DNA of 64,000 nucleotides, from contig ONHF01000003.1 in assembly GCA_900317555.1 (NCBI GenBank), positions 62,001 to 126,000 of the forward strand, written 5' to 3'. Every line of letters begins with the position of its first letter. Position 1 is the stretch's first letter. A model generated the notes under the pieces. That model made no database searches and was not told the origin of the DNA. It saw only the letters and a list, made by a program, of their open reading frames with translations. A program made the position numbers and the translations under genes. Positions 1 through 64,000 of the stretch are shown here, in pieces. Origin of the DNA: an uncultured Lachnospiraceae bacterium (GTDB lineage Bacteria; Bacillota; Clostridia; Lachnospirales; Lachnospiraceae).

Positions 1-1323
1 GGAAATCAGATTTCTTACGCCTTCGCTGTAGTAAATCCCGAAGACAAAACAGTTAAACACCAGGATCAGCGCGCCCAGATTGAACACATCGTGAAATATC
101 CTGTGGTAATCCTTTCGCAGAATGCATCCCGCATTCAGAATGATAAAATACGCGCAGCAGACCGGCAGCACGAGCTTTGCGTGGACACTGGTGACATGCA
201 TCGCGCCGCCTGTCAGGAAGCACTGCTTCATCTGATCCAGAATCTGCGGCCATGTCATCGACGCGATCTTCATTGTCTGCCGGATCGTCGCCTCTTTGGA
301 AAACAGCATCGAGGCAAACAGCCGGTTCTCAAAGAAAGCATAGCCTGCGGAAAGCGCGATAATCGAAAAGAACAGCCTGTGGTTCAGGCGCTTTTCCGCT
401 GCAGAGCTCCAGATCCATGCGACGCATAAATACGCGATCAGAAACAGCCCGAAGTAAGAAAAATACGACAGGAACGGATACGCGAAAATGCCCACAAGAT
501 ATAAAGCCGCGCGGCTCTTCTTCTGTTCGCGGTGGAAGCGCAGAACCAGCCAGATCAAAAGCGGAATCGAGGCAAAGCTGATCCCGAAAGCCGGAAACAG
601 GCAAAGCGCGCCGTACGCAAAACCGCAAAGGAGCGACAGGTTGACGCAGGCGGTCAGCTGTTTCTTTGCTGCGGCCTTGTCGGGTGCGGCAGCCGGCCCC
701 GCCGCGGATGATGCTTCCGCGGCAGGCACGGCGCCTGTCGGGGCCGCCGCAGGTCTTGCATCCGCGGCGCTCGTCGTCGCTGTTCCTGCCGCGCCAATCG
801 CGGCGCCGTGCGCCGCACGCGGGCGGACGCCGTCCAGTACGCCATCCTGCCACAGCTTGATGGCGAGCAGGCAGAATGACGTTACTGCGATCGCGATTTT
901 AATAAAATACAGAACAATGTACGCCGTAAACGACGGCAGAAACGCGTACAGAAGCCCTGAAAGCTGCCAGTCTCCCGGCAGGTCGTCCCGCGTTACGCCG
1001 TGCAGCATCGGAACCTGCGCGTCCCGCGCAAAGAACGTTCCGGTGTTCTTCATCATCTGATACTGCGCCTGAAAAAGGTCCAGATTGTCGGCAACCGCGA
1101 TTCTCGCATTCTCTCCGGTCAGAAGATAGACAAGCGCCGCGAGAACGAAAAACAGACCGATCAGCCACAGCGGCCACAGGTCGGCCGCCTTGAAAGGCTT
1201 TTCGCCGGCCCTGCAAGCCGATGCGCCGGCATCATGCGCCGCGTGCCCGGAAACTGCCGCGCCGGCGTCCAGCGATTCCCGGGCAGAAGCCGCCGCGCCA
1301 TGCCGCGCGCCGCCGCGCGTCAT
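1..1323 (-). CDS. YkoS-like (DUF6044-type) multi-pass membrane protein, C-terminus cut off by window edge
   Basis: An open frame of 441 codons runs leftward off the window edge. Its ATG overlaps the stop of the upstream glycosyltransferase in an ATGA junction, so the two are translationally coupled. The protein is hydrophobic with many predicted membrane spans. After a short Ala-rich N-terminus it has a first span near residues 50-68, then a conserved-looking exoplasmic stretch containing DNLDLF and HGVTRDDLPGDW. I recall these motifs from the Bacillus YkoS/DUF6044 family, which also sits next to a GtrB-type glycosyltransferase (YkoT). A low-complexity Ala/Pro/Thr stretch of about 45 residues (roughly 178-222) interrupts the membrane core. 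The role is inferred only: a lipid-linked sugar transferase or an accessory protein for decorating a surface polymer. The frame is certain; the family call is moderate. Confidence 0.72.
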   Translation of the reverse strand, partial: MTRGGARHGAAASARESLDAGAAVSGHAAHDAGASACRAGEKPFKAADLWPLWLIGLFFVLAALVYLLTGENARIAVADNLDLFQAQYQMMKNTGTFFARDAQVPMLHGVTRDDLPGDWQLSGLLYAFLPSFTAYIVLYFIKIAIAVTSFCLLAIKLWQDGVLDGVRPRAAHGAAIGAAGTATTSAADARPAAAPTGAVPAAEASSAAGPAAAPDKAAAKKQLTACVNLSLLCGFAYGALCLFPAFGISFASIPLLIWLVLRFHREQKKSRAALYLVGIFAYPFLSYFSYFGLFLIAYLCVAWIWSSAAEKRLNHRLFFSIIALSAGYAFFENRLFASMLFSKEATIRQTMKIASMTWPQILDQMKQCFLTGGAMHVTSVHAKLVLPVCCAYFIILNAGCILRKDYHRIFHDVFNLGALILVFNCFVFGIYYSEGVRNLIS

Positions 1324-2276
1324 TTGCGCTCCTCCGTTTCCTTTAAGCCTTCCACATAATCCCTGTGCAGCAGATTTCTCTGCACCTCAAACTCCCGGCG
1401 CACGTTCTTCTGCATGTTCGATAAAATCATGCCGGAGAAAAACGACTGAATCGCCGCCATCATGACAAAGCCGCAGACAATGAGCGTCGGAAACTTTGCC
1501 ACAAGTCCTGTCGTCAGGTAATCGCGGAATACCGGGATGAAGAATAAAACGGAAATCACCGCCAGAATCGCCGCAAAGAAGCCGAAGAACGCAAACGGCT
1601 TGTAATTTCTTGTCAGATTGAAAATCGTACCGAGCACCTTGAAGCCGTCGCCGAAGGTATTGAGCTTGGAAACACTGCCCTCCGGACGGTCGCGGTACCC
1701 GATAATGACATTGTCGATCTGCATGTTGTTGCAGACTGCGTGAATCGTCATCTCGGTTTCAATTTCGAAGCCGGTGGAGAGGACGGGGAATGTTTTGACG
1801 AAATCATAGCTGAAAGCCCGGTAGCCGGTCATGATATCCTTGATGCTGCTGCCGAACAGCCGGTTGATCGAGGATCGCACGAGCGAATTGCCGAAGTTGT
1901 GAAACGGCCGCTTGTTCTGCGTGAAGTACGTCGAGGAAAGCCGGTCGCCGACGACCATGTCGCTGCCTTTTGACAGAACGAGGTCGACCATCTTCGGCGC
2001 ATCCTCCAGAGGATACGTGTCGTCGCCGTCAACCATGATATAGCACTGCGCGTCGATCTCGCGAAACATTCTGCGGATGACGTTGCCTTTCCCCTGCATA
2101 TACTCATTGCGGACGACTGCCCCGGCCTTTTCCGCCAGCTCCGCGGTCCGGTCCGACGAATTGTTGTTATAGACATAGATCACCGCGGAAGGCAGCGCCC
2201 TCTTCGCGTCCCGCACAACCTTTTCAATCGTCTTTTCCTCGTTATAGCATGGAATCAACACCGCAATTTTATCCAT
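1320..2276 (-). CDS. GT2 family glycosyltransferase, GtrB/polyprenyl-phosphate type
   Basis: The 318-residue protein has an N-terminal GT-A domain: VLIPCYNEEKTI at the start, NNNSSDRT for nucleotide binding, and the metal-binding acidic motif VDGDDTYP near residue 90. Two hydrophobic segments follow at about 230-255 and 265-290, the usual plan for enzymes that move a sugar from a nucleotide donor onto undecaprenyl phosphate on the inner membrane face. I prefer the ATG at 2276; an in-frame GTG one codon upstream (2279) is also possible. It starts 10 bp after the DHHW gene and overlaps the YkoS-like gene, so it belongs to the leftward polysaccharide operon. Sugar and acceptor cannot be read from sequence. 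Confidence 0.9.
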   Translation of the reverse strand: MDKIAVLIPCYNEEKTIEKVVRDAKRALPSAVIYVYNNNSSDRTAELAEKAGAVVRNEYMQGKGNVIRRMFREIDAQCYIMVDGDDTYPLEDAPKMVDLVLSKGSDMVVGDRLSSTYFTQNKRPFHNFGNSLVRSSINRLFGSSIKDIMTGYRAFSYDFVKTFPVLSTGFEIETEMTIHAVCNNMQIDNVIIGYRDRPEGSVSKLNTFGDGFKVLGTIFNLTRNYKPFAFFGFFAAILAVISVLFFIPVFRDYLTTGLVAKFPTLIVCGFVMMAAIQSFFSGMILSNMQKNVRREFEVQRNLLHRDYVEGLKETEERK

Positions 2277-2285
2277 CACCGTCCG

Positions 2286-3422
2286 TCATTCCTTTCCGAT
2301 TCCGTCCACCAGAGAAAAGTTCAGCATGTTGCCGAGATACCGCTCCACTGTTTCATAGACGACGATATTGGGCGACTCCTGATCCAGCATCCCGTACTGA
2401 TAATCGTAATAATAGGTCGTAAACGTATTGTTATAGATGCTCGCCGCATACGGGGAGAGCAGCATCGAAAACGAGTCGCCGACGATCACCAGTTTTTTGT
2501 GCTCTCCGTCATTGGCAGGATTGTAAAAGCGATACTGCCTGCCGTCTTCGCTCTTCTCGCTGATGATCGTATGGTTCGAATATCCGGTCAGCTTGTAGAC
2601 ATGATCCGTATCCAGCTCTCTGGATAAATGCAGCATTCTGGCCAGATCAAAGTCGCCGGTCTTCAGGTCGGTCATCGTAACATCATCCGGGTCCGGCATC
2701 GAATATCCTAGCGCCTGCGCAAGCGCGCGCGTTCCGATATACGCGCCCAGATCGTTCCAGTGTGTATCATACTTGAAGTAAATCGGCGTATCCGGATGCG
2801 TCTTTTTGTATTCCATAAGATCGTCCATGCAGGACACAACCGGGATATCGGTGTGCTCCCGCAGGTACGAAGTCACCTGAGAAAGCCGGTTTTCCTTTGC
2901 CGGCGCGCCGTAGGAACGCGGCATGTACTCGCTGTAAACCCGCTCTTTGTTCGGCGCGATGAAGATCACAAAATCGCTCCCCCGGTCCTTTAAAAGCTGC
3001 TGCGCTTCCTTCATGTTGCGGGCAATGTTCTCCAGCTGCTCTTCGCTGAACAGATTCGTTCCGGTATAGTCCGCGACCGGATCTTCGCTGTTCACCTGCG
3101 CGCCTTTGTAAAACAGCCAGCCTTTTCTTCCGACAATAACCGTGTCCGACGACGAGCTGTGCAAAACATCGTAGTCGATCATCCCGTTCAGAGAAAGCAG
3201 CTGGTTCCGGAACGGCAGATGGTCAGACATCCAGCTGTCGAAGTCCGAAGGAAAGCTGCTGATGCTCTCCGCGTTCAGCTGCAGCGCCGGCCGCGGCGCG
3301 AGCTCTCTGTTTTCGTAATTATTCGTGTCGATATAAGGCTTGATGGCCTTGTATAACGGCACCGGCAGCAGGATTGCCGCCGTAAAAATGGCTATGTAGA
3401 ATGCCTGAACTGTTTTTCTCAT
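2286..3422 (-). CDS. DHHW-type extracytoplasmic SGNH-like protein (AlgX/AlgJ/DltD-like)
   Basis: The 378-residue protein has one N-terminal membrane anchor (residues 7-25) and an exported remainder. Motifs of the DHHW family are visible: DHLPFRN near residue 67, GWLFYKG near 103, the catalytic-type KYDTHWNDLGAY near 215, and IVGDSFSM near 312, which supplies the SGNH-type nucleophile Ser. Such proteins partner a membrane-bound O-acyltransferase and complete acetyl transfer to an extracellular polymer, as AlgX/AlgJ do with AlgI and DltD does with DltB. The MBOAT gene lies immediately upstream (54 bp gap), supporting that pairing. The ribosome binding site is weak (GGAAACG), so coupling to the upstream gene is likely. 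The polymer acted on is unknown. Confidence 0.88.
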   Translation of the reverse strand: MRKTVQAFYIAIFTAAILLPVPLYKAIKPYIDTNNYENRELAPRPALQLNAESISSFPSDFDSWMSDHLPFRNQLLSLNGMIDYDVLHSSSSDTVIVGRKGWLFYKGAQVNSEDPVADYTGTNLFSEEQLENIARNMKEAQQLLKDRGSDFVIFIAPNKERVYSEYMPRSYGAPAKENRLSQVTSYLREHTDIPVVSCMDDLMEYKKTHPDTPIYFKYDTHWNDLGAYIGTRALAQALGYSMPDPDDVTMTDLKTGDFDLARMLHLSRELDTDHVYKLTGYSNHTIISEKSEDGRQYRFYNPANDGEHKKLVIVGDSFSMLLSPYAASIYNNTFTTYYYDYQYGMLDQESPNIVVYETVERYLGNMLNFSLVDGIGKE

Positions 3423-3476
3423 GTTCTGTCGTTTCCGCGCGCTGCGCCTTGTGTTTCACCGTTTGCCGGAGCCTTC

Positions 3477-4889
3477 TCAGAACCGGAAGTAGATAAACGG
3501 ATTGTATGTGTTGTTTGCGAGCAGCAAAATGCTGTAAAACATCACCGCCGCAAGATAAACCGCTTCTGGGATGCTGTTCTTCCAACGGGCCGCGATGTTT
3601 TTGAGCCTGCCAAGCGTAAAGATCTGCTGCAGAATACCGCAGCCGATGATGCCCGCGGCCGCGGCAAGAACCGTCTGCGTGCCGACCATCGTTCCGAGCG
3701 CCGCTCCCTGCGATACCGTATAACGCCACGGCAGAAGCATCCGGAAGACGATCGCAAAGCCCTGCCGCACGCTTGTTACGCGGAAGAACACCCAGCCGAT
3801 AATGAAGACAAGCGCGGTATAAATCGTGGCCAGCACCTTCGATTTCTTCAAGATCTTACCAAAGCCGAGACGCTCGATGATGATAAAGAAGCCGTGGTAC
3901 AGGCCCCAGCCGACAAAGTTCCAGCTGGCGCCGTGCCAGAGTCCCGTCAGGAAGAAAACAATGATGTTGTTGATATAGGTCCGAACTTCGCCTTTTCTGT
4001 TGCCGCCGAGCGGGATATAGACATAGTCGCGGAACCACGAGGAAAGCGAAATGTGCCAGCGCCTCCAGAACTCGCGGATCGACTTTGAAATATAGGGATA
4101 GTTGAAGTTTTCAAGGAACTCGAAGCCGAACATCCGTCCGAGGCCGATCGCCATATCCGAGTAGCCCGAGAAATCATAGTAAATCTGGAGCGTATAGAGT
4201 ATGGCAGCGGTCCAGGCCATTACGCCGGTCATGTTTTCCGGCGAAAGCGCGAACAGTTTATCCACAGACGAGGCGACAAGATTCGAAATAATCACCTTTT
4301 TCCCGAGGCCGTAGATGAATCTCCGGATACCGCTCGCAATCTTCTCCGGCGTCCGCTTCCTGTTCATGATCTGATCTTCGATGTCCTTGTACTGCACGAT
4401 AGGGCCCGCGATCAGCTGCGGAAAGAAAGAAATGTACAGTGCCAGATGAAACAGATTCTTCTGCGCCCTGTATCTGCCGCGGTACAGATCAATCACATAG
4501 CTCATAGCCTGAAATGTAAAGAAACTGATTCCGATCGGCAGCGCGATATGCGTTACCGGTACGGAAGCGGAAGGCAGGAGGCGCCGGATCGTATCCAGAA
4601 TAAAGTTTGTATATTTGAAATAGCCCAGAAGCCCCAGATTGCCGATGATATCCAGCACGAGAAACAGCTTTTTATGCGCCGCGCTCTTTTCGATCAAAAG
4701 TCCGAAGGTCCAGTTCATCAGGATGGAAAACAGCATCAGGAACAGATACACCGGCTCTCCCCAGGCATAGAACAAGAGACTGAAGATGAGCAGGAGATAG
4801 TTCTGCAGGCGCGGCCTGCGGATGATCAGGCTCAGTACAAAGACGAGCGGCAGAAAGAGCCAGAGAAAGGTCATGGAGCTGAAGACCAT
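3477..4889 (-). CDS. MBOAT family O-acyltransferase (AlgI/DltB-like)
   Basis: The 470-residue polytopic protein shows the MBOAT signature: FFPQLIAGPIVQY near residue 155, YYDFSGYSDMAIGLGRMFGF near 240, NFNYPYISKSIREFWRRWH near 262, and the catalytic histidine in LTGLWHGASWNFVGWG near 325. These enzymes move an acyl group, usually acetyl, across the membrane toward an external polysaccharide or teichoic acid. It is the first gene of a four-gene leftward operon with its DHHW partner next. The start has a clear AAAGGAG seven bases upstream, and a good sigma-A promoter lies at 4934-4962. AlgI-type polysaccharide acetylation is more likely than DltB because no dltA or dltC is nearby. Confidence 0.95.
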   Translation of the reverse strand: MVFSSMTFLWLFLPLVFVLSLIIRRPRLQNYLLLIFSLLFYAWGEPVYLFLMLFSILMNWTFGLLIEKSAAHKKLFLVLDIIGNLGLLGYFKYTNFILDTIRRLLPSASVPVTHIALPIGISFFTFQAMSYVIDLYRGRYRAQKNLFHLALYISFFPQLIAGPIVQYKDIEDQIMNRKRTPEKIASGIRRFIYGLGKKVIISNLVASSVDKLFALSPENMTGVMAWTAAILYTLQIYYDFSGYSDMAIGLGRMFGFEFLENFNYPYISKSIREFWRRWHISLSSWFRDYVYIPLGGNRKGEVRTYINNIIVFFLTGLWHGASWNFVGWGLYHGFFIIIERLGFGKILKKSKVLATIYTALVFIIGWVFFRVTSVRQGFAIVFRMLLPWRYTVSQGAALGTMVGTQTVLAAAAGIIGCGILQQIFTLGRLKNIAARWKNSIPEAVYLAAVMFYSILLLANNTYNPFIYFRF

Positions 4890-4933
4890 GGAGTAACTCC
4901 TTTACAGTAATCCGGACAATGTATAACTAATAG

Positions 4934-4962
4934 ATTTTAACGTATTTTCCGTGCTTTCTCAA
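4934..4962 (-). promoter_or_regulatory. Sigma-A promoter of the MBOAT operon
   Basis: Reading leftward, TTGAGA (4962-4957) is followed after exactly 17 bp by TAAAAT (4939-4934). Transcription would start about 35-40 bases before the MBOAT ATG. The promoter sits between the flippase stop and the MBOAT start, so the four-gene operon can be expressed independently of the flippase gene. Confidence 0.6.
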
Positions 4963-4964
4963 TG

Positions 4965-6350
4965 TTAATGTGCGGTGCGGGCGGCTGCAGGATGCTTTTT
5001 ATACGCCAAGGCAAATTGCGCCGAAAGCAGCGCGCAGACGATCGCCATGATCAGTACAAATGAAATCACTGCTCCCATAATACCGCTGATTTCCACAAAG
5101 TGCGGTGTCAAAATCAGAGAAAGCACCGCCCCCGCAAGATACATGAAAGGAATTCTGTTCTGCTCGCGCATCAGGGTCAGCACGGCGCTGTAGAAGCCGT
5201 TCATGGCAAGGAAAACGCCGCCGGCAAGAATCAATAGAAGCTCCGGCTTCAAGGCAGAAAGATCCGTCGCGTACAGTGCGGACAAAACCGGAATTCCCAG
5301 AACATACGCCCCGCCAAGACACAGCGCCGCGATAATCAGAAGGCCTGCCGTAATTCGCAGAAAATCCCGCAGAAAGCCTTTCTGATCCGCGCTGTTCCAT
5401 GAAAGCGTCATGCGCACCAGTACCGGCTGATACACAAACATGCCAAGGAGCTGTATCACAAAGACCGGCATCGCGATAAAGTTGTACTGCGCCTGCGCCG
5501 TCTCATTCATGGCCGCATCGATCGCGTATTTCGGCGCGTTGATCAGATAGAAGGACAGGAAATTCGCGGCGCACACAGGAAAACAGACCCGCATCAGCAC
5601 TGCCGCGTCGCGAAGGGCGCCGCGGCGCGCGGCAGATACGGCGGCGCTGGCGGCCGCCGGCGATGTTGCCGCTCCCCTGTTCTTCGCGGCAGCGCCCGGC
5701 GCAGCACCTGCGTTTCCGACGTCTGCGACGAGTTCCGGCGCCGGCTGCAGCGGCAGCAGCGTTCTCCTGCAGGCCGCCGCCATGAGAATGACCGCCGCTG
5801 CCGCAAGAATAATGGCGGCGTTCGTTGCGGTCAGAAGATTTCTGGTTGCCACAAGGACAGCAAGCATGCCGCCGATGCTGATAAGAAGACGGACCGTCAT
5901 CATTTTGCCGGCGAGGTCCAGTCTTCCTCTCTGATGCAGTCTGCCTTCGAGCACTTCCTCCAGACAGTCGATTGCCTTTAAAAGGCACATGGCTGCGACG
6001 GTCATTGTTTTGGCGGGGGAATAAGCGCCGCGCAGCAGACTGTACGTGCAGTAGACCGCTGCCGCCAGCAGCATCAGGGCTACCGTCAGCAGGCGGTGCA
6101 GGACGTAGCTGCGGAACGGAAACTTCTCATCCACGTCCGAAACCTGATAATTCCGCACGCCGTAGTTGCCAAGATACATAAACAGGTTGCCGGTCGCAAA
6201 GGCAATCGAATAAAGGCCGGCGGCTTCCAGACCGCAGACTCTTGTAACAATGATCAGAACAAGCACCGACTGGCCTGCGTTCAGCATGCCGCCGATGGCA
6301 TTCCAGATATAATTTCCGGCTTCGTTTTTGTTGTGGACGTTATCACTCAT
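4965..6350 (-). CDS. Polysaccharide flippase, MOP superfamily (Wzx-like)
   Basis: The 461-residue protein has 12-14 predicted membrane spans. The N-terminus (NYIWNAIGGMLNAGQSVLVL) and the loop GNYGVRNYQVSDV are typical of oligosaccharide flippases that turn undecaprenyl-linked repeat units to the outer membrane face. The position directly before the O-acyltransferase operon fits a surface glycan pathway. About 40 residues of Ala/Pro/Gly-rich low-complexity sequence (near residues 205-245, about 5615-5735) sit in a predicted cytoplasmic loop, an unusual insertion for this fold. The start is supported by AAAGG eight bases upstream and an extended -10 box at 6403-6411. No polymerase or ligase gene is in view, so the pathway is incomplete here. 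Confidence 0.88.
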   Translation of the reverse strand: MSDNVHNKNEAGNYIWNAIGGMLNAGQSVLVLIIVTRVCGLEAAGLYSIAFATGNLFMYLGNYGVRNYQVSDVDEKFPFRSYVLHRLLTVALMLLAAAVYCTYSLLRGAYSPAKTMTVAAMCLLKAIDCLEEVLEGRLHQRGRLDLAGKMMTVRLLISIGGMLAVLVATRNLLTATNAAIILAAAAVILMAAACRRTLLPLQPAPELVADVGNAGAAPGAAAKNRGAATSPAAASAAVSAARRGALRDAAVLMRVCFPVCAANFLSFYLINAPKYAIDAAMNETAQAQYNFIAMPVFVIQLLGMFVYQPVLVRMTLSWNSADQKGFLRDFLRITAGLLIIAALCLGGAYVLGIPVLSALYATDLSALKPELLLILAGGVFLAMNGFYSAVLTLMREQNRIPFMYLAGAVLSLILTPHFVEISGIMGAVISFVLIMAIVCALLSAQFALAYKKHPAAARTAH

Positions 6351-6402
6351 TGATCAAACCTTTTAGCTTAGAGACTGCCATCGGAAATGGTCAGGCAGTT
6401 TC

Positions 6403-6411
6403 AGTATAGCA
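6403..6411 (-). promoter_or_regulatory. Extended -10 promoter element of the flippase gene
   Basis: Leftward reading gives TTGC followed by TATACT, an extended -10 box about 50 bases before the flippase ATG. No convincing -35 box lies 17 bp away, consistent with an extended -10 promoter. The box directly abuts the left end of the long intergenic repeat copy A. Confidence 0.4.
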
Positions 6412-6420
6412 AAAAATCCT

Positions 6421-6905
6421 GCCGCGGTACGCCGGTCTCCTCCTGTCTGCGAAAAATCTTGTTGGGATGGCAGGCCGGCAAGCTCTCTTTCTGTAAAATG
6501 TGTCACAGTTTGTGAAATTGTCCTTCCTCAGAGAAATTTTCATTTGCAGAATGCTTGCAAAACAGCGTCTGCCTGGAAATTTTCCTTCTGTACAACAATT
6601 CTGCGATCCAGAGGATACTAAGATTTCTCTTCTTTATCCTGCTTTCATGATAAATTCCTACCGGATCCCGAAAAACAATTACAGAAGGAAGTCAGCGTCC
6701 TTCTGCCTCTCAAATTTGATGGGTAGATGGCTGTTATCATGGATCCACGCTAGTCACTGGGACTGGTTTTCTTCTCCCAGAGGGAATTCGAGCCGGCAAG
6801 CCGGAATGCATATTAGTCTCTGCCAATAATTTTCACCCTCCGGATGGAATTCGAGCGCAGAGCAAGTCAGTTCCATACATGATCTGGCTTCTATAACGCC
6901 GGCGG
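6421..6905 (+). repeat. Long intergenic repeat, copy A (about 485 bp; copy B at 50549-51035)
   Basis: This otherwise gene-free stretch aligns along its length, in the same orientation, with 50549-51035. By eye about four of five bases agree and several blocks are identical, for example around 6605-6690 against 50733-50820. Inside are two degenerate direct units about 63 bp apart (starting 6752 and 6815, each AGTC-x-CTG ... TTTTC ... GGAATTCGAG). There is also a hairpin with arms CAGAAGGA (6682-6689) and TCCTTCTG (6698-6705). A 109-codon frame at 6500-6829 is broken by stops in copy B, so protein coding is unlikely. The nature is unknown: a decayed mobile element, an extragenic repeat or a structured RNA. 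Confidence 0.8.
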
Positions 6906-6987
6906 CACGCAGATCGTTTATCACAGAAAAAAGTGATCAGGGCGCCAGCAGCGCCAGCCTTTCATAGGCGCTGGAAAGCGAGACGAA

Positions 6988-7019
6988 AGAGCTCCCGGTT
7001 CTTTCGAACCGGGAGCTCT
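6988..7019 (-). terminator. Intrinsic terminator after the heptad-repeat lipoprotein gene
   Basis: A perfect 14-bp stem (arms 6988-7001 and 7006-7019, AGAGCTCCCGGTTC and its complement) closes a 4-base loop about 42 bases after the lipoprotein stop. On the leftward transcript the loop is GAAA and the stem is followed by a short T-rich tract. It ends the leftward RND/lipoprotein operon. Confidence 0.8.
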
Positions 7020-7061
7020 CCGCTTTCAATAATAAGAATTCTTCGCACAATCGGGAAAGGC

Positions 7062-10000
7062 TCAGTCTTCTTTCGCTTTTACAGCATCTGTCTTGTAAAT
7101 GAACTTGACAGCGCTGTTCTCCTGATCACCGGTGCCCGCGAACGATGTATAGTCATCGCCGGCATCCACAACCGCGTTAATTCTGTCAATGACATCCTGC
7201 ACGTTGTCACCGAACAGATCCGTCAGCTTACGGATACCCTCTTCGTTCAGCTTGATGACGCCGTCCTGCAGTGTCGCCATACCATCATCCAGATCATGCG
7301 CACCATCATTCAGCGAATTGATGCCATCAATCAGCGTCTGTGTGCCGTCGTCCAGATCATGTGCGCCCTTCTGAAGATCACCTGCGCCGTTGTCCAGCTT
7401 GATGATGCCGTCATTCAGATCACCGGCTCCGCCATCGAGCTGATGTGCGCCGCTTTGCAGATCCGATGCGCCGCTCTTTAACGTTCCAATCCCATTGTCC
7501 AGATCATGTGCGCCCTTGCCAAGTTCCTGAATGCCGCCTGCCAGACTACCAGCACCGTTATCGGCCTGTTCCGCGCCGGCAGCAAGTTTGCCTGCACCGT
7601 CATCCAGAGCGTTGGCGCCGCTGCTGAGCTGATCGATGCCGTTCTTCAGATCTCCGATACTCTTCGTTGTTGCGTCAGAACTATTCGTCAGCTGCTGCAG
7701 GCCGCTGCCAAGGCCGGTTGTCAACTGATCTGCGCCTTCCTGGAGGGCGGTCAGCTTCTCCTGTTCCGCCTTGGTTTCATCGGGATTCAGAGACGCATCA
7801 AGGTCGGCATGAATCTTGTCGAGGCCGCTCTTCGCGATGCCAAGTCCGTAAGCCAGAGAATCCAGAGCATCATCAACACTCTTCTGCAGAACAACCAGAC
7901 TCGAGTTGATCACTTCGGCTTCCCCCATGATTTTAGTCATCTTCTCGACCCGCTTCGAATCATTGGTAGCCTCCAATTTTTCCGTGCCGTCGAAAGAAGA
8001 CTTCATATCCTCCAGTGCGCTGACCGTGGCGTCGGCTTCAACCTTTGCCTGCTGCGCTAACTGCAGGTTCTCTTTAGCCGTCTTAAGCGTCTGCTGTGCC
8101 TGCGCAACCGACTCGCTGCTCTCTTCCGCCTTCGCAACAAGAACCGTGCTCTCATAGAGCGCGTTCTTCATTTCATTCAGTTTACTTACCGCCAGGCCGG
8201 CAAGGCTTGCCTGCGTACTCTGAACATTTTCTGTAGTGTCCGCAGCGGAATTGCCGGCATTTGTGTCCTCTGAAGAAGTATTGTCTGCAGGAGCCGCGCT
8301 CTGCGAAGAGGCGTCTGCCGCCGCATCGTTCTGCGCGGATGTATCTGCAGCCGTGTCATTCTGCGCGGGAGTTTCTGCCGGCTCTGTGCCGGCTGCCTTG
8401 CTTCCCGCAGAATCTGTACTTTGCGTTCCCGCGCTTTCAGCCGACGCGTTGCTTGAAGAAGCCGCACGGTTCTCAGAGGTAGAAGCCGCATCATTCGTCT
8501 CCTTCTCCTGATCCGCGGAATTCTGTAGTTCATCTATCTTCTGCTGCAGCTTTGCGTTCTTCTTGGCAAGATCGTCGTTCTGCTGCTGCAGGCTGTTCCC
8601 TGCATCCGCGCTGTTCTGCTGCGCTTTCAACGCTTCGTCATAAGCCTTCTGCGCTTTGTCTACTGTTTCCTGCGCTTTCTGCAAAGTATCGTTCGCGCTC
8701 TGCGCTGACTGCAGCGCCTGATTATATGCTTGCTCTGTTTTATCGCGGTAACCTTGTCCTGTAGTGCCGCTGGCTTCATCCTTCGAATAATCCTCGAGGT
8801 CACTAATCAGCTTTTCCACCTGCCCCTGGATAACGCCGACACCGTTATTAAAATTATTCCGCAGCTCCTTGATGCCATTCGCTGCCTGACCGATGCCTGC
8901 CGAAATTGTCTGCACGCCAGCGTCCATTGCCTTCATGTTCAGTGCGGTGTTCTTGAACTTGTCAGTCAGCGTTCTGATGCCGTCCGAAATCTTTGCGGAG
9001 CCGTTCTCTGCTTTCTGCAGCTTCGTGCCCATATCCTGCAGATCTTTCAGGCTCTGATCCAGCTGCGGCTTCGCGGCGGAAAGCTGATCCGTACCGGCTT
9101 TCAGCTGCGATGTGCCGTTTTTCAGAGTCTTCAGGCCGCCCGAGAGCTGCGATGTGCCGTCTTTTAACTGCGAAGCGCCTGAGCTGAGTTTATCCGTGCC
9201 GCCCGCCAGCTTCGAAGAGCCGTCCTTGAGCGTTGAAACGCCGGAAGAAAGATCATCCGTGCCATCCGCCAGCTTCTTCGTCCCGTCTTTGAGGTCCGCG
9301 GAGCCGTCTTTTAATTTGTCCGCGCCGTCCTTTAAATCGTCCGTGCCGTCTGCCAGCTTCTTCGTGCCGTCTTTCAGATCCCCGGAGCCGTCCTTGAGCT
9401 TTTCCGTGCCGTCTGTCAGACTTTCGGTACCGTCTTTGAGCTTTCCGGCACCGTCCTGCAGCTTGTCCGCGCCGTCCTGCAGCTCGTCCATCTTGTCGGT
9501 CAGCTCTTTTGTATCAACGTCCTGTGTCAGATTGACCGAAGACAGGAGATTGCTCTGCGCGACCGTCATGGTCGTGTCGATCTTGAAGTTCTTCGCGTCC
9601 GCGGTGATTTCAACATAGTCCGGAATGTCGATATCGTCGATTTCCTTCTTCGCGTCCTCGGAGACAGCCTCGTTCTTTAAATCATCGAGGTCGATGCTCT
9701 CTTTCAGGCCGGGGAAGGCGAGGCCGACGACAATGTTGTTTTTCCCTTCGGAAATGATGCGCCCGTTCGTTACCGTTACGTTGTCAAAATTCTCGATCGG
9801 GAGAATGACGCCGCTGATAACAGAGAACGGAACCTTGATCTTCTCGTCTTTGCCGCCGATCTTCACGGTCTTCTCGGTGTTGTTGGTATAGTCAAAACGG
9901 ATTGTGACCTTGCCGCTCTTGCCCGCAATCTCATCCGGCGTAACTTCCTTACCGTCCAGAAGATAGGTGATCTTCACATCCACCGGCAGCTCTTTGTCGG

Positions 10001-10457
10001 TCGTTCCCTGATAGTAAATATCGGAGCCTTTGGCGTCCCAGGTCAGTTTTCCGTCACTGCCCTTCTTGAAGGTCTCGTAGCCGTTGACGTTCGTGATGTC
10101 TTTGAGCTCGGACTTATCCTCCAGCGTATCCTTGCCGTCGCCGTTCTTTAAGTGGTCGCTGACGATCACGCTCTTTTTGCTGCCGTCCGCAGAGGAAATA
10201 ACATAGACTGTTTCATCCTTGCCCTTGCCTGCGCTGTGCGCGGACGTAAGCTCTCCGATCTTCTCGCTGAGCTTTTCTTCGTCGGTTTTGCCGCTGCTTT
10301 CGGTTTTTACATCATCGACCGATTCGGTATCGGTTACGGCATCCGCGGAGGATGTCACGCTCGAAGTTCCGCAGCCGGTCATCCCGAAAAGCATGGAGAC
10401 AGCTGTTATAACACTACACAATTTGGTACTGCGTGCCAGTAATTTCTTGTTCTTCAT
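7062..10457 (-). CDS. Giant lipoprotein with two arrays of xxxLxxG heptad repeats, partner of RND/MMPL transporter
   Basis: The 1131-residue secreted lipoprotein has a signal peptide with lipobox FGMTGC and Cys29 as lipid anchor. Next comes a globular region to about residue 315, then some 20 heptads of the form xxLKDGT/xxLADGT (about 320-465). A coiled coil (about 565-655), a Ser/Ala/Thr-rich disordered linker (about 655-750), more coil, and a second array of about 19 heptads (905-1075, LDDGA/LQSGA type) follow, ending in a short conserved-looking tail. The xxxLxxG heptad is the repeat known from YhgE/Pip and some type VII secretion proteins, but the C-terminal membrane domain of YhgE is absent. 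It starts 22 bp after the MMPL gene with GGAG upstream. It probably forms a long rod linking the transporter to the wall. Function is inferred from context. Confidence 0.85.
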   Translation of the reverse strand: MKNKKLLARSTKLCSVITAVSMLFGMTGCGTSSVTSSADAVTDTESVDDVKTESSGKTDEEKLSEKIGELTSAHSAGKGKDETVYVISSADGSKKSVIVSDHLKNGDGKDTLEDKSELKDITNVNGYETFKKGSDGKLTWDAKGSDIYYQGTTDKELPVDVKITYLLDGKEVTPDEIAGKSGKVTIRFDYTNNTEKTVKIGGKDEKIKVPFSVISGVILPIENFDNVTVTNGRIISEGKNNIVVGLAFPGLKESIDLDDLKNEAVSEDAKKEIDDIDIPDYVEITADAKNFKIDTTMTVAQSNLLSSVNLTQDVDTKELTDKMDELQDGADKLQDGAGKLKDGTESLTDGTEKLKDGSGDLKDGTKKLADGTDDLKDGADKLKDGSADLKDGTKKLADGTDDLSSGVSTLKDGSSKLAGGTDKLSSGASQLKDGTSQLSGGLKTLKNGTSQLKAGTDQLSAAKPQLDQSLKDLQDMGTKLQKAENGSAKISDGIRTLTDKFKNTALNMKAMDAGVQTISAGIGQAANGIKELRNNFNNGVGVIQGQVEKLISDLEDYSKDEASGTTGQGYRDKTEQAYNQALQSAQSANDTLQKAQETVDKAQKAYDEALKAQQNSADAGNSLQQQNDDLAKKNAKLQQKIDELQNSADQEKETNDAASTSENRAASSSNASAESAGTQSTDSAGSKAAGTEPAETPAQNDTAADTSAQNDAAADASSQSAAPADNTSSEDTNAGNSAADTTENVQSTQASLAGLAVSKLNEMKNALYESTVLVAKAEESSESVAQAQQTLKTAKENLQLAQQAKVEADATVSALEDMKSSFDGTEKLEATNDSKRVEKMTKIMGEAEVINSSLVVLQKSVDDALDSLAYGLGIAKSGLDKIHADLDASLNPDETKAEQEKLTALQEGADQLTTGLGSGLQQLTNSSDATTKSIGDLKNGIDQLSSGANALDDGAGKLAAGAEQADNGAGSLAGGIQELGKGAHDLDNGIGTLKSGASDLQSGAHQLDGGAGDLNDGIIKLDNGAGDLQKGAHDLDDGTQTLIDGINSLNDGAHDLDDGMATLQDGVIKLNEEGIRKLTDLFGDNVQDVIDRINAVVDAGDDYTSFAGTGDQENSAVKFIYKTDAVKAKED

Positions 10458-10479
10458 AATGATTCTCCATTCTTACTAC

Positions 10480-12543
10480 TTACAGATATCTGGGTTTCCT
10501 TGTTGTCTTCATAATCAGTTTGTCAAAGATCATCAGGAACGCCGGCAGAATGCCGATAACACAGCCGAGGCTGATGACCGCGCCTCTCGCCATGAGAACG
10601 CACAGCGAGCTGATCAGGTCGATGTCGGAGTAAAGGCCGACGCCGAAGGTCGCGCCGAAGAAGGTCATGGCGCTGACCATAATGGACTTCGCGCTCGACT
10701 GAATTGCCGTCGCGATCGCATCCTTCTTTGCGTTTCCCGCGTAACGTTCCCGCAGGTACCTTGTCGTCGTCAAAATCGCGTAGTCGACCGTAGATCCCAG
10801 CTGAATCGTGCCGATGACGATCGAGGCGATGAACGGCAGCTTCGTTCCTGTATAGAACGGAATACCGAGGTTGATGAAAATACCGAACTCGATAACCATG
10901 ACCAGCACGAACGGGATCGCCAGCGACTTGAAGTTCAGCAGGATGATCAGGAAAATAATGCCGATCGATACCGAGTTGACGACATTGAAGTCGTGCGCCG
11001 TGATATTGATCAGATCCTTGGTCGCGGGCGCTTCGCCGATCAGCATCGAAGTGTCGTCATATTCCTTGGCGATCTTCTGCAGCTTCGTGATCTGCGCGTT
11101 GCATTCCGGCGTCGCTGTCATGTATTTGGAGCCGATGAGAAGCAGCTGCCAGTGATCGTTCATCAGGTTGCTCTCGAGATCTTCGGGCACCAGCTCGTCC
11201 GGAATCGCGGCTCCCTTGATGGTATTGAGGCCGAGCACCCACTTGACGCCGTCCGATGCTTCCATCTGATCCGCCATTGCCTGCACATCCTTGGCAGGCA
11301 CCTTGGAACTGAGCATCAGGATATGCGTCGTACTCATGTCAAACTCGTCCTGCAGCTTGTCATTGGCAATGACGCTCGGAAGGTCTTTCGGAAGTGTTTT
11401 GGCGAGATCATAGTACTGCTTCGTGTGATTGTATCCGTACAGTGCCGGAACAAGCAGCAGGAAGAAGAGTGCCATGAACGCTTTGTAATGTTTTGTCACG
11501 AAATGGCCGATGCCCTTGATATCCGGCAGCAGTGCTTTGTGTCTTGTCTTCTCGAGCGCTTTGTCGAAAATCAGAATCATCGACGGCAGGATTGTGATGC
11601 ACGAAACAACGCCGAACAGGACGCCCTTTGCCATGACAAGACCGAGGTCGAGGCCGAGCTTGAAGCTCATGAAGCACAGGGCGATAAAACCCGCGATCGT
11701 CGTGATCGAGGAGCCCATGATCGAGGAGAACGTGTCCGCGATCGCCAGAGCCATCGCTTCCTTCCGCTCTTTGCCGGCATCCTGATAATCTTCGTAGGAA
11801 TGCCACAGGAAAATGGAATAGTCCATCGTGACGCCCAGCTGCAGCACCGCGGCCAGTGACTTTGTTATATAGGATATATGCCCGAGGAACAGGTTCGTCC
11901 CGAGGTTATAGATGATTGCCATTCCGATGCTGGCAAGAAAAACAAACGGCACCAGATACGAATCCATCGTCAGGGACAAAACAATGACGGACAGCAGCAC
12001 CGCAAGTCCTACGTAAGTCGGCGCCTCTTTATCGGAAAGGTTCTCGGTATCGACGAGCGTTGCCGTCATACCCGCTAGAAAACATTTCTCGTTGGATAGC
12101 TTCCGGATCTGCCTCACTGCGGCGACCGTTCCGTCTTCCGATGTCGTCTGGTCGAAAATGATGAACATCATTGTCGAGTCGCCGCTGTTGAAGGCTTCGT
12201 AGATGTCATCCGGCAGCATCTGCATCGGCACGGACAGGTCCATGACCGAGTCATACCAGAGAACTTTCTTGACATGCGGCACCTTTTCGATTTCCGCTTT
12301 GAGATCGGACACCTGCTTCTCCGACATTCCCTTCACGATGTAAGAAGCGAAGGCGCCGGTTCCGAATTCGTCCTTGAGGATATCCTGCCCTTTCATGGTG
12401 TCGATATCCTGCGGAAGATAGACGAGCATGTCGTAGTTGATCTTTGTGTGCATGTATCCGATCGCGGATGGGATGAGCAGCGCGATCGCGACTGCGAGAA
12501 TGATGTATCTCAGCTTTACTATTGCTCTACCGAACTGTTTCAT
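10480..12543 (-). CDS. RND superfamily (MMPL) membrane transporter
   Basis: The 687-residue protein has two repeats of the RND plan: one membrane span, a large external loop, then five spans. The first loop is residues 35-170 and the second about 375-510. Motifs near LQLGVTMDYSIFLWHSYED and GTIQLGSTVDYAILTTTRY are the paired TM4 segments that carry the proton-relay acidic residues in MMPL proteins. The start is the ATG at 12543, with AGGAG four bases upstream; an in-frame extension to 12639 lies inside the promoter and is rejected. It probably exports a lipid or hydrophobic compound together with the downstream lipoprotein, under control of the divergent TetR gene. The substrate is unknown. 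Confidence 0.9.
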   Translation of the reverse strand: MKQFGRAIVKLRYIILAVAIALLIPSAIGYMHTKINYDMLVYLPQDIDTMKGQDILKDEFGTGAFASYIVKGMSEKQVSDLKAEIEKVPHVKKVLWYDSVMDLSVPMQMLPDDIYEAFNSGDSTMMFIIFDQTTSEDGTVAAVRQIRKLSNEKCFLAGMTATLVDTENLSDKEAPTYVGLAVLLSVIVLSLTMDSYLVPFVFLASIGMAIIYNLGTNLFLGHISYITKSLAAVLQLGVTMDYSIFLWHSYEDYQDAGKERKEAMALAIADTFSSIMGSSITTIAGFIALCFMSFKLGLDLGLVMAKGVLFGVVSCITILPSMILIFDKALEKTRHKALLPDIKGIGHFVTKHYKAFMALFFLLLVPALYGYNHTKQYYDLAKTLPKDLPSVIANDKLQDEFDMSTTHILMLSSKVPAKDVQAMADQMEASDGVKWVLGLNTIKGAAIPDELVPEDLESNLMNDHWQLLLIGSKYMTATPECNAQITKLQKIAKEYDDTSMLIGEAPATKDLINITAHDFNVVNSVSIGIIFLIILLNFKSLAIPFVLVMVIEFGIFINLGIPFYTGTKLPFIASIVIGTIQLGSTVDYAILTTTRYLRERYAGNAKKDAIATAIQSSAKSIMVSAMTFFGATFGVGLYSDIDLISSLCVLMARGAVISLGCVIGILPAFLMIFDKLIMKTTRKPRYL

Positions 12544-12576
12544 AAAACTCCTCGTGTTCCGTACCGGGAACAAATC

Positions 12577-12589
12577 TGACCATTGGTCA
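12577..12589. promoter_or_regulatory. TetR operator 1 (perfect palindrome)
   Basis: TGACCATTGGTCA is a perfect 13-bp palindrome in the leader of the MMPL operon. The same pattern recurs 49 bp away at 12626-12638 with two changes. The position between a TetR gene and its divergent target strongly suggests autoregulatory operators. Confidence 0.65.
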
Positions 12590-12610
12590 CTTTTCTGTTT
12601 ACAAAAAAGT

Positions 12611-12639
12611 GTTATAGCACTAAAATGACTCTTGGTCAA
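12611..12639 (-). promoter_or_regulatory. MMPL operon promoter overlapped by TetR operator 2
   Basis: Leftward, TTGACC (12639-12634) and TATAAC (12616-12611) are separated by exactly 17 bp. The second operator copy, TGACTCTTGGTCA (12626-12638), covers the -35 box, so bound repressor would exclude RNA polymerase. A rightward TATAAT at 12650-12655 probably serves tetR, so one bound dimer could silence both directions. Confidence 0.65.
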
Positions 12640-12726
12640 CTTTTTGTTGTATAATTATTTTCGTTCACGGGATTCCGCGTAATGCAGATCCCGTCATCGA
12701 ATTTCCCATTGAAGGCAGGTATACAA

Positions 12727-13389
12727 ATGCAGTCAGAAAGAACAATCGGTATCAATAAAGAAAATCCCATTTTGGCGTCTCTGAGCAAGTCGGCCGCGAA
12801 CAAGAAGAAAAAGCGGGATTCTCTGTTGAACACTGCCTTTGACCTTTTTACCAATCAGGGAATTGCCAATACTTCGATTTCCAATATCGTGGAGCAGGCA
12901 GGCGTTGCCAAAGGAACCTTCTATCTTTATTTCAAGGACAAGTATGATCTGCGTGACCGGCTGATCCGCTATAAGGCAAGTGAAATTCTGGGGAAGGCAT
13001 ATACTGCCCTGGAGGCAACCGCGCTGACTACTCTGGAAGACAAGGTTCTGTTCATCGCAGGCAATGTGATCAGCCAGCTCTCGGATAACCGGCTTCTGTT
13101 AAAGTTCATCTCCAAGAACCTGAGCTGGGGCGTTCTCAAGCACGAGCTGGTGCAGATCACGCCCGGGTTCGAGGATGACGTTAATTTTGTCGAAAAGATT
13201 CAGGAAGCGGTGAAGGCTTCTGATGTGAAATACCGGAATCCGGAAGTGATGCTGTATATGATTGTGGAGCTGATCGGCTCGGCGAGCTATAACTCGATCT
13301 TGAATGACGAGCCGATGCCGATTGAGAAGCTGCGGCCGTTTCTGATGGACGCGATCCGTTCGATTATGCGCTCGCAGGAGATTCATTGA
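12727..13389 (+). CDS. TetR/AcrR family transcriptional regulator
   Basis: The 220-residue protein has an N-terminal helix-turn-helix typical of TetR: AFDLFTNQGIANTSISNIVE followed by AGVAKGTFYLYFKDKYDL, about residues 35-80. A helical ligand-binding domain follows. It is divergent from the RND/lipoprotein operon and two palindromic operators lie between them, so it most likely represses that operon and itself. I chose the ATG at 12727 because AAGGCAGG precedes it at good spacing; the in-frame ATG at 12682 has no clear ribosome binding site. The inducer is unknown. A GC-rich palindrome just after the stop (about 13394-13410) may be its terminator. Confidence 0.9.
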   Translation: MQSERTIGINKENPILASLSKSAANKKKKRDSLLNTAFDLFTNQGIANTSISNIVEQAGVAKGTFYLYFKDKYDLRDRLIRYKASEILGKAYTALEATALTTLEDKVLFIAGNVISQLSDNRLLLKFISKNLSWGVLKHELVQITPGFEDDVNFVEKIQEAVKASDVKYRNPEVMLYMIVELIGSASYNSILNDEPMPIEKLRPFLMDAIRSIMRSQEIH

Positions 13390-13417
13390 GGTGTGCGCCG
13401 GCCGGCGCGCCATCTTC

Positions 13418-13589
13418 TGTTCTCCGCTCCAATAGTTGTTTTTGCTCAGATTCATAATAAAGTGGACATTTCAGCAAATCGTTCTTCACTGATTATCCCT
13501 TCCACATTGCTCTGTAGATCCTTTGCATCAGTATACGCATCTTGACGATTCTGGACTTTACTTGTTCGTACTCCTTCCAGAATTTCGTT
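13418..13589 (-). pseudogene. Decayed C-terminal fragment of a large serine recombinase (tentative)
   Basis: Reading leftward, one frame gives ISEERFAEMSTLL then a stop; the next frame continues YYESEQKQLLERRTE. Joined by a single frameshift this resembles the C-terminal helical segment of Tn4451/TnpX-type large resolvases, which typically ends ISDERF-x-MS-x-x-YE-x-EQ-x-x-L. Upstream residues (ILEGVRTSKVQNRQDAY) are charged and helical. No catalytic or zinc-ribbon part remains. It sits exactly at the left border of the AT-rich island, as expected of a remnant of the element that brought it. The match is by recall only, so the confidence is modest. Confidence 0.4.
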
Positions 13590-13603
13590 ATAATTTTATA
13601 AAA

Positions 13604-13632
13604 TTGACATTTTGATAATTATTGTGTTAATA
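13604..13632 (+). promoter_or_regulatory. Promoter of the xre-immA operon
   Basis: TTGACA (13604-13609) is followed after 17 bp by TTAATA (13627-13632). The -35 box is perfect and the -10 box is weak, as often seen where the product of the first gene binds its own promoter. A very strong AGGAGGAGG lies just before the xre start. Confidence 0.5.
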
Positions 13633-13670
13633 TATCGTAACAAAACCTATTGTAGGAGGAGGAATATCAC

Positions 13671-13991
13671 ATGACAGCTTTAGGAGATAGGATTAAATCC
13701 CTTTTGTTGCAAAAGGGTATGACACAGAAACAGCTTGCCCAAGAGGTGGGCTGTACAGAAGCTGCTGTTTCACATTACGTCAAGGGAGATCGCGTTCCGC
13801 GTTCTAGCGTAATGACTAAAATTGCTATCGCATTAGGAAGCACTTCTGATTACTTAACAGAAGGAATTCCACAGGATACTAAGTCTGAGCTTGGGTATGC
13901 CAAGAAATTGATTGCCCGGAATGCCGAGCACATGTCTTCCGCTGAAAAAATGGAGATCATCAATATTCTTATGGGGGACGGCCGTGAGTGA
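13671..13991 (+). CDS. XRE (Cro/CI) family transcriptional regulator
   Basis: The 106-residue protein has a complete N-terminal helix-turn-helix domain, about residues 5-60: LLLQKGMTQKQLAQEVGCTE, AAVSHYVKGDRVPRSSVMTK, LGSTSDYL. A short helical C-terminus follows. The pairing with an ImmA/IrrE protease directly downstream (8-bp overlap) is the ImmR-ImmA arrangement of integrative elements and prophages, where the protease cleaves the repressor to switch the element on. Strong ribosome binding site AGGAGGAGG. It presumably represses its own promoter; no clear operator palindrome was recognised. Confidence 0.9.
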   Translation: MTALGDRIKSLLLQKGMTQKQLAQEVGCTEAAVSHYVKGDRVPRSSVMTKIAIALGSTSDYLTEGIPQDTKSELGYAKKLIARNAEHMSSAEKMEIINILMGDGRE

Positions 13992-14565
13992 GCACCATTG
14001 GAAATTGACCGACGAAGAATATGAATTTATCAAGGGTGAGGTTATACACATCTTTATTACTTACAAAGCAAAATGCATACCGGTATCAGGATTTGAGATT
14101 GCATCTAAGATGAGAATAACCTCTATTTCATATTCCAGTCTCACAAAAAGAAAATTGAAGGCAGCTATGAAGACCAGTGAAGATGGTTTCTTCCTGGAGG
14201 CTGAAGGTCACGAATATATCTTTTATAATGACATCGACCGCTCTTATGAACGTCAGAACTGGACGATTTTACATGAGATAGGTCATGTAGTCCTCGATCA
14301 TAATGGCCACGGTGACCGTGAAGAAGCTGAAGCTGATTTTTTTGCCAAATATGCAATCGCTCCGCCGGTTTTGATACATAAAATTAAGGCTGATTCTGTT
14401 CAGGATATCTATGATGCATTTGATATCAGTTTAGAGGCTGCTGAATATGCCTTCGATTATTATAGAAAATGGCGTAGATGGCACCTTGCTGCTGGAAAGT
14501 ATACCGATTATGAAAATGCACTATTGCATCTATATGAAGAAAATCGGAAATCGCATATTGCATGA
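13984..14565 (+). CDS. ImmA/IrrE family metallo-endopeptidase
   Basis: The 193-residue protein contains the zinc-protease motif HEIGH (ILHEIGHVVLDH near residue 98) and the third ligand region EEAEADFFAKYAIAPP about 20 residues on, the signature of the ImmA/IrrE (DUF955) family. These proteases cleave partner XRE repressors in response to a signal. I chose GTG at 13984, inside the end of xre, because GGGGGAC precedes it and this gives an 8-bp overlap; an upstream in-frame ATG at 13912 lies entirely within xre. Codon use and AT content match xre, not the flanking genes. Confidence 0.88.
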   Translation: MSEHHWKLTDEEYEFIKGEVIHIFITYKAKCIPVSGFEIASKMRITSISYSSLTKRKLKAAMKTSEDGFFLEAEGHEYIFYNDIDRSYERQNWTILHEIGHVVLDHNGHGDREEAEADFFAKYAIAPPVLIHKIKADSVQDIYDAFDISLEAAEYAFDYYRKWRRWHLAAGKYTDYENALLHLYEENRKSHIA

Positions 14566-14605
14566 AGACGTTTTGAAAGGTGGTGATGACCTATGATCAT
14601 AAAAA

Positions 14606-14644
14606 AATACACCTGACAGCTGCCCCTCAGCTATCAAGTGTATT
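14606..14644 (-). terminator. Strong leftward intrinsic terminator with no known leftward gene
   Basis: On the minus strand a 17-bp stem (outer arms 14606-14612 and 14638-14644, inner arms AGCTG/CAGCT, two G-U pairs) with a 5-base loop is followed at once by seven T. All surrounding genes point right, so this would end an antisense or small RNA starting somewhere between 14650 and 14770. Confidence 0.6.
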
Positions 14645-14650
14645 CATATC

Positions 14651-14709
14651 GGATATGCTAGGCACATCCATTCAAGTGGTTTTTATCTTAGCATATCCCT
14701 GTTTTTTTG
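14651..14709 (+). terminator. Rightward terminator after immA, back to back with a leftward one
   Basis: GGATATGCTA (14651-14660) pairs perfectly with TAGCATATCC (14689-14698), and seven T follow at 14702-14708. The 28-base loop is long for a terminator, so a structured RNA element is an alternative. It would end the xre-immA transcript before the DUF4417 gene. Confidence 0.5.
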
Positions 14710-14769
14710 TAAACTACAAACGCACATGCTGTGCCGTTATTACCGCCATATGGCGGAAAAAAGGAGAAT

Positions 14770-15411
14770 ATGTTAAAAACCAATATTCGCAAATATGATA
14801 TCTTTAAAGTATACTTCTGGCACGATGCAACTCTCATTGGTAAGTACAGGCTCCCGCAACTTAAGCCAACGCAGGCAATCCCATCACAAGTGATAAGTTT
14901 TAATGAACGAAATAGTATAAAATGCCCTTCAAATTACTGGGTGGACTTCTTTATTGATGATGCTCTATTTGAAGGATTCTGGAATCATCCGGAAATGAGT
15001 TTTGACCATCTGAGACGCTTTGCAGGAGTTATCACGCCAGATTACTCCATGCTTCCAGAAATGCTGCCAGCCCAGAGAAGCTGGAACTGTACACGCAACA
15101 GAGTAATGGCATACTATCTCCAGCAGAACGGGTTTAATATTATCCCTGTTGCATCCTGGTGTGAGGAGAATGATTTTGAATGGTGTTTTGATGGACTTCC
15201 GATAGGAAGCTCCATTGCGATAAGTACAAATGGTTGTTTATCGAGTCCCTATAGTCATAACATCCTGCTGCAAGGTGTGAAAGAATTATATCGTCAAAAA
15301 TCACCGACGCACCTTATTGTATGTGGAAGACATATGCCGGAGCTGGATAAATATCCTAATGTCGTATATTATCCTTCTTTTTCACAGCGATGGAGGGAGA
15401 GAACAGCATAA
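14770..15411 (+). CDS. DUF4417 domain protein
   Basis: The 213-residue protein matches the DUF4417 pattern as I recall it: an opening DIFKVYFWH, then ISFNE, VDFFIDDALFEGFWNHP, FAGVITPDYSML, WNCTRNRVMAYYLQ, and a C-terminal HLIVCGRHMPEL. DUF4417 proteins occur mostly on plasmids, phages and integrative elements; their biochemical role is not established to my knowledge. AAGGAG lies just three bases before the ATG, an unusually short spacing. It overlaps the next gene (TAATG), so the three genes to 16065 form one operon in the AT-rich island. Confidence 0.78.
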   Translation: MLKTNIRKYDIFKVYFWHDATLIGKYRLPQLKPTQAIPSQVISFNERNSIKCPSNYWVDFFIDDALFEGFWNHPEMSFDHLRRFAGVITPDYSMLPEMLPAQRSWNCTRNRVMAYYLQQNGFNIIPVASWCEENDFEWCFDGLPIGSSIAISTNGCLSSPYSHNILLQGVKELYRQKSPTHLIVCGRHMPELDKYPNVVYYPSFSQRWRERTA

Positions 15412-15788
15412 TGGGAAGCAGAGGAGCATTTTTGGAAAGCGGCGGTTTCAGTGCGCCAGCAAAATGGCAAACTGTTAATTATGTAGAAGGTATCAAAGTT
15501 CTTCGACCGAAAGATCCGAAAGCAAGTCTCAGCTTGCCAGAGAGATCTAATACACCGGGTACATCGTATTTACTATATCGAGAAAACGGAACCTTTGATC
15601 AGTTACGGGTTTTTGAAAACCGTAAGCCGCAATTCGATATTGACTATGGTAAACATCAAGGAAAAATCTACTTGCATGTCCATTTCTATATCGATGGAAA
15701 ACGTGCTGAGGGTAAAGATGTTATTCCACTGAAAAGTGGGGATCCGTTATATGAAAGGTATAAACCTCTGTTTAAAGGAGTGAAATAA
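15411..15788 (+). CDS. Unknown protein of mobile-element type
   Basis: The 125-residue protein has no family I can assign with confidence. The N-terminus MGSRGAFLESGGF resembles glycine-rich starts found on small proteins or C-terminal domains carried by phages and conjugative elements. The middle is rich in Lys, Asp and Tyr, with alternating patterns suggesting a beta-rich fold (GKIYLHVHFYIDGKRAEG). No signal peptide or membrane span. The ATG at 15411 overlaps the DUF4417 stop and has GGAGGGAG upstream; an in-frame ATG at 15390 is possible. Translational coupling suggests joint action with DUF4417. Confidence 0.72.
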   Translation: MGSRGAFLESGGFSAPAKWQTVNYVEGIKVLRPKDPKASLSLPERSNTPGTSYLLYRENGTFDQLRVFENRKPQFDIDYGKHQGKIYLHVHFYIDGKRAEGKDVIPLKSGDPLYERYKPLFKGVK

Positions 15789-15789
15789 G

Positions 15790-16065
15790 ATGCAAGGAAC
15801 AAAAATTAATGATTTGTATGAATACCTGTCAAACGGTCACGAAGTATCGTTTTCATATAGGGGAGATGATTATTCTATGGAGCCAGATGGAGATGCTTTT
15901 ACAATCTGGAAATACGGAAATAATTCTAAATGCATATGCAGATATGAGATTCCAGAATCGTGTGATACGAAATCAGCAATACATGATTTTTTGAATGCAA
16001 AATGCTTTAATGGACAATCATTCATGGAAATTGAGCAAGACGTTGTTGTTGACATAATTTATTGA
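15790..16065 (+). CDS. Unknown small acidic protein
   Basis: The 91-residue protein starts one base after the preceding stop, with AAAGGAG in the end of that gene. It has no recognisable motif; it is acidic and soluble, with a central WKYG segment and two cysteines close together (KCICRYE). It is the last gene of the island operon and is followed by a strong terminator. Composition is AT-rich like its neighbours. It could be an immunity-like or accessory protein to the two genes upstream; nothing in the sequence decides this. Confidence 0.65.
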   Translation: MQGTKINDLYEYLSNGHEVSFSYRGDDYSMEPDGDAFTIWKYGNNSKCICRYEIPESCDTKSAIHDFLNAKCFNGQSFMEIEQDVVVDIIY

Positions 16066-16081
16066 TGTGAATTAAGAAATT

Positions 16082-16123
16082 AGCGATCACATGAAGCCTT
16101 TTACTGCATGTGATCGCTCTTTT
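16082..16123 (+). terminator. Terminator at the right end of the island
   Basis: AGCGATCACATG (16082-16093) pairs perfectly with CATGTGATCGCT (16107-16118), followed by CTTTT. It lies between convergent genes (island operon and gatD) and may act in both directions. Confidence 0.75.
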
Positions 16124-16163
16124 ACGTCCATCCGCCGGTTTCATCTCCGGCAGAATCTTCCGC

Positions 16164-16904
16164 TTACGCCTGCATGATTTTCTTCAGCACAGAATCGTGC
16201 GCCAGCGTTTCAAATTTATCCGGCAGCGGGGCAAGCTCCGCGTTCCCCCTGCCGTATTTTCTCTCGAGCGCGTTCTTTAACAGGAAATCGCACAACTGCG
16301 GGTTCTTCGGCATAATCGGCCCGTGGGAATAAGAGCCGAACACATTTTTGTACCGCACGCCTTCGGTCCCGTCTTCTCCGTTGTTTCCGTTTCCTTTCAG
16401 AACCGTTCCGAGCGGCGTCACGCCAGCGCCAAGGTAGGTTTTGCCGGAATGGTTCTCAAACCCGACCACCGTGCTGCCGCCCGATTCTTCGGAGAGCCGG
16501 AACGCGTAGTTGTCGATCATTCTTGTTTTGCCGCCGACCGTATAAAAATCGACCGCTCCCAGGAACTCGCATTTCACGCCGTCATAGGTTTCATAATAAT
16601 GTCCCATCATCTGATAGCCGCCGCAGATGCACAGAAACGTTTTTCCGTCCTCAACCGCACTTCTGATCTCGTCCGCCTTGCCGGACTTCAAATCGCCCAG
16701 CAGAACTTCCTGTTCAAAATCCTGTCCGCCTCCGATGAAAAACAAATCGTACGCGGTCAGATCCCTGTGCTCCCCGATTTTCAGCTCGTCCACATGCGCT
16801 TTAATGCCGCGCCATTCCAGACGCTTTTTCATACAGCGGATATTGCCGCGGTCACCATACAGATTCAGTACCTCCGGATAGAGGTGGCAAATGTTCAGTT
16901 CCAT
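16164..16904 (-). CDS. gatD: Lipid II isoglutaminyl synthase, glutamine amidotransferase subunit
   Basis: The 246-residue class I glutamine amidotransferase domain has the nucleophile Cys in FLCICGGYQMMGHYY near residue 95 and a catalytic His in SYSHGPIMPKNPQL near 195. It fits GatD, which releases ammonia from glutamine for MurT to amidate D-Glu of lipid II to D-isoglutamine. The murT gene is directly upstream with a 31-bp gap, confirming the pair. The start is ATG 16904 with GGAGG seven bases upstream; the longer frame overlaps murT and has no better signal. Confidence 0.93.
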   Translation of the reverse strand: MELNICHLYPEVLNLYGDRGNIRCMKKRLEWRGIKAHVDELKIGEHRDLTAYDLFFIGGGQDFEQEVLLGDLKSGKADEIRSAVEDGKTFLCICGGYQMMGHYYETYDGVKCEFLGAVDFYTVGGKTRMIDNYAFRLSEESGGSTVVGFENHSGKTYLGAGVTPLGTVLKGNGNNGEDGTEGVRYKNVFGSYSHGPIMPKNPQLCDFLLKNALERKYGRGNAELAPLPDKFETLAHDSVLKKIMQA

Positions 16905-16935
16905 AATTGATCCTCCGGGGAAAGGCAGCTCTGTC

Positions 16936-18318
16936 TTACCCCTCCCAGAAATTCTTTCCGCCTGCCGCTTCCTGCAGCGCCGCACGAAGAGACAGCATTG
17001 ACGTATAGTTCGGCAGAACGAAGACCGGCAGCGCGCTCTCCCGCATTGCCTGCAGCAGAGCCTCCTTCGACGGGCAGAGCGTTATACGCTCTTCCTCCGC
17101 GTCCGCGTATTTGAGCCGCAGCTGCATATCCTGCGCGCGGTCGCCGGCGACATAAATCTTTTTGAGGTGCGGGTCTTTCATCAGCTGCTCATAGTCCGCA
17201 TCCCAGATCCACGAAATATCGTGGCCGTCCGCTGTTCTGTCGTTAAGGCAGAAAACCGCGTTAAAGTCTTCCTCCATCGACGTCAGATAAGCGAGCGCCT
17301 GATTGCAGCCTGCGGGGTTCTTGACAAGAATCATCTGGATATCGGTCCCGTCCAGCTTGAAATTCTCCATCCGGCCAAAGCTCGAGTGCACATCGCGAAG
17401 GGACGAAATAATGTCCTCCGCCGGCAGCCCCGCCGCTGTGAACGCGCAGATCGCCGCTGCCGCGTTGTACAGATTATAGACCGCCGGAAGGCCTACCGAA
17501 ACCTCCTGGCTGCTGCCGCCGATCTGCATCAGAACGTCCGAACCCGAGGCGGACATTTTTCTGATCTTTGTGACCGCTGTCGCCGGCTCCTGCCGTTTGT
17601 ACCCGCACTTGGGGCAGTAGAAGCCGCCAAGGTGCGCATAAGTATGGTACAGATATTTGTACTGCGTTCCGCAGCGGATGCAATACTTCGCGTCAGACAC
17701 TGCGGGATCTTTCTGATCTCCCACCGGCGTATTCAGGCCGTAGTACAAAACTTTGTTCGGTACGTCAAACGAAAGCGAGGAGACCAGCGAGTCGTCCGCG
17801 TTCAGGCAGAGCACGGTCTCCGGCACCTTCCGGATGCCGACGCGGATCGTATCCGCGGTATGCATGACTTCCCCGTAGCGGTCCAGCTGGTCGCGGAACA
17901 GGTTTGTAACGGCGATGACTTTCGGATGGATCAGCGGAACAACCTGTTTGAGCGCACCTTCATCACATTCGATGACCGCGTAATGCGTCTTCGGCCTTCC
18001 GCGCCATGTCGCGTTGCAGGTCAGCTCCGCGGTAACGCCGGATAAAAGGTTTGCGCCGGATTTGTTTGAAAGACATTCGCGTCCCGAAGACGTAAAGGCG
18101 TGTTCGAGCATGCGGCAGGTCGTTGTTTTGCCGTTGGTGCCCGTGACGACGATGATTTCCATCCCCTCGCTCACAGTTTCCAGAATATTCGGGGCAAAAA
18201 CGCGCGCGACCTTGCCGGGCAGCGCCGTCCCTCCGCGCTTTGTAAGCCGCAGAAGATTTCTTGTCAGTTTGCAGGCAGCGACCGAAAGAACTGTCTGCAC
18301 AGGATTGGATTTACGCAT
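16936..18318 (-). CDS. murT: Lipid II isoglutaminyl synthase, Mur-ligase-like subunit
   Basis: The 460-residue Mur-ligase-like protein has the ATP loop VVTGTNGKTTTCRML near residue 55, the middle-domain pattern TNLFRDQLDRYGE near 140, and a four-cysteine zinc ribbon (CIRCG and CPKCG, near 200-225) that marks MurT rather than the classic MurC-F enzymes. The C-terminal DUF1727 region includes NPAGCNQAL. With GatD it amidates lipid II at the membrane. Start ATG 18318 with GGAG upstream. It is cotranscribed with DUF1624 and two MATE genes, an unusual context for an envelope enzyme. Confidence 0.95.
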   Translation of the reverse strand: MRKSNPVQTVLSVAACKLTRNLLRLTKRGGTALPGKVARVFAPNILETVSEGMEIIVVTGTNGKTTTCRMLEHAFTSSGRECLSNKSGANLLSGVTAELTCNATWRGRPKTHYAVIECDEGALKQVVPLIHPKVIAVTNLFRDQLDRYGEVMHTADTIRVGIRKVPETVLCLNADDSLVSSLSFDVPNKVLYYGLNTPVGDQKDPAVSDAKYCIRCGTQYKYLYHTYAHLGGFYCPKCGYKRQEPATAVTKIRKMSASGSDVLMQIGGSSQEVSVGLPAVYNLYNAAAAICAFTAAGLPAEDIISSLRDVHSSFGRMENFKLDGTDIQMILVKNPAGCNQALAYLTSMEEDFNAVFCLNDRTADGHDISWIWDADYEQLMKDPHLKKIYVAGDRAQDMQLRLKYADAEEERITLCPSKEALLQAMRESALPVFVLPNYTSMLSLRAALQEAAGGKNFWEG

Positions 18319-18348
18319 AGCTTCTCCATCAGGGCGCATGAGCGTCCG

Positions 18349-19113
18349 TTATTTCAGATACCGCATCCAGAGCACGATGACCATGTACAGCACCGGCTGG
18401 TGCAGCAGATAAATCAAAAGAGAATGCCGTCCCAGGAACGAGAGCGGCGGAATGTTGAGCCGGAACAGGCCGAGCCGCACCGAGCCGTCCCGCTGCAGCG
18501 CGAGCGAAAGATAGAAGCCGCACAGGAAAAGGAACACCCAGGGCAGCAGCGAAAAATAGTCCGTGGACATAAATCCCGGGTCCATGAATCCGAGGTACGT
18601 TAAAATGTACCCGTGGTAGAGAGCGGCCGGAAGCGGGTATGTTTTGCCGGGATAAAGCTGCAGCCACCCGGAATTCACGTCACGCAGCAGATAAAACAGA
18701 TAGCCGCACAAAATCATGCCCGGTATCGGATGCATACGGATCAAAGCCTTGTACAGAATTCCGCACAGCAGCATCGCGCTGCCAAGAAGCGTCAGTACGC
18801 CGAAGATCACGCGGTCTTCGGGCAGAAAGACAAGTGTCACCGCGGTCACGAGTACGCCGCAAAGGGACACAAGCAGGCCCCTTTTAATGCGGTGCACCGA
18901 CAGCGCCGCGCAGAAGCCCGACAGCAGGATAAAGGTCCAGCAGATGCTCTGCTGCCACAGAAATGCTTTCTCCGTATGGTAAAACGGCCAGTCCACGCCG
19001 GCGATATAGACGAGGTCCCAGGCGGCATGATACGCGATCATGCTGATCAGCGTTATCCCGCGGATCACGTCGAGAAGGTGCAGTCGTTTGGTATTGTATC
19101 TTTTTCGATTCAT
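18349..19113 (-). CDS. DUF1624 / HGSNAT-like membrane acyltransferase
   Basis: The 254-residue protein has seven to eight predicted spans. The N-terminal LHLLDVIRGITLISMIAYHAAWDL and the C-terminal SFLGRHSLLIYLLHQPVLY are the hallmark ends of DUF1624 proteins, related to heparan-alpha-glucosaminide N-acetyltransferase. They are thought to acetylate sugars across the membrane, with catalytic His at the end of the first span. It overlaps the MATE gene by four bases and precedes murT by 30 bp. A role in modifying wall or surface sugars is an inference. Confidence 0.85.
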   Translation of the reverse strand: MNRKRYNTKRLHLLDVIRGITLISMIAYHAAWDLVYIAGVDWPFYHTEKAFLWQQSICWTFILLSGFCAALSVHRIKRGLLVSLCGVLVTAVTLVFLPEDRVIFGVLTLLGSAMLLCGILYKALIRMHPIPGMILCGYLFYLLRDVNSGWLQLYPGKTYPLPAALYHGYILTYLGFMDPGFMSTDYFSLLPWVFLFLCGFYLSLALQRDGSVRLGLFRLNIPPLSFLGRHSLLIYLLHQPVLYMVIVLWMRYLK

Positions 19114-20477
19114 AGATGGTTCTGATTGTATTCTTCCGAAAGGATCTTTTCAACCTTGCGGATGACAAAGCGGTAGGCGATGGCCGTAAACGCGCCCGCG
19201 CCGATCCACGCGAACGGATCGCAGAACGCGGCCAAAGGATAGCTCATCAGCTTCATGGAAGCGGCCGCCATCAGAAGGCGGCAGATAAGCTCCACGACAC
19301 CTCCCATCATCGGAAGGAAACCGAAGCCGCAGCCCTGCATTGTATTGCGGAAGATGAAGATCATCGCGAGCGGAATGTAGAACGTAACGCACAGCACGAT
19401 ATAGGTGTGCGCGTACGGCAGCATCGCGCTGATGTCGGTTCCCGCCTTGAAGAACAGGCCGAGTGCCGGCTTATATACAAGAAGCACCAGAGCGCCGGCA
19501 ATCACCGAATACAGCGTCATGATGATGACCGAGGCCTTCACACCGCCCCGGATTCTGTCCGTGTTTCCCGCACCGTAGTTCTGTCCCGTATAAGCGGCCA
19601 TGGTCTGTCCCATGGACATGTCGCCCTGGGAAAACAGGTTATGCACCTTGCCGGCAGCCGTCGTCGCGGCGACCGCGGTCGCACCGAAAAGGTTCACGGC
19701 GGACTGCATGATCATCGTGCCGGAAGCCGTGATCGCGAACTGCAGCGCCATCGGAACTCCTACGCGCAGCTGATGCCCCGTCGCGTAAGGATAAAAGCGC
19801 CACATGTGCCTTTCCGGTACGAGAACCGGAATCCTGCGCACGATATAGACAAGGCACAGCGCTGCCGAAATCGCCTGCGAAAGATTGGTCGCGTGCGCGG
19901 CGCCTGCTACGCCCATGTGAAAGACAATAATGAACACCAGATCCAGCACCACGTTCAGACACGCGGAAAGTACCAGAAAGATGAGCGGTATCCGGCTGTT
20001 GCCAATGGCCCGCAAAAACGCCGAGAACAGGTTGTAGGAAACGCTGCACGCGGTTCCAAGACAGATGATCGAGATATATGTGTAGGCGTCCGCGAAGATC
20101 TCGGAAGGCGTATTCATCAGCGTTAACACGCCGCGCATGGAAAGCGTGCTGACAAGCGTGATCACAAGAATCACAATCGCCGACAGCAGAATGCCGTTCG
20201 CGACACTCTCTTTAACGCCCTTTTCATCTCCGGCCCCGTATTTCTGGCTGGTCAGGATCGTAAAGCCGCCGGTCAGGCCCTGGGAAAAGCCGATGACAAG
20301 GAACATGATCGTTCCGGTGGAGCCGACCGCCGCAAGCGCGTTCTGCCCCACAAAGCGGCCGACGATGATCGTATCCGCCATGTTGTAAAGCTGCTGAAAA
20401 ACATTGCCGATAAAAAGCGGCAGCATGAACCGGAGCAGCGCCGGCGCTATTTTACCTGTTGTAAGCGAATTGTTCAT
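19110..20477 (-). CDS. MATE family efflux transporter (second of tandem pair)
   Basis: The 455-residue protein has 12 predicted spans and the MATE pattern near the N-terminus: LPLFIGNVFQQLYNMADTIIVGRFVG, continuing ALAAVGST. It belongs to the NorM/DinF-like multidrug and toxic compound extrusion group, which uses Na+ or H+ gradients. ATG at 20477 chosen because AGGGGG precedes it by five bases; the 11-codon extension lacks a site. It follows another MATE gene by 33 bp, but the two differ well beyond recent duplication. The substrate is not predictable. Confidence 0.93.
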   Translation of the reverse strand: MNNSLTTGKIAPALLRFMLPLFIGNVFQQLYNMADTIIVGRFVGQNALAAVGSTGTIMFLVIGFSQGLTGGFTILTSQKYGAGDEKGVKESVANGILLSAIVILVITLVSTLSMRGVLTLMNTPSEIFADAYTYISIICLGTACSVSYNLFSAFLRAIGNSRIPLIFLVLSACLNVVLDLVFIIVFHMGVAGAAHATNLSQAISAALCLVYIVRRIPVLVPERHMWRFYPYATGHQLRVGVPMALQFAITASGTMIMQSAVNLFGATAVAATTAAGKVHNLFSQGDMSMGQTMAAYTGQNYGAGNTDRIRGGVKASVIIMTLYSVIAGALVLLVYKPALGLFFKAGTDISAMLPYAHTYIVLCVTFYIPLAMIFIFRNTMQGCGFGFLPMMGGVVELICRLLMAAASMKLMSYPLAAFCDPFAWIGAGAFTAIAYRFVIRKVEKILSEEYNQNHL

Positions 20478-20510
20478 AATGACCCCCTGCGGCAGCCGCC
20501 GGTTTATCAA

Positions 20511-21908
20511 TTACGTCACCTCATGGTTCAGCCATCTGCCGGAAAGAAAACGTTTTGTATAAATGACTCCGCGGATTGCCCAGTCCGCCGACATGCCGAT
20601 CCAGACCGCGATCGGGCCGACCCCGAACATTCGGATCAGGATGATCGTCAGCGTCACGCGGAACGTCCACATCGTGATCATGGACGAAATCATGCAGAAT
20701 TTCACATCGCCCGCCGCGCGCAGGCCGTAAGCGATCACGAACGAAAGCGACCAGAAAAACGGCTTGCAGATCATGATGTAAATGACCATGTCAAAACAGA
20801 GCTTTGCGGCAGCCGGCTCCAGCCCCGCGAGCCAGTTGATGCCGGGCGTGAGCGCCAGCAGAAGCAGCGAACACAACGTTACGCAGACCTCCGAGATCTC
20901 GGTCAGTTTGACAATGTAATATTTCGCCTCCTCCGTGCGGCCTGCCCCGAGACATTGCCCGACGATCGTCATCATGCCGATGCCGATGCCGATTCCCACA
21001 ACGCCGCTTAAACTCTCCAGAAGACTGGCCATCGCGTTCGCCGCGATCGCGGTCGTGCCAAGCGTGGATACGCTCGATTGAATCACGAGTTTTCCGAACT
21101 GGAACATGCTGTTCTCAAGGCCGGACGGAATGCCGATCGCGAGCACTCTCTTAATCAGATACGGATCCGGGCGGATCAGATAATGCCGGATCACGATCTC
21201 CTGACTGCCTCTTCGAAGCGCGGCCATGATCCAGATCATGCCGATAATGCGCGAAAGCAGCGTCGAGAGCGCGGCACCCGCGACTCCCCAGCCGAAGCCG
21301 AAGATAAAGACCGCGTTTCCCACGATATTCATCACATTTGTGCTCACCGAAATCAGCATCGGAAAACGGCTGTTACCGCAGGCTCTGTAAAACGCGCCGC
21401 CTGCCTGAAACAGCGCAAAGAACGGAAAAGAAACCGTAGTGAAGGAGAAGTACGTAACGGCATCTCTCATGACTTCTTCGTCCACACTGCCGAAGATCAG
21501 GCGCAGGAGCGGCTCATTGAAGGCAAAACAAAACGCCCCCGCAGCACACGAGAGCACCGCGATTGTAAGGAGGATCTGCTGTGCGGCGCGGTTTGTTTTG
21601 CCGATATCGCCCTGCCCGATGAAATGCGAGCAGATAATCGTGCCGCCGGCGGCGAGAGCCGCGAAGAGCTGGATGAACAGCACGTTGATTGAGTCAGTCA
21701 AAGACACGGCCGAGATAGCGGCACTCCCCGCTCTTGCGACCATCATCGAATCCGCGGTGCCCATGAAGGCAGAGAGAAGCTGCTCGATCACAACGGGCAT
21801 AAGAAGCGCAAAAAGCGCGTGCCGGTCGAATAAAAGATTATCGAAATCGACCTTGTCCGCGTCAAAAAATCGTCTGTTTAATTGCCGAATATATTGTTTA
21901 TTTTTCAT
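20511..21908 (-). CDS. MATE family efflux transporter (first of tandem pair)
   Basis: The 465-residue protein has 12 predicted spans and the family motif LLMPVVIEQLLSAFMGTADSMMVAR followed by SAAISAVSLTDSIN. It has an extra basic N-terminal segment (KNKQYIRQLNRRFFDADK) before the first span. The start is uncertain: ATG 21908 has only a weak GTGGGTG upstream, and a TATTAT about 20 bases before it could be the -10 box, giving a very short leader. First gene of the leftward run MATE-MATE-DUF1624-murT-gatD and divergent from tcdA. Confidence 0.9.
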   Translation of the reverse strand: MKNKQYIRQLNRRFFDADKVDFDNLLFDRHALFALLMPVVIEQLLSAFMGTADSMMVARAGSAAISAVSLTDSINVLFIQLFAALAAGGTIICSHFIGQGDIGKTNRAAQQILLTIAVLSCAAGAFCFAFNEPLLRLIFGSVDEEVMRDAVTYFSFTTVSFPFFALFQAGGAFYRACGNSRFPMLISVSTNVMNIVGNAVFIFGFGWGVAGAALSTLLSRIIGMIWIMAALRRGSQEIVIRHYLIRPDPYLIKRVLAIGIPSGLENSMFQFGKLVIQSSVSTLGTTAIAANAMASLLESLSGVVGIGIGIGMMTIVGQCLGAGRTEEAKYYIVKLTEISEVCVTLCSLLLLALTPGINWLAGLEPAAAKLCFDMVIYIMICKPFFWSLSFVIAYGLRAAGDVKFCMISSMITMWTFRVTLTIILIRMFGVGPIAVWIGMSADWAIRGVIYTKRFLSGRWLNHEVT

Positions 21909-21965
21909 CACCCACGTATAATACGCTATTGCGGCAAACATTCCAAGTATAAATTAAGGAGACTT

Positions 21966-22763
21966 ATGCTCAATCAATATTCCAGAACAGAACTGGTTTT
22001 AGGCCCCGAAGCCATGAAAATCATCTCCGGCAGCCGGGTGGCCATTTTCGGGATCGGCGGCGTCGGCGGCAGCGTTGTGGAAGCGCTCGCACGCTGCGGG
22101 ATCGGCACGCTCGATCTGATCGACGACGACAGAATCTGCCTGACAAATCTCAACCGTCAGGTGCTCGCAACGCGGAGCTCGGTCGGCAAATACAAGGTCG
22201 ATGTCGCGAAAGAACGCGTCCACGACCTCGATCCGCAGATTCAGGTGAATACGTACAAGATGTTTTACCTGCCGGAAAACGCGGACCAGCTGGACTTCAC
22301 GCAATTCGACTACGTGGTGGACGCGCTGGACACGGTCACGGCCAAGATCGACATCATCCTGCGCGCGCAGAAATGCGGCGTTCCGGTTCTTTCGGTCATG
22401 GGCTGCGGCAACCGCGTCGACCCGACAAAACTGACCGTTACAGACATCTACAAGACCACGATGGACCCGCTTGCCCGCGTGATGCGCTACGAACTTCGAA
22501 AGCGCCATGTGAAGAAGCTCAAGGTCGTCTATTCGACCGAACCCGCGATCCGTCCGGTCAATGACAAGGACAATTCATGCCTGTATCACTGCATCTGCCC
22601 GCCGGGTACCAAGAGAAAATGCACCGAGCGCCGCGATATTCCGGGCTCGACTTCCTTTGTCCCGCCTGCCGCCGGCGCGATTGCGGCGTCGGAAGTGATC
22701 CGGGGGCTGACCTGTTTTGACCCGTCCTCACGCGTTAAAGGCGGAAAGGGAACAAAGTCATGA
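21966..22763 (+). CDS. tcdA: tRNA threonylcarbamoyladenosine dehydratase (TcdA/YgdL)
   Basis: The 265-residue E1-like ThiF/MoeB/HesA family protein has the nucleotide loop VAIFGIGGVGGSVVEALARC near residue 25, DDDRICLTNLNRQV near 55, and the TcdA-type C-terminal region with PPGTKRKC and VPPAAGAIAASEVIRGL. TcdA uses ATP to cyclise t6A37 in ANN-decoding tRNAs. ATG 21966 has AAGGAG five bases upstream; an in-frame extension would overlap the divergent promoter region. It overlaps the downstream kinase gene by four bases. The absence of a MoaD/ThiS partner nearby favours TcdA over ThiF. Confidence 0.9.
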   Translation: MLNQYSRTELVLGPEAMKIISGSRVAIFGIGGVGGSVVEALARCGIGTLDLIDDDRICLTNLNRQVLATRSSVGKYKVDVAKERVHDLDPQIQVNTYKMFYLPENADQLDFTQFDYVVDALDTVTAKIDIILRAQKCGVPVLSVMGCGNRVDPTKLTVTDIYKTTMDPLARVMRYELRKRHVKKLKVVYSTEPAIRPVNDKDNSCLYHCICPPGTKRKCTERRDIPGSTSFVPPAAGAIAASEVIRGLTCFDPSSRVKGGKGTKS

Positions 22764-23695
22764 TCGTAACACTGACGATGAATCCGGCGGTTGACAAAAC
22801 CGTTTATATCGACTGGCTGCGCACGGGGCAGCTCAACCGGATCAGCCGGAAGGCCCTTGACGCCGGCGGTAAAGGCATCAACGCGGCGCGTATGCTGAGA
22901 GTTCTCGGCTGCGAGTGCATCGCTGCCGGTATCGCGGGCGGCTCCGCCGGGCGTTTTATCGAAGATACGCTGGAGAACGAAGGCATCCGCACGGACTTTC
23001 TTCATATTGAAGAGGAAACGAGAACAAACGAAAAGATCATCGAGGAAAACGGAACGATGACCGAGCTCAATGAGCCGGGGCCGCTCCTCACGCCGGAAAT
23101 TCTCGGCCGCTGTCAGGAAAAGCTGTCTGCCTATGCGGGCCCGGATACGGTTTTTGTGATCTCGGGCAGCATCCCGCAGGGCGTCTCCCCGGACTATTAT
23201 GCCCATCTGATCCGGCTTCTGAAAAGGAAAGGCAGCCGGGTCATTCTCGATGCCGACGGAGAACTGCTGCGGCTTGGCATCGAAGCGCAGCCGGACGCTG
23301 TAAAGCCCAATCTGCAGGAGCTGTCCTCGTATTTCGGGCTGGGCGCAGGGCACGCGCTTTCCGAAGAGGAGCTGATGCTCTGCGCACTGCAGCTCTCGGG
23401 CAAAGGCATTCCTCTTGCCGCCATCTCCCTCGGGGCGCAGGGCGCGCTGTTTGTCAAAGGCCGGCAGCTGATCCGCTGTCCCGGTCTTACAGTCAAGGCG
23501 CTCTCTCCGGTCGGCGCAGGCGACGCGATGGCGGCGTCTCTTGCGTACTGTCTGGAGCGCGGCGTTTCCTTTGAGGATACCGCAAGGCTCTGCATCGCGG
23601 CTTCCGCGGCAAGCGCGACAACGCCGGGCACGAGGCCTCCGGAAAAGGCGCTGATCGATCAGCTTCTTCCGAAGGTCGAGCTGATCCGCGCATAA
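22760..23695 (+). CDS. PfkB family sugar-phosphate kinase, probably 1-phosphofructokinase
   Basis: The 311-residue ribokinase-fold kinase begins MIVTLTMNPAVDKTVYI, with GGKGINAARML near residue 36, typical of the 1-phosphofructokinase / tagatose-6-phosphate kinase branch. The catalytic-base and ATP motif is GAGDAMAAS near 253. It would convert fructose-1-phosphate to fructose-1,6-bisphosphate, or tagatose-6-phosphate to the bisphosphate. No fru PTS gene or DeoR regulator adjoins it, which is unusual for fruK, so the substrate is not fixed. Coupled to tcdA by an ATGA overlap. Confidence 0.85.
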   Translation: MIVTLTMNPAVDKTVYIDWLRTGQLNRISRKALDAGGKGINAARMLRVLGCECIAAGIAGGSAGRFIEDTLENEGIRTDFLHIEEETRTNEKIIEENGTMTELNEPGPLLTPEILGRCQEKLSAYAGPDTVFVISGSIPQGVSPDYYAHLIRLLKRKGSRVILDADGELLRLGIEAQPDAVKPNLQELSSYFGLGAGHALSEEELMLCALQLSGKGIPLAAISLGAQGALFVKGRQLIRCPGLTVKALSPVGAGDAMAASLAYCLERGVSFEDTARLCIAASAASATTPGTRPPEKALIDQLLPKVELIRA

Positions 23696-23730
23696 AATCT
23701 TTCTGAAATGTACCTTTTTTTCCGCTATTC

Positions 23731-23740
23731 GTGCTATAGT
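23731..23740 (+). promoter_or_regulatory. Extended -10 promoter of the L,D-transpeptidase gene
   Basis: GTGC followed by TATAGT is an extended -10 element about 47 bases before the ATG at 23787. No good -35 box is seen. It indicates the transpeptidase is transcribed separately from the tcdA-kinase pair. Confidence 0.4.
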
Positions 23741-23786
23741 AATGCTCTTATAAAGATCTTACAGCATTTTTATGGAAGCATATACG

Positions 23787-25562
23787 ATGAAAAAGGGATT
23801 TTTGATTTTATTTGCGCTGCCCGTCGCGGCAGCGGTGATTTATCTGGAGGGTGCGTTGTTTTTCGCGAACCGCTTCCAGTTCCATACGTCTTTGAACGGA
23901 CGAAATGTTTCGCTCATGACCGCGCGGCAGACAGAAGCAGGCCTGCAGGGCAGCGCGGACAGCTACAAGCTGACCATCCAGGGGCGGGACGGTCTTTCGG
24001 ACACAATTACGGCGAAGGACATTGACCTGACGGCGACGCCCGGGCCGCATGTGCGCAGTGCCCTCGGCAGAACCAACATTTTCCTCTGGCCCGTTTCTTT
24101 ATTCCATTCCACATCCTATAAGATCGACGAGGACGTGGAATTCAGCGAACCTGCCCTTGAGAAGAAAATCAGCACGCTTACGTTTTTCGACGAGGCAAAC
24201 GTGCGCGCGCCTGAAAACGCCGCGGCAAAGGTTGTGGACGGTAAGTTCCAGATTGTAAATGGGGATGCGGGAACGCAGCTTAACAGCGACAAAACACTCG
24301 CCGCCATCACCGAAGCCATCACGGCGCAGTCGCCTTCCCTTTCTCTGGAAGATGCCGGCTGCTATGAGAGCGCGGCGGTCAGCGCGGACAACGAACAGCT
24401 GATCGCGGATACCGAAATGTTAAACCGCTTCGCCGCGGTTACGATCACGATTCCGTTTGGCCAGGACAAAGAAGTTGCCGGACCTGATGTCGTTTCCGGA
24501 TGGCTGAACGGCCTCTCCGACAGCAGCAGCGAAAACAACGCCGCCCTGACCGTTGCCGACGTATTCAACCGTGACAAGATTGCTTCTTATGTCGCGGAGC
24601 TTTCCAAAAAATACGATACTTACGGGCAGAAACGTACTTTTACCACCGCGTCAGGAGATACGATTTCGATCACGGCCGGCGACTATGGCTGGTGGATGGA
24701 CCAGTCTTCGACTGTTGATGCGATCATCAAGGCGATTGAAACCGGAGAAGACAGCGAAGTTGAGCCTGTCTACTTCCAGAAGGCTTTCCAGTACGGAAGC
24801 GTGGACTGGGATCCGGACAATTTTGCCGAGGTCGATCTGGATAAGCAGCATGTGTACATCCATAAAGACGGGAAAATTGTTTTCGACACCGACTGTGTCT
24901 CCGGGAAGGCTCTCGCAGGGAACGGCACACCGGACGGCATTTATTCTCTCAAATTCAAGCAACGCGACACAGTTCTTCGCGGCGACAACTACGCGTCTCC
25001 GGTCAGCTACTGGATGCCGTTCAACCGCGGCGTCGGATTCCACGACGCTTCCTGGCGCAGCAAATTCGGCGGTGACATCTATGTTACCAGAGGATCCCAC
25101 GGCTGTGTAAATCTGCCTGTGGACGCGGCGGACGACGTCTACGCGAATGTTTCCTCTGGTGAAGCCGTGATTGTCTACGGCGGTTTAAGTCAGGCACAGG
25201 CTGTCTCTTATTCCGGCAAGCCCGCAACCTCGGACGGTCAGTCCGATCTGACAGCCAACACGGCCGGAAATGATCCTGCGGCGCAGGCAGATCCTGCCGC
25301 GGCGCAGGCGGCTGCGGATGCTGTTAACAAAGCGCAGAGTGCAGATGCCAAGGCGCAAGGCGCGGATGCCACCGCGCAGGCCAAAGCGCAGGCGGATGCG
25401 CAGGCACAGGCGAACGCGCAGGTTGCGCAGATCGCGGCGCAGCTGCAGGCAGCCTATATGGCGCAGGGCATGACGCCCGAGCAGGCCGCTGCAAGGGCGC
25501 AGGCCGATATTGCGGCCGCGCAGGCCAAAGCGCAGGCGGCCGCGCCCGCGGCCGGGCAGTAA
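23787..25562 (+). CDS. L,D-transpeptidase (YkuD) with N-terminal anchor and Ala/Gln-rich tail
   Basis: The 591-residue exported protein has an uncleaved-looking hydrophobic anchor (residues 4-25). A long region resembling the substrate-binding domains that precede YkuD in clostridial enzymes follows (about 30-330). The YkuD domain then contains HDASWRSKFGGDIY and the catalytic SHGCVNLP near residue 440. It would form 3-3 peptidoglycan crosslinks. After about residue 480 the tail is almost entirely Ala, Gln, Asp and Lys (QAKAQADAQAQANAQ), disordered or helical, possibly a wall-spanning linker. GGAAG lies about eight bases before the ATG. Five codons upstream an ATG at 23772 is less likely. Confidence 0.9.
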   Translation: MKKGFLILFALPVAAAVIYLEGALFFANRFQFHTSLNGRNVSLMTARQTEAGLQGSADSYKLTIQGRDGLSDTITAKDIDLTATPGPHVRSALGRTNIFLWPVSLFHSTSYKIDEDVEFSEPALEKKISTLTFFDEANVRAPENAAAKVVDGKFQIVNGDAGTQLNSDKTLAAITEAITAQSPSLSLEDAGCYESAAVSADNEQLIADTEMLNRFAAVTITIPFGQDKEVAGPDVVSGWLNGLSDSSSENNAALTVADVFNRDKIASYVAELSKKYDTYGQKRTFTTASGDTISITAGDYGWWMDQSSTVDAIIKAIETGEDSEVEPVYFQKAFQYGSVDWDPDNFAEVDLDKQHVYIHKDGKIVFDTDCVSGKALAGNGTPDGIYSLKFKQRDTVLRGDNYASPVSYWMPFNRGVGFHDASWRSKFGGDIYVTRGSHGCVNLPVDAADDVYANVSSGEAVIVYGGLSQAQAVSYSGKPATSDGQSDLTANTAGNDPAAQADPAAAQAAADAVNKAQSADAKAQGADATAQAKAQADAQAQANAQVAQIAAQLQAAYMAQGMTPEQAAARAQADIAAAQAKAQAAAPAAGQ

Positions 25563-25634
25563 CGCGCCGGGCGGCTGCCGACAAACTCATTTGTACAATA
25601 TTAGGGAATTCTGCCGCCGTGAATTAGCTGTCAT

Positions 25635-25787
25635 TTCTTGCAGAACCGAAGATTTTTAGGATTTGCAAGAAACCCTTCTTTGCAAATCCGGAATCCGGCA
25701 CTTTTGCAAGAAGAATTTCTACTTATTTGGATTCTCTTTCTTGCAAATTTCTGAAATTCAGGTTTTTGCAAGAAACTCTTCTTGCAG
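25635..25787. repeat. Cluster of TTGCAAGAA palindromic repeats
   Basis: The gap between convergent genes holds direct copies of TTGCAAGAA at 25663, 25704 and 25766, and inverted or near-inverted copies at 25635, 25677, 25738 and 25779. They combine into inverted repeats: GGATTTGCAA/TTGCAAATCC around 25659-25690, TTTCTTGCAAA/TTTGCAAGAAA at 25737-25775, and TGCAAGAA/TTCTTGCA at 25767-25786. Spacing is irregular, so this is not a CRISPR array. One hairpin may serve as terminator for the flanking genes. The core resembles palindromes near 32660 and 50400. Confidence 0.7.
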
Positions 25788-25850
25788 CACGCCTGCGGCC
25801 GGGCAGTAGCGCCGGCAGCTTTTACTTGCGGCGCGCCCGGCGAGTCAGCG

Positions 25851-26891
25851 CTAGCCGCGGACCGCATAACGCAGCTTTGTCGAATGCGCCCTCGGATTAC
25901 GGAAACACTCTTCCGCCGACGGCCGGATCACGTCCTTCGCGATCTCCGCGTAGACGCCTTCGCGAAGACCTTCCCGGAATGCTTTCTTAACGAGCCTGTC
26001 CTCTCCCGAATGGAATGTTAAAATCGCAATCCTTGCGCCGGGCGCCGTAACAAGCGGGAGCTTGTCAAGAAATGTCTGCAGGTTCGAAAGCTCGCCGTTG
26101 ACTTCCATCCGCAGCGCCTGAAAACACCGCTGACTCGACTTCCGCACCGCTTCCTTTCTCTCTTCTCCTTCGGGCAGAAATGACAATGCCCGCGAAATCG
26201 CGGCATGCAACTGCATAGTTGTGCGGACCGCGCCGTCCTTGTGGCGCGTATGATCAATTTCCTTCGCGATCCGCTCCGCATAGGGTTCGTCCGAGTTCGC
26301 GCTAAAGAGCGCAGCCATTTCATCCGCGTTCATTTTCTTTAGAAGCACCGACGCAGGCTCTCCCTTCGTCGGGTCCATCCGAAGGTCCAGCGGGCCGTCC
26401 TCTTTAAATGTAAAACCGCGCTCCGGATCATCGATCTGCATCGAGGAGACGCCCAAATCAGCAAGGACGAAATCAAATTTTTGTTCCGGTGCTGTTTTGT
26501 CGATATCCGCGAAGTTCGTATGCAATACCGTCAAAACATCCTCCCCGAACCCCTTTTCGAGCAGCCGCTTTCTGGTTTTCTCCGATTCAATGGGGTCCAG
26601 ATCGCAGGCATACAGGTGTCCGCTGCCCTGCAGCTGTTCCAGAAGCTTTTCTGTATGGCCGCCGTACCCCAGCGTTGCGTCAAGTCCGGTTTCGCCTTTC
26701 TGAATCCGGAGAACCTGCAGAATCTCGTTCACCATGATCGGGATATGCATGCCAGCAGGCGTATTTCCCTTGCGGATGATCTTCTCGATTTCTCCCTGAT
26801 ATTTCTCCGGGTTGTGTTCTTTATATTTCTCTTCAAAGCGGCGTGGATAACGGCCGCTGTAGTGTGCTCTTCTTTTATGCTGTTCTTCCAC
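25851..26891 (-). CDS. rsmH: 16S rRNA (cytosine1402-N4)-methyltransferase family protein with N-terminal extension
   Basis: The 346-residue protein contains the RsmH core: HIPIMVNEIL, the SAM loop LDATLGYGGHTEKLL near residue 80, FVLADLGVSSMQIDDPERGF near 150, DGPLDLRMD near 173, and a C-terminal FHSGEDRLVKKAF and SAEECFRNPRAHSTKLR. A charged extension of about 50 residues precedes the core. The gene stands alone, not in the mraZ-rsmH-ftsL-pbp cluster where the housekeeping copy normally lies, so it may be a paralogue. The start codon is GTG at 26891 with GGAGG seven bases upstream. Confidence 0.88.
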   Translation of the reverse strand: MEEQHKRRAHYSGRYPRRFEEKYKEHNPEKYQGEIEKIIRKGNTPAGMHIPIMVNEILQVLRIQKGETGLDATLGYGGHTEKLLEQLQGSGHLYACDLDPIESEKTRKRLLEKGFGEDVLTVLHTNFADIDKTAPEQKFDFVLADLGVSSMQIDDPERGFTFKEDGPLDLRMDPTKGEPASVLLKKMNADEMAALFSANSDEPYAERIAKEIDHTRHKDGAVRTTMQLHAAISRALSFLPEGEERKEAVRKSSQRCFQALRMEVNGELSNLQTFLDKLPLVTAPGARIAILTFHSGEDRLVKKAFREGLREGVYAEIAKDVIRPSAEECFRNPRAHSTKLRYAVRG

Positions 26892-26984
26892 GTCTGTGCC
26901 TCCATCTATTGGTTGTGACTGCCCGCGGTACGTGTCCGGCGTCTGGCACGATGCTTCGGCTTGCCGCGACGCGAGCCTCAGCGT

Positions 26985-27018
26985 GAGCCACAGCGGTGCT
27001 CCAGCGCCGCTGTGGCTC
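26985..27018. terminator. Strong hairpin after the ABC-F gene
   Basis: GAGCCACAGCGG (26985-26996) pairs perfectly with CCGCTGTGGCTC (27007-27018) around a 10-base loop, about 40 bases past the ABC-F stop. No T-run follows on the leftward strand, so it may stabilise the 3' end or terminate weakly. Confidence 0.4.
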
Positions 27019-27055
27019 GCATTCTTTCGGCAGGCAGCCCGGCATCTGCCTGCAC

Positions 27056-28909
27056 TTATCGTACATCACCGCGCAGCGCGTCCACCATATCCTGCAATTC
27101 AAGATAGCGCTCCATCTTCCTGTCGATCTCCGCGTCTGTCTCGTCTTTCTTTGCGGAAAGCTCCGCGAGCTTTTCAAAATCCGTCGCGTTTTCCTGTATC
27201 TGCGCCGCAAGATCGTCCGACTGCGCCTGCAGTCTGTCGATTTCTTCCTCAATCGTATCGTATTCTCGCTGGTCTTTATAGGATAGCTTTCCTCTGCGGG
27301 CAGGAGCGTTTCCCGAAGCATCTCCCTGCAGCCTGCCTTTTCCATCCGCGCCAGAGGCTTCTCTGCTGCCAGTAGGCCCGGAGGGTGCGCTGCTCCAGAG
27401 GCTGTCCTCCCTGCCGCGAAGCGCTTCCCGATGTTCCCTGTACTCCGAATATCCGCCTTCGCTCTTAAAGAGCGTTCCGTCCTTCTCGAAGGCAAAGAGT
27501 CTCGTCACGACCCGGTCCAGAAAATACCTGTCATGCGAAACCGTGATAATGATCCCCGCAAACCTGTCAAGGTAGTCTTCCAGCACCTGCAATGTCGTAA
27601 TATCCAGATCATTCGTCGGCTCGTCCAGCACCAGCACGTTCGGCGCTTCCATCAGAACACGCAGCAGATACAGCCTTCGTTTCTCTCCGCCCGAAAGCTT
27701 GCTGATCCGCGCATACTGCATCTCCGGCGAAAACAAAAAACGCTCGCACATAGCAGAAGCCGACACCAGTCCGTCCGCCGTCCGGATATACTCCGCGGTA
27801 TCGCGGATGTAGTCGATGACACGCTTGTCTTCATCCAGTGTTTCATTTTCCTGACTGAAATATCCGATACGGATTGTCTGTCCGATCTCCACGCTGCCGC
27901 TTGCAGGCGGTATTATGCCGAGAAGGGTTTTGAGGAGTGTTGTTTTGCCGCAGCCGTTCGGGCCGATGATGCCGACACGGTCTGTTTTGGTGAACATATA
28001 AGTAAAGTCATGAAACAGAACGAATCCGCCGTACCCGCCCGAAACCGCATGCGCTTCGATCGTCTTTCCACCGATGCGGGAAGGCAGGGAATTGATTTCT
28101 ACCTGTCTGTCCTGCACGATTTTGTCGCGGTCCCGCAGTGCCTCGAAGCGCTGGATGTGTGCCTTTTGCTTTGTCGATCGGGCTCTCGCGCCGCGCTGCA
28201 TCCATGCGAGATCCTTTTTGTAAAGCGCCGCCATCTTGCGTTCCGCCGCGAGCGCGTAGTCAAAACGCTGCTGCCGCAGTTCCAGATAGCCGGAATATCC
28301 CGCGTCGTAACGATACGCGCTGCCCTTGTCGATTTCGAGAATTTCTCCGGTCACCTCGTCCAGAAAATAACGGTCGTGCGTGACCATCAGAAGCGCGCCC
28401 CTGTAATTCTGCAGGAAATCCTGCAGCCAGAGGATCATGTCCTCGTCGAGGTGGTTGGTCGGCTCGTCGAGGATCAGAAGGTCCGACGGCGTCAAAACAG
28501 CCGCCACCAGAGCCGCCCTCTTCTTCTGCCCGCCGGAAAGCTGTGCGGGGTGCAGCGAAGGATCGGCGATACCGAAGCGCTGCAGCATGACTCTGACTTC
28601 GCCTTCGGTGTCCCAGTGGGATTCCTTGCCGGATACGCGTGCGGCGACGTTTTCCAGAATTGTCAGATCATCGTCGAAAACCGGGTTCTGTGGAAGGCAG
28701 GAGACCTTCAACCCGTTCGACAAAACAATCCTCCCCTCATCCGGCTCCAGCTCCCCCGATGCGAGCTTTAAAAAGGTGGATTTCCCGGTGCCGTTGATAC
28801 CGATCACGCCGACCTTGTCGTGCTCGTCCATGCCGAACGAGACACCCCGCAGCACCGGCTTGATGCCAAAATTCAAAGATACATTGTCAAAAATGAGTAT
28901 GTTGCCCAT
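27056..28909 (-). CDS. ABC-F family ATPase, Uup-like
   Basis: The 617-residue soluble protein has two ATP-binding domains and no membrane segment. Domain 1: GINGTGKSTF, LSGGQKKRAAL, LLILDEPTNHLD. A linker with ARARSTKQKAHIQRFEAL follows. Domain 2: GPNGCGKTTL, LSGGEKRRLYL, VLVLDEPTNDLD. A Gly/Ser-rich linker leads to a C-terminal coiled coil (about 545-610) of Uup type. ABC-F proteins act on ribosomes; Uup also influences branched DNA. The Uup coil makes antibiotic-resistance ABC-F types less likely. The start is preceded by an acceptable site upstream of 28909. Confidence 0.9.
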   Translation of the reverse strand: MGNILIFDNVSLNFGIKPVLRGVSFGMDEHDKVGVIGINGTGKSTFLKLASGELEPDEGRIVLSNGLKVSCLPQNPVFDDDLTILENVAARVSGKESHWDTEGEVRVMLQRFGIADPSLHPAQLSGGQKKRAALVAAVLTPSDLLILDEPTNHLDEDMILWLQDFLQNYRGALLMVTHDRYFLDEVTGEILEIDKGSAYRYDAGYSGYLELRQQRFDYALAAERKMAALYKKDLAWMQRGARARSTKQKAHIQRFEALRDRDKIVQDRQVEINSLPSRIGGKTIEAHAVSGGYGGFVLFHDFTYMFTKTDRVGIIGPNGCGKTTLLKTLLGIIPPASGSVEIGQTIRIGYFSQENETLDEDKRVIDYIRDTAEYIRTADGLVSASAMCERFLFSPEMQYARISKLSGGEKRRLYLLRVLMEAPNVLVLDEPTNDLDITTLQVLEDYLDRFAGIIITVSHDRYFLDRVVTRLFAFEKDGTLFKSEGGYSEYREHREALRGREDSLWSSAPSGPTGSREASGADGKGRLQGDASGNAPARRGKLSYKDQREYDTIEEEIDRLQAQSDDLAAQIQENATDFEKLAELSAKKDETDAEIDRKMERYLELQDMVDALRGDVR

Positions 28910-28990
28910 AGAATATGTTTTGCCTCATTCTATATTTACGCGCAGCAGGCTGCGCGGCCCGTCGCGGCACATGTACCTCGGCGGCTTTCC

Positions 28991-29572
28991 TCACGCGCGG
29001 CCCAGCGCACCGCCAAACGCTCCCAGCATGACCGCGCAGCACAAAACCGCAAGCGCAGCCGCCATAAACAGCAGGAAGCCGAAGGCAAAGCTGCGCAGGT
29101 TCCTGTTCTTTGTCCGCAGTGCGATGATAATCAGCAGCAGGACTCCTGCCACCGGAATACAGAAAAGCAGTGCATACCCAAAGTACGCAAAAGCACTGAG
29201 CGGACGGCCGTCTTCCTGCGCGGCCTGCTCTTCGTGCCTCCGGCTGTCCGGGGCGTTCTGTGATACAGAGTGTGCGCTGGCTGCAGAGCTTGAATACACG
29301 GGACGCAAGTTTCCTTCCTGCTCTCCCGGAGTACGGGTATGTTCCGGGCGGTTTTCGTTTTCAGGCATCGCGGAGTGTTTTTCCGGCTCTTTTCCATAGA
29401 AATTTATGTCCTGCCCCTCTTCATCCGGATCGATCTCATCGCCGATCTCCGGCAGATCCCAGTCATCCGCCTCACTGTCATCAATGTCTTTCGCGGCTGT
29501 CCAGTCCTCTTCGTTGTCCCAAAGTTTATCTGTGTATGTTTTCTTCAAATCGTTTGTCTTGTCTGTCATCAT
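28991..29572 (-). CDS. Unknown membrane protein with acidic disordered N-terminus
   Basis: The 193-residue protein has residues 1-120 very acidic and low in complexity (DDSEADDWDLPEIGDEIDPD). Two hydrophobic spans follow near 127-148 and 158-180, with a positively charged loop between them (RTKNRNLR), placing the N-terminus probably outside or in the cytosol depending on topology. I do not recognise a family. Start at 29572 (ATG ATG; the second is equally possible). It lies between BioY's terminator and the ABC-F gene, so it has its own promoter or is cotranscribed with the ABC-F gene. Confidence 0.7.
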   Translation of the reverse strand: MMTDKTNDLKKTYTDKLWDNEEDWTAAKDIDDSEADDWDLPEIGDEIDPDEEGQDINFYGKEPEKHSAMPENENRPEHTRTPGEQEGNLRPVYSSSAASAHSVSQNAPDSRRHEEQAAQEDGRPLSAFAYFGYALLFCIPVAGVLLLIIIALRTKNRNLRSFAFGFLLFMAAALAVLCCAVMLGAFGGALGRA

Positions 29573-29674
29573 GATTTCCTGTTAACTCCCGCCGCTGCGG
29601 GTTTCAAATGCCGCTGATGTTCTTCTGACTGCCACGGTCTTTCATGCGGCATTATGACGTGATTATACAACAAA

Positions 29675-29712
29675 ATTCCGCAGCATATGATGCTTTTCAT
29701 ACGCTGCGGAAT
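29675..29712 (-). terminator. Intrinsic terminator of bioY
   Basis: On the leftward strand ATTCCGCAGC and its complement form a 15-bp stem (29698-29712 with 29675-29689, one mismatch) around an 8-base loop, directly followed by TTTTGTTG. It lies about 45 bases after the bioY stop. Confidence 0.8.
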
Positions 29713-29757
29713 CTACTGTTTATCTTAGCTGTGTGACTACTTTATAACTCTGCGAAC

Positions 29758-30327
29758 TCAGCTGTTTTGCGCCGCCTGTACGCCTGCTCGCGCGAGCCCT
29801 TTCTCCAACTGGGGAACCAGAAGCGCAATGACGATCATCTTCATCGCGTCTCCCGGAAGGAACGGAATCACGCACATACCAAGCGCTTCAACAAGACCTG
29901 TATGCATCAGAACGCAGAACCAGGCCGTTCCAATCACATAAAGGACAACTGTTCCGAGAACCATTCCTCCAAGCAGAACACCATATTTGACCGCGCCTTT
30001 CCTCTTTTTGCCAAACCGGAAGTAAATCGCTCCCTCAATGGCAGCCAAAGCAAGATACCCGACAAGATACCCGCCCGTCGGTCCTGCAAGCCTGGCAAGT
30101 CCTGCGGAATATCCCGCAAAAACAGGCACTCCGACCGCACCGATCAGAAGATAGAGCGCAGTGGCAGCTGTTCCTGCCTTGCCTCCGAGCAATGCCGCGG
30201 ACAGCATAATCGCAAATGTGGAAAGTGAAATCGGCACCGGTCCGATCGGTACCGCGATCGGCGCGAGCACACAAATCAAAGCAGTGCAAACCGCGCACAT
30301 TACCATCGTTTTCGTAGAAGTCTTCAT
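29758..30327 (-). CDS. bioY: Biotin transporter BioY (ECF S component)
   Basis: The 189-residue protein has six predicted spans and the BioY pattern: PIGPVPISLSTFAIMLSAAL near residue 25, ALYLLIGAVGVPVFAGYSAG near 60, GPTGGYLVGY near 87, and FLPGDAMKMIV near 163. It binds biotin and works with shared EcfT/EcfA units. ATG 30327 has AGGGGGCAG upstream; a frame open to 30642 runs through the promoter and is not used. A BirA-type operator and sigma-A promoter lie at 30503-30556, so expression should fall when biotin is plentiful. Confidence 0.93.
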   Translation of the reverse strand: MKTSTKTMVMCAVCTALICVLAPIAVPIGPVPISLSTFAIMLSAALLGGKAGTAATALYLLIGAVGVPVFAGYSAGLARLAGPTGGYLVGYLALAAIEGAIYFRFGKKRKGAVKYGVLLGGMVLGTVVLYVIGTAWFCVLMHTGLVEALGMCVIPFLPGDAMKMIVIALLVPQLEKGLARAGVQAAQNS

Positions 30328-30502
30328 GACAGATCTGCCCCCTGAAATAGAATATTGTATCGCAGAGCTTTTATCTTGCCCCGCGTAAGCTGCCGGCGTG
30401 GCTTCGAAAGCCGGCCGGATGAACTGCCGGTATAATTTCACCGTCGGCCGCATTACCTGCCGGCGTGGCCTTTCACAGCCGCCGCACTTATGACACAGGC
30501 GA

Positions 30503-30556
30503 AGGATAGCATGTGGGCGGTCAATTGTCAACTTATATTTATCGTATGGTTTACAA
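30503..30556 (-). promoter_or_regulatory. bioY promoter with BirA (biotin repressor) operator
   Basis: Leftward promoter: TTGACA (30531-30526), 17 bp, TATCCT (30508-30503). Overlapping the -35 box is an inverted repeat, on the plus strand TTGTCAACT (30525-30533), 14 bp, GGTTTACAA (30548-30556). The BirA consensus as I know it is TTGTAAACC, 14-16 bp, GGTTTACAA; the right half is perfect and the left half matches 7 of 9. It predicts that this organism's BirA carries a DNA-binding domain. Confidence 0.8.
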
Positions 30557-30739
30557 TTGTGTTGGGTGAGCAGAAAGGTGCTGGTGCCAGGTTGCACACA
30601 AGCCACCGCTGGACAGGCTTTTCCGGCGCGCGATAAGGTCAATGGCGTGTCGGAGGATTCCGGCGCGTCTTGCCGGGCTCAATAAAGGACTCTATTGCTT
30701 CTCTCCTGCGGTATTTTGGAATAATAGTTCACACAAACA

Positions 30740-31684
30740 TTATAGTCTGCATTTCCAAAGAGCCATCGGATGCGTTTTGATCCTTTCTACAATTTCATAA
30801 TCTCCGAATAGTAATTCCGGTCTGTACTCTTTTGAAATAAAGCGTTCTATATATTCTTTCTCACCATTTTGAAGCTTCATGACAGAGGCAATGAATTCTT
30901 TTGCCTGCCGCTTTTTTTCTTCCAGCGCAAATTTCTTGTCAACTCCAAGTACCGGAAAAAGATCTGTTCGGATTCTTGAAAAACTGAGTTTGTCGATTGC
31001 TTCGGTGCTAAATGACAGATTAACTTCCTTGGTAGAAATCGTAGCATAGAATACCGTACATTTTCGGAACATATCTTCCTGCCCACAGATGGTATTCTGA
31101 TCAACCATATTACAGAAGTCGTACAAATCTCTTGCAGCAGCTCTGCTCATTAAAGCATTTACTTTAGCCGCAAAGATCTCCGCCGCCGCAACTGTTCTTA
31201 CTGATATCGGTTCTCCAAAAGCATCGGTGAGCAGTCCTCTCTCTTCCGGCCGAAACACATGTGCCCTAAGAGAATAGTTGATTTCAATCTTAATCATATC
31301 TCTGTTACCGGCAGCATTTATGTAATAATAATGAAATGCATCCAGACTGTGACTGAATCTTGAAGCATCGGACAGGATATACCCCTGTTCTGTCATGTGT
31401 CTGCGTATAATATCGCTTACCATCTCCCGTGCGCTCATCGTTTCTTTTCGGGGAAGATTGGGCACGAAATCCAAGTCAATATCTACCGACAATCTTGGAA
31501 GATTAAAGATGGTCATGTTTATAGCTGTTCCGCCTTTGAGAAGCAGATGCTCTTTCAAATAATCCTGTGAATTTAAATATTCCAGTATTGTTTTAAGCCG
31601 AAGAACCTTCTCGAATGTATCGCGATTAAACCCATATTGTCTGGATCTCTTATCTAATTCTCGTCTGTTAAATTGCAGTATCGT
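30740..31684 (-). CDS. AbiEii-type toxin (nucleotidyltransferase) without canonical start codon
   Basis: About 314 residues. The nucleotidyltransferase motif LLLKGGTAINM then RLSVDIDLDF is near residues 50-75, followed by AAAEIFAAKVNALMSRAAARDLYD near 165. This is the AbiEii/AbiGii family, toxin of a type IV system whose partner AbiEi lies upstream. Homology-like sequence (ILQFNRRELDKRSRQYGFNR) extends upstream of the first usual start (TTG 31558), back to 31684, where family members normally have ATG; here the codons read ACG ATA CTG. So initiation is non-canonical, or a start-loss mutation leaves only a truncated product from TTG 31558. Base composition is AT-rich, suggesting transfer. Confidence 0.82.
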   Translation of the reverse strand, partial: TILQFNRRELDKRSRQYGFNRDTFEKVLRLKTILEYLNSQDYLKEHLLLKGGTAINMTIFNLPRLSVDIDLDFVPNLPRKETMSAREMVSDIIRRHMTEQGYILSDASRFSHSLDAFHYYYINAAGNRDMIKIEINYSLRAHVFRPEERGLLTDAFGEPISVRTVAAAEIFAAKVNALMSRAAARDLYDFCNMVDQNTICGQEDMFRKCTVFYATISTKEVNLSFSTEAIDKLSFSRIRTDLFPVLGVDKKFALEEKKRQAKEFIASVMKLQNGEKEYIERFISKEYRPELLFGDYEIVERIKTHPMALWKCRL

Positions 31685-32435
31685 CCATCACTCCGTTCTT
31701 CATTTCTTTTATATATTTCGGATAAACAAGGTTCCAATCTCCCGCATAAGCAGGATTTATAATATCGTTAACAAGGTATCTTTTAGAACTGCCCTTCCGC
31801 TGTTTGCATACATTTATAAAATCATCACTGACATTTAACTCATCCTGGTACTGAACGGCTATAAAACCCATTTTCTGATATAAGAATGGATTACTATAGA
31901 TTTCAAGATATTCTAACAGTTTCGCTTCATCCATATCAGTCACAGAGCTGATGCATGTGATCGTTTCTTCCAACCCTGCGATCAGATTCATATCCTTAAT
32001 AGAGTCCAGAATAGTCCTCTCTTTATCTGTCACTTTTACTCCGCCCCCGAAGCGGGGGGAGATCACGCCCTGCTGCATCCGGGATTTTACAAAATGATAG
32101 GTATAACCATCGAATTCAAAATCATGAAAGCGCATTTCAGAGCTTACATATACATCATAAAAAACCTGATCACTAATGCCATAAAACTCAAACGCAGAAT
32201 GATGGGACACATAAGCGGAAGGGTGAATGGCACCGGCTATTTGAAATCGATCAGCTACAGGTCCTCCATTTTTGCCGCTTACACAAGTGTAAAGACTGTT
32301 GCGTATCTTCAAAACCATACCTTTCTTAACCAGTTTTCCTAGAGCAGTCCTTGCTGTACGTTCACTTGAATATAAAGCATTGACTTCCTTCATAGAGAAA
32401 ACAGGAAATTGAAGCAATTCATAATAAAGATTCAT
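31668..32435 (-). CDS. AbiEi-type antitoxin
   Basis: The 255-residue protein has an N-terminal winged helix (residues 5-60, SMKEVNALYSSERTARTALGKLVKKGMV) followed by the AbiEi middle domain with GAIHPSAYVSHHSAFEFYGI near 70. AbiEi proteins repress their own operon through the winged helix and neutralise the partner toxin. Its last codons overlap the presumed toxin start, the usual coupled arrangement. The ribosome binding site GGTGGAG is only about two bases from the ATG. An AATAA/TTATT inverted repeat just upstream (about 32450-32465) could be the operator. Confidence 0.85.
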   Translation of the reverse strand: MNLYYELLQFPVFSMKEVNALYSSERTARTALGKLVKKGMVLKIRNSLYTCVSGKNGGPVADRFQIAGAIHPSAYVSHHSAFEFYGISDQVFYDVYVSSEMRFHDFEFDGYTYHFVKSRMQQGVISPRFGGGVKVTDKERTILDSIKDMNLIAGLEETITCISSVTDMDEAKLLEYLEIYSNPFLYQKMGFIAVQYQDELNVSDDFINVCKQRKGSSKRYLVNDIINPAYAGDWNLVYPKYIKEMKNGVMDDTAI

Positions 32436-32534
32436 TTCTCCACCGTCAGTTAATAATAAGTATTTATTTGTTCTTTTTCATAATAATATCATACATATTT
32501 TTAACTTAGTGGGCATCTTGCCTCATGTCAAGTT

Positions 32535-32601
32535 AATATTGCATATGTTTTAACGCTGTTTTTGCGTATATTTCACTTGTTTTCTCAATTCATGCAATAT
32601 T
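32535..32601. repeat. Inverted repeat AATATTGCAT / ATGCAATATT
   Basis: Arms at 32535-32544 and 32592-32601 are perfect 10-bp complements separated by 47 bp. It precedes the nested palindrome at 32629-32719 in the gene-free stretch between abiEi and the HRDC gene and shares its TTGCAT core. Confidence 0.55.
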
Positions 32602-32628
32602 GGCGGAACTCTGCGTACAGCATAGAAA

Positions 32629-32719
32629 ATTCAAGACGAATTGTGTGTGCGGGCGCATATTGCATAGAAAAAGGCAAAATCTATGCAATACGCGTCCGCT
32701 TTGCTAATATGTCTTGAAT
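32629..32719. repeat. Nested palindrome element, copy Y (copy X at 50305-50395)
   Basis: Outer arms ATTCAAGAC (32629-32637) and GTCTTGAAT (32711-32719) enclose, after 20 bases on each side, a perfect 11-bp inner stem TATTGCATAGA (32658-32668) with TCTATGCAATA (32680-32690). The 20-base side arms pair partly (GCGGGCGC with GCGTCCGC). The whole can fold as one 91-base imperfect hairpin. No protein-coding potential. Confidence 0.75.
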
Positions 32720-32793
32720 AATCTATGCAGGAAAGCAAGTCGCGCCGACATTGCATAGAAATGCGAGAAGAATCGCCGCGCGCCACCATGAAA

Positions 32794-33408
32794 TCATCCC
32801 GCAGTTTCGCTGCTGCCGGCTTCTTTGCTGCCGGCTCCTTTCTTATGCTTCTCAATGCAGGAAATGAACTCCTCGCCGCAGATAACACTGTTCTTCGGAC
32901 CCATCCCCTTGATCTTCCGCAGGCTTTCCATGGAATCCGGAAGCTCACGGCAGATCATTTCCAGCGATACGTTCGATGCTACGGCATACGCGGGCATGCC
33001 GGTTTCCCGCGATTTTTTCGCGCGGACCCTGCGAAGCTCATCAAAGAGAGGCAAAAGCTCCGCAGGAAGCTGCTTTCTGCATTCGTCTAATGTTTTTACC
33101 TTGCGGCGAAGCATGCCTGCCTCCGAAAGAATCTTCCGCAGAACTGAAAGAACCGCGTTCCAGTTCTCCACGCGATACTGCCGGAAAAGATCTTTCAGCA
33201 TGATATCCGCAAAGATGATATACTCCTGACGATCTTTCACCAGTGAAAGCACCACGGCCGCATCATCGCCGTCGATCCCTTCCTCCAGAAACTCCGCAGG
33301 GAGCGGAATCTGCGACTCCTTTGAAGTCCGCTCCTCGATGATGATTCCCTCTTCCGCGTTCGTGCTGAGCCAGTCCTGCACCTGCATGCTGAATTCCCAA
33401 TACTTCAA
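32794..33408 (-). CDS. HRDC domain protein of unknown function
   Basis: The 204-residue protein has a C-terminal HRDC domain at about residues 120-195 (LLPLFDELRRVRAKKSRETG, MPAYAVASNVSLEMICRELP, SLRKIKGMGPKN). HRDC is a helical nucleic-acid-binding module usually attached to RecQ helicases or RNase D. The N-terminal 115 residues (KYWEFSMQVQDWLSTNAEEG onward) are not recognised, and no helicase or nuclease motif is present. I chose TTG 33408 because GGAGGG lies four bases upstream; the frame is open to 33546, but the extension is Arg/Cys-rich and unlikely. A stand-alone HRDC protein could modulate a partner nuclease or helicase. Confidence 0.75.
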   Translation of the reverse strand: MKYWEFSMQVQDWLSTNAEEGIIIEERTSKESQIPLPAEFLEEGIDGDDAAVVLSLVKDRQEYIIFADIMLKDLFRQYRVENWNAVLSVLRKILSEAGMLRRKVKTLDECRKQLPAELLPLFDELRRVRAKKSRETGMPAYAVASNVSLEMICRELPDSMESLRKIKGMGPKNSVICGEEFISCIEKHKKGAGSKEAGSSETAG

Positions 33409-33670
33409 TGCACCCTCCTTCCGAAAAGCAGGCAGGACGCAGCCGCCGGAAATTTCCCAAGCCTTGCGATGCCGCGGCAGACAGACGATCCTCTTCCGCG
33501 AAAAGTAAAGACAAAGCCGGCAGGTCGCGGGACAGCCTCTTTTCATTCATCATATAAGCTGAAATCAGTTACGGCAGAACGCCGCAGCCGGGGCAGCAGA
33601 ACGCTGCCTGAAAACATTATAGCAAAGATCAGGTGATATGGATGTGTATTATATAGAAAATTTCATATAG

Positions 33671-33702
33671 AAAAACCAGCTGCCTCCGCCCGAGACAACT
33701 GG
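33671..33702 (-). terminator. Intrinsic terminator after the yfcE-like gene
   Basis: An 11-bp stem (arms 33676-33686 and 33692-33702, two G-U pairs on the leftward RNA) with a 5-base loop is followed by five T. It lies 100 bases past the yfcE-like stop and ends the leftward metal-ATPase region. Confidence 0.7.
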
Positions 33703-33802
33703 TCTATGTAAAATCTGCGCCGGCGTCGAGCCGCCACTCATCGCGCCACCAAGCATCCGTCCGCCGCGCCGCAATCCGTGCCGGACTCTCTCCCGCCGCG
33801 CC

Positions 33803-34096
33803 CTATATACGCACCTCATGATACACGCCGCCCGAAAGATCCTTATAAACGAACACACCATCCTCCAGCGTCATATAGCTGTGCGGGGAGTTTTGTTTTG
33901 GCAGAGAAAGCGATCCGGGATTCAGATACAGGTTGTGATCACCGAAATGCGTCCACGCCGGCACATGGGTATGCTCGTGCAGCAGGATGTCCCCAAGAAA
34001 CAGAATTCTGTCCGCCTCTTCGCGCTGGAAGGCTTCCAGCAGCTTCTCACAGTAATAAGCCGAGCCGTGCAGGTCCGACGCGATCAGTAGTTTCAT
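33803..34096 (-). pseudogene. YfcE-type metallophosphodiesterase with large in-frame internal deletion
   Basis: The frame is 97 codons, while YfcE/YfcE-like phosphodiesterases are about 160-185 residues. The N-terminus MKLLIASDLHGSAYYCEKLL with RILFLGDIL and the C-terminus LHEHTHVPAW with LYLNPGSLSLPKQNSPHSYM are both typical, but they are joined directly at GDIL-LHEHTH. The middle, which carries the GNCD motif and another metal ligand, is missing. The reading frame is intact, as expected from recombination between the two similar GDIL / GDVLLHGHTH coding segments. Metal-site ligands are incomplete, so activity is unlikely. ATG 34096 with AAGGGAG upstream. Confidence 0.8.
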
Positions 34097-34244
34097 CCGT
34101 ACTCCCTTCCGCGGCAGGCCGGAACGGCGCTGCCGCGCTATCTGTGTTCCGGTCGCTGCACGCTTACCGCGCGCCCCGGCTGCTGCCGGGCTGACCGCCC
34201 TCCCAAACGAGCTGCGGTCACGCTTACCGCGCCGTTTCCGGCCT

Positions 34245-36128
34245 TCACTTCGCCGCATGCAGGCACCGCACCGCGTTCAAAACCGCGATGATCATGACGC
34301 CGACATCCGCGAAGATCGCAAGCCACATGTTGCCGATACCGACCGCAGTCAGAAGAAGGCAGAGGAGTTTGACGCCGATCGCGAACCAGATATTTTCCCG
34401 GACTATGCGGAGGCACTTTCTCGAAATCCGGATCGCGGTTACGATCCGCAGAGGATCATCATCCATCAAAACAATATCCGCCGCCTCAATCGCCGCATCC
34501 GACCCCATCGCGCCCATCGCGATGCCGATATCCGCTCTCGCAAGCACCGGCGCGTCATTGATGCCGTCTCCGACAAAGGCCACTTTGTCCTTCGGCGACT
34601 TTTTCGAAGCGATCAGCTCCTCGACCTTCGCGACCTTGTCCGCCGGAAGCAGCTCCGCATGCACCTCATCGACAGAGAGCTTCGAAGCGACCTGGTCGGC
34701 AGCTGCTTTCGCGTCGCCGGTCAGCATCACGGTCTTCGTGACGCCGTTTTTCTTAAGCTCCCGGATAGCCTGCGCCGAATGCTCCTTGATGACATCAGAG
34801 ATTACGATATGACCTTCGTACTCTCCGTCAATCGCCACATGAATAATCGTACCGCTCTGCTCGCAGGGCTTCCACTTCGCGCCGATGTCGTCCATCATGC
34901 GCGCGTTGCCGACACAGACGGTTTTACCGCTCACCTTCGCGCGGATGCCGCGCCCCGCAATCTCCGTCACATCTTCAACACTGCAGCCGTCCTTCTCGTC
35001 AGGATAAGCTTCCCGCAGTGCCGCCGCGATCGGATGTGTGGAATAGCGTTCCACATGCGCCGCCATATGCAGCAGCTCCTTCTGGTCCAGCCGCTCCGGA
35101 TGCACCGCGGTGACGGCGAATTTACCGCGTGTGAGCGTGCCTGTTTTATCGAAAACAACGGTCTTCGTCTGCGAAAGAATCTCCAGATAATTCGACCCTT
35201 TCACAAGAATGCCTTCTTTCGACGCGCCGCCGATGCCCGCAAAGAACGAAAGCGGAATACTGATGACCAGCGCGCAAGGGCAGCTGACTACCAGGAACGT
35301 AAGCGCCCTGTATGCCCAGGTTCCCCATGCGGGGTCCATGCCAAGCGCAAGGAGCAGAAGCGGCGGAAGTACCGCGAGCGCAATTGCCGCATAAACCACT
35401 GCCGGCGTATAAATTCTGGCGAACTTCGTGATGAAATCCTCGGATTTCGACTTGCGGGAGCCCGCGTCTTCGATCAGCTCGAGAATCTTTGATGCTGTGG
35501 ACTCCTCGAATTCCTTTGTCGTCCGGATCTTCAACAGCCCGCTCAAATTGATGCAGCCCGAGATGACTTCGTCGCCCGTAGCCACATCGCGGGGCATCGA
35601 CTCGCCTGTAAGCGCGGCGGTGTCAAGGCTCGATGTGCCCTGCAGAACAACACCGTCTATCGGTACTTTCTCCCCCGGCTGCACGACGATTGTCGTTCCG
35701 ATTTCCACATCATCCGGGTCGACCTGCGTCAGTTCCCCGTTTCCGCTCTCGATATTCGCGTAATCGGGGCGGATATCCATCAGGTCGGAAATGCTTCTTC
35801 GGCTTTTGCCGACCGCGTAAGACTGGAACCACTCGCCGATCTGGTAAAACAGCATCACCGCGACCGCCTCGGTATAATCCCCGCTTTTTACAAGGCCGAG
35901 CGCGATCGCGCCAATCGTCGCCACCGCCATCAGGAAGCATTCGTCAAACGGCTGACGGTTTACAAGGCCCTTAAACGCTTTGATCAGGATGTCATACCCG
36001 ATGATCAGGTATGGAATCATATAGAGAAGAAAGCGGGGCCACCCGGTCACCGGCACAAAATGCAATGCGATGATCAGCGCTGCGCTGAGCAGGATGCGCA
36101 GCAGGTTTTTCTTTTGTTTTGCAGTCAT
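34245..36128 (-). CDS. Heavy-metal P1B-type ATPase (Zn/Cd/Pb type)
   Basis: The 627-residue protein has the P-type ATPase hallmarks: TGES phosphatase loop near residue 180, metal-translocating CPC in VVSCPCALVIS near 285, phosphorylated Asp in FDKTGTLT near 335, HP motif STHPIAA near 378, MLTGD near 480, GDGINDAP near 527, and C-terminal spans. The conserved Asp pattern in the last spans (IFADVGVM) suits divalent Zn/Cd/Pb exporters rather than Cu+. It has no N-terminal metal-binding domain; an HMA protein is encoded separately 42 bp upstream. Expression is probably under the divergent ArsR regulator. Confidence 0.94.
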   Translation of the reverse strand: MTAKQKKNLLRILLSAALIIALHFVPVTGWPRFLLYMIPYLIIGYDILIKAFKGLVNRQPFDECFLMAVATIGAIALGLVKSGDYTEAVAVMLFYQIGEWFQSYAVGKSRRSISDLMDIRPDYANIESGNGELTQVDPDDVEIGTTIVVQPGEKVPIDGVVLQGTSSLDTAALTGESMPRDVATGDEVISGCINLSGLLKIRTTKEFEESTASKILELIEDAGSRKSKSEDFITKFARIYTPAVVYAAIALAVLPPLLLLALGMDPAWGTWAYRALTFLVVSCPCALVISIPLSFFAGIGGASKEGILVKGSNYLEILSQTKTVVFDKTGTLTRGKFAVTAVHPERLDQKELLHMAAHVERYSTHPIAAALREAYPDEKDGCSVEDVTEIAGRGIRAKVSGKTVCVGNARMMDDIGAKWKPCEQSGTIIHVAIDGEYEGHIVISDVIKEHSAQAIRELKKNGVTKTVMLTGDAKAAADQVASKLSVDEVHAELLPADKVAKVEELIASKKSPKDKVAFVGDGINDAPVLARADIGIAMGAMGSDAAIEAADIVLMDDDPLRIVTAIRISRKCLRIVRENIWFAIGVKLLCLLLTAVGIGNMWLAIFADVGVMIIAVLNAVRCLHAAK

Positions 36129-36170
36129 GGGAATCCTTTCAGGGCGCGGCAGCTGCCGTGCGGCAAATCA

Positions 36171-36392
36171 TTACTTCAGAAAGATCTCGCAGTCGGACTC
36201 GACCTTTTTGCAGTTTTTGCGGACATTCTCCATCACCTGCGCGGGATCGGCGCCTTCTGCAAAATCCACTTTCATTTTCAAAGCCATGAAGTTCACGGAC
36301 GCGTCCGCAACGCCTTCGGTCTTCTTCGCCGCGTCTTCCATCTTGAGCGCGCATGCCGCGCAGTCCACGTCGATTTTGTAACTCTTCTTCAT
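36171..36392 (-). CDS. Free-standing HMA heavy-metal-binding domain protein
   Basis: The 73-residue protein has a ferredoxin-like HMA fold with metal motif DCAACA (CxxC) at residues 10-14 and a typical hydrophobic core (VNFMALKMKVDF). In related systems this domain is the N-terminus of the ATPase; here it is split off and cotranscribed, so it probably acts as a metallochaperone or docking domain for the downstream pump. The first M of the usual GMxCxxC motif is replaced by Asp, as seen in Zn/Cd-type domains. Start is preceded by AGGAGG. Confidence 0.9.
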   Translation of the reverse strand: MKKSYKIDVDCAACALKMEDAAKKTEGVADASVNFMALKMKVDFAEGADPAQVMENVRKNCKKVESDCEIFLK

Positions 36393-36430
36393 AACACAAG
36401 CCTCCTGTGTATTACGGTTTACAGTATACG

Positions 36431-36448
36431 ATTAAACGTTTGTTTAAT
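36431..36448. promoter_or_regulatory. Probable ArsR operator between metal ATPase operon and arsR
   Basis: ATTAAAC (36431-36437) and GTTTAAT (36442-36448) form an inverted repeat around GTTT in the divergent spacer. It sits just upstream of a leftward TATACT (36428-36423), the likely -10 box of the HMA-ATPase operon. This is the size and AT-rich character of ArsR/SmtB family sites. Confidence 0.55.
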
Positions 36449-36527
36449 TGATAGTTTGAATATACTCCAGCACACAGCTGTTGTCAATGGGTTATAATAA
36501 TAGCAATATATCTAATGGAGGCGCGCC

Positions 36528-36896
36528 ATGAGCGGAGAACTGATCCTTCCCCACCATCACCACGATATCGAAGAGGAACAGAAAATTGTCGACAAAATGC
36601 CGGACGAAACCAGAATCGCCGCTGTCGCCGAAGCGATGAAGCAGCTCGGTGACCCGACGAGGCTGCGCATTTTCTGGCTGCTCTGCCATACCGAAGAGTG
36701 TGTGATTGATATTGCGGCCCTGACCGGCATGTCCAGTCCCGCGGTCTCGCACCATCTGCGGATTCTCAAATCCGCGGGCCTTCTGACATCGAGACGGGAA
36801 GGCAAGGAAATGTATTACCGGGCGGCCGATACAAAGCTGGTCCTCAAACTCCACCATACCATAGAAGACGTGGCAGAGATCTCCTGCCCCGACTGA
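36528..36896 (+). CDS. ArsR/SmtB family metal-responsive repressor
   Basis: The 122-residue winged helix has recognition region MSSPAVSHHLRILKSAGLL near residue 65-83. The alpha-3 arsenic/cadmium box (ELCVCD) is altered to EECVID. The C-terminal helix has Asp, His and Glu residues (DTKLVLKLHHTIEDVAE) that match the alpha-5 zinc site of CzrA/SmtB-type sensors. A His-rich N-terminus (HHHHD) may add ligands. It most likely senses Zn or Cd and represses the divergent HMA-ATPase operon through 36431-36448. GGAGG lies six bases before the ATG. Confidence 0.9.
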   Translation: MSGELILPHHHHDIEEEQKIVDKMPDETRIAAVAEAMKQLGDPTRLRIFWLLCHTEECVIDIAALTGMSSPAVSHHLRILKSAGLLTSRREGKEMYYRAADTKLVLKLHHTIEDVAEISCPD

Positions 36897-36910
36897 GCAA
36901 TGAATGCATC

Positions 36911-38698
36911 ATGAAACAACAGCAGATTAAAGATCCTTCGCGGATCATTTCTTATTTCAAGGCAGACTGGCTAACGCTATTGATCGTTACCGCCTCCGGC
37001 ATTATCTACAACATCGGTCTGCTGGCCGGTCCCTGGTTCGAGGGGCATATGGCGCAGCGGCTTCTGGATATTTTCCGGCACAGAAAAACATTCCGTTCCA
37101 TGGCTGTGCTTGCGGCAGGGTATGTTCTGGCGATTGCGGCGGTGCAGACCGCAAGATTCGTAAAACGCCTTTATGTCCGCAAATTCTGCAATCATACCAA
37201 CCGTTCTATGAAAGAGATTCTGTACGCGGGACTCGTGGACCTTTCCGCCACCGACCTCTCGAAAGAAGACACCGGAAACATGATCACAAAGGCAATCTCC
37301 GATGTCGACGACTGTGCCGAGGGGATGCGCAAATTCACGACCGAGATTTTCGACACCGGCATCGCGCTGACCGGTTATGTGTGCATGCTGCTTTACTATG
37401 ATTTCCGGCTTGCTCTGCTGTGTCTTGTGTTTCCGCCGGTCTCTTATTTCATCGCGGAGAAAATGAAAGCCGTTGTTCAAAAGGCGCAGTCCCGCTTCAA
37501 AACAACGTCCGCCCGCCTCTCCTCCGCCACGCTGGACCGTGTCAGCGCGGCTCTGACTTACCGCGTTTTCGGCGTCGAGCCTTTGCGGGACAAGGCCTAT
37601 GAAGCCTGCCTTAACGACTATGAGCGTGACTCGGCCGCGGCCGGCGTCTTTGTCTCCGCGATGCCGCCGCTCTATCAGATCATTTCGATGTTCAGCTCGG
37701 TACTGATTCTGTATTTCGGTTCCCGGAATGTCCTTGGGGACGGATACGCGGCCTGGGATATTGCCGCTTTCACAACGTTTATGTCCTGTTACGCGAAGCT
37801 TTCTCTCAAATCGTCCAAAGCGGCCAAGCTTTTCAACAGCGTGCAGAAGGCGCAGGTTTCGTGGCGTCGTATCCGCCCGCTGATGCAGCGCGCGGCGCGG
37901 CAGAGCGCGGTGGCAGGCTGCACCGCGAACAGCGCTGCGGCGCCTGCCGCCGGCAGCCTCTGCCTTTGCGTGCGCGGCCTCTCGTTCTCCTACGACGGGA
38001 GCAGCCGGATTTTCAAAGGAATCAGCTTCGACGCACAGGCTGGTGAAATTATCGGCGTGACCGGTCCTGTCGCCTGCGGCAAATCAACATTCGGAAAAGT
38101 ATTTCTGTGCGAACACCCTTATGAAGGCTCCATTCAGATAAACGGGCAGGAACTCTCTTCTCTTCCGCGGGCTGTCCGCAGCACACTCTTCGGGTATCTC
38201 GGGCATGATCCGGAGCTGTTGAACGACACCATCGAAAACAATGTTCTCATGGGCCGCCCCGGCAGCGTCTGGCCGTGGCTGCGCGCTGTATGTCTCGATC
38301 AGGAAGTCCTTGCGATGCAGCAGAAAGAAAAAACCGTTGTCGGCAGCACCGGCGTCCGTCTCTCCGGCGGGCAGGCGCAGCGGCTTGCTCTTGCGCGGAC
38401 GCTCGCAGGGCGCCGTCCTGTTTACATTCTCGACGATCCCTTTTCCGCGCTGGACAAAGAGACAGAACAGGAAATTTTCCGTAACATACAGTCCCTGTGC
38501 CGGGACAGCATCGTCATTTTGATTTCGCACAGGCTGTATTGTTTTGACCGGACAGCAAAGGTAATCTGGCTGGCCGGTGACGCGGCGCAGGGCAGCAGCG
38601 CGCTCATCGGCGCGAATGCCGCGCTTCGAAAACAATGTGAAGAGTACGACAGACTCTGGAGACTGCAGGAAGGAGAGCCCGTCCATGAGCAGCAGTAA
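36911..38698 (+). CDS. ABC exporter half-transporter, subunit with non-catalytic Walker B
   Basis: The 595-residue protein has six spans followed by an ATPase domain. Walker A is GPVACGKST near residue 388, the signature is RLSGGQAQRLALAR near 480, and Walker B reads VYILDDP: the usual catalytic Glu after the Asp is replaced by Asp. A short Ala-rich linker separates the membrane and ATPase parts. It starts 14 bp after arsR without a clear ribosome binding site, suggesting coupling, and overlaps the next ABC gene by 14 bp. With that partner it would form a heterodimer in which its own ATP site is degenerate. The substrate is unknown. Confidence 0.9.
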   Translation: MKQQQIKDPSRIISYFKADWLTLLIVTASGIIYNIGLLAGPWFEGHMAQRLLDIFRHRKTFRSMAVLAAGYVLAIAAVQTARFVKRLYVRKFCNHTNRSMKEILYAGLVDLSATDLSKEDTGNMITKAISDVDDCAEGMRKFTTEIFDTGIALTGYVCMLLYYDFRLALLCLVFPPVSYFIAEKMKAVVQKAQSRFKTTSARLSSATLDRVSAALTYRVFGVEPLRDKAYEACLNDYERDSAAAGVFVSAMPPLYQIISMFSSVLILYFGSRNVLGDGYAAWDIAAFTTFMSCYAKLSLKSSKAAKLFNSVQKAQVSWRRIRPLMQRAARQSAVAGCTANSAAAPAAGSLCLCVRGLSFSYDGSSRIFKGISFDAQAGEIIGVTGPVACGKSTFGKVFLCEHPYEGSIQINGQELSSLPRAVRSTLFGYLGHDPELLNDTIENNVLMGRPGSVWPWLRAVCLDQEVLAMQQKEKTVVGSTGVRLSGGQAQRLALARTLAGRRPVYILDDPFSALDKETEQEIFRNIQSLCRDSIVILISHRLYCFDRTAKVIWLAGDAAQGSSALIGANAALRKQCEEYDRLWRLQEGEPVHEQQ

Positions 38699-40433
38699 AA
38701 TCATCCGGCTGGCCATCCGGCGGCATCTCTTTCTTGCCGCTCTGATTCTTCTTTCGACCGCCGTATCCGTCATCACCGCGCTGATCCCGCCGGTCATTCT
38801 GGGCCGCATTGTGGACCGTCTGAGCCGCTCGCTGGATATCTCTCTGCTGATGATTTTCTCCTATTTCGGCCTGATTCTGATCAGCGGCGTGTTTGAAAGC
38901 GGACGCGAGAGCCTGCTGGTCATTTTCGGACAAAAGGTCACGCACACGCTGCGAAGCGCTCTTTGCGCGAAGCTGAAAAGGCTTCCCGCTGATTGTTTTG
39001 TCAAAACACAGCCCGGCGTTACCGCCTCCCGCTTCGTCGGCGATGTCGATACGGTGGAAGAGCTTTTTACTTCCGGCATCATCAGCATGTTCGCGGATCT
39101 GTGCAAGGTCATCAGTCTGTTTGTCATGATTTCCCTGCGCAGCAAAGGGCTTGCGCTTGTGCTGGTTCTGATCCTGCCGCTCATTTTCATTTTCACGAGG
39201 GCTGTGCAGAAACGCATGCTCCGCGCACAGATCGACAACCGCGCGGCGCAGGGACTTGTCACGGCAATGGTTCCCGAAACGATCCACAGCATCCGGACGA
39301 TTCATACGCTCGGCTGTGAAGGCTTCATGCGGGAGCGCTACAGCCGCGGCGTTCTGCAAAGCTATCAGGCAGTTGAGAAGACCAATTTTTACGATGCGGT
39401 CTATTCCCCCGTCATCAACATCATCAGCGCGGCTGTCATCGCCCTCATCTATCTTCTCGCAGCGTCCGGCAGTCATTCTGTACAGGCATTTTTCGGGATG
39501 TCAGTCGGCGGCGCCGTAACGATCGTCTCGTGGGTTTCCCAGATCTTCGCGCCGCTTGATTCAATCGGCATGGAAATTCAGACCATCCAGTCCGCGGCTG
39601 CAGGCGTCCACCGGATCGACGAGTTTCTTGCGCAGCCCGAGCGTCCCGCAAAGGAGGAGGTGCCGCAGGCGGCGGCCGGGACTGCGGAAAACGCAGGCGT
39701 GACCGACGCAGGCATGGCGCGCGCAGCCACAGGCGCCGCAGCCACAGGCGCCGCCGCGGCAGAAATGCCCGCTCCGGAAGCAGACGCGGGCGCCGGCAAG
39801 AATACGGCCGCCATCCTGCTCTCCCACGTAACCTTCCGCTACGCGGACGGAGAGGATGTCCTGCGTGATCTGTCGCTTCGCGTGAACAAAGGCGAGCGGG
39901 TCTATCTCTCCGGCAGAACCGGCGCCGGAAAATCGACGATTTTCAAACTGATACTGGGACTGTACCCTGCGAATGAGGGGCAGGTACTTGTAAACGGACA
40001 GGATGCGTACAGGATACCGGACAGCGCGCACCGGAAGATTTTCGGATATGTCGAACAGAGCTTTCGTATGGTTCCCGGAAATATCCGGGATCAGATTACG
40101 CTGTTTGATCCGTCCGTTACGCAGGAAATGGTCTGCGCCGCTGCAGAGACCGTAGGACTGGACTCTGTCATTGAAAAGCTGGAAAAGGGATATGATACAC
40201 CCTGCAGAGAAGATCTGTTTTCGCAGGGGCAGTGGCAGCTGCTTTCGATCGCACGCGCGGTCGCGGCAGACCCGGAAATTCTGCTGCTCGATGAGATCAC
40301 CGCAAATCTTGACGCCGAAACAGAGCTTACGGTCCTGCACGCGCTTTCAAGAGCTGCCGCGAACAGGACCGTACTGTCGATTTCCCACAGGCTCTATGAA
40401 GAAGAAGGGAACAGGGAAATCAGGATCAGCTGA
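38685..40433 (+). CDS. ABC exporter half-transporter, subunit with catalytic Walker B and degenerate signature
   Basis: The 582-residue protein has six spans, then an ATPase domain with Walker A GRTGAGKST near residue 412, Walker B ILLLDEITANLD (catalytic Glu present) near 530, but signature FSQGQWQLLSIAR instead of LSGGQ. Together with the upstream subunit this gives one consensus ATP site (this Walker A/B with the partner's LSGGQ) and one degenerate site, the pattern of heterodimeric exporters such as TM287/288. About 45 Ala/Gly-rich residues (39655-39800) join the two domains. AAGGAG precedes ATG 38685; an in-frame upstream extension lies inside the partner gene. Confidence 0.9.
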   Translation: MSSSKIIRLAIRRHLFLAALILLSTAVSVITALIPPVILGRIVDRLSRSLDISLLMIFSYFGLILISGVFESGRESLLVIFGQKVTHTLRSALCAKLKRLPADCFVKTQPGVTASRFVGDVDTVEELFTSGIISMFADLCKVISLFVMISLRSKGLALVLVLILPLIFIFTRAVQKRMLRAQIDNRAAQGLVTAMVPETIHSIRTIHTLGCEGFMRERYSRGVLQSYQAVEKTNFYDAVYSPVINIISAAVIALIYLLAASGSHSVQAFFGMSVGGAVTIVSWVSQIFAPLDSIGMEIQTIQSAAAGVHRIDEFLAQPERPAKEEVPQAAAGTAENAGVTDAGMARAATGAAATGAAAAEMPAPEADAGAGKNTAAILLSHVTFRYADGEDVLRDLSLRVNKGERVYLSGRTGAGKSTIFKLILGLYPANEGQVLVNGQDAYRIPDSAHRKIFGYVEQSFRMVPGNIRDQITLFDPSVTQEMVCAAAETVGLDSVIEKLEKGYDTPCREDLFSQGQWQLLSIARAVAADPEILLLDEITANLDAETELTVLHALSRAAANRTVLSISHRLYEEEGNREIRIS

Positions 40434-40530
40434 ATGCCTCGGAACGCGTCTGTCTGCTTTATCATGATTCCTCCGTTACCTTTTTGGTGTCCGGCGCGCT
40501 GTCATGGACACCGGTGATCGAAAAAACAAC

Positions 40531-41148
40531 CTACTCCGCGATATTCGTCGCATGATCGGCGATTCTCTCGAGATATTTCGCGACCATGATCACGTCAATT
40601 GCGTGCTGTGCCGAAGTGAGATCTCTGCCCGAGCTTTGCGCGATGCGCTCAATCAGCTCCTTTTTTACGGATTCAAACAAAAGGTCAACTACATCGTCGT
40701 TGGCTTCCACACGGCCTGCCAGCTCCATGTCCCGATTGACATAAGCGGAGACACTGTCTGACACCATGCGCTGGGCTTCCCTGCTCATTTCCCCGATTTT
40801 CGGGAAGTCTGTCGTCTCCGAGATTTTTGCGGAGATGATGATTTCCGCGATATCCGATGTCTGGTCGCCGATGCGCTCCATATCCGTAATCATTTTCAAG
40901 GCGGCGGAAATCTGCCGCAGGTCTCTCGCCACCGGCTGCTGCTGCAGCAGGAGCTTGAGACACAGCCGCTCGATATCCCGTTCGGACTGGTCGATCTCCG
41001 CGTCTTTTTCGATGACAAGCTTTGCCTTTTCCATGTCGCCGTCCTGCAGCGCCTTTGTCGCGTTCTCAATCGCTGTTTCGCAAAGCTGTCCCATCTGCGT
41101 CAGCTGCTCATTCAGCGAAACAAGTTCTCTGTCAAATCTGTTGCGCAT
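40531..41148 (-). CDS. phoU: Phosphate signalling protein PhoU
   Basis: The 205-residue protein has two three-helix repeats, each with the E/DxxxD metal-binding pattern (TDMERIGDQTSDIAE and AKYLERIADHATNIAE). PhoU links the Pst transporter to the PhoR/PhoP system and restrains uptake when phosphate is ample. It ends directly at HATNIAE, about ten residues earlier than most PhoU proteins, which continue past this motif; since the second repeat is complete, function is probably kept. Last gene of pstSCAB-phoU, 23 bp after pstB. GGAGG upstream of the ATG. Confidence 0.93.
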   Translation of the reverse strand: MRNRFDRELVSLNEQLTQMGQLCETAIENATKALQDGDMEKAKLVIEKDAEIDQSERDIERLCLKLLLQQQPVARDLRQISAALKMITDMERIGDQTSDIAEIIISAKISETTDFPKIGEMSREAQRMVSDSVSAYVNRDMELAGRVEANDDVVDLLFESVKKELIERIAQSSGRDLTSAQHAIDVIMVAKYLERIADHATNIAE

Positions 41149-41171
41149 TTTATACTTCCTCCTGCCCGTGA

Positions 41172-41924
41172 TCAGCCGAATCTTCCTGTAATATAATCCT
41201 CGGTTCGCTTGTCCGCCGGAATCGAGAAGAGTCTTTCCGTATTGTTGTACTCAATTAACTCACCAAGAAGGAAGAAGGCGGTGTTGTCCGAGATACGGCT
41301 TGCCTGCTGCATGTTGTGAGTGACAATGACAATCGTATATTTGTCCTTAAGGTCGATTGCGAGATCTTCGATACGGCTTGTGGAAATCGGATCCAGCGCG
41401 GAAGTCGGCTCATCCATCAGAATTACTTCCGGCTCCACCGCAAGCGTTCTCGCGATGCACAGTCTCTGCTGCTGGCCGCCGGAGAGCCCCAGCGCCGATT
41501 TGTTCAGTCTGTCCTTGAGTTCGTCCCAGATCGCCGCCTGCCGCAGACTCCGCTCAACAATTTCATCCAGTTCCTGTTTTCTGTGGATCCCGTTGATACG
41601 GGGACCGTAGGCCACATTTTCATAGATGCTCTTCGGAAACGGGTTCGGCTGCTGGAAAACCATACCAACGCGCTTTCGAAGCTCGATCGCATCCATATCC
41701 TTATAGATATCTGTTCCATCCAGGGTGACCTTGCCTTCGATCCGCACTCCCTCTTCGAGATCGTTCATGCGGTTGAGTGTCTTTAAAAATGTGGACTTGC
41801 CGCAGCCCGACGGCCCGATGAGCGCGGTGATTTCGTGCTCGGGAATATCGAGGGTGATGTTTTTCAGCGCGTGAAATTCACCATAATACAAATTCAGGGC
41901 ATTGATGCTGAATTTACTGCTCAT
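41172..41924 (-). CDS. pstB: Phosphate ABC transporter ATPase PstB
   Basis: The 250-residue ATPase has Walker [11 protein letters not shown] near residue 37, the PstB-typical LNRMNDL and [16 protein letters not shown], signature [13 protein letters not shown] near 145, and Walker [14 protein letters not shown]. It energises high-affinity phosphate uptake with PstA and PstC. The ATG overlaps the pstA stop (ATGA), giving tight coupling. Confidence 0.97.
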
Positions 41925-42820
41925 GCTTTCTCTCCCATCTGTTTCTTACCGTATCTTCCTGCCAGATATCTCGCCGTCATTGAAAAAGCAAGAACAATGA
42001 TGACAAGCACCGCAGCTGAAAAGTTCGCGATTTTCTCCGAATTCGGATTCAGCGCTCCTTCTGTCCGCATAACCCAGATATGCAGCGCCAGCGTTTCACC
42101 GGGACGGAACGGATTCAAAGGACAGGTGACCGAAGAAAGATTCCAGTTATTCCACACGATTCTGGTGCTCTGTCCTGCTGTATACAAAAGCGCGGCGGCC
42201 TCGCCGAAGCCTCTTCCTGCTGCGAGGATGACGCCGGTGACAATCCGGGGCGTGCAGGCGGGAAGCAGGACCTTTACAATCGTTACCCAGTGTGTAGCGC
42301 CAAGCGCCATACTGCCCGCCTTGTAACTCTTCGGAAGGGAACGCATCGCATCCTCGGTTGTCGTTGTGACAGACGGAAGACTCAGAATCGAAACCGCGAG
42401 CGCGCCGGCAAACAGGTTCCATCTGGCGCCGGTCATCAGAATAAAGACCAGATAGCCGAACAAACCGATGACGATCGAAGGGAGCGAGGAGAGCGACTCA
42501 ATGCAGACACGGATGAATCTCGTGAGTTTCGTGTCGCCCGCGTATTCCGCCATGTAAATGCCAGCGAGCACGCCCAGAGGAACGCTGATGAGAAGCGCCC
42601 AGAATACCAGATAGACGGTGTTGAAAAGCTGATTGCCGATTCCCTTGGACGTGAAACTTAAAAGTCCCGGGTAGTAACTCATCAGGCCGTGTATGATAAT
42701 ATATCCCGCCAAAACAATGATGAGCCCCAGAAAAAATCCTCCGATACCCGTAAAAACACCGGTCATCAGCGCGTTGATTCTCTTGGCCCTCTGAATTCTG
42801 TGCCTTAGCTTTTCACTCAT
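41921..42820 (-). CDS. pstA: Phosphate ABC transporter permease PstA
   Basis: The 299-residue protein has six spans and the permease coupling motif ([20 protein letters not shown] to [15 protein letters not shown]). The start at 42820 overlaps the pstC stop by four bases; the much longer open frame to 43129 is a frame-shifted reading of pstC and is excluded. It forms the transmembrane channel with PstC. Confidence 0.96.
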
Positions 42821-43710
42821 TCTTTTCTTTCCTTTCCAAGCGCGTGAATCAGCACGATGAAGATCATGGAAATCACATACAGAAGAAGCGCCATGGTCCA
42901 GAGCGCCATGTTCTGTTCTCCGCCGCTCGCCGAGTTGCCCATATCCGCCGCGATCGCCGCGGTCAGATTGTTGGTCGGAGAGAGGATGTTTTTCGGAAAT
43001 GCGCGTGTTTTGCCGATAACCATCGCAACCGCGAGCGCTTCGCCGAACGCTCGCGAAAGTCCCAGAATGACGCCGGTCAGAATGCCTGTCTTCGCGGCCG
43101 GCAGAACGATCTTGTAAATTGTCTGCCATCTGGTGGAGCCGAGTCCGTAGGCGGCCTTCCTGTAATAATCGGGAACGCTGCGGATCGAGTCCGCCGCGAC
43201 CGTTGTGATCGTCGGGAAGATCATGACTGCGAGAACGATACCCGCCGCCAGAACGCTGTAACCGCCCATCTTTGCGTGAAAAACATCACGAATGAACGGA
43301 ACCAGAATCGTAAGGCCGATCCAGCCGTAGACAACCGAAGGAATTCCGACGAAAATCTCGACTGCCGGCTGCAGAAGCCGTGTGCCCCATTTGGGTGAGA
43401 TTTCGGTCATGAAAACAGCGGCGCCGATCGCAAACGGTGTTGCGATCAGAAGTGCGAGTCCGCAGGTCATGAGCGATCCCGCGATATAAACCGCACTGCC
43501 GACGCTTCCGCCGCCCTCGGTCGCATTGTCCATCGGACTCCAGTCCGATGAAAACAAGAATTCAAACAGGCTGTGATGAAATTTATAGAAGGTTCCTGTC
43601 CCCTGATAGATCAGGAATGCGCCGATGGCCAGCGTGATTGCGATGATCAGAAGGCCGCATATCGTAACGAGTCCTCTGCCCGCATATTCTTTTCGAAACC
43701 TCTCTGACAC
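42817..43710 (-). CDS. pstC: Phosphate ABC transporter permease PstC
   Basis: The 297-residue protein has six spans and the PstC pattern (VEIFVGIPSVVYGWIGL near residue 115, RSVPDYYRKAAYGLGSTRWQ near 180, SRAFGEALAVAMVIG near 225). The start codon is GTG at 43710 with AAAGGAG eight bases upstream. A hairpin between pstS and pstC (43734-43762) probably lowers readthrough, so the binding protein is made in excess over the membrane parts. Confidence 0.96.
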   Translation of the reverse strand: MSERFRKEYAGRGLVTICGLLIIAITLAIGAFLIYQGTGTFYKFHHSLFEFLFSSDWSPMDNATEGGGSVGSAVYIAGSLMTCGLALLIATPFAIGAAVFMTEISPKWGTRLLQPAVEIFVGIPSVVYGWIGLTILVPFIRDVFHAKMGGYSVLAAGIVLAVMIFPTITTVAADSIRSVPDYYRKAAYGLGSTRWQTIYKIVLPAAKTGILTGVILGLSRAFGEALAVAMVIGKTRAFPKNILSPTNNLTAAIAADMGNSASGGEQNMALWTMALLLYVISMIFIVLIHALGKERKE

Positions 43711-43733
43711 AGTGCGTGCTCCTTTCTGATGAA

Positions 43734-43762
43734 GCCCGGCGCACTTTTTGTGTGCGCCGGGC
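43734..43762 (-). terminator. Attenuating hairpin between pstS and pstC
   Basis: GCCCGGCGCAC (43734-43744) pairs perfectly with GTGCGCCGGGC (43752-43762) around a 7-base loop, 32 bases after pstS. On the leftward transcript the loop carries an A-run and no T-run follows the stem, so it is more likely an mRNA-stabilising or partial terminator element. Confidence 0.6.
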
Positions 43763-43793
43763 TTTCTGTTTTATCGCTGTGCTTGCTGTCCGC

Positions 43794-44804
43794 TTAGTTG
43801 CTCTTGTGGCTGTTTACTGCATCCTCGGACATCTTGGAAGCTACACCGTATCCCATCGACTCAACCGAATCCGCGAACTTGTCGCCTGTGATGTAGTCAA
43901 TGAAGGCTTTCGCAGCATCGCTGCCCTCGCCGTTCGTGTACATGTGCTCGTAGCCCCAGACCTTGTATGTTCCGTTATAAGTATTCTCAAGAGAAGGCTC
44001 TACATCATCAATCGAAACCGCCTGCACATCCGCGTTGTTTACGAGGTAGGAAAGAGCGACATATCCGATTGCACCCTTGTTCTGCTCTACGGTCTGCAGA
44101 AGTGTGCCGGAATCATCGGTTTCCAGTGCCTCGTTGGAAGCTTCCTCTGCTCCGTTCAGTGCCCATGTCTTGAACAGTGCCCTTGTTCCGGAGGAGCTGG
44201 GACGGGTTACAAGAACGATCGCTTCATCAGGGCCGCCGACTTCTTTCCAGTTTGTTGTTTTGCCGGTAAAGATCGAAACCAGCTGGTCTGTCGTCAGATT
44301 TGTAACGCCGAGGTCCTTGTTGACAACCGGTGCCATCGTGATTGTCGCCACTTCATGGTCAACAAGCTTTGCCGCCGCGTCCGCGTCGAGCTTTTCCTCC
44401 GCAAAAACATCCGAGTTGCCGATATCAATCGATCCGTCCGCTACCTGTTTGAGGCCTTCGCCGGAACCACCGCCGTTTACTGTAACAGTGCAGTCCGGAT
44501 TCGTGTCCATAAACTTCTCTGCCGCTGCCTGTACAAGAGGAAGCAGAGCCGAAGAACCTGCTGCCGTAACTTCGCCGGAAACCTGCGTTGCTTCATCCGC
44601 GGAAGCGCTTTCCGCCTGCGCTGCTGCCTCTGTGTCCGCAGCCTGCGTATCTGCGGCCTGTGTGTCTGCCGCCTGTGTGTCTGCCGCAGCCTGCGTAGCA
44701 GCTGTCGAAGCCGCCTTGTCCGCGCTTCCCGAGGCGCCGCAGCCCGCAAGAAGGGAAGCCGTCATAACGATTGCCGATACAATAGCCAATGATTTCTTTT
44801 TCAT
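43794..44804 (-). CDS. pstS: Phosphate-binding lipoprotein PstS
   Basis: The 336-residue exported lipoprotein has lipobox SLLAGC (Cys22). A linker of near-perfect five-residue repeats AADTQ (about residues 41-60; 15-bp DNA units near 44625-44685) follows, then the phosphate-binding fold with AAGSSALLPLVQ, GGGSGEGLKQVADGSIDIGN and RPSSSGTRALF, the Ser/Thr/Arg ligand segments of PstS. The repeat linker probably varies in length between strains. A Pho box precedes the gene (44889-44916), and its ribosome binding site can pair with an upstream leader segment (44815-44863). Confidence 0.95.
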   Translation of the reverse strand: MKKKSLAIVSAIVMTASLLAGCGASGSADKAASTAATQAAADTQAADTQAADTQAADTEAAAQAESASADEATQVSGEVTAAGSSALLPLVQAAAEKFMDTNPDCTVTVNGGGSGEGLKQVADGSIDIGNSDVFAEEKLDADAAAKLVDHEVATITMAPVVNKDLGVTNLTTDQLVSIFTGKTTNWKEVGGPDEAIVLVTRPSSSGTRALFKTWALNGAEEASNEALETDDSGTLLQTVEQNKGAIGYVALSYLVNNADVQAVSIDDVEPSLENTYNGTYKVWGYEHMYTNGEGSDAAKAFIDYITGDKFADSVESMGYGVASKMSEDAVNSHKSN

Positions 44805-44814
44805 AATAAAAATC

Positions 44815-44863
44815 GCTCCTTTACTGTTGCTGTATCTTTCAACACAAACAATCGTAAAGGAGC
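44815..44863 (-). promoter_or_regulatory. Leader hairpin that could hide the pstS ribosome binding site
   Basis: GCTCCTTTAC on the leftward RNA (44863-44854) is a perfect complement of GTAAAGGAGC (44824-44815), which contains the AAAGGAG of pstS. The 10-bp stem closes a 29-base loop. If the transcript starts upstream of 44863 the site would be masked; the start point is not known. Confidence 0.4.
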
Positions 44864-44888
44864 AATGTAAAATCTGATTACACAGTTC

Positions 44889-44916
44889 TGTTATGATATT
44901 GTCATATCTATGTTAA
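44889..44916 (-). promoter_or_regulatory. PhoP/PhoB-type Pho box of the pst operon
   Basis: Leftward, TTAACA (44916-44911), ATGACA (44905-44900) and ATAACA (44894-44889) repeat with an exact 11-bp period, and a weaker GTGTAA continues it at 44883-44878. This matches the TTAACA-type direct-repeat sites bound by PhoP in Bacillus. It predicts induction by phosphate limitation through a PhoP/PhoR pair outside the window. Confidence 0.75.
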
Positions 44917-44962
44917 GCAAACCGAAAACGGTGCAGAATTCTGTCCCGCGGGGCAGACGGAC

Positions 44963-44987
44963 GCTCCGGGCTTTTCACGCCCGGAGC
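44963..44987 (-). terminator. Terminator-like hairpin after enolase
   Basis: GCTCCGGGC (44963-44971) and GCCCGGAGC (44979-44987) form a GC-rich stem around TTTTCAC, about 42 bases past the eno stop. No clear T-run follows on the leftward strand. Confidence 0.5.
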
Positions 44988-45028
44988 GCCCGATACTCCG
45001 TTTCAGCGTCCTCTCGGCGGCCCGGCGT

Positions 45029-46348
<1,320 letters not shown>

Positions 46349-46363
46349 CTAAAAGTGAACTGC

Positions 46364-47059
46364 TTACTTCTCCAGCTGCAGCAGAAGAGCCATCTTGAAC
46401 TTGTGGTCCGCTGTCACGGAATGCCTTCCCTGCTTGTCGAACTTGAAATTCTCACCGGCGTGAATGCGGTGCTCCTTGCCTTCATAACCGATGACCGCTT
46501 CGCCGTCGAGCGCGAAGATCAGTGCTTCTCCGGGCGCCGCGTGTTCCGCAAGTCCCGTGCCTTCGTCAAAACACATTATAACAAACTTTAAATCCGGTTC
46601 GTTAATCAGATCCATATTTACGATCTTGCCTTCCTGATAAGGAAGAAGATCCTTCAGCGCAAAAACATTACCGGCCTTCAACACCTTATTCATCCTTGTA
46701 TCCTCCCTGAGTGAAATTTCCGTATAGACGCTGTCCGTGTCCGCCTGAATTCCTACCGGCACGTTCACCGGCGTGATGTACATCTGTCCCTGTTCGAGCG
46801 GCTGCACGGTGGCTGCCGCCTGATCCGTCCCGCTCTCCTTCTGCAGCGGCTTTGTAAACGCGCGCATCCTGCCGCCTGCCGCGATCCAGAGCTTGGGATA
46901 AGCATAGCTTTCGGCGCTGATGTCCGTTCCTTCCGCGATGGAGAAGTAGGAAATATCTGCCCCTTCTCCGGAGCTTACCGCCTTGCTGATTGTGCAGCCG
47001 GGCACCGGCCTGTTCTCATCATAGATCGAAAAAACATTTCCCGCCTTTTCTTTCATCAT
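46364..47059 (-). CDS. Two-domain cupin protein between ldh and eno
   Basis: About 231 residues. The C-terminal half has a clear cupin barrel with the metal-site pattern EHAAPGEALIFALDGEAVIGYEGKEHRIHAGE near residue 170-210; the N-terminal half is a weaker cupin-like repeat. The substrate is unknown. Its place between lactate dehydrogenase and enolase suggests a role tied to central carbon flux, or simple coexpression. Start is uncertain: ATG 47059, or GTG 47068 which has AGGAAAG upstream. It begins about 60-70 bp after ldh and ends 30 bp before eno, without a terminator between. Confidence 0.8.
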   Translation of the reverse strand: MMKEKAGNVFSIYDENRPVPGCTISKAVSSGEGADISYFSIAEGTDISAESYAYPKLWIAAGGRMRAFTKPLQKESGTDQAAATVQPLEQGQMYITPVNVPVGIQADTDSVYTEISLREDTRMNKVLKAGNVFALKDLLPYQEGKIVNMDLINEPDLKFVIMCFDEGTGLAEHAAPGEALIFALDGEAVIGYEGKEHRIHAGENFKFDKQGRHSVTADHKFKMALLLQLEK

Positions 47060-47128
47060 CCTGTTCACCGCTCTTTCCTGAAATCTCTGTCCGGCATTGT
47101 TTTGCCGCATTGCCGTCATTCTGTTGTA

Positions 47129-48088
47129 TTACTGTTTCCCGAAGACGTCTGTGATTACGCCCCGGAGCGTATCGGCCGACTTCCGCAGCTTCTCCTGTTC
47201 CTCTCCGGAAAGAGAAATCGGCACGAGCTTCTCGACGCCGTCCGCGCCGACGATCGCGGGCATCGAAAGCGGAAGGCCTTCAATACCGAAAGCGCCTTTC
47301 TGCATACTGGAAACCGGAAGAATGGATTTCTCATCCCGCACGATTGCCTCGCAGATTCTGCGCACCGACATCGCGATGCCGTAATAGGTTGCGCCTTTCT
47401 TGTTGATGATTTCGTAGGCGCTGTTTTTCACATCTTCCGCGATCGTGCGCATCGCTTCCTCGTGCTTCATGAAGCCGCGCATCTCGCAGAAACGGCTGAG
47501 AGGAACGCCGGATACATTCGCGCTGCTCCATGCGGCGATCTCGCTGTCGCCATGCTCGCCGATAATAAAAGCATGTACGGAGCGGCTGTCGACGCCAAGG
47601 TGCTCTCCCAGAAGGTACTTGAGCCTTGCGGTATCGAGCACTGTCCCGGAACCGAAAACGCGGTTATCCGGATACCCGCTGAGGGCCTTCGCCGTGTATG
47701 TCAGAATGTCGACCGGATTCGCGACGACCAGCATGATCGCATCCTTATTATATTTCGCGATCTCGGGAATCACCTGCCGGAAGATGCCGACATTCTTCTT
47801 TACAAGATCAAGTCTTGTCTCTCCGGGCTTCTGGCCGGCGCCTGCCGTCACAATGATGACGCCCGCGTCGCCGATGTCTTCGTAGCCGCCGGCGTAAATC
47901 TTCATCGGCTTGGCAAACGGAAGTCCGTGGCTGATATCAAGGGCCTCCCCTTCTGCCTTGTCTTTGTTGGCATCAATCAGTACCAGCTCGGAAAAGAGTC
48001 CGCTCTCCATCAGGGCGAACGCCGAAGCCGATCCGACGAAACCACATCCTATGATTGCTGCTTTTCTGCTGTTCAAACCATTTGCCAT
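47129..48088 (-). CDS. ldh: L-lactate dehydrogenase
   Basis: The 319-residue NAD-dependent enzyme has the Rossmann motif AAIIGCGFVGSASAFAL at the N-terminus, the mobile-loop GAGQKPGETR (Gln rather than Arg, which indicates lactate rather than malate dehydrogenase), NPVDILTY near 125, and the catalytic His in IIGEHGDSE near 178. It reduces pyruvate to L-lactate during fermentation. GGAGGCGGCAACA precedes the ATG. First gene of the ldh-cupin-eno group. No Rex box was recognised upstream. Confidence 0.96.
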   Translation of the reverse strand: MANGLNSRKAAIIGCGFVGSASAFALMESGLFSELVLIDANKDKAEGEALDISHGLPFAKPMKIYAGGYEDIGDAGVIIVTAGAGQKPGETRLDLVKKNVGIFRQVIPEIAKYNKDAIMLVVANPVDILTYTAKALSGYPDNRVFGSGTVLDTARLKYLLGEHLGVDSRSVHAFIIGEHGDSEIAAWSSANVSGVPLSRFCEMRGFMKHEEAMRTIAEDVKNSAYEIINKKGATYYGIAMSVRRICEAIVRDEKSILPVSSMQKGAFGIEGLPLSMPAIVGADGVEKLVPISLSGEEQEKLRKSADTLRGVITDVFGKQ

Positions 48089-48419
48089 TGTTGCCGCCTC
48101 CGTTTCTCTCTTACTTTATCTAGTTACATAGTAGGTTTTATCCATGAAAGTGACTGTAACCTGTGTTACGCAGAAACGAGTTTTAGAATCTTTTAAGTTT
48201 TACTCTCTAACGGTGAACCGGGGTACCGCATTGCGATTGCCGCAAGCTTTGCTGCAGAGCGACTGCTGATAGTTTGCCGCATTGTAATTGACAGTGCAAG
48301 AACGAGTAGTATCATGGTGGAAAAAGTCCAGAAGCTTTCCATCTGTTTGTGGAAATGAAGCCGGAGAATGCCGGCAAATATGCCAATGATATTGCGGCTA
48401 ACCAAGGAGATTACAATAA
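48089..48419. other. Divergent intergenic region between ldh and the YcxB-like gene
   Basis: A 331-bp gap with leaders and promoters for both genes. AAGGAG ten bases before 48420 serves the rightward gene. A weak leftward hydrophobic frame exists (start about 48342), but it has no ribosome binding site. No strong promoter boxes, riboswitch or operator could be identified. Confidence 0.5.
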
Positions 48420-50195
48420 ATGAGTGACGAACTCCATAATCGTGACCTGCACGCGAAAGATAGCCATGACCTGCACAGCGAAGACGGGCGTGATCTGCAT
48501 AACGAAGACGGCATCTGCAATGCCGGTTCTGCATCTGCCGGCGATTGTCTGTTTACCGTACGCCCGGAAATCACGTTTAAAGATTATTTGGCTGCGAACC
48601 GTCTTGTGAACAGGCGGCTCATTCTTGAGGCAGGGCTTTATCTGTCTGCTCTGCTGCTTCTGCTGGGCGGTGTCATGCTGCTGTTCCATGCAAAAGTTCC
48701 CGGACTTTTCCTGTGTGCAGCGGCCGCGCTCTTTCCTCTTCTTATGCGCCTTTCATGGCTTTTTCTGATTCGCAAGGGCTATCAGAAAAACTTATCGCAG
48801 TTTGCGGAAGCGCCGCAGTATACCTTCTATTCCGATCACTTTGAAAGTCTCCGTGCGTCCGGCTCCGTAAGTTATTCGTATAAAGATCTATGCGCGCTCG
48901 ATTCAAATCAGGACATTGTTGTGCTCGTACTGAAAAGCCGCCGTGTCTGCATTCTGAAACGTGATCCGCAGGTTGAGCCGGAGATTGAGGAACTACTGTC
49001 TGTTTTGCGCCCACAGATCGCGTCTGTCTCCTCGAACAAATCTACTTTGCTGCCGCTCATTCTCTTTCTGACCGCTTCCGCTATGATGGCAGTTTTCTCG
49101 GGCATCGCGGGGCTGGCACCGGCGGGCTGCATTCTGAAGCCGTGGCTTCACAAGTATGTTCTGGCGGATAGCGCTCTCTTTATCTTTGTCGCAGTTCCCG
49201 CTGTGATTCAGCGGGTGCGGGAGTACCGGAGGAAAAAGCGGGCTGGCGAGGCGGCAGCGGCGGAGGATGCGGCCGGCGCAGAAGCCGGAAGTACGCAGGC
49301 AGATCAGGCGGCGCCTGCCGGCGCAGGATTCAGTTTATCTGTCCGAAGGCGTCTTGTCCTTTTTGTTGTTCTCTTATTTGGCGCCATAATTGCCCTGACT
49401 CTGCTTCGTTCTTCGGACAATTCCATATATCAATGGCTGTTTGCTCCGCAGCAAATCATACAAAATCCGAATGGCACGTATACGCGTGTATTGTTTTACC
49501 GTGACGGTGGGAAGAATACTGAAGCCGGCATTTCTTATACACTTTATAAAGACGCCGGAATATTCTATCTGCAGGAGCTTCGTCCGATGTCCGATCTGAT
49601 GGATACTGATCCCGGAATCAGCCGGGAAGACTGGCTGAAGGCAGAGGCGCAAAAGCAGGCTGCCGCTTACCCTGACACAGGCCGGCAGACTTCCGGTGTG
49701 ATGTCTGGTAATAGCTCCGGCACTGCGACGGATGCGGCCGGCACTTCGGATACGGCTTTAACCGATGACAATAGCGATGCAGAGCGGACGGCAGATAACA
49801 GCAATTCCGGAGAGACGGATGCCGGGTACGACACTGGTGACCCGGAAGAAGCGTTCATAGACAAGGGTTATCAGGCAATCCATGACAAATATTTCCAGTC
49901 TGATAATTTTAAGATGGATTACAATGCGAAGGGAAATTCCTATGTCATTCTCAAGAAGGAGTCCGGTTCTCTGACTTACCTGATCTATGACCGCGACTCC
50001 GCGAATAATAAGTGCGGCTTGTATGTGTTATTCGAGACGCCGGTAGCTGACGACGGAAGTTACTCTCTCACGGATGCCACCATGCAGGACATGTATGCCT
50101 ATGATTACAACACCGGGGCGATTGCCGCGAGTGGCAAGAAAGACTGGTCGGATACCGGAAGTGAGGAATTTCAGGAGCTTGCCGGCGAACCGTAG
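48420..50195 (+). CDS. Large membrane protein with YcxB-like domain
   Basis: The 591-residue protein opens with a short repetitive His/Asp-rich segment (HNRDLHAKD, HDLHSED, RDLHNEDG) encoded by near-repeats in the DNA. Two spans follow (about 70-115), then a YcxB-like domain (YTFYSDHFESL to VCILKRDP, about 138-188), two more spans, an Ala-rich linker, another span near 325-345, and a long outer or inner C-terminal domain with an acidic Ser/Thr-rich stretch. YcxB-like domains are found in small Firmicute membrane proteins of unknown function. It stands alone, facing away from ldh. Start ATG 48420. Confidence 0.75.
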   Translation: MSDELHNRDLHAKDSHDLHSEDGRDLHNEDGICNAGSASAGDCLFTVRPEITFKDYLAANRLVNRRLILEAGLYLSALLLLLGGVMLLFHAKVPGLFLCAAAALFPLLMRLSWLFLIRKGYQKNLSQFAEAPQYTFYSDHFESLRASGSVSYSYKDLCALDSNQDIVVLVLKSRRVCILKRDPQVEPEIEELLSVLRPQIASVSSNKSTLLPLILFLTASAMMAVFSGIAGLAPAGCILKPWLHKYVLADSALFIFVAVPAVIQRVREYRRKKRAGEAAAAEDAAGAEAGSTQADQAAPAGAGFSLSVRRRLVLFVVLLFGAIIALTLLRSSDNSIYQWLFAPQQIIQNPNGTYTRVLFYRDGGKNTEAGISYTLYKDAGIFYLQELRPMSDLMDTDPGISREDWLKAEAQKQAAAYPDTGRQTSGVMSGNSSGTATDAAGTSDTALTDDNSDAERTADNSNSGETDAGYDTGDPEEAFIDKGYQAIHDKYFQSDNFKMDYNAKGNSYVILKKESGSLTYLIYDRDSANNKCGLYVLFETPVADDGSYSLTDATMQDMYAYDYNTGAIAASGKKDWSDTGSEEFQELAGEP

Positions 50196-50304
50196 AAATA
50201 ATTGTGTTGCCGCGGCGGGCTGCTTGCACGCTTGCAACGCTGTGTTGGCGACGAGGCATCCTGCCCTATGCAATAGCGGCATTGCCCCGGAATTTGCCTG
50301 GAGA

Positions 50305-50395
50305 ATTCAAGACGTTTGACAAGGCACGGAGCGTATTGCCTAAATTTGGGCCGAATTTAGGCAATACCGCGACGTGTGATAGAAATGTCTTGAAA
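50305..50395. repeat. Nested palindrome element, copy X (copy Y at 32629-32719)
   Basis: Outer arms TTCAAGAC (50306-50313) and GTCTTGAA (50387-50394) enclose, after 19 bases on each side, a perfect 14-bp inner stem GTATTGCCTAAATT (50333-50346) with AATTTAGGCAATAC (50354-50367), loop of 7. Length, outer arms and spacing match copy Y, while the inner stem sequence differs yet stays fully paired. It starts about 110 bp after the YcxB-like gene. Confidence 0.75.
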
Positions 50396-50396
50396 T

Positions 50397-50436
50397 TTTC
50401 ATGCAAGAGGATGCAGTGACGGCGTATTGCATGAAA
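50397..50436. repeat. Inverted repeat TTTCATGCAA / TTGCATGAAA
   Basis: Perfect 10-bp arms at 50397-50406 and 50427-50436 with a 20-base loop, directly adjoining copy X of the nested palindrome. It shares the TTGCAT core with the palindromes near 32540 and 32660. Confidence 0.6.
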
Positions 50437-50548
50437 GCCTGGCCGATGTCCGGCCAATGCTCTGCCGATGCCTAGACAAATGCCCGGTGATGCAGCCTCG
50501 CTGCCTTGGCTCCTCCGCCCATAGGTGCCGGGTTGTTACCTTCGCTGC

Positions 50549-51035
50549 GGCGCGGTGGCCGGCTATTCCTCCTATACGAGAAAAATCTTGTTCAGATGAC
50601 AGGCCAGTAGGCTCTCTTTCTCCGAAATGCGTCTCTATTTGAGGAATTGTCCATCTTCAGGCAGATTTTCATTTGCGGAATGCTTGCGAAACAGCGTCTG
50701 CCTGGAAAATTTCCTTCTGTATAACAATTCTGCCATCCAGAGGATACTAAGATTTCTCTTCTCTATCCTGCTTTCATGATAAATTCCTACCGGATCTCGA
50801 AAAACAATTACAGAAGGAAGTCTGCGTCCTTCTACAGCTCAAATTTGATGTGTGGATGGCTGTTAGCATGAATATATGATAGTCCCTGGCACTAATTTTC
50901 TTCTCACAGAAGGAATTTGCGTCGCCATGCCGGAATGCACATCAGTCTCTGCCACCAATTTTCACCCTACAGATGGAATTCGAGCACAGAACAAGCTACT
51001 TCCATACTTGATTTAGCTACCATGCCACCAACGGC
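50549..51035 (+). repeat. Long intergenic repeat, copy B (copy A at 6421-6905)
   Basis: Same orientation and nearly the same length as copy A. Two internal units start at 50881 and 50944 (AGTC-x-CTGxCAC, then AATTTTC and GGAATT), 63 bp apart as in copy A, and a third weaker unit lies at 50695-50727. The CAGAAGGA hairpin is kept with one end-base change (50811-50833). The element ends about 90 bp before the GH3 terminator, as copy A ends about 80 bp before the lipoprotein terminator. Confidence 0.8.
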
Positions 51036-51127
51036 GATAGCATAGTGCTCTGCCTCGCAGCTTCAGACCCTCCGCCCGCAGGCGCCCGCACCACGCACCC
51101 CACATATCTCCCCGCCCCTCCAAACTC

Positions 51128-51159
51128 AAAGGGGAGCCCCGTCTCCGGGGCTCCCCTTT
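51128..51159 (-). terminator. Terminator of the GH3-GtrA-GH3 operon
   Basis: A perfect 14-bp stem (51128-51141 with 51146-51159, AAAGGGGAGCCCCG type) with a 4-base loop, 41 bases past the last GH3 stop. Very stable; the leftward T-rich end is provided by the stem base (TTTG). Confidence 0.75.
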
Positions 51160-51199
51160 GTTCTCGCCGGATCATCTCCGGTTTGTGTTATTTCCAGAA

Positions 51200-54100
51200 T
51201 TACTTATTCTCTTCATCCGCCTTGCGCGCTTCCGAAGCTGCCTGTGCCGTCGAAGCATCAGCCGCAGCTTCTGCTGTGGTTTCTGCTGCCGGTGCCGCCG
51301 CTGCAGCCGCAGCCTGCTCAGCCTTGAACGCCGCGGAATCCTTCTTGTATCTGCGAAGCGCGAGTACAAGCTTGAGTACCAGCAGCGCGCCGATCACGAT
51401 ATCCGCGATGATCATAATGATCTTCCATACGGGCATACCCATATTGAGATTTGCGGGATCGTATGCGCGGCTGTTAACTACAACATAAAGAATGTTCTTT
51501 GTTGCGGTTCTCATAGCCTGCTGCGCGCCGTTCGTGTCGCGGAACTGCACGTTGTTGGTCTGTGTCGGATAGTTAACCAGCATCAGATCCGTGCCGTTGC
51601 GGATCGCCTGATCGGAGCTCATGTATCCGTATACGCCGAAGTAGTCGGTTTCTACAAATCCGTCAAATCCCCACTCATCGCGAAGCACATTCTCAAGCAG
51701 CGACTTGCTGCCGCCTGCCCAGCGGTTTCCGATGTAGTTGAAGGAGCTCATGGCTGCCTGCGCGTGTCCTTCCTTTACGGACATTTCGAAAGGCTTGAGA
51801 TAAATCTCACGGATTGCCTGCTCGTCAGCCCATGTGCAGAGCATATCGCAGCGGTTGCCTTCCTGATCGTTTAAAGCGAAATGCTTCATGTAGGAGTATA
51901 CGCCGTTCTCTGCCGCGCCTTTGATTGCGTCTGCCGCAATCGCGCCGGAAAGGAAGCCGTCTTCCGAATAATACTCGAAGTTCCGTCCCGCAAAAGCAGT
52001 TCTGTGGATGTTCATCGCCGGAGCGTACCAGCCGGATACATCCATTTCATTCGCCATCTTGCCGATGGAATCGCCGAAAGCGTGTGCCAGATCCGTATTC
52101 CATGTTGCCGCGATAACAACGCCTACCGGGAAGCCGATCGAGCCGACCTTCGTGAAGTTGTTGTTGATCGAAGCGGGGCCATCGCAGTCATTCGTGCGTA
52201 CTTTGCCGATCGCGTCAACGCTGTTCGTCTGATAGCCGCCAAGAGAAATGATCGCGTTCATTTCATCCAGCGTAAGCTGATCCATGAACTGATCCCACTT
52301 CGGATCGTCTTTCTCAAGACCGCGCATGTCTTTGAGCTTGAGGCCGTTCTTTGCGCCGGTTGTGATTGCCGCAGCATCCGGATCTTCATCCTGCGCCGTA
52401 ACTTCTGCCGTCAGGTAATTGCTGATGTTATAGAAGGTCTTCTTCTGGTCTTCGGGCATCTCGAAGTTTGTAGGAGCTGCCGTTGCTTCCTCATAGTTCG
52501 CGAAGCCGTCTTTTCTCGAAAGGTAAGTAAGGTCGCCTTCCGCGTAATCGAACTGGTTGGTTGCGGTTACTTTATCGGAGGAACGCTTGTTGTCTCCGTC
52601 GTACGTTACCGTTGTCTTAACCTTATAGGTCTTCGAATCAATAACGTTATGAGAATCCCTGTTGATCGAAAGGACATAATCACCTGCTTCGAGGACATAT
52701 GCCTTCGCGTTCTGATAATCATAAGAAGCAAGGTCTTCCACATTGATGCTGATTGTCAGCTTCTGGGATGCGCCGGGATCGAGCAGGTCTGTTTTGTCGA
52801 ATGCCACGAGGTTCGCGGAAGCCTTTTCAATGCCGCCGTTCTTGTACGGAGGATTGTCATAAACTTCTACGACGTCCTTGCCGGCAACATCGCCTGTGTT
52901 CGTAACTGTTACATCGAAGGAAAGAACGCCGTCCTTCTCGGTGATATCGCCCATCTTCTGATCGAAGGTCGTGTAGGAAAGACCATAGCCGAACGGATAC
53001 TGCACAACATCGTCATACTTGATGAGGCCTTCCTGCGCTGCTGTCTCGTAGAACTTGTATCCTACATAGATACCTTCCGTATAGTTGATGAAGCTCGGAA
53101 CTGCCAGTGTATCTTCGCCTGTCGCGAACGACTTTCCGGGAACATTGAACTCATCCATGTTGGTGTAGTTGAAGTCGCCGAAGTTGTTCCACCAGGGTGT
53201 CTTTGTAAGATCATAAACATAGGTGTCGATCGTTCTCGCGGACGGGTTTACTTCGCCGGTAACGATTTTGCCAAGGGCTGTCATGCCGACATGTCCCATG
53301 CCTGCTGCCCAGAGCACGGACTTGATCTGCGGATGATCTTTTACGAAGCCAAGTTCGAAAGCATTGGCGCCGTTATAAACGAGGATAACCTTGTCAAAGT
53401 TCTTGCAGACAAGATCGACCATCTCTTTTTCACGGTTGTCCAGCTCAAGGTACGTATCGCCCTTGTTCCAGTCATTGCCGTCATTGAGTGTATCGTCGTA
53501 GGTTGCTGCCCTGTAGGTTGTGCCGTCACTGTAAGAGCCGTCCACAACCGCTGTCATGTCATTCGGAAGATCCGCGCCTTCGCCGCCGGATCTGGAGATA
53601 ACGATCATCGCGGTGTCGGAAAAGCTCTTCGCGTTCTTCATAAGATCATCGGAATACCTGGAAACGTTCGGTTCCGGCAGGGTCCAGTCCTGTGCCCACA
53701 TGCCTACGACCGGACGGTCTGCTTTATAATCCGTGTAGAACTTGGTCAGCTCTTCGTTGGTTTCAATGCCTGCGTCTTTCAGACTCTGCAGAATGCCGAC
53801 CGTAGCGTACGCATCGTTCAGAGAGCCGGAGCCTGCGCCGCCGAGGATCGGATTGATCGAAGCCCAGCCGAATACGTTCAGCTTGCTGCCGGACGCAAGA
53901 GGAAGCTGCTTGTCATCATTCTGCAGAAGAGCGATACCCTCCTCGCCGATCTGTACCGCCAGATCCTGCGCGGACTTGGAAGTATCCTCCGTAATAGTTC
54001 CTCTGCCGGTCACGAGCGAAAGCATCGTGCTCATAGGACCTGTGCAGATCATATTGATCGTGGTTACGATCGCGACAAGAGCCGCGGTCCAGGTAATGCT

Positions 54101-54247
54101 GCGCGTCAGCTTCTTCTTCGGCTTCTGCATCTTGATCACGGCGATGCTGATAATGATCGCCAGAGCAAGGATGACACCGATGGCAATCAGATGCGGACGC
54201 ATGGACGTCAATACTTTTATGACGTCATCCCAGTTAATTGCTAACAT
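51200..54247 (-). CDS. Membrane-anchored GH3 beta-glucosidase with permuted domain order
   Basis: The 1015-residue protein has two N-terminal spans (about 20-42 and 50-70). An alpha/beta domain follows that is normally C-terminal in GH3 (VISRSGGEGADLP near 195 and QYPFGYGLSYTTFDQ near 435), then a fibronectin-like domain. Only after these comes the catalytic barrel (DGPASINNNF near 668 and nucleophile Asp in GFVETDYFGVYG near 860). A third span lies near 945-968, with an Ala-rich charged tail. This reversed order is known from Butyrivibrio and Ruminococcus enzymes. The enzyme should face outward, held at both ends. AGGAGGAAG precedes the ATG. Last gene of the operon. Confidence 0.9.
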   Translation of the reverse strand: MLAINWDDVIKVLTSMRPHLIAIGVILALAIIISIAVIKMQKPKKKLTRSITWTAALVAIVTTINMICTGPMSTMLSLVTGRGTITEDTSKSAQDLAVQIGEEGIALLQNDDKQLPLASGSKLNVFGWASINPILGGAGSGSLNDAYATVGILQSLKDAGIETNEELTKFYTDYKADRPVVGMWAQDWTLPEPNVSRYSDDLMKNAKSFSDTAMIVISRSGGEGADLPNDMTAVVDGSYSDGTTYRAATYDDTLNDGNDWNKGDTYLELDNREKEMVDLVCKNFDKVILVYNGANAFELGFVKDHPQIKSVLWAAGMGHVGMTALGKIVTGEVNPSARTIDTYVYDLTKTPWWNNFGDFNYTNMDEFNVPGKSFATGEDTLAVPSFINYTEGIYVGYKFYETAAQEGLIKYDDVVQYPFGYGLSYTTFDQKMGDITEKDGVLSFDVTVTNTGDVAGKDVVEVYDNPPYKNGGIEKASANLVAFDKTDLLDPGASQKLTISINVEDLASYDYQNAKAYVLEAGDYVLSINRDSHNVIDSKTYKVKTTVTYDGDNKRSSDKVTATNQFDYAEGDLTYLSRKDGFANYEEATAAPTNFEMPEDQKKTFYNISNYLTAEVTAQDEDPDAAAITTGAKNGLKLKDMRGLEKDDPKWDQFMDQLTLDEMNAIISLGGYQTNSVDAIGKVRTNDCDGPASINNNFTKVGSIGFPVGVVIAATWNTDLAHAFGDSIGKMANEMDVSGWYAPAMNIHRTAFAGRNFEYYSEDGFLSGAIAADAIKGAAENGVYSYMKHFALNDQEGNRCDMLCTWADEQAIREIYLKPFEMSVKEGHAQAAMSSFNYIGNRWAGGSKSLLENVLRDEWGFDGFVETDYFGVYGYMSSDQAIRNGTDLMLVNYPTQTNNVQFRDTNGAQQAMRTATKNILYVVVNSRAYDPANLNMGMPVWKIIMIIADIVIGALLVLKLVLALRRYKKDSAAFKAEQAAAAAAAPAAETTAEAAADASTAQAASEARKADEENK

Positions 54248-54269
54248 TGTTTCTTCCTCCCCTTTTCCT

Positions 54270-54779
54270 TTACTGCTTCGGCTTATCCGAAGGCATGATC
54301 CAGAACTTTAGCAGCGGGAAGCTGACGACAACCGCAAGCAGCGTATTGACGACCGAAGCGATCGTTGCCGCAAGGCCGGAGCCAAGTCCCAGTGTGTTAA
54401 TGCAGAAGTTCGTTACGTATCCGGGCAGCACCAGATTGACGACAACGATCAGAACTGCAAGAACGGCATATTTAGGTGCGGATTTTCCGAAATCGGCATT
54501 CGATTTGAAAACCCAGTTCTTCTGGACGAAGAAGTTGACGACCTGCGCCATGACTTCCGCGACCAGGAATGTCAGAAAGCCACCGAGTCCGTGGGAGCCT
54601 TCCGTTGTATAATCGAAAATCGCCAGCTTGAACGGCGATGTCAGCTGCATGGCTGATACAAAAAGCGCTGTGCCGACCCATGTCAGGACGAAACGGGTGA
54701 TCGTCGAAATGTTCGAGAGAAGATTGAACATAATGAACTGCCAGAGGTCTGGATGTTCCTTCGTGAAATTCTTAAGCAT
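54270..54779 (-). CDS. GtrA family membrane protein
   Basis: The 169-residue protein has four spans and the GtrA pattern in LVAEVMAQVVNFFVQKNWVF near residue 75. GtrA proteins are thought to flip polyprenyl-phosphate sugars or assist surface glycosylation. It sits between two beta-glucosidase genes, starting one base before the preceding stop region and ending 22 bp before the next start, so all three are cotranscribed. The combination is unusual and hints that the glucosidases act on a glycan made or decorated by the cell itself. Confidence 0.88.
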   Translation of the reverse strand: MLKNFTKEHPDLWQFIMFNLLSNISTITRFVLTWVGTALFVSAMQLTSPFKLAIFDYTTEGSHGLGGFLTFLVAEVMAQVVNFFVQKNWVFKSNADFGKSAPKYAVLAVLIVVVNLVLPGYVTNFCINTLGLGSGLAATIASVVNTLLAVVVSFPLLKFWIMPSDKPKQ

Positions 54780-57242
54780 TTATTTGTCCTCCTTACCGCT
54801 GATCTTGCGCAGGTATTTCCTGTTCTCGCTGCTATTTTTGAAAAATCCTCCGATTACACCGCCAAGTCCCCGGAAGAAATGGCCGTTTACCATGAGGACA
54901 ATGCTCTCCACCATGGACATCGAAACCATGCCGCCTGTCATCTTCGCGATCGCCCGAAACGGCATGTTGTACTGGAACATGGTGTTCAGATCCGGCACGC
55001 CGCCGGCTTCCTGCGATTTCCTGAGCTTGTTGTCAAGCACCTTGTAGATCTTCCTCGCAAGGCCGCTCTTCGCGTAATACATCTGGCAGAGCGCGTCGTT
55101 GATGCCGATACTGTCATGATTCCATGCGCCGGAAGGAACCGCATGTCCTAAAATCTGTGCAAACTCCGCGTCGCTGATCTTGGAAACATCCGCCGTATAG
55201 TAAGGAACAATCTTGTCCGCATCGTACGGAAGCTCCCGCATTGTTCCCTCCTTCACAAGATCCGCGCTTAATAGGATCTGCCTTGAATTGCAGCCGATGC
55301 TGATCATGTATGTTCCGCCCTCGATTTCCCAGCGGTTTGTGCGGATGTTCCAGAAGCGGAATGTTTTGTCGTCAAACGGGATCGTAACCGTCTTCTCTTC
55401 GCCGGCTTTAAGGAACACCTTGCGGAAGCCCTTGAGCTCTCTCTTTGCCCGGAAAACTCTCGCGTCCCGCATGCCGACATAGAGCTGCGCGACCTCGGCG
55501 CCGTCGTATCTGCCGGTGTTTTTCAGCTTGAAAGTCACGCCCTGATCCGTAACCGCAAGATCCGTATAACGGAATGTCGTATACGAAAGGCCGAAGCCGA
55601 ACGGATAAACCACCGGAACGTCCGCGCTCTCATAGTAGCGGTAGCCGACATAAATGGCCTCGCGGTACTCGGAGCTGCGCTCGACGGCCGGATAATACGG
55701 GTACGAAGGTGTATCCTCGTACTTCTTGAGGATGGTCTCGGCAAGCTTTCCGGAAGGATTGATCTTTCCGGTCAAAACATCCATGACCGCAGAAGCCCCC
55801 GCCTGCCCCGAAAGGTATCCGTGCAGCAGGCCTTTGAAGTGGTGGTGCCAGGGCATCTCGATCGCGGAGCCCGCGCTGATGATGCCGACCGTGTTCTCAT
55901 TGACCTTATGAATTTCCTGCATCAGAGCGATCTGATTCTGCGGAATCCGAAGATGTGTTCTGTCAAGTCCTTCGGACTCGGACTGCTCGTTCAGCCCGAA
56001 GAAAACCAGTACGACATCCGCGTTTTTCGCAAGCGTAATCGCTTCCTGCGTCATGTTGATGTCTTCGGTGCCGTCGCGCTTATAGCCTCTTGCCATCCCC
56101 GCGATCTGCAGATCGTAATTTCCGATCACTTCCTTGATGGACTCCACATGCGTCGCGTTGACCATGGAAGACCCGGCGCCCTGATATCTGGGCTCAAAAG
56201 CGAAATCACCGATCACCGCGACTCTTGTGCCGCTGGCAAGCGGAAGAATCTTGTCTTCATTTTTCAGAAGGACAATGCTCTCCTGCGCGGCGCGCCTTGC
56301 GAGCTCGTGATTGCCCTTGTGCAGCGCCTCCTTATCGAGAGACGCCCGTTTCTCTTTATTAAATTTATCTGCGTTTTCCGAAAGCCGGATCACAACGTCC
56401 AGCAGCTCATCAACGCGATCGTCGATGTCACTTTGCGAAATCTTTCCGGATTTCACAGCGGCGAGAAGCTCCCGCGCAGAATCAAGGCCCGGATTGGGCA
56501 TTTCCAGATTCGAGCCGTTCTTAACGCCTAGCGCGTGGTCGTTCGAAGCGCCCCAGTCCGTTACCACATAGCCGTCAAATCCCCACTCTTTCCGGAGGAT
56601 GTCCATCAGAAGATGCCGGTTTTCGTTCGCGTATACACCATTTACCTCGTTGTAGCTGGACATCACGGACATCGGATGGCTTTCCTTCACCGCGATCTCG
56701 AACGCTGTCAGATAAATCTCCCGAAGCGTTCGTTCATCCAGAACAGAATTCATCGCCATACGGCGAGTCTCCTGCGAATTCACTGCAAAGTGTTTGCAGC
56801 AGGCGGAAACGCCTTCCGACTGGATGCCGCGGATTTCGGCCGCTGCCATTTTGCCGGTCAGATACGGATCTTCCGAGAAATACTCGAAGTTTCTTCCGCA
56901 CAGAGGGTTGCGCTTGATGTTCATTCCGGGGCCCAGAAGCACATTGACACCTTCGGCCATGGCCTCTTTTCCAAGCCCCTCTCCGACCTGCTGTGCGAGG
57001 TCTTCATCCCAGCTGTTGCAGACCGTCGCAGAGGAGGGAAAACAAGTCGCAGGTACCGACGGATTCAGCCCCAGATGATCGCCTTCACCTGCCTGCTTGC
57101 GGATGCCGCTCGGACCGTCCGACATAAAAATCGAAGGAATCCCCAGCCGGTCAAAGTTCCAGGACTCCCATTCATTCTTTCCCGATAGAAACGCTGCTTT
57201 TTCTTCGGCAGTCATTCTGCTGATGATATCCGCATGCTTCAT
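54780..57242 (-). CDS. GH3 beta-glucosidase, canonical domain order, long C-terminal extension
   Basis: The 820-residue protein has no signal peptide. The catalytic barrel comes first (MSDGPSGIRKQ near 45; KHFAVNSQETRR near 155; nucleophile Asp in YVVTDWGASNDHA near 225). The second domain carries the likely acid/base Glu in FGLNEQSESEGLDR near 435, and a fibronectin-type domain follows (near 600-690, YPFGFGLSYTTFRYTDL at its entry). An extra 130 residues continue to the C-terminus, including GGMVSMSMVESIVLMVNGHF, possibly amphipathic or membrane-associating. Start ATG 57242 with GAGGAG upstream; a 13-codon extension is less likely. First gene of the operon. Confidence 0.93.
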   Translation of the reverse strand: MKHADIISRMTAEEKAAFLSGKNEWESWNFDRLGIPSIFMSDGPSGIRKQAGEGDHLGLNPSVPATCFPSSATVCNSWDEDLAQQVGEGLGKEAMAEGVNVLLGPGMNIKRNPLCGRNFEYFSEDPYLTGKMAAAEIRGIQSEGVSACCKHFAVNSQETRRMAMNSVLDERTLREIYLTAFEIAVKESHPMSVMSSYNEVNGVYANENRHLLMDILRKEWGFDGYVVTDWGASNDHALGVKNGSNLEMPNPGLDSARELLAAVKSGKISQSDIDDRVDELLDVVIRLSENADKFNKEKRASLDKEALHKGNHELARRAAQESIVLLKNEDKILPLASGTRVAVIGDFAFEPRYQGAGSSMVNATHVESIKEVIGNYDLQIAGMARGYKRDGTEDINMTQEAITLAKNADVVLVFFGLNEQSESEGLDRTHLRIPQNQIALMQEIHKVNENTVGIISAGSAIEMPWHHHFKGLLHGYLSGQAGASAVMDVLTGKINPSGKLAETILKKYEDTPSYPYYPAVERSSEYREAIYVGYRYYESADVPVVYPFGFGLSYTTFRYTDLAVTDQGVTFKLKNTGRYDGAEVAQLYVGMRDARVFRAKRELKGFRKVFLKAGEEKTVTIPFDDKTFRFWNIRTNRWEIEGGTYMISIGCNSRQILLSADLVKEGTMRELPYDADKIVPYYTADVSKISDAEFAQILGHAVPSGAWNHDSIGINDALCQMYYAKSGLARKIYKVLDNKLRKSQEAGGVPDLNTMFQYNMPFRAIAKMTGGMVSMSMVESIVLMVNGHFFRGLGGVIGGFFKNSSENRKYLRKISGKEDK

Positions 57243-57316
57243 ATACGTCTCCTCACTCGCCGTTCCGTGCAAAAAACACATAACTCTCAGGTTTCATCGT
57301 GCAGTATAAACAAAAA

Positions 57317-57382
57317 ATATCCCTTGGAACCATACATGACACGAACAGTACGATTTCTGTCATGAATGGTTTCAAGGGATAT
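57317..57382 (-). terminator. Long near-perfect hairpin terminator after the histidine kinase gene
   Basis: ATATCCCTTG and its complement form the outer arms (57317-57326 and 57373-57382), continued by AACCAT/ATGGTT and CATGACA/TGTCATG, about 25 paired bases with one or two mismatches and a loop of about 14. On the leftward RNA six T follow the stem. It ends the kinase transcript just before the GH3 operon promoter (TATACT at about 57306-57301). Confidence 0.8.
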
Positions 57383-57399
57383 CCGTCTTCCCGTAAATC

Positions 57400-58728
57400 T
57401 TATTCCTGCGCGGCCTCCGGTACCGGAATCAGCAGCTTCATTTCGAAGAAGTTGTTTTGCAGGGCAAAACTGACACTGCCGCCATATTTCTGCGCCGTAT
57501 AAGAGATGCTCTTGACGCCGAAGCCGTGATTTTCCCTGTCCTGCTTACTGGTCACCGGCTGTCCGCCGCGGAAGCGCACCTCGTGATCGCAGTAATCGTC
57601 CACCTCGATGTAGACGAACTTTTTTCTCGGCGCAATCGTCATGTGAATCAGCCGTTTTTCCGGATCCTCCTGCGTAACCACGCTCTCGATCGCGTTGTCG
57701 AGCGCGTTTCCGAAGATCGTGCAGATATCCGTCACATGCATGAAATCCAGCAGCTTTCCGTCGGCGACGCAGGTGAACTTGATCTTGTTGTTGCGAATAA
57801 GCGGCATTTTCTGGTCGAGGATGCCGTCCAGAACCCGGTTTCCCGTCTGCGTCTCCGGCTTGTAAGCCTGCAGCTCCTTGCTCATCGCGTCGATCCACGC
57901 AGCCCGTTTCTCGGGATCGGCTTCGGCGCGCAGGCCTGCCAGCTGGTGCTTCAAATCATGATATTTGTAATTGATCAAATCAATGCTCTCCTGATAGTTG
58001 CGGTAATGTTCGTACTGGGCTTTGAGCATCGCGTTGATGTTCATCAGTTCCTTTTCCGCCGCTGTTTCGTATACATGACTTTGATACGCAAAAACAAACG
58101 CGAGCCCGGTCAGATCCACGAGCGTTCGGATATTGAAAATATCCGGACGGAAGTTCCCGCTGAACGGCGTCTGGATATCAAGGAATGACAGATTGCTCGC
58201 AAAGAAGGAGAGCAGCACTATCAGCATGGTCATCACAAGATCCTGCGGTCCGATCTCGATCAGAAAGTCTCCCTGATGCATCTGCTTCTCGAAAAGGAAG
58301 GCGATATAGGAAACAAGAAGATAAATCACAGGAACAAATACAGCTCCCGCAGCGCGCGGAAGCCCCGAAACTTCTCGGAAGAAGCAGTCGATCTGCCATT
58401 CCAGCGACGCCATGAATTCCGCGATCAGAAGCGCTTTCAGCATCGTGTAGACGATGCCCCGGGAATCGCCCTCGAGCATGTAGCGCAGGTACAGAAGCAT
58501 CAGTCCCATCGCCGCGAACATACAGGGAATCCAGAAAACGTCCGGAACATCATCAGTCAGGATCAGCCAGAAGGCATCCGCTGCAAAAAAAAGTGCTGTC
58601 GCCGCGATAAACACAAGCGGCTTCCTTTTCTTTCTCGGCAGAACCACGCAGTATAAAAGACAGGCCGCGCACTCGGCGATCGCCGTATATAATCTCGGTA
58701 TATCGGTATAGATTTCTGCCGAATTCAT
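57400..58728 (-). CDS. Sensor histidine kinase, GHKL/AgrC type
   Basis: The 442-residue protein has six to seven N-terminal spans (to about residue 225), then a dimerisation helix with the presumed phospho-His in YKYHDLKHQLAGL near 262, and a GHKL ATPase domain (IFGNALDNAIESV near 345, HGFGVKSISYTAQKYGG near 405). This is the AgrC/VirS-like class that usually senses peptides. It is paired with a LytTR response regulator 33 bp upstream in the same operon. No agrB/agrD-type peptide gene was found nearby, so the signal is unknown. GGAGG precedes the ATG. Confidence 0.92.
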   Translation of the reverse strand: MNSAEIYTDIPRLYTAIAECAACLLYCVVLPRKKRKPLVFIAATALFFAADAFWLILTDDVPDVFWIPCMFAAMGLMLLYLRYMLEGDSRGIVYTMLKALLIAEFMASLEWQIDCFFREVSGLPRAAGAVFVPVIYLLVSYIAFLFEKQMHQGDFLIEIGPQDLVMTMLIVLLSFFASNLSFLDIQTPFSGNFRPDIFNIRTLVDLTGLAFVFAYQSHVYETAAEKELMNINAMLKAQYEHYRNYQESIDLINYKYHDLKHQLAGLRAEADPEKRAAWIDAMSKELQAYKPETQTGNRVLDGILDQKMPLIRNNKIKFTCVADGKLLDFMHVTDICTIFGNALDNAIESVVTQEDPEKRLIHMTIAPRKKFVYIEVDDYCDHEVRFRGGQPVTSKQDRENHGFGVKSISYTAQKYGGSVSFALQNNFFEMKLLIPVPEAAQE

Positions 58729-58761
58729 GGGATTGTTCCTCCGGTAATGTTTTGCATTGAT

Positions 58762-59460
58762 TCATCCCATATGCTGCGCGAGCGCTGTCAGAAATTCGTT
58801 CTTTCTGGCCCGCGCGATCAGAAGCTTCTGCCCGTGCACCAGACAGCACCCGTCCTGCACGCCGTCCACCGCATCCAGATTGACGAGATAGCCTTTGTTG
58901 CTGCGGAAAAAGCCAACCGGCGCAAGCTCCTCCTCGCGGTCCTGCATCTTTCCGCGCTCCCTGTAGTCTCCGCCTTTTGTGTGGAAAATCAGGTTGTGCC
59001 CTTCACTTTCAATATAGTAGATATCTTCTGCGATGATCCGGTATACGCCGGCCGCGCTGTTCACCGTCACAGCATGCACATCATCTTTCGGAAGGCGGTT
59101 GATTGCCCGCTGCAGCTTCTGCGCGAACGAGAAATACGAGACCGGCTTCACTATATAATCAAGAGCGTCCACCTGATAGCCCCGGATCGCGTATTGCATC
59201 ATATTGGTGATAAACATGATGATGACCTTCTGATCGAGCGCTCTGATCTTTTCGGCCGCTGTCATCCCGTCCATGAACTGCATCTGAATGTCCATCAGAA
59301 TGATGTCATACTCCGGCTTATACGAAACCGCAATATCTTCTCCGTCGCGGAAAAAGGTCAGCCGGATCTGTTCGCCGGTTTCCTTCATGAAGCGGTCCAT
59401 ATATTCTGCCAGCTGGTCCGCGTACAGCTGCTCATCTTCTACAATCGCGATCCGGATCAT
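58762..59460 (-). CDS. LytTR family response regulator
   Basis: The 232-residue protein has a receiver domain (acidic pocket EDE near residue 8; phospho-acceptor Asp in YDIILMDIQMQFMDGM near 58; ITNM and KPVSY later) and a C-terminal LytTR DNA-binding domain (IYYIESEGHNLIFHTKGG to FFRSNKGYLVNLDAV). It acts with the downstream GHKL kinase. ATG 59460 has GGAGG seven bases upstream; a longer frame to 59493 lacks a site. The nearby GH3-GtrA-GH3 operon is a candidate target, which is inference from position only. Confidence 0.93.
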   Translation of the reverse strand: MIRIAIVEDEQLYADQLAEYMDRFMKETGEQIRLTFFRDGEDIAVSYKPEYDIILMDIQMQFMDGMTAAEKIRALDQKVIIMFITNMMQYAIRGYQVDALDYIVKPVSYFSFAQKLQRAINRLPKDDVHAVTVNSAAGVYRIIAEDIYYIESEGHNLIFHTKGGDYRERGKMQDREEELAPVGFFRSNKGYLVNLDAVDGVQDGCCLVHGQKLLIARARKNEFLTALAQHMG

Positions 59461-59544
59461 GCGGTGTCCTCCAGATTTTGCAGTGCCTGGCACTTCTGCC
59501 CGGTGCGGGCAGGTGCCTCTGCCCGTTAAATCAATGTCCGCCTG

Positions 59545-60219
59545 TCAAAACAATGTCTGCTCGTTAATAATCAGATGAAACTCCATCTGCAGATAGGCCG
59601 CGGCTCTTCTGCAAAGAAGCATCCGCTCCATGAAGATTTCCAGGAATTCCCCGATTTCTCCGTACTTGGTGTCGATCTCCAGCTTCAGCTTGATCGCCGT
59701 ATGGCTCTTGTTGATCTTGAGCTGCGACTGCGTGACGGAATAATTGACGCGGTCATGGATATCAAACGAGGCAAAGTCCTCGTTCTGCACGCGGCTCCTT
59801 CGGACATCCGACTTGTCCGCCAGAATCAGAGCCGCCGAAATCCGGCTGACCGGAACGCCCGTACCCTCGTCATGATTGCCGATCGCGCAGATAATCTTCG
59901 CGACATCCTCCGCCGGAACCTGCATGCCGCGCAGAATTTCGAATGCCATCATGGCACCGGACTGGCTGTGATCTTTCCGGTTCACAATATTGCCGATATC
60001 GTGCAGCCACGCAGCGGTCAGCGCGAGATCAATTGTATGGTCGGAGTCGCCCAGCTCTTCGAGAATCTCCGCAGTTCGGTCGGCAACAACCTTGACATGT
60101 GCCTGCGAGTGCTCTGTGAAACCAAGCGCTTTCATGGCGATGTTCTGCTCGCTGATGTAAACCTTGACATCCGGATCATGTCTGACTTTGTTAAATAAAG
60201 GATACCTGCTCTCGTCCAT
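59545..60219 (-). CDS. HD domain phosphohydrolase
   Basis: The 224-residue protein has the HD metal motif: HSQAHVKVV near residue 37, LHDIGN near 72, HSQSGA near 84, and a distal Asp in ALILADKSDVRRSR near 135. The fold hydrolyses phosphate esters or nucleotides; the substrate is not predictable. A C-terminal domain (about 150-224) is not recognised. AAAGGAAGAG precedes the ATG. It is upstream of, and collinear with, the two-component genes (85-bp gap), possibly one transcript. Confidence 0.85.
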   Translation of the reverse strand: MDESRYPLFNKVRHDPDVKVYISEQNIAMKALGFTEHSQAHVKVVADRTAEILEELGDSDHTIDLALTAAWLHDIGNIVNRKDHSQSGAMMAFEILRGMQVPAEDVAKIICAIGNHDEGTGVPVSRISAALILADKSDVRRSRVQNEDFASFDIHDRVNYSVTQSQLKINKSHTAIKLKLEIDTKYGEIGEFLEIFMERMLLCRRAAAYLQMEFHLIINEQTLF

Positions 60220-60315
60220 CGTCTCTTCCTTTCGGTTCTATTCACTCTCTGTTCATCTGTCTTATTGTAACACACGGGCAAGAGACGCGGCACCGGATGG
60301 ATGTTAAGGCCACGT

Positions 60316-60344
60316 AAAAACAGACGGCTCCCGAAGGAACCGCC
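60316..60344 (-). terminator. Terminator after the small Cys-rich membrane protein gene
   Basis: Stem GGCGGTTCC / GGAGCCGTC on the leftward RNA (60344-60336 with 60331-60323, two G-U pairs) closes a UUCG tetraloop; TG and five T follow at 60320-60316. It lies just past the stop at 60355. Confidence 0.7.
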
Positions 60345-60354
60345 CGCTGTAAAA

Positions 60355-60534
60355 CTATTTCTTCAATTTGAATCTCTCCGGAATTTCGGACGGATGGCAG
60401 CAGCTGTGTGAAGGGCAGCTGCTGCAGCCACAGCCGCAGGAACCAGCGCCGGTCTTTTTGTCTCTCACAATCTTCCGGATCGCAAGTGTGACAAGACTGA
60501 CGAGAATGGCAATGATAATTATATTGGCAAGCAT
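60355..60534 (-). CDS. FeoB-associated-type Cys-rich small membrane protein
   Basis: The 59-residue protein has one N-terminal span (LANIIIIAILVSLVTLAI), a basic stop-transfer (RKIVRDKKTG), then a cysteine cluster CGCGCSSC and CC, ending in a charged tail. This is the layout of the FeoB-associated Cys-rich membrane proteins, small partners of ferrous iron transporters. No feoA or feoB lies in the window, so the link to iron is by family resemblance only. AAGGAG lies nine bases before ATG 60534 and a good terminator follows, so it forms a monocistronic unit. Confidence 0.78.
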   Translation of the reverse strand: MLANIIIIAILVSLVTLAIRKIVRDKKTGAGSCGCGCSSCPSHSCCHPSEIPERFKLKK

Positions 60535-60684
60535 AACGCATGACTCCTTTCTTCACTTGTTAGTATAGACTAACTCAGGTGAATCCAAAAGTCAAGCAAT
60601 TCCGCCCTCCTGGCAGACGCCGCCGTCCTTTTGGAAGGCGCCCGCAATCTCTCTAAAAGCCGCCTTCGTTCCCGCAGGGAGGTG

Positions 60685-61236
60685 TCAGTCCTCTTTGGAA
60701 AGAGATGAGCTCTTGCCCGCCATCTTTGAATACGCGGCAAGAAGGAGTGATCCAAGTACGCCGATAATAATGATATTGCCGAGGAAAGCAAAAATGCCCT
60801 GAATAAAGACTTTATTCGCAGGTTCCGCGTATACGAGGATATCGAGCACCGGCGCGCACAGAATCCATGCGAGTGCATTTGCGATTATCTGTACTACGTT
60901 GAAGAGCACAATGTTTTTCTTGTCAAAACCGCCCTCGCGAACAGCGAACTTCTTGGCAAATGCGCCGATCGCGATACCGACAACCGCTTCCGGGAATACC
61001 CAGCTCCACCATACGCTTCCATAGAACAGTGCATCGCCGAGTGCGTGTCCCAAAAGGCCGATGACCGCGCCGACAAGCGGTCCGAAAATCGCGGACAGGA
61101 ACGCCAGAACCGCCATACGAGGCTGCAGGGATGTGTTCGGAATTCCGATCGGAATTTGTACTTCTGTCAGCACAACAAACAGCGCGGTGCCGATGCCCAT
61201 CGCGACGACTTCCTTAATGCCGAATTTCTTGTTCAT
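60685..61236 (-). CDS. ECF transporter S component, UPF0397 type
   Basis: The 183-residue protein has five to six spans and matches the UPF0397 S-component pattern: VVAMGIGTALFVVL near the start, LAFLSAIFGPLVGAVIGLLG near 40, FYGSVWWSWVFPEAVVGI near 68, and ILCAPVLDILVYAEPANKVF near 125. Members have been annotated as riboflavin or other vitamin carriers, but the ligand is not certain. It is divergent from the ATPase and EcfT genes at 61405-63935, which normally follow it in one operon. Start ATG 61236 with AGGAG and AAGGAA upstream. Confidence 0.88.
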   Translation of the reverse strand: MNKKFGIKEVVAMGIGTALFVVLTEVQIPIGIPNTSLQPRMAVLAFLSAIFGPLVGAVIGLLGHALGDALFYGSVWWSWVFPEAVVGIAIGAFAKKFAVREGGFDKKNIVLFNVVQIIANALAWILCAPVLDILVYAEPANKVFIQGIFAFLGNIIIIGVLGSLLLAAYSKMAGKSSSLSKED

Positions 61237-61404
61237 TTCCTTTACTCCTCTCACTCATAAGATAAGAAACTGTTACATTCCAAAGGATAACATTTTCCGG
61301 TACCGGAGGCTACGGATAAATTCAGCGGACTGTCCAATTCTGGCGCGGATTATGGTATGATTTGACTAATGTCAATGTAGTCTCTCAACAGAAAGGCGCA
61401 CGCT

Positions 61405-63111
61405 TTGGAACCAATCATCGAGTTCAGCCACTATTCTTTCAGATACCGCTCGCAGAAAGAGCCGACACTCACCGATATCAATCTGAAGATTTATCCCGGT
61501 GAAAAAATCCTGATCACCGGCCCTTCGGGCTGCGGAAAATCGACGCTCGCGCACTGTATAAACGCACTGATTCCATGTTCTTTCGCGGGGGAAACGCAGG
61601 GGACCCTCCGGGTAGGCGGCCTTGATCCAAAAGAGGCGGGCGTCTTTGGCATGTCGAAGGTTGTCGGCACTGTTTTGCAGGACACAGACGGGCAGTTCAT
61701 CGGACTGACCGTAGCGGAGGATCTCGCGTTCGCTCTTGAAAATGACGCGGTCGCGCAGGATGAAATGTTCCGTAAGGTGGACCGCGTCGCGGACATTGTC
61801 GATATGAAAAACTTTCTCCGCCACTCGCCTTCCGAGCTCTCGGGCGGACAGAAGCAGCGCGTTTCGCTGGGCGGAGTTCTTGTTGACGATGTAAAAGTGC
61901 TTCTTTTTGACGAGCCGCTCGCAAACCTTGATCCCGCGACCGGCAAACATACGATTGCCCTCATCGACGACATCCGGAAATCCCAGAATGTGACGGTTGT
62001 GATCATCGAGCATCGTGTGGAAGATGTTCTTTATAAAGATGTGGACCGGATCATCGTCATGAGCGAGGGGCGGATCGCCGCGGACATGCGTCCGGACGAA
62101 CTGCTCTGCACGGACATCCTGCCTTCGCACGGCGTCCGGGAGCCTTTGTATATTGCCGCGCTCAAACACGCCGGCTGTCGCCTCGCACCCGAAGATCATC
62201 CGCAGCATATCGAGACGATGCGTGTGGATCGTTATACGCAGCAGGTGCAAAACTGGTTCCACGCGGCTCCCCTGCCTGTCCGGACAAATACAAATCCGGC
62301 GGCTCTCGAGCTTCGCGGTATCAGTTTTTCCTATCAGCCGGGCGAGCCTGTGCTGAACGATATCTCGTTCATGATCCGCAAGGGGGAAATGGTCAGTATT
62401 GTCGGTAAAAACGGCGCCGGCAAATCCACAACCGCCTCGCTGATCTGTGGTTTTCACAAGCCGGACCGCGGCGAGATTCTTCTGAACGGGCAGGACATTT
62501 CCCCTCTTTCCATTAAGGAACGAGGGGAAAAGATCGGTTTTGTCATGCAAAGCCCCAATCAGATGATCAGTAAAGCCATGATTTCCGAGGAAGTAGGTCT
62601 CGGGCTTGCTGTCCGCGGCGTACCGCAGTCGGAGATAACAGAGCGTGTGAACGAGACACTCAAAATCTGCGGCCTGTATCCGATGCGGAACTGGCCGGTA
62701 AATGCCCTCAGCTTCGGACAGAAAAAGCGCGTTTCCATTGCGTCAATTCTCGTCATGCACCCTGAAATTCTGATTCTGGATGAACCGACGGCCGGTCAGG
62801 ATTATCGTCATTATACCGGCATCATGGAGTTTTTAAAGCAGCTGAACGAGCAGCTCGGCCTGACCATCCTCATGATCACGCATGACATGCATCTGATGCT
62901 CGAATATACCGACAGGGCGATCGTCCTCGCGGACGGTCAGCTGATTATGGATTCCACCCCCGCAAAGGTACTGACCGACGAGAAGGCTGCGGACCGCGCC
63001 TATCTTAAAAAGACATCTTTGTATGATCTGGCAGTAAAATGCGGCCTGAAACCGGATGAATTTGCGGAACGTTTCATCGATTACGAACGCGCGGAAGGAG
63101 CAGAGAAATGA
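61405..63111 (+). CDS. ECF transporter ATPase with two fused ATP-binding domains
   Basis: The 568-residue protein has two complete ABC domains and no spans. Domain 1: [10 protein letters not shown] near residue 39, LSGGQKQRVSL near 148, VLLFDEPLANLDP. Domain 2: GKNGAGKSTT near 335, ALSFGQKKRVSI near 436, ILILDEPTAGQD. It thus represents a fused EcfA/EcfA' pair (YkoD-like). The start is TTG at 61405 with AGAAAGG eight bases upstream. It overlaps ecfT by four bases. Together with EcfT it energises the divergent UPF0397 S component and possibly BioY. Confidence 0.93.
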   Translation: MEPIIEFSHYSFRYRSQKEPTLTDINLKIYPGEKILITGPSGCGKSTLAHCINALIPCSFAGETQGTLRVGGLDPKEAGVFGMSKVVGTVLQDTDGQFIGLTVAEDLAFALENDAVAQDEMFRKVDRVADIVDMKNFLRHSPSELSGGQKQRVSLGGVLVDDVKVLLFDEPLANLDPATGKHTIALIDDIRKSQNVTVVIIEHRVEDVLYKDVDRIIVMSEGRIAADMRPDELLCTDILPSHGVREPLYIAALKHAGCRLAPEDHPQHIETMRVDRYTQQVQNWFHAAPLPVRTNTNPAALELRGISFSYQPGEPVLNDISFMIRKGEMVSIVGKNGAGKSTTASLICGFHKPDRGEILLNGQDISPLSIKERGEKIGFVMQSPNQMISKAMISEEVGLGLAVRGVPQSEITERVNETLKICGLYPMRNWPVNALSFGQKKRVSIASILVMHPEILILDEPTAGQDYRHYTGIMEFLKQLNEQLGLTILMITHDMHLMLEYTDRAIVLADGQLIMDSTPAKVLTDEKAADRAYLKKTSLYDLAVKCGLKPDEFAERFIDYERAEGAEK

Positions 63112-63935
63112 ATCGTCTCCTGTCATTTAAAGAAAAGGACACCTGGATTCACCGTCTGTCCGGTGTCACGAAGCTTTTGTTTTTCCTGCTCTGGTGCATT
63201 ACAAGCGCGCTGACCTACGATACAAGAGTGCTGATCGCGATGATTATTATCAGTCTTACGATCTTTGTGATCTCGAAAACCGAGTGGAAGCAGGTCAGTA
63301 CGGTGTTCAAGCTGGTGATGTTTTTCATGGTCCTGAACGTCATCGCGATTTTCATAATGTCTCCGTATCAGGGCTGCGCAATTTACGGGAGCAAAACTAT
63401 TCTCGCCCCATTCCTCCCCGGCCATGCGCTGACGCGGGAAGAGCTTTTCTATCTGTTTAATGTCGTCATCAAATATTTCACGGTGACGCCGGCGATCTTC
63501 ATCTTTATGGTGACGACAGATCCTTCGGAATTCGCCGCGTCCATGAACGGCGTCGGTATTCCGTATTCGATTGCGTATTCGGTGGCGATCGCGCTGCGCT
63601 ATATCCCGGATATTCAGGATGAATATCATAAGATCAAAAACGCACAGGAAGCGCGCGGCATCGAAATGAGTGCAAAGGCGAAGCTCACAGACAGAATCCG
63701 GCGTACCTCGAGCATCATCTTTCCGCTATTGTTCTCAACCATGGAGCGGATTGATGTCGTGAGCAATGCCATGGAGCTGCGCGGCTTCGGCAAGAAGAAA
63801 AAGAGAACCTGGTACGCGCATAAGGATCTGCGTCTTGCAGATTATCTGGTGATTGTGTTCACGGTTGTGTTCTGCGTGGCAGCGCTGGTGCTGACGTTTG
63901 CGGACGGGAACCGGTTCTGGAATCCGTTCGGGTGA
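63108..63935 (+). CDS. ECF transporter transmembrane component (EcfT)
   Basis: The 275-residue protein has five spans and the EcfT coupling motifs: SVAIALRYIPDIQDEYHKI, AQEARG near residue 182, and ELRGFGKKKKRT near 245, the two Ala-Arg-Gly/Xaa-Arg-Gly sites that contact the ATPases. An opening WIHRLSGVTKLLFFLLWC is typical. ATG overlaps the ATPase stop (ATGA). Nothing further is coded in the 65 bases to the window end. Confidence 0.93.
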   Translation: MNRLLSFKEKDTWIHRLSGVTKLLFFLLWCITSALTYDTRVLIAMIIISLTIFVISKTEWKQVSTVFKLVMFFMVLNVIAIFIMSPYQGCAIYGSKTILAPFLPGHALTREELFYLFNVVIKYFTVTPAIFIFMVTTDPSEFAASMNGVGIPYSIAYSVAIALRYIPDIQDEYHKIKNAQEARGIEMSAKAKLTDRIRRTSSIIFPLLFSTMERIDVVSNAMELRGFGKKKKRTWYAHKDLRLADYLVIVFTVVFCVAALVLTFADGNRFWNPFG

Positions 63936-64000
63936 GGCTGCGCGCGGTTCTATGATATAGTAATATAAAATTCATTTTTCCGAAGACATACAATAGAGGT

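Follow-up and report, generated by a model that had tools for sequence, protein, structure and literature searches.

Paired palindromes in an uncultured Lachnospiraceae genome are the centres of an extragenic repeat whose boxes, spacing and hairpin appear to be kept by selection

The two 89-bp palindromes in the stretch of DNA analysed here (64,000 nucleotides, hereafter the window) are the centres of a larger element of about 170 bp, designated family A. By kind, it belongs to the extragenic palindromic repeats and behaves in a MITE-like manner, although neither a RAYT transposase nor target-site duplication was found in the searches described below. Selection appears to keep its short boxes, their exact spacing and the central hairpin, and the element is probably a functional DNA site with a hairpin core that is bound by protein. 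Whether bacterial intergenic repeats are parasitic or useful to their host is hard to decide from sequence. A region-by-region comparison of orthologous copies, however, treats the boxes, the hairpin and the length and sequence of the spacers separately and reveals which of these parts are kept.

Architecture of the repeat unit

Each palindrome measures 89 bp from arm end to arm end and 91 bp when one flanking base per side is counted, in agreement with the 90-91 bp given in a preliminary description of the window. The outer arms described there are indeed common to both: TTCAAGAC lies on the plus strand at 32630-32637 (element 1) and 50306-50313 (element 2), and its complement at 32711-32718 (GTCTTGAA) and 50387-50394, both on the minus strand. 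The inner stems, placed 19-20 bases inside the arms, were located 20 bp inside in element 1 and 19 bp inside in element 2. They differ in sequence and yet are perfectly self-complementary, as had been claimed. Element 1 carries TATTGCATAGA/TCTATGCAATA at 32658-32668 (+) and 32680-32690 (-), paired in both DNA and RNA folds, and element 2 carries an extended stem, GTATTGCCTAAATT/AATTTAGGCAATAC, at 50333-50346 (+) and 50354-50367 (-), seen in its RNA fold. The arm octamer alone is unremarkable in the window (5 matches against 2.25 expected; 9 of 100 shuffles reach 5). The proposed genome-wide check of the arm pattern, TTCAAGAC-N60-90-GTCTTGAA, returned 9 places in the window's genome (G000; 2.29 Mb, 32 contigs, 87% complete), all of them 88-89 bp, while the reversed control returned 0.

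When copies were aligned, conservation was seen to extend beyond the 89 bp. As profiled over 104 half-units of 52 copies (a set without L081, a weak copy, and without L124, L130, L132, L148 and L177:311, which were found later), the conserved blocks end at TATTGCATNRA, and outside them composition is that of the background. The unit thus delimited is an array of fixed spacing with six A boxes of the TATTGCATNRA type and two B boxes (TTCAAGAC). Read from one end, an outer A box is separated by 19 bp from a mid A box, which a B box follows; about 20 bp further on come an inner A box and the loop, and then the mirror image. The inner A boxes form the arms of the core hairpin. Of the 52 copies, 45 have a core of exactly 89 bp, and the TCTATGCA-TATTGCAT spacing was 19 bp in 38 of 38 exact pattern matches from G000 and its sister MAG G004 (95% complete), with N14-24 permitted. 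In the window and in G000 stretches around copies, which were chosen because they hold copies, all inverted 8-mers recurring three or more times at one spacing came from boxes of family A or of a second family, B. The triplets next to the boxes are A/T-rich throughout and do not pair, and some degenerate box positions (2 and 9) vary independently between the two sides.

Element 1 (copy L059) spans 32590-32758 as a whole conserved unit of about 169 bp, judged from the half-unit conservation edges, with a model match at 32587-32761. On its left, the outer A box ATGCAATA (32592-32599, -) and the mid A box GCATAGA (32620-32626, +) are both conserved in the 52-copy alignment A2; on its right, the mid A box TCTATGCA (32722-32729, -) is followed after 19 bp by the outer A box CATTGCATAGA (32749-32759, +). 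Similarly, element 2 (copy L064, with ortholog L093 in G004) spans 50266-50434 with a model match at 50263-50437, and its right half carries a mid A box TTCATGCA (50398-50405, -) and an outer A box TATTGCATGAA (50425-50435, +). Both ORFs flanking element 1 are on the minus strand, and an HRDC domain is present in the right one; element 2 is flanked by convergent ORFs, of which the right one encodes a GH3 protein.

Upon clustering of the 104 outer arms, 51 of the 52 copies have their two ends in different classes, a figure that is partly threshold-dependent as several classes consist of a single arm. Class 16 (16 arms) always stands opposite classes 5-8 or 30, and class 18 (11 arms) opposite 25, 26, 27 or 9. 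Therefore, the palindrome seems to conceal a left end and a right end. Some copies, namely L077, L078, L124 and the first one in L177 (311-502), carry the 19-bp segment of mid box and B box in reversed orientation at its usual position.

Two further repeats were noticed in the window. Positions 6438-6860 and 50567-50990 are 87% alike over 300 bp; the second of these copies begins in intergenic DNA 133 bp past element 2, and a further part repeats with a 63-bp period. A tandem repeat at 9109-9512, mostly in 21-bp steps, lies within a large minus-strand ORF (7062-10457).

Distribution, genomic context and mobility

A covariance model found 22 clear family A copies and three weak ones (E 0.001, 0.05 and 0.17) in G000, and at least 33 copies were collected in G004 (27 from the first model search, 2 from fetched stretches and 4 later), which bears out the earlier proposal of a repeat family. 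Family A was found in these two of 62 genus genomes and in none of the other 60; in a family sample of 299 genomes, two of them of this genus and G004 not among them, it was found in G000 only. These multi-genome searches used strict filters and scored the best candidates (44 per genome for the genus, 9 for the family), so that weak copies could escape. One copy was located on a 5.4-kb RUG409 contig that may have been binned there in error. Pattern matches in a Woesearchaeota genome (L054) and in G040 (L011) were set aside as chance, neither genome having a model match. A viral, phage or plasmid origin was likewise dropped: the strict pattern had 0 matches in viral contigs, and element 1 was unmatched in plasmids and phages. 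In the open-licence papers searched, no description of the family A element was found.

Of 46 copies with called genes on both sides, 16 lie between convergent, 24 between tandem and 6 between divergent genes (53 rows in all, with the weak copy L081 included, orthologs counted twice and genes called with a home-made codon score). In the window, 4163 of 13610 intergenic bases (31%) are convergent and 658 (5%) divergent. Measured against the window's own intergenic DNA, the copies thus show no clear orientation bias, and a role at gene ends is not supported. A common neighbour gene family was also sought and discarded, because no protein group among the 159 called genes spans more than 2 of the 23 sources; the proteins scanned in the neighbourhood are ordinary ones of metabolism, transport and regulation, and some of them have no Pfam match.

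The G004 copy L148 lies within a segment of about 320 bp that is missing from G000. Among the matches listed with both flanks matched, the same site in 17 other genus genomes has a spacing 150-303 bases below that of G004 (for instance, 95 in G024 against 394 in G004). The empty or shorter site in G000 and in these 17 genomes points to an insertion in G004. A similar 310-bp segment accompanies L090, for which gain and loss were not polarised. As both segments are longer than the conserved unit, they do not show where a transposing unit would end.

Family A has short length and inverted outer boxes in common with MITEs, and is non-coding as judged from the alignment only. However, the mean longest direct repeat near the edges of 37 copies was 3.65 observed versus 3.63 permuted, giving no sign of target-site duplication, and no transposase was present among the 26 nearby proteins scanned. 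Boxed half-units arranged as inverted pairs, outside genes and in many copies, are also what a REPIN or BIME moved by TnpA_REP (RAYT) would present. The search for TnpA_REP advised in the preliminary description nevertheless came back empty: PF01797 gave 0 matches in G000 and in G004, against 9 positives in the 15 genomes searched. Movement by this transposase is hence very improbable.

Several copies lie close together. Cargo between them was considered and rejected, since the protein at L102 has no Pfam match and the stretch between the L103 copies contains no complete ORF of more than 80 aa. In L103 (G004, 4176-5769), the two copies are 1.6 kb apart; this segment was not found at the orthologous G000 site L066, whose single copy resembles both L103 copies. 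In an arrangement similar to an array of family B copies in G004 (described below), L104 holds two family A copies at a distance of 272 bp (3729 and 4001).

Ortholog comparison and the central hairpin

Thirteen intact ortholog pairs between G000 and G004 were compared by region; L080/L082 was left out, one half of L080 being unrecognisable. The pairs were chosen because both copies match the model, a bias that favours conserved ones. As a neutral reference, four-fold sites of 17 flanking genes were 80.2% identical (3209/3999). Against this reference, the boxes were 95.4% identical (868/910, Fisher p 9e-35) and the GC stem 89.9% (374/416, p 5e-7), whereas the 19-bp spacers were 81.6% identical (403/494, p 0.51) and contained 0 gap columns. 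Thus the spacers drift in sequence but keep their length, while boxes and stem are constrained. In finer division, the outer, mid and inner A boxes were 95, 94 and 97% identical, the B boxes 94%, the GC stem 90%, the loop 87% and the spacers 82%. The element as a whole averaged 90% identity versus 58 and 59% in the 80-bp flanks and was the more similar part in 13 of 13 pairs. Alignment of the elements alone gave two gap columns, each within the AT triplet, and alignment together with their flanks gave seven.

Nine of the 22 G000 sites, L061, L076, L078 and L079 among them, lie outside these pairs, and some of the nine have changed in part. L080 is without one half that L082 retains, 245 bp including the left arm and core of L060 are missing in G004 with the right arm kept, and L072 has its left arm in common with G004 and a different core. 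A close variant of L077 is present in G004. Truncated, core-deleted or internally inverted copies of this kind, together with a dispersed, non-coding distribution and one lineage-specific insertion, are what dead MITE remnants would leave, that is, functionless insertion relics alike only by common origin. Relics of this sort seem improbable, because the boxes changed by 5% and the 19-bp spacers stayed gap-free while four-fold sites changed by 20%, unless ascertainment explains the difference.

The hairpin itself was then compared with random substitution. When the non-box core substitutions were re-placed at random, the hairpin lost a mean of about 5 kcal/mol in stability relative to the real one, and core stability was kept better than under random placement in 13 of 13 pairs on either strand (Wilcoxon p 1.2e-4 each; each pair is the mean of both directions, and many single comparisons are not significant). 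Core arms also pair better within than between copies, with z 4.5 for 28 G004 copies and 2.6 for 17 G000 copies. The core was recognisable in 46 of the 52 copies in this test (45 in G000 and G004), and in 44 in the core-position analysis. Inside subfamilies, the within-copy excess is significant for II (z 3.0, 6 copies) and not significant for I (z 1.1, 15 copies).

The preliminary description had read the compensatory difference between the inner stems as selection on structure. This holds in so far as arms pair within copies and the hairpin is kept, but finds little or no support at the level of single pairs: in strict mirror register, 0 of 80 changed pair positions between orthologs were compensatory WC-to-WC double changes, and the RNAalifold covariation term was near zero (+0.33 for 13 copies, -0.56 for 52 copies). 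Some change on both sides was seen in 8 of 38 and 4 of 12 predicted pairs, respectively. The differing inner stems of the window are accordingly old subfamily differences and not recent compensation. The reported partial pairing of the side arms likewise applies to the 8-bp boxes only; the 19-bp stretches between the boxes show no covariation.

Such a hairpin might instead act in RNA, as a bidirectional mRNA 3' stabiliser or terminator at gene 3' ends with selection on the RNA fold. The 170-nt RNA folds of elements 1 and 2 are strong (z -10.8 and -9.3 against dinucleotide shuffles, 0 of 200 as stable), and the kept hairpin stability would fit as well; folded as DNA, element 1 gave z -8.3. In 19 tandem-gene copies, 54 G-U pairs in sense versus 34 in antisense are suggestive, with orthologs counted twice, whereas the overall balance in 38 copies was 80 versus 83. 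Neither window element contains a terminator-like site, the elements had no Rfam match in the 18 loci scanned, and convergent sites are in no clear excess over the window's intergenic bases. Moreover, an RNA element leaves the gap-free 19-bp spacers of neutral sequence and the 95% conserved outer boxes unexplained. We therefore regard an RNA role as unlikely, albeit with some evidence in its favour.

A putative protein platform, known repeats and family B

Constraint at box level, gap-free spacers, a maintained core hairpin and retention at orthologous sites are the observed grounds for reading the element as a platform. Judged from its sequence, family A works like a multi-site platform with a hairpin core for a putative protein. 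It would have spread in the common ancestor of the two sister species, and occasional insertion or exchange may continue. In each copy, six A and two B boxes set around the central hairpin would form a ready-made platform, to which the lineage's own protein or proteins may bind as a rigid complex on duplex DNA, while the core could presumably be extruded or folded into a hairpin. The same box binding could have given mobility via a putative recombinase not of the Y1/TnpA_REP type, while today a host function between genes would keep the sites intact. We consider it rather probable, by a modest degree, that family A is a dispersed, non-coding extragenic repeat of MITE/BIME-like kind, a box platform around a hairpin that is bound by protein and retained by the host. 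Finding a box-binding protein would directly test whether such repeats can be host-retained platforms, here in a lineage for which the search for a REP transposase came back empty.

ERIC, YPAL and Correia/NEMIS are MITE-like, being short, non-coding, dispersed and palindromic. Family A resembles them in all four respects, but shows no target-site duplication, no parent transposase among the proteins scanned, and boxes that are constrained after insertion. The bcr1 repeat of the Bacillus cereus group has a target-site duplication, whereas none was seen in family A, and family A, unlike bcr1, has six like boxes in a rigid symmetric array. ERIC and YPAL are among the repeats listed in PMC2267715. 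The same list gives bcr1 as a 167-bp model from 31 sequences, 21 of them complete, with a predicted structure; set beside it by description, family A is alike in intergenic site, length and copy number (PMC2267715). REP, BIME and REPIN elements are like family A in their extragenic inverted box pairs, hairpins and mosaic copies. REPs are 20-40 bp (PMC3733652), so family A is far longer, and no RAYT was found in G000 or G004. No conserved GTAG tag was seen at the hairpin foot in alignment A2 (52 copies, by eye and from the consensus). For CGTC-tagged REPs, a dedicated transposase also seems to be lacking.

A family B element of 155 bp, with TTTGCAAGAA-type boxes at fixed spacing, lies at 25633-25787 of the window. 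The family B model matched 10 distinct places in G000 and 18, two of them partially, in G004, and gave no match in the remaining 60 genus genomes, the best 48 candidates per genome being scored; full-length matches are 153-155 bp. In the left half, TGCA cores start at 7, 32, 49 and 73 in family B and at 7, 33 and 75 in the family A consensus, while the right halves of the two families differ. The TTGCA-cored boxes and the similar left-half geometry suggest, at the level of sequence, a common design. At the site of L069, between the same genes, G004 has a family B element. A and B could tentatively be two specificities of one undescribed nucleoprotein system, spread by a non-Y1 recombinase, retained by the host and interchangeable at a given site, a possibility that we hold to be doubtful. 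If it were true, the host role might be insulation between genes or chromosome architecture. It should be further pointed out that three family B copies stand head-to-tail in G004 (C31, 12698-13295) at a spacing of 221-222 bp.
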